A DNA stretch of 17,001 bases from Bacteroidia bacterium (lineage in GTDB: Bacteria > Bacteroidota > Bacteroidia > Cytophagales > Cyclobacteriaceae). A program made the position numbers and the translations under genes. Below the pieces are notes generated by a model. The model did not search any database and had not been told where the DNA came from. It saw nothing but the letters and a program-made list of their open reading frames with translations. Positions 1 through 17,001 of the stretch are shown piece by piece (within the stretch, counting starts at the first letter, position 1; every line of letters starts with the position of its first letter). Location: positions 1-17,001 of the forward strand of contig JANXRR010000511.1 of NCBI GenBank assembly GCA_025356795.1, read 5' to 3'.

Positions 1-323
1 TAAGAGGTGTTCTAAAAAACAATTTGCAAGATCGTGATGGCGCCATTACAGATTATACCAAAGCAATTGAACTCGATGCTGCCGCGCCAACCTACTTTGA
101 TAATCGTGCTTTAAGCAAAACAGAGAAAGGAGATTTTGCCGGAGCGGTAGAAGATTATACTTCTTCCATAGAGTTATATTCTAACGATAGCGAAACCTAC
201 TATCAAAGGGCGCTGGTAAAATTGCAAATGAATAACAATTACGATGCCTGTTTAGATTTTAAACATGCAGATGAACTAGGCTCTAAAGAAGCAAGAGCAG
301 CAATTAAAAAAAACTGCAAGTAG
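1..323 (+). CDS. TPR-repeat protein, C-terminal part (5' end outside window)
   Basis: The reading frame is open from the left edge, so this is the end of a longer gene and the in-frame TTG at 24 need not be the real start. The visible ~106 residues hold the second half of one tetratricopeptide repeat (DGAITDYTKAIEL) and two further repeats. These have the typical Y..RA......G.....A..DY...IEL spacing of about 34 residues (AVEDYTSSIEL, then a weaker ACLDFKHADEL). The gene ends in TAG after a lysine-rich tail. TPR arrays form helical scaffolds for protein-protein contacts. No enzymatic domain is visible, so the specific role is unknown. It is followed after 9 bp by the lipid kinase gene on the same strand, so the two are probably co-transcribed. 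Confidence 0.85.
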   Translation, partial: RGVLKNNLQDRDGAITDYTKAIELDAAAPTYFDNRALSKTEKGDFAGAVEDYTSSIELYSNDSETYYQRALVKLQMNNNYDACLDFKHADELGSKEARAAIKKNCK

Positions 324-332
324 CTATCTGCC

Positions 333-1235
333 ATGCGAGTTGCCATCATTCTCAACGGCATTTCAAGAAAAAAGAGTTTTTTTTATGCTAATGTATATCC
401 GCAGTTAAAGGAAAATTTTAACATAGCGATTTTTGAAACTCGGTATGCAGGTCATGCCATTGAACTTGCTAAATATGCGGCTGACAATGCGTTTGATACT
501 ATTCTTTCTGCAGGTGGCGATGGCACATTAAATCAAGTGTTGAATGGAATTTTAATCTCAACTCATCGGCCATATCCTTCTTTGGGTTTAATACCAATGG
601 GATCTGCCAATGATTTTGCCCGAGCGGTAGGCTTAACTTCTTCCATCGATCAACTATTAAAAGTTTTAAAAGAAAATTCACCCGCATTGGTTGATGTTGG
701 AAAAGTAGTTTGCAAAGATTCAAATGGTAGTGCGGTAAACCGTTATTTTATAAATACTTGTAGCGTGGGCATGGGGCCCTTAGTTGTTGAGCGGTTGGAA
801 AGAAATCGAAAAAAATGGGGAGCCACTCTATCTTATCTTTCAAGTATCATCACCACCTTTTTCACACACCAGCCGCAATTGATAAAATGTAAAACTGATT
901 TATGGGAATGGGAAGGCAAAGCAAGAGTAGTTGCCTTGGCAAATGGAGTATCATTTGGTAATGGAATTTACATAGCACCAGAAGCTAATCTACGAGATGG
1001 AAAGCTTAATTTGTTTAGAGCAGAAGATGTGCCGCTACTAAAATTTCTTGTTTATCTGCAAACTATAAAAGCCAGAAAGAAAATAACTAGCAACCTTGTT
1101 AATTATAGTCTTGTTACATCCATCGAATTAAGCTCAACAGAAAAATGCGCACTAGAGACAGAAGGCGAAATTATTGGATACCTTCCTGCAAAGATTCACA
1201 TAGTGCCTTTGTTGATCAAGTTTTACGGGAGCTAA
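333..1235 (+). CDS. Diacylglycerol/lipid kinase family protein (YegS/DagK type)
   Basis: A 300-residue protein of the usual length for soluble bacterial DAGK-catalytic-domain lipid kinases, which use ATP to phosphorylate a lipid such as diacylglycerol, phosphatidylglycerol or a sphingoid base at the membrane face. The nucleotide-binding signature GGDGTLN lies at about residues 61-67, followed by GLIPMGSANDFARA (85-98), which matches the family's second loop. The C-terminal half has the family motif NGVSFGNG.YIAP.A.L.DG.L (204-224). There is no signal peptide or membrane segment. The ATG start follows the TPR gene's stop by 9 bp, with no clear Shine-Dalgarno. The lipid substrate cannot be read from the sequence. 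Confidence 0.9.
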   Translation: MRVAIILNGISRKKSFFYANVYPQLKENFNIAIFETRYAGHAIELAKYAADNAFDTILSAGGDGTLNQVLNGILISTHRPYPSLGLIPMGSANDFARAVGLTSSIDQLLKVLKENSPALVDVGKVVCKDSNGSAVNRYFINTCSVGMGPLVVERLERNRKKWGATLSYLSSIITTFFTHQPQLIKCKTDLWEWEGKARVVALANGVSFGNGIYIAPEANLRDGKLNLFRAEDVPLLKFLVYLQTIKARKKITSNLVNYSLVTSIELSSTEKCALETEGEIIGYLPAKIHIVPLLIKFYGS

Positions 1236-1244
1236 TATGGGTTT

Positions 1245-1634
1245 CTACTTTGGGCTAATTAATTTATTTAGGAGTGGCAATAAACGGTCAATATTAAATG
1301 GTTTCACTAAATGATCATTCATTCCAGCTTCTAATATACCAGCGGTATGTTCTTCACTTTCAAAACTAGTAACTGCAATAATAGGAATAGTCTTATTGTA
1401 TTCATCATCCGTGTCACGAATCCAGCGAACCGCATCCAATCCATCCTGCACAGGCATTTGAACGTCCATTAAAACGAAATCAAAGCATTTTTCTTTAAGC
1501 GCCTCAATGGCCTCGTTACCGTTACCAACGCCCTTACATTTTATGCCAACCGATTTTAATTCCTTTTCAACCATCAGCCGAAGAAATAGATCATCATCAA
1601 CTATAAGCGCGTATAAATATTGGTATTGAATCAT
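1245..1634 (-). CDS. Stand-alone response-regulator receiver (CheY-like)
   Basis: This 129-residue protein consists of a receiver domain only. The acidic pocket is D13-D15 (VDDD). The phosphoacceptor is D57 in LMDVQMP, the conserved threonine is T89 (AVTSF) and the conserved lysine is K111 (VKPF). All key residues are present, so it should accept phosphate from a histidine kinase or phosphotransfer protein. No output domain is attached, so it would act through protein contact, as CheY and SpoFish-type receivers do. No kinase gene is in the window. It lies 13 bp downstream of the RDD gene on the same strand, so the two probably share a transcript. It converges with the lipid kinase gene across 9 bp, with no recognisable terminator. 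Confidence 0.92.
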   Translation of the reverse strand: MIQYQYLYALIVDDDLFLRLMVEKELKSVGIKCKGVGNGNEAIEALKEKCFDFVLMDVQMPVQDGLDAVRWIRDTDDEYNKTIPIIAVTSFESEEHTAGILEAGMNDHLVKPFNIDRLLPLLNKLISPK

Positions 1635-1647
1635 TTTAATTCTCTAA

Positions 1648-2120
1648 TTATTTTTTGACAACTAACGTGTTTGCTATCATATCGTGCAGTGTTTGCTTTT
1701 TATCAGTGAAGGCAGCCATGATATAGCCTATAAATAAAATGACTGTGGAAACAAATTTACCAACATTTCTTAGAAGTGCTTTGCCAAAATCGATTCTGTT
1801 TCCATCCATGTCTACTACAACCAAACCCAACGCAAGTTTGCCAACACTCGCTTGGTATTTTGAAGATTCCATAAAGGAAAAATACAAAACAGAAATAACA
1901 GTAGAAATTGCAGAAAGTGCTGCTGCTGCCATCACGGTGCCCACTAATTTAAAATGTCCCCAGATTCAACCAGTTCAGAGTTTTGAAACTCACTAGCGAA
2001 GTTCAATCCTATGGCAGCCAATACAGGAATAACAATAATGGTACGCACAATTCCAATAATAATGCTATCAATAATAAGGGCTAAAAAACGTTGCCAGAAA
2101 CCTGCATAATTTGTATTCAT
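1648..2120 (-). pseudogene. RDD-family membrane protein, split by a -1 frame change
   Basis: Two minus-strand frames together give one RDD-domain protein of about 157 residues. The first frame starts at an ATG at 2120-2118 and runs 58 codons (MNTNYAGFWQRFLALIIDSI and on) to a TAG at 1946-1944. It carries the RDD N-terminal motif (F..RFLALIID) and a membrane helix. The second frame runs from about 1962 to 1648 and holds the rest: two hydrophobic helices, the VGKLALGL.VVD.DG segment and the closing TLHDMIANTLVV motif. One added base in the G4 run (C4 at 1958-1961 on the plus strand) would restore the frame, reading ESGGHFKLVGTV. The heptamer T_TTA_AAT (1953-1947, minus) sits directly before the TAG in the right phase for -1 slippage. 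A GTG at 1944 overlaps the TAG and could restart translation. It could therefore be a real frameshift mutation, an assembly error, or a recoded or coupled gene. RDD proteins are small membrane proteins with poorly defined, possibly transport, roles. Confidence 0.8.
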
Positions 2121-2282
2121 TTTGATTGGGATTTAGGGTTATCCGCTAAAGTAGAGATTTCTTTTGAGAGATCACCAAGCAGATGTAGTAAAATAAATGT
2201 CGATACATCTATTAAAAAAATTTGATTCAAACGATTGAAATGAGTTGTTAAATAATGTAGATTGGCTTTTAACCTCAATTTT

Positions 2283-3959
2283 ATGACACTAACTCGCCCG
2301 TGGTTATCCCAATACCCATCTTACCTACCAACAGAAATTTCCGAAACTCCTATTCAATCGCTCGTTGAATTGTGTAATGTCAACGCCAGAAAGTTTAGTC
2401 AAAATACGGCCTTTGAAAACATGGGACGAAAAATGTCATTTCAAGAATTAGACCAGCTCTCCACCGCTTTTGCGGCCTTTCTTCAAAATGAAGTAAAGTT
2501 GAAACAAGGAGATAGAATTGCCATTCAATTACCGAATATTCTTCAGTATCCTGTAGCCATGATTGGTGCTTTAAAAGCAGGACTCATTGTGGTGAACACA
2601 AACCCATTATATACGCCTCGTGAAATGCAGCATCAGTTCACTGACAGCGGTGCTGTCGCAATTGTAATACTTTCAAACTTTGCCAGCAATTTGCAAAAGA
2701 TAATCGGCCAGACTTCCATCAAAACAGTTCTGATAACCGACCTTGGCGACATGTTGGGTGGCTTGAAAAAAGTAATCACCAACTTTGTTGTGAAGAAAGT
2801 AAAAAAATTAGTTCCTCCTTTTGAGTTAGACGGAGCTATCTCATTCTCGGCTGCAATTAATATTGGCAAAGGGAAAAATTTGAATGCACCCAAAATAAAA
2901 AGAGAAGACACGGCATTTTTGCAATATACGGGTGGCACAACAGGGCTCTCAAAAGGAGCCGTGTTAAGTCACAACAACGTACTCTCTAACATATGGCAGG
3001 TGCAGCCAATACTTAACAATAGCGTGCATGGTGTGCTCGCTATTTCTGATGTTGCCGTTATTCCTTTGCCGTTGTATCACATTTATGCGCTAACTGCCAC
3101 CTTTGTTTATATGTCGGGCGGATTGAACAATTTATTGGTAACTAATCCACGGGATTTGGCAGGCTTCATAAAAATATTAAAAAAACCTTTCCATACGATG
3201 ATTGGTGTAAACACACTTTACAACGGATTGCTTAACCATCCTCGGTTTGGTGAGATCAACACAAAATCAATCAAGGCGTGTTCAGCTGGTGGCATGGCAT
3301 TGCAAGAAATTGTGTTCAAACGGTGGCTTGAAAAAACGGGTATCCGAATCAGTGAAGGATATGGCTTAAGCGAAACATCTCCTGTGCTTACCTATCAAAT
3401 TCCCGGAAAGGAAAAAATGGGAAGTATTGGCATGCCCATTCCCAGCACCGATGTTGCCATTATGGATGATGATGGAAACCCATTGCCTGTTGGCGAAATA
3501 GGAGAATTGTGTGCCAAAGGCCCTCAGGTGTTCAGTGGTTATTGGCAGAAAGATAATTCATCTGTTTTCCACAATGGTGTTTGGTTTAAGACGGGCGACA
3601 TTGCCGTAATGGATAGTGAAGGCTACTTCAAGATAGTAGATCGCAAGAAAGACATGATCTTGGTTTCTGGCTTCAATGTTTATCCGAATGAAATTGAAGG
3701 TGTGGTAGCAAGTCATCCTAAAGTATTAGAGGTAGCAGCCATTGGCGTAAGTGATGCTCATTCAGGCGAAGTGGTAAAAATTTGTGTGGTGAAGCGCGAT
3801 CAGTCACTTACCGAAGAAGAGCTTCGAGAATTTTGCAAAGAAAATTTCACAAGCTACAAACGCCCTAAGTTTATTGAGTTTTTAAAGGAACTGCCTAAGA
3901 CCAATGTGGGGAAAATATTGCGAAGATCGTTGCGCGAAAATACAGGTGTGGCTGCTTAA
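2283..3959 (+). CDS. fadD: Long-chain acyl-CoA synthetase (FadD-like AMP ligase)
   Basis: This ANL-superfamily enzyme activates free fatty acids in two steps, forming acyl-AMP and then acyl-CoA, and feeds beta-oxidation or lipid synthesis. From the ATG at 2283 it has 558 residues, against 561 in E. coli FadD, and I recognise FadD-like sequence along its whole length. The AMP/P-loop motif YTGGTTGLSKG is at 215-225, GYGLSETSP at 359-367, WFKTGDI at 434-440, the hinge region DRKKDMILVSGFNVYPNEIE follows, and the catalytic lysine is K544 in NVGKIL. An in-frame TTG at 2262 would add seven residues. I prefer the ATG because the resulting N-terminus (W...YP...PTEI) lines up with FadD. No Shine-Dalgarno or convincing promoter is visible in the 160 bp upstream. 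The stop codon abuts the stop of the next, convergent gene with no gap. Confidence 0.95.
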   Translation: MTLTRPWLSQYPSYLPTEISETPIQSLVELCNVNARKFSQNTAFENMGRKMSFQELDQLSTAFAAFLQNEVKLKQGDRIAIQLPNILQYPVAMIGALKAGLIVVNTNPLYTPREMQHQFTDSGAVAIVILSNFASNLQKIIGQTSIKTVLITDLGDMLGGLKKVITNFVVKKVKKLVPPFELDGAISFSAAINIGKGKNLNAPKIKREDTAFLQYTGGTTGLSKGAVLSHNNVLSNIWQVQPILNNSVHGVLAISDVAVIPLPLYHIYALTATFVYMSGGLNNLLVTNPRDLAGFIKILKKPFHTMIGVNTLYNGLLNHPRFGEINTKSIKACSAGGMALQEIVFKRWLEKTGIRISEGYGLSETSPVLTYQIPGKEKMGSIGMPIPSTDVAIMDDDGNPLPVGEIGELCAKGPQVFSGYWQKDNSSVFHNGVWFKTGDIAVMDSEGYFKIVDRKKDMILVSGFNVYPNEIEGVVASHPKVLEVAAIGVSDAHSGEVVKICVVKRDQSLTEEELREFCKENFTSYKRPKFIEFLKELPKTNVGKILRRSLRENTGVAA

Positions 3960-4370
3960 CTATTCCGGCAAATATCTTTTCAAATATTCATAACTCCACG
4001 CTCCTCCCAATGCTGCTAGAAATGCAGCAATTGTTACCAACGACCCCGTTCCTATTTGTGCATATAACGGCCCTGGGCACGCACCTGTTAGAGCCCAGCC
4101 AAACCCAAAAATTAAACTTCCCATGATGGTGCCTATATGAAAAATCTTCGTGGGCATTTGAATTGTCTCACCTTTTATTGTTTTTAACTTAAGTTTTCTG
4201 ATGACCAAGAGCGACAACGCTCCTACCGGAATGGCTGTCATAAAAATGCCAAACATGTGAAAGCTCTCGAAGCGAAACATCTCTTGCATGCGGTACCACG
4301 AAATAGCTTCGCCCTTTGTTAGCACAAAGCCAAAGAATGTTCCGATGAGAAGGTATTTTATGTTCTTCAT
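3960..4370 (-). CDS. YeeE/YedE-family transporter half, DUF6691 type
   Basis: A 136-residue membrane protein with about four hydrophobic helices and the signature TGACPGP (C98 in the loop), as in the C-terminal half of YeeE/YedE proteins. Family members such as TsuA import thiosulfate or other sulfur compounds, passing the substrate along conserved cysteines in the membrane channel. In many bacteria the transporter is split into two genes, and this is the second of such a pair. It begins 38 bp after the first half (4409-4969) on the same strand. The substrate is inferred only from the family, because no rhodanese or other sulfur gene lies alongside. The C-terminal end abuts the convergent fadD stop codon. 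Confidence 0.85.
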   Translation of the reverse strand: MKNIKYLLIGTFFGFVLTKGEAISWYRMQEMFRFESFHMFGIFMTAIPVGALSLLVIRKLKLKTIKGETIQMPTKIFHIGTIMGSLIFGFGWALTGACPGPLYAQIGTGSLVTIAAFLAALGGAWSYEYLKRYLPE

Positions 4371-4408
4371 TTAGCTGGTTGTTAACGGTTTCTTTGTTGG
4401 AATGAAGG

Positions 4409-4969
4409 TTATAAATCAAGGATGTAGGGCAATACAAATCGGGAGAACAAAATGCCACCCAAAAAGAAAGAAGCCGTTGCCAACAAAGATGGCCACTGCA
4501 ATGCGGACAGCCCAAGTATGCCATGCCCTGAAGTGCAGCCTCTTGCGTAGCGTGTTCCAAAGCCAACCATAAATCCACCAGCAATCATTAACAATAGCCC
4601 TTTCAAAGTAACCAGAGAAGACCAATTGAAAAGTTCTTGAGGCATAAAACCTTGCGGATCATTAAGCCCATGAGATTTTAAGAAATCAATTGTGGCTGTT
4701 GAAATTGCGACAGGATTGGGATTAGCAAACACATATCCGCCAAGGAAGCCGCCAATCAGAACACCTACAACAAACAAGAGATTCCAACTGTCTTTTCTCC
4801 AATCGTATTTTAATGAGGGAGCAGTAGCGGGTATGCAAACTGCACATATCTGGGTAAGCGTGCTTGAGATGCCAAGTTTTTTGTTCCCTAATAAAAGAAG
4901 AATTGGCACGGTAATGCCTATTAGTGGGCCTGCCACATACCAAGGCCACGGTTTATAAAGAATTTCCAT
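4409..4969 (-). CDS. YeeE/YedE-family sulfur-compound transporter half
   Basis: A 186-residue membrane protein, the first gene of a split YeeE/YedE pair. It has hydrophobic helices at roughly residues 11-28, 64-81, 118-138 and 160-183. The family signature RGCTSGHGI has its cysteine at C145, and two more cysteines (C42, C45) lie in ICAVC, in a region predicted to face the membrane. In TsuA-type thiosulfate transporters such conserved cysteines contact the substrate. Together with the downstream 136-residue protein it would give the full inner-membrane unit. The ATG start at 4969 has no Shine-Dalgarno. The 86 bp upstream are shared with the divergent proC gene and must hold both promoters. Confidence 0.88.
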   Translation of the reverse strand: MEILYKPWPWYVAGPLIGITVPILLLLGNKKLGISSTLTQICAVCIPATAPSLKYDWRKDSWNLLFVVGVLIGGFLGGYVFANPNPVAISTATIDFLKSHGLNDPQGFMPQELFNWSSLVTLKGLLLMIAGGFMVGFGTRYARGCTSGHGILGLSALQWPSLLATASFFLGGILFSRFVLPYILDL

Positions 4970-5055
4970 AAGATAAAGTATACTGGATTAGTAGATTACA
5001 ATTTAAAGTACTTTTATTGTGATAACGAAATCAAAGTTCATTTAAAACTGAAATT

Positions 5056-5853
5056 ATGAGTACAAAGCGAATTGCCATTATTGGCGGGGGAAATCTAGGG
5101 GCAGCAATTGCCGAAGGTTTGATAAAAAGCAAATTCTCTTTTCCAGATCAGATCACCATTACCAAAAGAAATACAGAAACCCTGAAACACTTGGCCGATC
5201 AAGGCTGCATTGTTACCAGCGATAATAAGCGAGCCATTGAAACGAGTGAAGTAATTATTGTTGCATTAAAACCATATAACGTAAAAGAAGTTTTAGAAGG
5301 ATTGAAATCATCGTTCGATCCGAAACTTCATATTGTGATAAGTGTGGTAACTGGTGTGTTCTTGAAAGATCTATCAGCAATCATTGACAACGGTGTACCT
5401 ATATTCCGGGCGATGCCAAACACGGCCATTGCCATTCAAGAATCGGTAACGTGTTTGTGCCAAAGCGGGGCTTCTTCTTCCCAAACAAAATATGTAACCG
5501 ATCTTTTCAGTCAACTGGGAATTGCTGTAGCGATAGATGAAAAACTCATGGATGCTGCCACCGTGCTAGGTGCTTGTGGCATTGCCTATGCATTGCGTTT
5601 TATACGGGCTGCCACACAAGGCGGAATTGAAATTGGTTTTGACTCGAAGACAGCTAGTTTGATTGCAGCACAGACAGTAAAAGGTGCAGCAGAACTATTA
5701 TTGAAAGGCGGCCTCCACCCCGAAGCAGAAATTGACAAGGTAACAACGCCCAAAGGTTGCACCATTGCTGGCCTCAATGAAATGGAGCACCGTGGTTTTA
5801 GTTCTTCCTTGATTAAAGGGATTGGTGCTTCGTATAATAAGATTGTGGGGTAA
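5056..5853 (+). CDS. proC: Pyrroline-5-carboxylate reductase
   Basis: This enzyme catalyses the last step of proline synthesis, the NAD(P)H-dependent reduction of 1-pyrroline-5-carboxylate to L-proline in the cytoplasm. At 265 residues it has normal family length. The Rossmann glycine motif GGGNLG is at 10-15 and ALKP at 70-73. RAMPNTA lies at 118-124, and the C-terminal dimer/substrate domain carries the P5CR signature around VTTPKGCTIAGLNEMEHRGF (229-248). The segment GACGIAYALRFIRAATQGGI (171-190) replaces the more common GSGPAY form. I recall similar versions from Bacteroidota, so this looks like a lineage variant and not damage. No other proline gene is nearby. It starts at ATG with no Shine-Dalgarno and ends 4 bp from the convergent transglutaminase gene. 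Confidence 0.93.
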   Translation: MSTKRIAIIGGGNLGAAIAEGLIKSKFSFPDQITITKRNTETLKHLADQGCIVTSDNKRAIETSEVIIVALKPYNVKEVLEGLKSSFDPKLHIVISVVTGVFLKDLSAIIDNGVPIFRAMPNTAIAIQESVTCLCQSGASSSQTKYVTDLFSQLGIAVAIDEKLMDAATVLGACGIAYALRFIRAATQGGIEIGFDSKTASLIAAQTVKGAAELLLKGGLHPEAEIDKVTTPKGCTIAGLNEMEHRGFSSSLIKGIGASYNKIVG

Positions 5854-5866
5854 GGCTTTACTCCAC
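5845..5866. terminator. Hairpin across the stop codons of proC and the convergent operon
   Basis: The arms are GTGGGGTAA (5845-5853) and TTACTCCAC (5858-5866). They pair over nine positions, including one G-U pair in the plus-strand RNA, around the four-base loop GGCT. The left arm ends with the proC TAA and the right arm begins with the last codon (TAA on minus) of the transglutaminase gene. No U-run follows on either strand, so it is not a textbook intrinsic terminator. Its position suggests a two-way termination or 3'-end stabilising role (inference). Confidence 0.4.
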
Positions 5867-6736
5867 CCTATTCACATCCACCTTCACAGAAATAGTTTGC
5901 CCACCAGAGCTAAAGATAATTCCTTTGATGGGAGCAACATCAAAGTAATCGCGGCCAAAGGCAACGGTAATATGTTTGTATGATGGCAGCAGGTTGTTGG
6001 TAGGATCAAACTCTACCCAACCAATATCGGGGAAGTAAACCGCTACCCAAGCGTGAGAAGCGTCTGAACCTACTAATTTTTCTTTACCTGCTGGCGGAAG
6101 AGTTTCTATGTAGCCACTCACATAGCGGGCAGGTAAACCCATATTGCGCAAGCAAGCAATCATTAAATGGGCAAAATCCTGGCAAACTCCTTTTCTCAAC
6201 TTCAGTACCGATTCGACAGGTGTGTTTACTGTTGTGAAGCCTGGCTTGAACTCAATGGAGCTATAGATTTTCTGCATGAGCGATTGACACCCATTCCAAA
6301 GCGTTGCGCCATCTGCAAAACAATCTTGGGCAAAATTCTTTATCACTTCGCTATAAGGAACATGAAGAGATGGCAATGTGTATTGTGCTACATCCGCATT
6401 CAAATCGCCCTGCTTTGCTACTTGATTTTTAACATCATCCCACAAAACATAAGAACTAAAAGCACGGTCGGCATTCACTCTGTTCTGTATGTCAACAATG
6501 CTTTCTGAAATAATCTCAAGTTGCGAATGCTCTTTGTAACTTGAGATAAACAGAATGGTGTTTCCAAAAAAATCTGTGCGATACACTTGCTCATCGGGTG
6601 TTGGTGAAATCTTTACTTCACAGGAAACACAAAGTTGATGATCTCTCGTAAGTGGAACCAGACACAGTCTGTTATGTCCTGTGCTTACTGTTTCCTGATA
6701 ATGATATTCTGTAATATGTTTGATCTTATAGCGCAT
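5858..6736 (-). CDS. Transglutaminase-like cysteine peptidase (N-terminal Bact_transglu_N plus core)
   Basis: A 292-residue protein with a bacterial transglutaminase N-terminal beta domain (about 1-85) followed by a transglutaminase core. The catalytic triad is complete: C185 in GVCQDFAH, H228 in SHAWV and D244 in EFDPTN. There is no signal peptide, so it is expected in the cytoplasm. Bacterial members of this family are thought to act mostly as peptidases or amide-bond hydrolases and not as protein cross-linkers. It is the last gene of the minus-strand operon, starting 2 bp after the stop of the ATP-grasp/alpha-E gene. That coupling suggests it processes the amide product of the two ligases in the operon, for example by removing or trimming a peptide tag (inference from the published gene-neighbourhood prediction). 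Confidence 0.9.
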   Translation of the reverse strand: MRYKIKHITEYHYQETVSTGHNRLCLVPLTRDHQLCVSCEVKISPTPDEQVYRTDFFGNTILFISSYKEHSQLEIISESIVDIQNRVNADRAFSSYVLWDDVKNQVAKQGDLNADVAQYTLPSLHVPYSEVIKNFAQDCFADGATLWNGCQSLMQKIYSSIEFKPGFTTVNTPVESVLKLRKGVCQDFAHLMIACLRNMGLPARYVSGYIETLPPAGKEKLVGSDASHAWVAVYFPDIGWVEFDPTNNLLPSYKHITVAFGRDYFDVAPIKGIIFSSGGQTISVKVDVNRVE

Positions 6737-6738
6737 GT

Positions 6739-9303
6739 CTACACTTCAAATTGAAAACCTTCTTTGGTGTTTTGGTGACTATAAGTGGTGTGGCTGAAAT
6801 AGGTAGAACTTAACTTTGCTGAGATAACAGAAATCTGTCGTTGCAATTGTTCACAAAATTTATCTAACTCCTCACGTGAGCCCGTCTCTTCATCAGCCTT
6901 TGCCAGTACTTCAATATTCATCAAACGCACTTGGCTGTAACATTCAAATACTAATTTTGAAATTTCATTGTCGTTTGTGTTGCCGTCTTTATGTGCCAAA
7001 CTCCGCGAATATTCTAGCAAACCTTCCAATTGTGAAAATATGGATGTCGGATTTTGACTATTTAAAAACAACAAGTCTATAGTTGGCACGATGTTGAGTG
7101 TAGTTCTGTAAACCGACCGATAAGAAGAGAGATTTTGATTGCTTAATAAAACAGATTCCAACAATTGAAACTCAACACTTTCTTCACGTTGATGAGTAAG
7201 CATCGACTTAAATTGAGCTAGCTCCATCAACATTTCTTCAATCAATTGCCCTGTTCTATACATCGTTCTCCCATCGCTGCGATACATGCTTGAGCGAGTC
7301 ATCTCTGTAAAAGAAAGAAGGCCCGCTGTTAATTGATCGAGCAAGGTGAATACATGACGAATGCCCTCAGGTTCTACGGCCGCAATTCTTCTTTTCACGT
7401 TTTCTATTTCATCAATGATCCGCCAACTGTCTACTGTCCATCGGTCGCGTGCTGCATACATGGCCTTCAGTAAGTTATTCAACGTGAATAAAATGCTTCC
7501 TGCCCTTTCGGGATTGCAGATAAGTTGATGTATTTCAAGTAATGGATTGCTCAACTCTTCGTCTGCATCTTCAACAAATCCCGGATACGTGTCAGTGATG
7601 TGAGTTACTGTCTTTAATAGTACCCGAAGTGACTCTGAATCATTTTCATTATTGCTGAATCCTGTTTGAGTAAGGTTTCTTAATACAATTCGGATGAAGC
7701 GTGAGGTGCGGATAACACGCTGTGTATATCGGCCAACCCAAAATAAATTTTCGGCTGCGCGACTTGGCAAGACAGCCTTACGCTTCATATCGGGAGCTGA
7801 TTGTTTTCCCGAAAGGGTAGTTTCCTTAAAGGTAGCTTCAACCCAAGTGTCCTTTGAAATTCCCCCATCCTGATTGGAAACAAGAAAACTACCTTTCTCG
7901 GGTGAGCATCTGGTGAGGCCTCCACGCATCATTTCATACCCTTCATCCTTACCGGCCACCAAATAAGATCGAAGAACTGTAAAACGCGGTTCTAATTTTT
8001 CTTTGGGGAATACAGGGGAAGTAGAAAACTGTACTTCCTCCTGGCCCACATACTTATAAGGTTCAAACTTTATTCTTCTGATCAACTCTTCTTTTTGAGA
8101 TCGAGAAAGATGACTACCCATCACAGTTTTAAAACCACTTAACCGCTGAGTGCTTTTTATCACTAGTGAATCAATATGGTCAATTACATAATCCATTTCC
8201 TTTTTCTGACCACACCACCACGTGGCAATCATAGGGATTATCGGTTCTTCGTTAAGAAAATGTTTGAACGCTCCATGCATAAAGGCCATCAAGCCCGTGT
8301 TTTCAAGAATGCTGCTTCCCAAGGGATTGGCAACAGCCACATTACCTTTGCGAACAGCTTGCAGCAAACCGGGAATGCCAAGTTGTGAGTCTTCCCTAAG
8401 TTCCAGTGGATCACAAAAAGTGTCATCCACTCTTCGAACAATAACATCTACCTTTTCTAAACCATCTACCGTTTTTATCCACACAAAACTATCGCGCATG
8501 ATGAGGTCTTCGCCTTGAACAAGTGTGATGCCCAGATAAGAAGCAAGGTAGGCGTGCTCAAAATAGGTTTCGTTTCTTGGTCCTGGCGTTAACAAAACGA
8601 TGCGTGGATTCTCTTTGCCTTGTGGGGCAATCTGAATCAGAGCCTGCATCATGTTGTTGAAGAAGCCACCCAACTTGGGCACATGATGATGTTGAAATAA
8701 TTCTGGTACAATGCGGTTAAGCGCGCTTCTGTTTTCCAATGCATAGCCCATGCCCGATGGAGCCTGAGCCCTGTCCTTAATTACCCAAACTTTATCATCT
8801 GGTCCGCGCGAAAGGTCTGCGGAATAAAGAGTGAGTTGATGCTGGCCCGGCAATTTTATTTTATCGCATGGACGCAAAAAACCAGGATGCGAATAGATAA
8901 GCTCTGGCGGAATAATTCCATTCTTCAACAACGTTCTCTCTCCATACAAATCATTCAGAATTTTATTGAGCACATAGGCACGTTGCTTCATACCCCGCTC
9001 AATGATTCGCCAATCGACAGCCGAGATAACCAAAGGAACTGAATCTAGCAACCACGGCCGATTGAGTTCATTTGTATCACCATACACATTGTAGGTTACT
9101 CCATTCTCTTGCAATAATTTTTGTAATTCTTGCTGTCTTATTTTAAGTTCATCAACACCCAGATTTTCAATGTTGGTGAGCAGTTGCTTCCATGATTCCT
9201 TCGCACCTTCATTAAAGCGAAAGCATTCATCCAATACAGAGGCATGTGAAAAATAGCCATCAGTAAGGCTGCGTATTGAATGGGTTTGTAGTTGGTTATC
9301 CAT
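6739..9303 (-). CDS. Circularly permuted ATP-grasp ligase fused to alpha-E domain
   Basis: An 854-residue fusion. Residues about 80-490 are a circularly permuted type 2 ATP-grasp domain, with RPWLLDSVPLVI (82-93), DRAQAPSGMGYALENR (177-192), LLTPGPRNETYFEHAYLASY (237-256), DVIVRRVDDTFCDPLELR (286-303) and NPLGSSILEN (326-335). From PSRAAENLFWVGRYTQRV (513-530) to about residue 835 it is the all-helical alpha-E domain. ATP-grasp enzymes of this type join a carboxylate to an amine through an acyl-phosphate. The alpha-E function is unknown, but it occurs with this ligase. In many genomes the two are separate genes, and here they are one chain. The gene follows the PIN gene by 4 bp and precedes the transglutaminase by 2 bp, so translation is probably coupled. 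The substrate is unknown. Confidence 0.92.
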   Translation of the reverse strand: MDNQLQTHSIRSLTDGYFSHASVLDECFRFNEGAKESWKQLLTNIENLGVDELKIRQQELQKLLQENGVTYNVYGDTNELNRPWLLDSVPLVISAVDWRIIERGMKQRAYVLNKILNDLYGERTLLKNGIIPPELIYSHPGFLRPCDKIKLPGQHQLTLYSADLSRGPDDKVWVIKDRAQAPSGMGYALENRSALNRIVPELFQHHHVPKLGGFFNNMMQALIQIAPQGKENPRIVLLTPGPRNETYFEHAYLASYLGITLVQGEDLIMRDSFVWIKTVDGLEKVDVIVRRVDDTFCDPLELREDSQLGIPGLLQAVRKGNVAVANPLGSSILENTGLMAFMHGAFKHFLNEEPIIPMIATWWCGQKKEMDYVIDHIDSLVIKSTQRLSGFKTVMGSHLSRSQKEELIRRIKFEPYKYVGQEEVQFSTSPVFPKEKLEPRFTVLRSYLVAGKDEGYEMMRGGLTRCSPEKGSFLVSNQDGGISKDTWVEATFKETTLSGKQSAPDMKRKAVLPSRAAENLFWVGRYTQRVIRTSRFIRIVLRNLTQTGFSNNENDSESLRVLLKTVTHITDTYPGFVEDADEELSNPLLEIHQLICNPERAGSILFTLNNLLKAMYAARDRWTVDSWRIIDEIENVKRRIAAVEPEGIRHVFTLLDQLTAGLLSFTEMTRSSMYRSDGRTMYRTGQLIEEMLMELAQFKSMLTHQREESVEFQLLESVLLSNQNLSSYRSVYRTTLNIVPTIDLLFLNSQNPTSIFSQLEGLLEYSRSLAHKDGNTNDNEISKLVFECYSQVRLMNIEVLAKADEETGSREELDKFCEQLQRQISVISAKLSSTYFSHTTYSHQNTKEGFQFEV

Positions 9304-9307
9304 ATAA

Positions 9308-9748
9308 CTACTTACTTAGCCAAAGAGTGTAAAGCTGATCGGTTGTAATGAAGTTCGTAAATCCCTTTTTAGCCAGTCCTTTCATTAGCATTTTATCTCC
9401 ACTCCAAATTTTGCATTTGCAGTGTTTTGAAAAGGCAACATAATGTGTGTCTTTAGGATCAATATCTGAAACTAATTTTCCTGTGGCGATCCAGGTAGAA
9501 TGCTTTATCTGCTCTTCAGAAATAAAAGCAATGTCTTTACAAATTTGAAATTCTGCTTCACGAACTTCGTCTATTGTCATTCCCGAAATTTTACTCAGCT
9601 TTAAATAGTGCTTATAAATTTCTTTCCTCAGAAAATCAGGTGCTATGAAGTCAAAATGCATTTTTGAATTAATAAGTAGATCAGCTATTTTTCCATCGGC
9701 ATTTAGTATTTCACTAAAAACAATGTTTGCGTCAACAATTATTTTCAC
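9308..9748 (-). CDS. PIN-domain ribonuclease-like protein, probable VapC-type toxin
   Basis: This 146-residue PIN domain has the acidic metal-binding residues in the right order: D6 in IIVDANIVFSE, E43 in FLRKEIYKHY, D100 within DIDPKDTHYVA, and D118 in WSGDK. PIN proteins are Mg2+-dependent RNases, and as toxins they cleave tRNA, rRNA or mRNA. The start is a GTG at 9748 that overlaps the TGA of the upstream small gene by 4 bp (GTGA), the usual toxin-antitoxin coupling. The arrangement antitoxin-then-toxin fits a type II system. It sits within the ligase/transglutaminase operon, 4 bp before the ATP-grasp gene, so it would be expressed with those genes unless it has its own promoter. Confidence 0.88.
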   Translation of the reverse strand: MKIIVDANIVFSEILNADGKIADLLINSKMHFDFIAPDFLRKEIYKHYLKLSKISGMTIDEVREAEFQICKDIAFISEEQIKHSTWIATGKLVSDIDPKDTHYVAFSKHCKCKIWSGDKMLMKGLAKKGFTNFITTDQLYTLWLSK

Positions 9749-9945
9749 TTAATAAACCGCTTAGCATTCTTCTTCCACCACGAAGCATTTACTTCGTCAG
9801 CAAGCTTATTAATATCTGATTGCTTGGGCTTGCTTTTAGAAGTTGCCTCCAAATACTTCACGTAATCGATCATTCGTTGAAGGCCAAAACTATCAACAGA
9901 AGTTGAAACCGTAATAGTTATTTGATTATCTTTTGTTCGCTCCAT
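9745..9945 (-). CDS. Small antitoxin-like protein paired with the PIN protein
   Basis: A small protein of 66 residues from the ATG at 9945 (68 from the ATG at 9951, 75 from a TTG at 9972). I prefer 9945 because AAAGG lies eight bases before it, one of the few Shine-Dalgarno-like sites in the window. The N-terminal part (QITITVSTSVDSFGLQRMID) could form a strand and helix. The lysine-rich middle (KYLEATSKSKPKQSDI) and the tryptophan-containing end (ADEVNASWWKKNAKRF) look like a tail that could wrap a PIN toxin. I recall similar short proteins before PIN genes in Bacteroidota, but no named DNA-binding domain is evident. The antitoxin role rests mainly on the overlap with the PIN gene. Confidence 0.75.
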   Translation of the reverse strand: MERTKDNQITITVSTSVDSFGLQRMIDYVKYLEATSKSKPKQSDINKLADEVNASWWKKNAKRFIK

Positions 9946-9988
9946 TAACATTGCCTTTCTTTTAGTAATCAAAGGTATTGAACATTAT

Positions 9989-12900
9989 TCAGAACTGTCT
10001 CAAATCTAAAGTACGTGGATATTCCGGACTTATTTTCAATGGTGGCGGATCAAAATTTCTTGGTGTTTGATTCGGCTCTAAATAGCGGGTGGCAACACTA
10101 AAACTTTCGGATGGTGTGAAGGCTCCTTGTGTATGTCCTTGTGTCCAGAATCGACTTATCCTGCGGCCTTCCGCTTCGTATGAATTTACCGGGAAACTGT
10201 CATAATTTCTTCCACCCGGATGCGCCACATGATAGGTGCAACCTCCAATGGCACGGTGATTCCAGGTGTCTACAATGTCAAAAATCAGCGGCACATCTTT
10301 ACCTAATGTAGGATGCAATGCGGATGGTGGTGTCCATGCCCGGTAGCGAACCCCTGCTACATATTCTCCTTTCACATCCGTAAACTGCAACGGCAGCGGA
10401 ACTCCATTGCAGGTAACCATATATCTTTCCAAATTAAAATTCTTCACTTTAACCTCAACGCGCTCTACAGATGAATCTACAAAGCGGGCTGTTCCGCCTT
10501 GGGCAGCTTCCTCACCCAGCACATGCCAGGGTTCAATGCCCATGCGCACTAGAAGCTCCATGTCCTGAACTTTTATTTTCCCGTAAAGAGGAAAGCGAAA
10601 CTCTAAAAATGTTTCGAGCCACTCTAGTTGAAAAGGATATCCCTGCTCTTGCAGATCGCGCACCACTTCGGCTAAGTCTTGCTGCACATAATGAGGCAGC
10701 ATAAATTTGTCATACAACTCTGTGCCCCATCGCGTAAGCTTATGTTGATACGGTTTGTTCCAGAATCTGGCAATCAAGGCACGTATCAAAAGCAGTTGTA
10801 CAATGCACATCTCTTTGCTTGGCGGCATATCAAAGCCACGGAATTCCAGTATGCCCAATCTTCCCGTTGAGCTATCAGGCGAATACAGCTTGTCTATGCA
10901 AAACTCTGCTCGATGCGTGTTGCCTGTAATATCAATCAACAAGTTTCTAAAAATCCTATCCACCAACCAAAATGGAATTTCGCCCTTATCGGGGATTTGG
11001 CTGAATGCTATTTCAAGCTCATATAAAATCTCTTGCCTTCCTTCATCTACACGAGGTGCTTGACTTGTTGGCCCAACAAATGATGAAGAAAAAAGATAGG
11101 ACAAGCCAGGATGATGTTGCCAATAGGTAATAAGACTTCTCAACAAATCAGGCCTGCGAAGCAACGGACTATCGGATGGAGTTATGCCGCCAATGGTAAT
11201 GTGATTGCCTCCGCCTGTACCAGTGTGTTTCCCATCCAAATTAAACTTCTCTGTACTTAACCGGCTAAGTCTCGCTTGCTCAAAAAGTATGTCGTAATTT
11301 TTTAGCAACTCATTCCAGCTCTTTGCAGGATGTATATTAACTTCCAACACACCCGGATCAGGTGAAAGTGAAAGTTTAGTAACACGATTATCAAAAGGAG
11401 GGTCGTATCCTTCAATCACTACCTTTAAATTCAATTTAGCGGCTGCTGCTTCAATGGAAGCAAGCAGATCAAGGTAATGCTCTATATACGTGAGTGGAGG
11501 CATAAAGAAATAAATCTTGCCTTCACGCACTTCAATGCACAAAGCAGTTTTGATAGTATAAATTTGAAAGGTGCTATCAACTTCTTCCTTCAGCTCTTTT
11601 TTTACTTTTGGTTTATATTCACCCTCCTGTTCTTCCTCTGCATAGGGTTGCTGATAAAATTCGTTTGGGAGATTTTCTTCTGGTATTGCTTTGTCGTATC
11701 GATTATTAGCCTTTGCTTGGAAATCTTCTAGCTCAGGAAGCGATTCGAAAGTGCTTCGCTCCACTTTGCGTTGAAGTTTTGTTTCGCTTGTATAAGCCAA
11801 CGATTTTAATGGAAGCCTGAGGCCAATGGGTGAATTGCCTGGAATAAGTGTGAGTTGATTATTCCTAAAAGGCCAATTGCACGAAATCCAGCGGCTGTTC
11901 CAATGGTTCCATTCCATAGGTATCACATAGCCAGCATCTTCGCCTAATCCTTTGGTTAATAACTCTGCCAGTTTCTTCCGCTCAAGCGAATCATTCAAAT
12001 TTACTTTATATGGATCAATGTTTACAGGCACTTTATTCTCTTCCCACAAAAAATAAAACACATCCTCTTTAGCAGGATGAATGTGCTCTTCCGGAATAGT
12101 TAAAAACTTAGTAAGCTCATGAGCTATCCTTTTTGCATCCGCTATGGTGTAGTTCGAAGATGTCTCATCTAAATCTAGTAGCTGATCATTTTTCCAAATC
12201 GGTGCGCCATCTTTTCGCCAATAGGCAGAATACTGCCAACGTGGCAATGGTTCGCCCGGATACCACTTTCCTTGACCCTTATGAATATATCCATTAGGCG
12301 CAAATGAAGTTTTCAATTTTTTAATAAGCTCTGCGCCAAGCTTTCGCTTTTGTGGTCCATCCGCGCCCGTGTTCCATTCCTTAGCCTCCATGTCATCCAC
12401 GGAAACAAAGGTTGGCTCTCCACCCATTGTTAATCGCACATCACCCTGTTTTAAATCTTCTTCTACTTGATTGCCGAGAGCAATAATACGAGCCCATTGC
12501 TCTTCTGTGTAGGGTTTTGTAACGCGTGGATCTTCATGGATTCTAGTAACTTCATTTTTAAATGAGAATGTAACTTGACAAATATCTGTCAACCCTGTAA
12601 CTGGTGCAGCACTAACAGGATCGGGCGTGCAGCAAAGTGGAATATGACCTTCACCGGCAAATAGACCTGACGTTGGGTCTAGTCCAACCCAACCTGCACC
12701 TGGAATAAAGACTTCAGCCCAAGCATGTAAATCTGTAAAATCTTTTTCTGTGCCCGATGGCCCATCCAATGCTTTGGTATCTGCCTTCAATTGGATTAAA
12801 TAACCAGAAGCAAAGCGAGCCGCCAAGCCCAACTGACGAAGCACTTGAACCAACAACCAACCCGAATCGCGACAGGAGCCGCTTTTTAAACTTAACGTAT

Positions 12901-13414
12901 CTTCGCATGTCTGAACGCCAGGCTCAAAGCGAACAGTATATCGCGTGTTCTTCCACACTTGTTGATTCAACTCTACAAGAAAATCGATGATTCGTTTCTT
13001 TTTAGAAATATCTATCGACTTAATCCATTGCTGCAACAGCGGCCCGTTCTCCGTTACTTCAAAATAGGGAAGCAACTCCTTCTTAAGTTGGGTATCATAA
13101 GCAAATGGAAAATCATCTGCATACTTTTCTACAAAAAAATCAAACGGATTGATAACAATCATGTCGGCAATCACTTCCACTTCAAAACTCAGCTCCGTAG
13201 TCTTTTCAGGAAACACGACACGCGCCAACATATTCCCGAAAGGGTCTTGCTGCCAGTTGATAAAATGATTGGCTGGAGTAATCTTTAATGAATATGCCAG
13301 GATGGGAGTGCGGCAATGCGGAGCTGGCCTTAACCGAAAAGTATGGGGCGATAAATTTACTGCGCGATCATACGCATAACTCATCTGATGACGAATGGCA
13401 ACTTTGATAGACAT
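9989..13414 (-). CDS. Transglutaminase fused to circularly permuted glutamine-synthetase-like ligase (DUF2126)
   Basis: A 1141-residue two-enzyme fusion and the first gene of the operon. Residues about 1-80 are a Bact_transglu_N domain and 145-260 a transglutaminase core with an intact triad: C181 in SGSCRDSG, H230 in DLHAW and D246 in GLDPTSG. From about 320 onward it is DUF2126: DVRLTMGGEPTF (325-336), GKWYPGEPLPRW (382-393), DPGVLEVNIHP (685-695), HTGTGGGNHITIGG (729-742) and ILEFRGFDMPP (854-864). Iyer and colleagues assigned this region to a circularly permuted glutamine-synthetase-like COOH-NH2 ligase. The glutamates in LEVNIHP and LEFRGF and the GGGNH segment are the likely metal/ATP site (inference). 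A charged Glu/Lys-rich linker lies at about 570-612. No signal peptide is present. ATG start with no Shine-Dalgarno. Both ligation and amide cleavage are thus encoded in one chain. Confidence 0.92.
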   Translation of the reverse strand: MSIKVAIRHQMSYAYDRAVNLSPHTFRLRPAPHCRTPILAYSLKITPANHFINWQQDPFGNMLARVVFPEKTTELSFEVEVIADMIVINPFDFFVEKYADDFPFAYDTQLKKELLPYFEVTENGPLLQQWIKSIDISKKKRIIDFLVELNQQVWKNTRYTVRFEPGVQTCEDTLSLKSGSCRDSGWLLVQVLRQLGLAARFASGYLIQLKADTKALDGPSGTEKDFTDLHAWAEVFIPGAGWVGLDPTSGLFAGEGHIPLCCTPDPVSAAPVTGLTDICQVTFSFKNEVTRIHEDPRVTKPYTEEQWARIIALGNQVEEDLKQGDVRLTMGGEPTFVSVDDMEAKEWNTGADGPQKRKLGAELIKKLKTSFAPNGYIHKGQGKWYPGEPLPRWQYSAYWRKDGAPIWKNDQLLDLDETSSNYTIADAKRIAHELTKFLTIPEEHIHPAKEDVFYFLWEENKVPVNIDPYKVNLNDSLERKKLAELLTKGLGEDAGYVIPMEWNHWNSRWISCNWPFRNNQLTLIPGNSPIGLRLPLKSLAYTSETKLQRKVERSTFESLPELEDFQAKANNRYDKAIPEENLPNEFYQQPYAEEEQEGEYKPKVKKELKEEVDSTFQIYTIKTALCIEVREGKIYFFMPPLTYIEHYLDLLASIEAAAAKLNLKVVIEGYDPPFDNRVTKLSLSPDPGVLEVNIHPAKSWNELLKNYDILFEQARLSRLSTEKFNLDGKHTGTGGGNHITIGGITPSDSPLLRRPDLLRSLITYWQHHPGLSYLFSSSFVGPTSQAPRVDEGRQEILYELEIAFSQIPDKGEIPFWLVDRIFRNLLIDITGNTHRAEFCIDKLYSPDSSTGRLGILEFRGFDMPPSKEMCIVQLLLIRALIARFWNKPYQHKLTRWGTELYDKFMLPHYVQQDLAEVVRDLQEQGYPFQLEWLETFLEFRFPLYGKIKVQDMELLVRMGIEPWHVLGEEAAQGGTARFVDSSVERVEVKVKNFNLERYMVTCNGVPLPLQFTDVKGEYVAGVRYRAWTPPSALHPTLGKDVPLIFDIVDTWNHRAIGGCTYHVAHPGGRNYDSFPVNSYEAEGRRISRFWTQGHTQGAFTPSESFSVATRYLEPNQTPRNFDPPPLKISPEYPRTLDLRQF

Positions 13415-13421
13415 GGCAACG

Positions 13422-13510
13422 AATTTGAAAATGTGTCAATTTGAAAATGTGTTGATGAAGAAGTCATTCATTGATGAATGATTTGATTTTCAAACGATCA
13501 CCTTTTCAAA
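13422..13510. repeat. 16-bp-period TTTGAAAA repeats in two inverted halves
   Basis: The unit AATTTGAAAATGTGT occurs at 13422-13436 and again at 13438-13452, a period of 16. Two further TTTGAAAA cores occur on the other strand, read as TTTTCAAA at 13487-13494 and 13503-13510, also 16 apart. The outer and inner pairs share the same centre (about 13467). Between them is a separate inverted repeat, TCATTCAT-TG-ATGAATGA (13464-13481). It lies directly upstream of the minus-strand operon start at 13414, so it could be an operator or a cruciform-forming control region (inference). Confidence 0.6.
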
Positions 13511-13782
13511 CTGATGATTAAGGTATTGTTATTTTTAGAATAAGGGAAGGAAATAAATTAATTTGGGATGTAAATACGAATGCAATCGAATGATTGAGTC
13601 TATTTGAAATTTGCTAAGGCATTAACATTCTTATGGGATAAATTTCTCTACAGTAAGGATTAAAAACCAATCCACAACTTTCTAGGGCAGTTGCTACCAG
13701 TGAGGGCTCATGAAGCTTATAATCAAAAAAATTTATACTCAGTTTGGTCAAAGAGAAAATCAGTGAAGTCGAATGATCAGGA
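13511..13782. other. Rest of the spacer between uvrA and the ligase operon
   Basis: An AT-rich non-coding stretch downstream of uvrA and upstream of the operon on the minus strand. I see no credible gene, no RNA gene and no GC-rich hairpin followed by a U-run to end uvrA transcription. I also searched the minus strand for an exact TANNTTTG -7 box and found none. The operon promoter must lie in 13415-13782 or further upstream but cannot be placed. Confidence 0.4.
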
Positions 13783-16605
13783 TTACAATTTATCGCGCAA
13801 ATACTCAGCAGTATATCCCTTACCTTTTTTCACCATGTCTTCAGGTGTGCCTTCAAATAAAAGGTTGCCGCCTTTCTTTTCACCGCCTTCGGGGCCGAGG
13901 TCAATAATCCAATCGGCACATTTTATCACTTCCAGGTTATGCTCTATTACGAAAACAGTGTGGCCCTCATCGACTAACGCATTGATGGCCTTCAATAACT
14001 TTGAAATGTCATGAAAGTGTAAGCCTGTGGTTGGCTCATCAAAAATAAAAAGTATGTGCTCCCTATTTTCCGTAGATTTTTTGCTGAGGAATGATGCCAG
14101 CTTCACACGCTGAGCTTCCCCTCCACTGAGTGAATTTGAAGATTGCCCAAGCTTTACATAGCCCAAGCCAACCTCAAACAACGGGTCCAGTTTATCATGA
14201 ATGGGTTTTCTGTCGCGGAAAAATTCTAACCCTTCTTCCACAGTCATGTCAAGTACGTCAGCAATACTCTTGCCTTTATATTCCACTTCGAGCACTTCTT
14301 GTTTAAATCTTTTTCCGTGGCAGCTTTCACAGGTTAAAAAAATGTCTGCCATAAATTGCATCTCCACTTTTATCTCACCCTCACCTTCACACGTTTCGCA
14401 ACGACCGCCCTCCACGTTAAAAGAAAAATGAGATGGCTTATACCCTCTTTGTTGAGACAACGCCTGGTCGGCATACAACTGCCTGATGGCATCATACGCC
14501 TTCACATAACTGATCGGGTTTGACCTCGAAGATTTTCCAATTGGGTTTTGATCTACAAATTCTACCTGCGTTATTTTATTGATGTCTCCTTCGAGGCGAT
14601 CATACTTGCCTGGGGTTTCGGCAACACTGCCGTGCAATCTTCCTAACGCAGGATAAACGATTTTTTTTATCAATGTCGATTTTCCGGAACCACTTACTCC
14701 TGTTACTACAGTGAGCACGCCCAAAGGAAATTTTAAAGAAAGGTTTTTTAGATTGTTTTCACGGGCTCCAACTAAATTGATAGCATCTTTCCATTTTCTT
14801 CTATGCGTTGGAATGGCAATTTTCTCCTTTCCCGTAAGGTAATCTGTGGTATGTGAATTAACGTTGCCATTCATTTGATTAATAGTTCCTTGAAAAACAA
14901 GGTTGCCACCATGAGAACCGGCATCAGGGCCAATGTCGATTATCTGATCGGCAGCACGCATAATCTCTTCTTCATGCTCAACTACTATAACGGTATTACC
15001 AAGGTCACGCAGAGATTTTAATACTTCGATCATCTTAGCTGTATCGCGCGGATGCAAGCCTATGCTTGGCTCATCCATAATGTACATGCTACCTACCAAC
15101 GAGCTGCCTAACGAGGTGGCCAACTTAATCCTTTGAAATTCACCCCCCGAAAGGGTAGAGACTACACGGTTGAGAGTGAGGTAACCCAATCCAACCTTTA
15201 CCATGTATTCTAACCTTGATTTTATTTCGGTCAGTATTCTGTCAGAAACTTTCTTTTCGTAGGGGGGAAGTTTTATCTGTTGAAAATGAACGAGTGCGTC
15301 TTCAATTGGCAGAAGCACAAGGTCGGTAATTGAGACTTTCTCTATTTTTACATACGAAGCGTCTTTTCTCAATTTCGTTCCTCTACAATCGGGGCAGGTA
15401 GTTCTTCCGCGAAAGCGCGAAACCATTACCCTATATTGTATTTTATGTGATTGAGATTCTATGTGTTTAAAGAAACCATCGATGCCACTAAAATATTCGT
15501 TGCCCTTCCATAATAGCTCTTGTTGCTCTTTGGTAAGTTCATTGTATGCACGATGCACCGGAAAATCGAACTTGATGCCATTCTTCAGCAAAGGCTTTTG
15601 CCATTCACTCATGGCCTCGGTGCGCCAGGGAGCAATAGCACCTTCATATACAGATAGACTTTTATCGGGAATAACTAAATCATGATCAATGCCAATAACT
15701 TTACCAAAGCCTTCGCATGTTTGACAAGCGCCAAACGGGTTGTTAAAACTAAAGAAGTTAACGGATGGCTCGGTAAACAACACGCCATCCAATTCAAACC
15801 GATCGGAGAAAGGAGTTTTCTCTTTACCCTCCACATAAATTAGGCAATCGCCATGTCCTTCAAAAAAGGCGGTTTGAACGGAGTCTCCTAATCTAAATGT
15901 TAAATCTTCATCTGTGGCATTTACCGCAGCGCGATCTATCAATATTTCAAGCACATCACTTTTAATAAGCTTTTTCGCTGTATTTATTGTTTCTTCTATG
16001 AAAGCAACATTGCCATTGATTAACACTCGCGTAAAGCCCTTACTTAATAGGAGATTTAATTCATCAACTGCTTTTCTTCCCTTCTCGATTTTGAGAGGGC
16101 ACGCAATCATCACCCGAGTGCCTTCTTTTAATTTGTTGATGTAATCCACTACGTCTTGCACCGTATCGCGCTTTACTTCTTTTCCGCTTATCGGTGAAAG
16201 TGTTTTACCAATGCGTGCATACAGCAATTTTAAGTAATCATAAATCTCCGTAGTTGTGCCAACAGTGGATCTGGGATTTCGTGTGTTTACTCGCTGCTCA
16301 ATTGCAATGGCAGGAGAAACTCCTCGAATGTAATCTACTTCTGGCTTTTCCATACGGCCAAGAAATTGGCGAGCATAAGAGCTTAGGCTTTCTACATACA
16401 TGCGCTGGCCTTCTGCAAAAAGAGTATCGAATGCCAGAGAAGATTTTCCGGATCCAGACAGTCCGGTAATAACTACGAGCTTATTGCGAGGGATGGCAAC
16501 GCTAAGATTCTTAAGGTTATTTACCCGAGCTCTTTTGATGATAATAAACTCTTTGGCGCTGAGTTGATCTAAAGAAGAGTCAGGAAGCAATTCGTTATTT
16601 AACAT
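13783..16605 (-). CDS. uvrA: Excinuclease ABC subunit A
   Basis: UvrA is the damage-sensing dimeric ATPase of nucleotide excision repair, which loads UvrB onto lesions. The 940 residues match the length of E. coli UvrA. Two ABC ATPase modules are complete: Walker [10 protein letters not shown] (48-56), signature LSGGEFQR (485-492) and Walker [10 protein letters not shown] (510-518); then GVSGSGKST (636-644), LSGGEAQR (826-833) and FDEPTTGLH (855-863). Cysteine pairs are at 294/297, 404/407 and, for the C-terminal zinc module needed for DNA recognition, 736/739 and 759/762. The CxxC pair that normally precedes FSFNNP is missing (FSDRFELDG stands there), so the first zinc module is incomplete. 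I recall this from other Bacteroidota UvrA. No uvrB or uvrC is in the window. A -7-type box lies 8 bp before the ATG. Confidence 0.97.
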
Positions 16606-16613
16606 TAGGAATG

Positions 16614-16621
16614 CAAAAGTA
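16614..16621 (-). promoter_or_regulatory. Bacteroidota-type -7 box before uvrA
   Basis: The minus strand reads TACTTTTG, an exact match to the TANNTTTG -7 consensus of Bacteroidota sigma factors. It ends 8 bp before the uvrA ATG, so the transcript leader would be only a few bases long. No clear TTTG or TTG -33 element stands at the expected distance upstream, which lowers confidence. Confidence 0.5.
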
Positions 16622-16692
16622 GTTGATCGTTGATTGGTTAATGAATAATTCTTTTGACTCTATTAAAAAATCAACGAATAACAAATCAACTA
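16620..16692. repeat. Interrupted inverted repeat upstream of uvrA
   Basis: The left arm TAGTTGATCGTTGATT (16620-16635) is matched in reverse complement by two blocks on the right, AATCAACG (16669-16676) and ATCAACTA (16685-16692), separated by eight extra bases. Each arm is itself made of two GTTGAT-type units. It overlaps the uvrA -7 box and reaches almost to the stop of the upstream gene. It could be an operator with paired half-sites or a weak terminator of the upstream gene (inference). Confidence 0.45.
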
Positions 16693-16697
16693 TTTAA

Positions 16698-17001
16698 CTA
16701 GTCATCAAAGTCGGGATCATAGCTTGGATCCTTTTTACCTCCATCTCCGTCATCATCAAAATCATCATTACTGTCTGCAGGATCTGCTTCCTCTTCAGGT
16801 GCTTTGAAATCCTCTTCACCATCAAAATCTTGTTTTTTATTTGACTGCACACTATAATCGCCATCACTATTTTTGGTAGTTGGCACTTTTATTAAATATA
16901 CAGAGTCTTCCGTTTCTAAAGGAAAGACGAATATTGGTTCATTCTTAGCATTTGAAATGCGTTGGATACTTGATTGGTACCCGGTAGGGTTTTGATGATG
17001 A
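16698..17001 (-). CDS. Unrecognised protein with acidic C-terminal tail (5' end outside window)
   Basis: The frame is open to the right edge, so about 100 C-terminal residues are visible and the in-frame GTG at 16886 is probably internal. The first ~40 residues are an ordinary mixed sequence (for example NEPIFVFPLETEDSVYLIKV). The last ~50 are dominated by aspartate and glutamate (EEDFKAPEEEADP, DDFDDDGDGG, DPSYDPDFDD) and are surely disordered. I do not recognise a family. Acidic tails of this kind can bind basic proteins, nucleic-acid-binding partners or divalent cations, but nothing here decides between them. It lies 92 bp upstream of uvrA on the same strand. Confidence 0.7.
   Translation of the reverse strand, partial: HHQNPTGYQSSIQRISNAKNEPIFVFPLETEDSVYLIKVPTTKNSDGDYSVQSNKKQDFDGEEDFKAPEEEADPADSNDDFDDDGDGGKKDPSYDPDFDD

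Follow-up and report, generated by a model that had tools for sequence, protein, structure and literature searches.

Iyer et al. reportedly predicted in 2009 that a permuted ATP-grasp protein, a permuted glutamine synthetase (GS)-like ligase, alpha-E, and an Ntn peptidase form a system for peptide synthesis or tagging. We know of no function demonstrated for DUF2126 and alpha-E since that peptide-ligation prediction, nor of a protein substrate or tag gene for the system, and a search of the accessible literature found no paper naming DUF2126. The operon described here is ordinary in kind and of a type that had reportedly been predicted, with the same domain set (DUF2126, permuted ATP-grasp, and alpha-E); it differs in that no Anbu was found in its genome, its fused ATP-grasp lacks the E-x-N and SGGYG motifs, and this instance carries a toxin–antitoxin (TA) insert.

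The Anbu operon (ATP-grasp, alpha-E, transglutaminase [TG], and Anbu), as described in portions of PMC6376114 and PMC5666114, has its ATP-grasp, alpha-E, and TG families in common with the present operon, and a second run in the same genome reads ATP-grasp (end only), alpha-E, TG. By contrast, the present operon has DUF2126 and a fused ATP-grasp–alpha-E but no Ntn peptidase. Glutathionylspermidine/trypanothione synthetase-amidase also joins a ligase to an amide-cleaving domain, and its ATP-grasp fold is related; here, however, a different hydrolase (TG fold) is fused to a different ligase (DUF2126), and the protein is not a member of that group. According to excerpts of PMC12239564, RimK/RimB and RloABC likewise pair an ATP-grasp with a protease, and Rlo is a precedent for an ATP-grasp operon with an inactive-enzyme partner. 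Those systems have aspartic peptidases and an inactive TG, whereas in our operon the TG triads are intact and it is the ATP-grasp that is degenerate.

Layout of the locus

The window, that is, the whole stretch of DNA analyzed (17,001 nt), derives from a genome that is 77.5% complete. Its minus strand carries a run of five genes in the order TG–DUF2126, 68-aa ORF, PIN_2 gene, ATP-grasp–alpha-E, and second TG, of which the 68-aa ORF and the PIN_2 gene constitute an insert. Upstream of the run lies uvrA, and downstream, on the opposite strand, proC. The features are as follows:

9989-13414, minus strand: TG–DUF2126 fusion, 1141 aa; Bact_transglu_N, Transglut_core, and DUF2126 (PF09899, 1292 bits)
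Within 9989-13414, minus strand: TG-fold domain at residues 1-275, DUF2126 at residues 277-1139
9745-9951, minus strand: antitoxin-like ORF, 68 aa, ATG at 9951; its stop overlaps the PIN start by 4 bp
9308-9748, minus strand: PIN_2-domain protein, presumed toxin, 146 aa, GTG start; PF10130, E 5.3e-24
6739-9303, minus strand: ATP-grasp–alpha-E fusion, 854 aa; CP_ATPgrasp_2 (498 bits) and Alpha-E (174 bits); PF14403, PF04174, PF04168
Within 6739-9303, minus strand: circularly permuted ATP-grasp type 2 at residues ~21-490, alpha-E at residues 512-836
8770-8778, minus strand: ATP-grasp codons 176-178, K-D-R, where stand-alone homologues read E-D-N
8116-8148, minus strand: ATP-grasp codons 386-396, RLSGFKTVMGS, the SGGYG region of stand-alone homologues, with the motif lost
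6796-7770, minus strand: alpha-E domain, its "ER" motif here being Q528-R529
5858-6736, minus strand: second TG-fold protein, 292 aa; PF08379, PF01841 (Bact_transglu_N and Transglut_core)

A preliminary description of this DNA had reported three minus-strand genes with domain fusions, and the Pfam matches bear this out. Its picture of a compact three-gene run does not hold, the PIN/antitoxin pair, which it left unmentioned, splitting the first two genes. Both of the 2-4 bp gaps that it gave at the ATP-grasp gene are real (2 bp to the second TG gene and 4 bp to its upstream neighbor), but this neighbor is the PIN_2 gene, and the TG–DUF2126 gene lies 685 bp off. A cytoplasmic location, also proposed there, fits the three proteins TG–DUF2126, ATP-grasp–alpha-E, and second TG, none of which has a hydrophobic N-terminus. 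No terminator-like site is listed for the minus strand at 9303-9989, and both the sigma70-type promoter scan and the terminator scan gave results at chance level.

The TG triads, earlier said to be intact, are invariant: C181/H230/D246 of the fused domain in 48/48 aligned sequences, and C185/H228/D244 of the second TG in 28/28. The nearest solved relative of the second TG by sequence is 3isr (E 4.5e-14), which is also nearest to the fused TG by fold and profile; by single sequence 6g49 scores slightly better for the latter. DUF2126 is weakly GS-like and has fully conserved acidic, His, and Arg residues; comparison with GS by sequence profile gave no match.

The nearest relative of the DUF2126 protein is found in a "Flammeovirgaceae" pond MAG (L031, 94%), and other named close relatives come from MAGs of Cyclobacteriaceae and other Cytophagales and from Chryseolinea serpens. 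Misbinning of the contig was considered and rejected. The adjoining UvrA is 77-84% identical to that of genus mates having such a copy, with G207 (71%) as the exception and no copy of its kind found in G196 and G212; the best copies in other families of the same sample reach at most 70%. Since UvrA identity is 84% to the closest genus mates sampled and 95% in L031, the contig fits its bin.

The fused ATP-grasp and its companions

The E-x-N motif (as E-D-N) is present in 39/39 stand-alone ATP-grasp homologues, as is SGGYG (in one case as AGGYG); each is found in 0/63 fused proteins and is absent from the window protein. In the sister genome (G249) the second-operon ATP-grasp copy has both. The fused clade possesses invariant residues and a WWCG motif of its own, and largely keeps Lys 277 and Lys 383. 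As the canonical ATP-grasp motifs fail throughout the sampled fused clade, they would not appear to define membership in the system. Two ligases, and hence a "double ligase", had been claimed for the operon, a statement that the loss of both motifs weakens and that is not supported in that form; we would drop this label for the operon as it stands and retain "peptide tagging" as one of two candidate products. Lost ATP-binding or catalytic residues had themselves been named as evidence that would refute the proposal, and the sequence alignment together with a fold match, rather than a superposition, comes close to such a loss. It is most likely that the fused ATP-grasp–alpha-E does not act as an ordinary ligase; probably it is a regulatory or substrate-holding pseudo-ligase.

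Elsewhere in the window genome, Pfam identifies a stand-alone alpha-E (311 aa) and a TG beside an ATP-grasp gene that the contig edge truncates, leaving only its end (L150), and in the sister genome this second ATP-grasp/alpha-E/TG run is complete (L151). With overlaps between samples removed, 47/48 genomes with a fused copy also carry stand-alone alpha-E and DUF2126 (order sample 28/29, genus 13/13, phylum 9/9), a count based on alpha-E, the accompanying canonical ATP-grasp being observed just in the loci that were read. To be classed as fused, a copy needed an open frame of roughly 850 aa (up to 1045), or a suitable score and position if it lay at a contig end; the phylum figure covers the matches listed, from which some weak ones are missing, and leaves out G338, whose 844-aa frame scores more like a stand-alone copy. 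The exception is an 84% complete genome of the order sample (G193) in which neither stand-alone alpha-E nor DUF2126 was found. The reverse dependency fails, 10/38 DUF2126 genomes of the order sample having no fused copy. Because the fused copy nearly always accompanies DUF2126 and stand-alone alpha-E, while the reverse does not hold, the fused protein looks like an add-on to a system of DUF2126 plus stand-alone ATP-grasp/alpha-E.

The three-gene set recurs in Bacteroidota, Methylococcales, Poribacteria, and an Enterobacter plasmid, a recurrence that argues against chance. In the order sample (194 genomes), DUF2126 was found in 38 genomes, alpha-E in 76, Anbu in 55 (by a single-sequence query), and full-length Peptidase_Mx in 19, this last count leaving out short fragments (three that reached or barely passed the cut-off and nine under it). 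Alpha-E accompanies all of them, in 38/38 DUF2126, 55/55 Anbu, and 19/19 full-length Peptidase_Mx genomes; among the 38 with DUF2126, Anbu is present in 31 and Peptidase_Mx in 8. The phylum sample has DUF2126 in 12/395 genomes, with alpha-E in 12/12 of these; the co-occurrence counts of both samples are uncorrected for relatedness. Within the genus, DUF2126 is over the cut-off in 14/62 genomes (15 at E 0.001), and Anbu occurs in 1/62, a genome in which no DUF2126 was found. Searches of the 77.5% complete window genome for Anbu and Peptidase_Mx found neither, so that among the peptidases searched only the TG folds are present there.

One locus (L210) reads ATP-grasp, alpha-E, TG, TG–DUF2126, Anbu in a single run, placing the Ntn peptidase of the related operon beside the other families; this, with the constant presence of alpha-E, supports the earlier assignment to the predicted neighborhood system. 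L214, L215, and the Enterobacter plasmid (L179) have the run ATP-grasp, alpha-E, TG–DUF2126, which in L214 and L179 continues with fused ATP-grasp–alpha-E and TG. In Burkholderia multivorans (L181) the order is ATP-grasp, alpha-E, TG, TG–DUF2126, fused ATP-grasp–alpha-E, TG.

An insertion-prone junction

Searches of Pfam, NCBIfam, and PADLOC gave no family above cut-off for the 68-aa ORF, one Pfam row (E 0.068) falling below it. The overlap of a small ORF's stop with the start of the next gene is a layout usual for TA pairs. The PIN protein has the acidic residues D6, E43, D95/D97/D100, and D118, among which are those that we take to be catalytic. PIN homologues occur in 12/62 genus genomes, that of the window included, and at 15 places in the 11 others; not one of these 15 is a site where the genus sample has DUF2126. 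By tblastn (E up to 0.05), a homologue of the 68-aa ORF lies just upstream of PIN, over most of its length, at 12/15 of them, with a weak partial match at one and none found at two. The pair thus resembles a type II TA system with a PIN toxin in its 4-bp overlap and its roaming within the genus; it differs in that the window antitoxin matches no family over cut-off and in that the pair sits inside an enzyme operon.

The junction between DUF2126 and ATP-grasp was readable in 12 genus genomes. Three of these, the window included, have an insert (533, 685, and 777 bp), and nine have none (about -4 to +11 bp), the gap values varying with the choice of start codon. The sister genome G249 holds a GxxExxY gene here (TIGR04256, 117.5 bits against a cut-off of 35; PDDEXK_3), flanked by hairpins formed from a 26-nt direct repeat. 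The junction of G206 is occupied by a gene for a HigB toxin (PF09907) and by an HTH_3 gene, which is HigA-like by position, its NCBIfam HigA score being below cut-off; against PADLOC this pair matches PD-Lambda-2 A at full length and PD-Lambda-2 B only at positions 1-120 of 402. By comparison, the junction from ATP-grasp–alpha-E to TG has an insert in 0/8 genus genomes measured besides the window, with 3-19 bp between aligned ends. In 45 named loci where an ATP-grasp gene follows DUF2126 on the same strand, the first junction spans -4 to 3993 bp, 11 methanotroph loci having a citrate-synthase-like gene there, while the second junction, with longest-ORF starts, is an overlap in 35/44, 0-50 bp in 6, and longer in 3. 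By these ranges TG–DUF2126 is loosely linked, and ATP-grasp–alpha-E tightly linked to TG.

That the PIN/antitoxin pair might serve the system, say as a guard punishing loss of the operon, is suggested by its orientation, which is that of the two operon genes it lies between, and by the nuclease-like or TA-like inserts of two other genus mates at the same junction. Those inserts are, however, unrelated to one another and to this pair, 9/12 readable genomes do without any, and the PIN places elsewhere in the genus all lie away from DUF2126, which makes a guard role very improbable. Three unrelated cassettes at one junction argue for tolerance of insertion and not for shared function; the pair would be a selfish element that inserted where the operon tolerates insertion, with no role in the chemistry. 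The junction clearly exemplifies a site that has received three small cassettes unrelated to one another.

A candidate amide cycle and nitrogen

At just under even confidence, we read the operon as a member of the amidoligase/alpha-E/peptidase system in which DUF2126 and TG carry out a cycle of amide ligation and hydrolysis, accompanied by a fused pseudo-ligase and a selfish insert. DUF2126, being GS-like, would make an amide bond with ATP, as would the canonical ATP-grasp of the second operon; the fused TG domain and the separate TG would hydrolyze or exchange amide bonds through their Cys-His-Asp triads. Making and breaking would thereby be joined on one polypeptide (TG–DUF2126), as in glutathionylspermidine synthetase/amidase, and the fused ATP-grasp–alpha-E may regulate or present substrate beside the stand-alone ATP-grasp and alpha-E of the second operon. 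Catalysis, reaction direction, and partnership are what we infer here. The product could be a protein tag or a small molecule, which look alike from sequence. Removal of a tag by the TG folds is possible and would fit this genome, in which the searches for Anbu and Peptidase_Mx came up empty.

Were both ATP-dependent enzymes active ligases that attach a peptide tag to proteins, with the TG folds removing it, the fused ATP-grasp would have to work with a changed metal site. Its clade-specific invariant residues, its two lysines, and the little change in its protein sequence relative to the sister genome (dN 0.064 over the ATP-grasp part, with dS saturated) are compatible with activity, and the Yersinia Anbu-operon ATP-grasp releases phosphate from ATP, according to part of PMC6376114. 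The Yersinia protein, in the same part of that source, is encoded apart from alpha-E and hence speaks for the stand-alone kind, and with E-x-N and SGGYG gone from 63/63 fused proteins and the window's own, we regard this scheme as unlikely. In a small-molecule cycle, the stand-alone ATP-grasp together with DUF2126 would produce a conjugate (peptide-amine or gamma-glutamyl-amide) as a store of amine nitrogen or a means of detoxifying it, to be released by the TG folds. Such a cycle seems to us somewhat unlikely: the shared fold, which many ligases have, does not show the substrate, and no amine gene is among the four recurrent neighbor clusters identified by Pfam (citrate synthase, Peptidase_Mx, Anbu, and CbiA-like). 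The TG folds might instead form amides by transamidation, DUF2126 supplying an activated amine or amide donor. In this family, the triads suit transamidation as well as hydrolysis; 3isr is named as a putative cysteine protease, which is a name and not an assay, and we consider this third scheme improbable.

At least some bacteria probably use the favored amide cycle in their response to nitrogen stress. Sections of PMC5491218 list a cluster of Burkholderia cenocepacia H111 (I35_5080-83) comprising DUF404/DUF407, DUF403, TG-like, and "large TG-like" genes, with values of -8.2, -9.4, -9.4, and -6.0 in the ntrC-mutant table, taken here as fold changes, and name it among the common targets of sigma54 and NtrC. 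From the gene order of B. multivorans (L181), the "large TG-like" gene is very likely TG–DUF2126. In marine metagenomes, urea-metabolism domains co-vary with the domains of the system, according to part of PMC3597751, and Anbu rises in nitrogen-limited Pseudomonas putida, as cited in portions of PMC6376114 and PMC5666114. In L179, L181, and L182 the first gene is preceded by a 9/10 sigma54 match; it is the sole one in the L181 locus, while L179, L182, and other loci have 9/10 matches elsewhere too, and the upstream matches are only suggestive. As no sigma54-like site lies upstream of the window operon, a nitrogen role in this organism is one that we infer.

Tentatively, and more inclined to doubt than to accept it, we suggest that the fused proteins of DUF2126 operons may be a separate, old pseudo-ligase clade (E-x-N and SGGYG lost, WWCG gained), whose members would be obligate partners, regulatory or substrate-presenting, of a canonical ATP-grasp/alpha-E complex with genes elsewhere in the genome or beside theirs, in a two-complex amide cycle of nitrogen stress. 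Worth following up are this candidate clade and its dependency, as well as the insertion-prone junction. The question is narrowed: activity is to be sought in DUF2126 and the stand-alone ATP-grasp before the fused one, and under nitrogen limitation, with the fused protein treated as a possible pseudo-enzyme regulator. Synechococcus elongatus, which has both DUF2126 and alpha-E (control rows of the searches), offers a tractable cyanobacterium. An "alpha-E domain-containing protein" is also named in a phosphoproteome note.

Inserts at the operon junction in relatives

The gap between the transglutaminase–DUF2126 gene and the fused ATP-grasp–alpha-E gene, which holds the PIN gene pair in the window, is occupied by other genes in some relatives:

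L031 (nearest DUF2126 relative), 13431-13948: GxxExxY gene, lying between two hairpins built of a 26-nt repeat
L156 (genus mate G206), 8220-8892: HigBA-like pair at the same junction, matching PD-Lambda-2 A and, over part of its length, B in PADLOC

The GxxExxY insert looks like a small element, mobile or palindrome-associated. Among the loci examined, its 15-base core has one further occurrence, in L052.

Neighboring genes in methanotrophs and Chitinophagaceae

A citrate-synthase-like gene separates the transglutaminase–DUF2126 gene from the fused ATP-grasp gene in 11 methanotroph loci (Pfam identity established for L079 only), and several of these Methylococcales loci carry a CbiA-like gene and the Ntn peptidase Anbu downstream:

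L079, L085, L090, L093 and others: Methylococcales loci with the citrate-synthase-like gene

Peptidase_Mx forms a recurrent neighbor cluster close to ATP-grasp and transglutaminase genes in ten loci of Chitinophagaceae, including L043, L051 and L056 (Pfam identity established for L043); in those cases where it was seen, the ATP-grasp–transglutaminase pair is opposite in direction to DUF2126. In the order sample, the Anbu matches in genomes G106, G133, G127 and G089, and one copy in G076, each contain a single in-frame stop.

Plasmid-borne gene set and other genes

The full run of ATP-grasp, alpha-E, transglutaminase–DUF2126, fused ATP-grasp–alpha-E and transglutaminase genes is present on a 90-kb IncFII plasmid of Enterobacter roggenkampii (NZ_CP116251.1, locus 6597-15794; L179), and IS6-family transposase genes flank the wider region on either side. 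Elsewhere in the window there are two adjoining genes of one family:

3960-4969: Sulf_transp (YeeE/TsuA-like) genes, both of half size; the match of each is to a single part of the family
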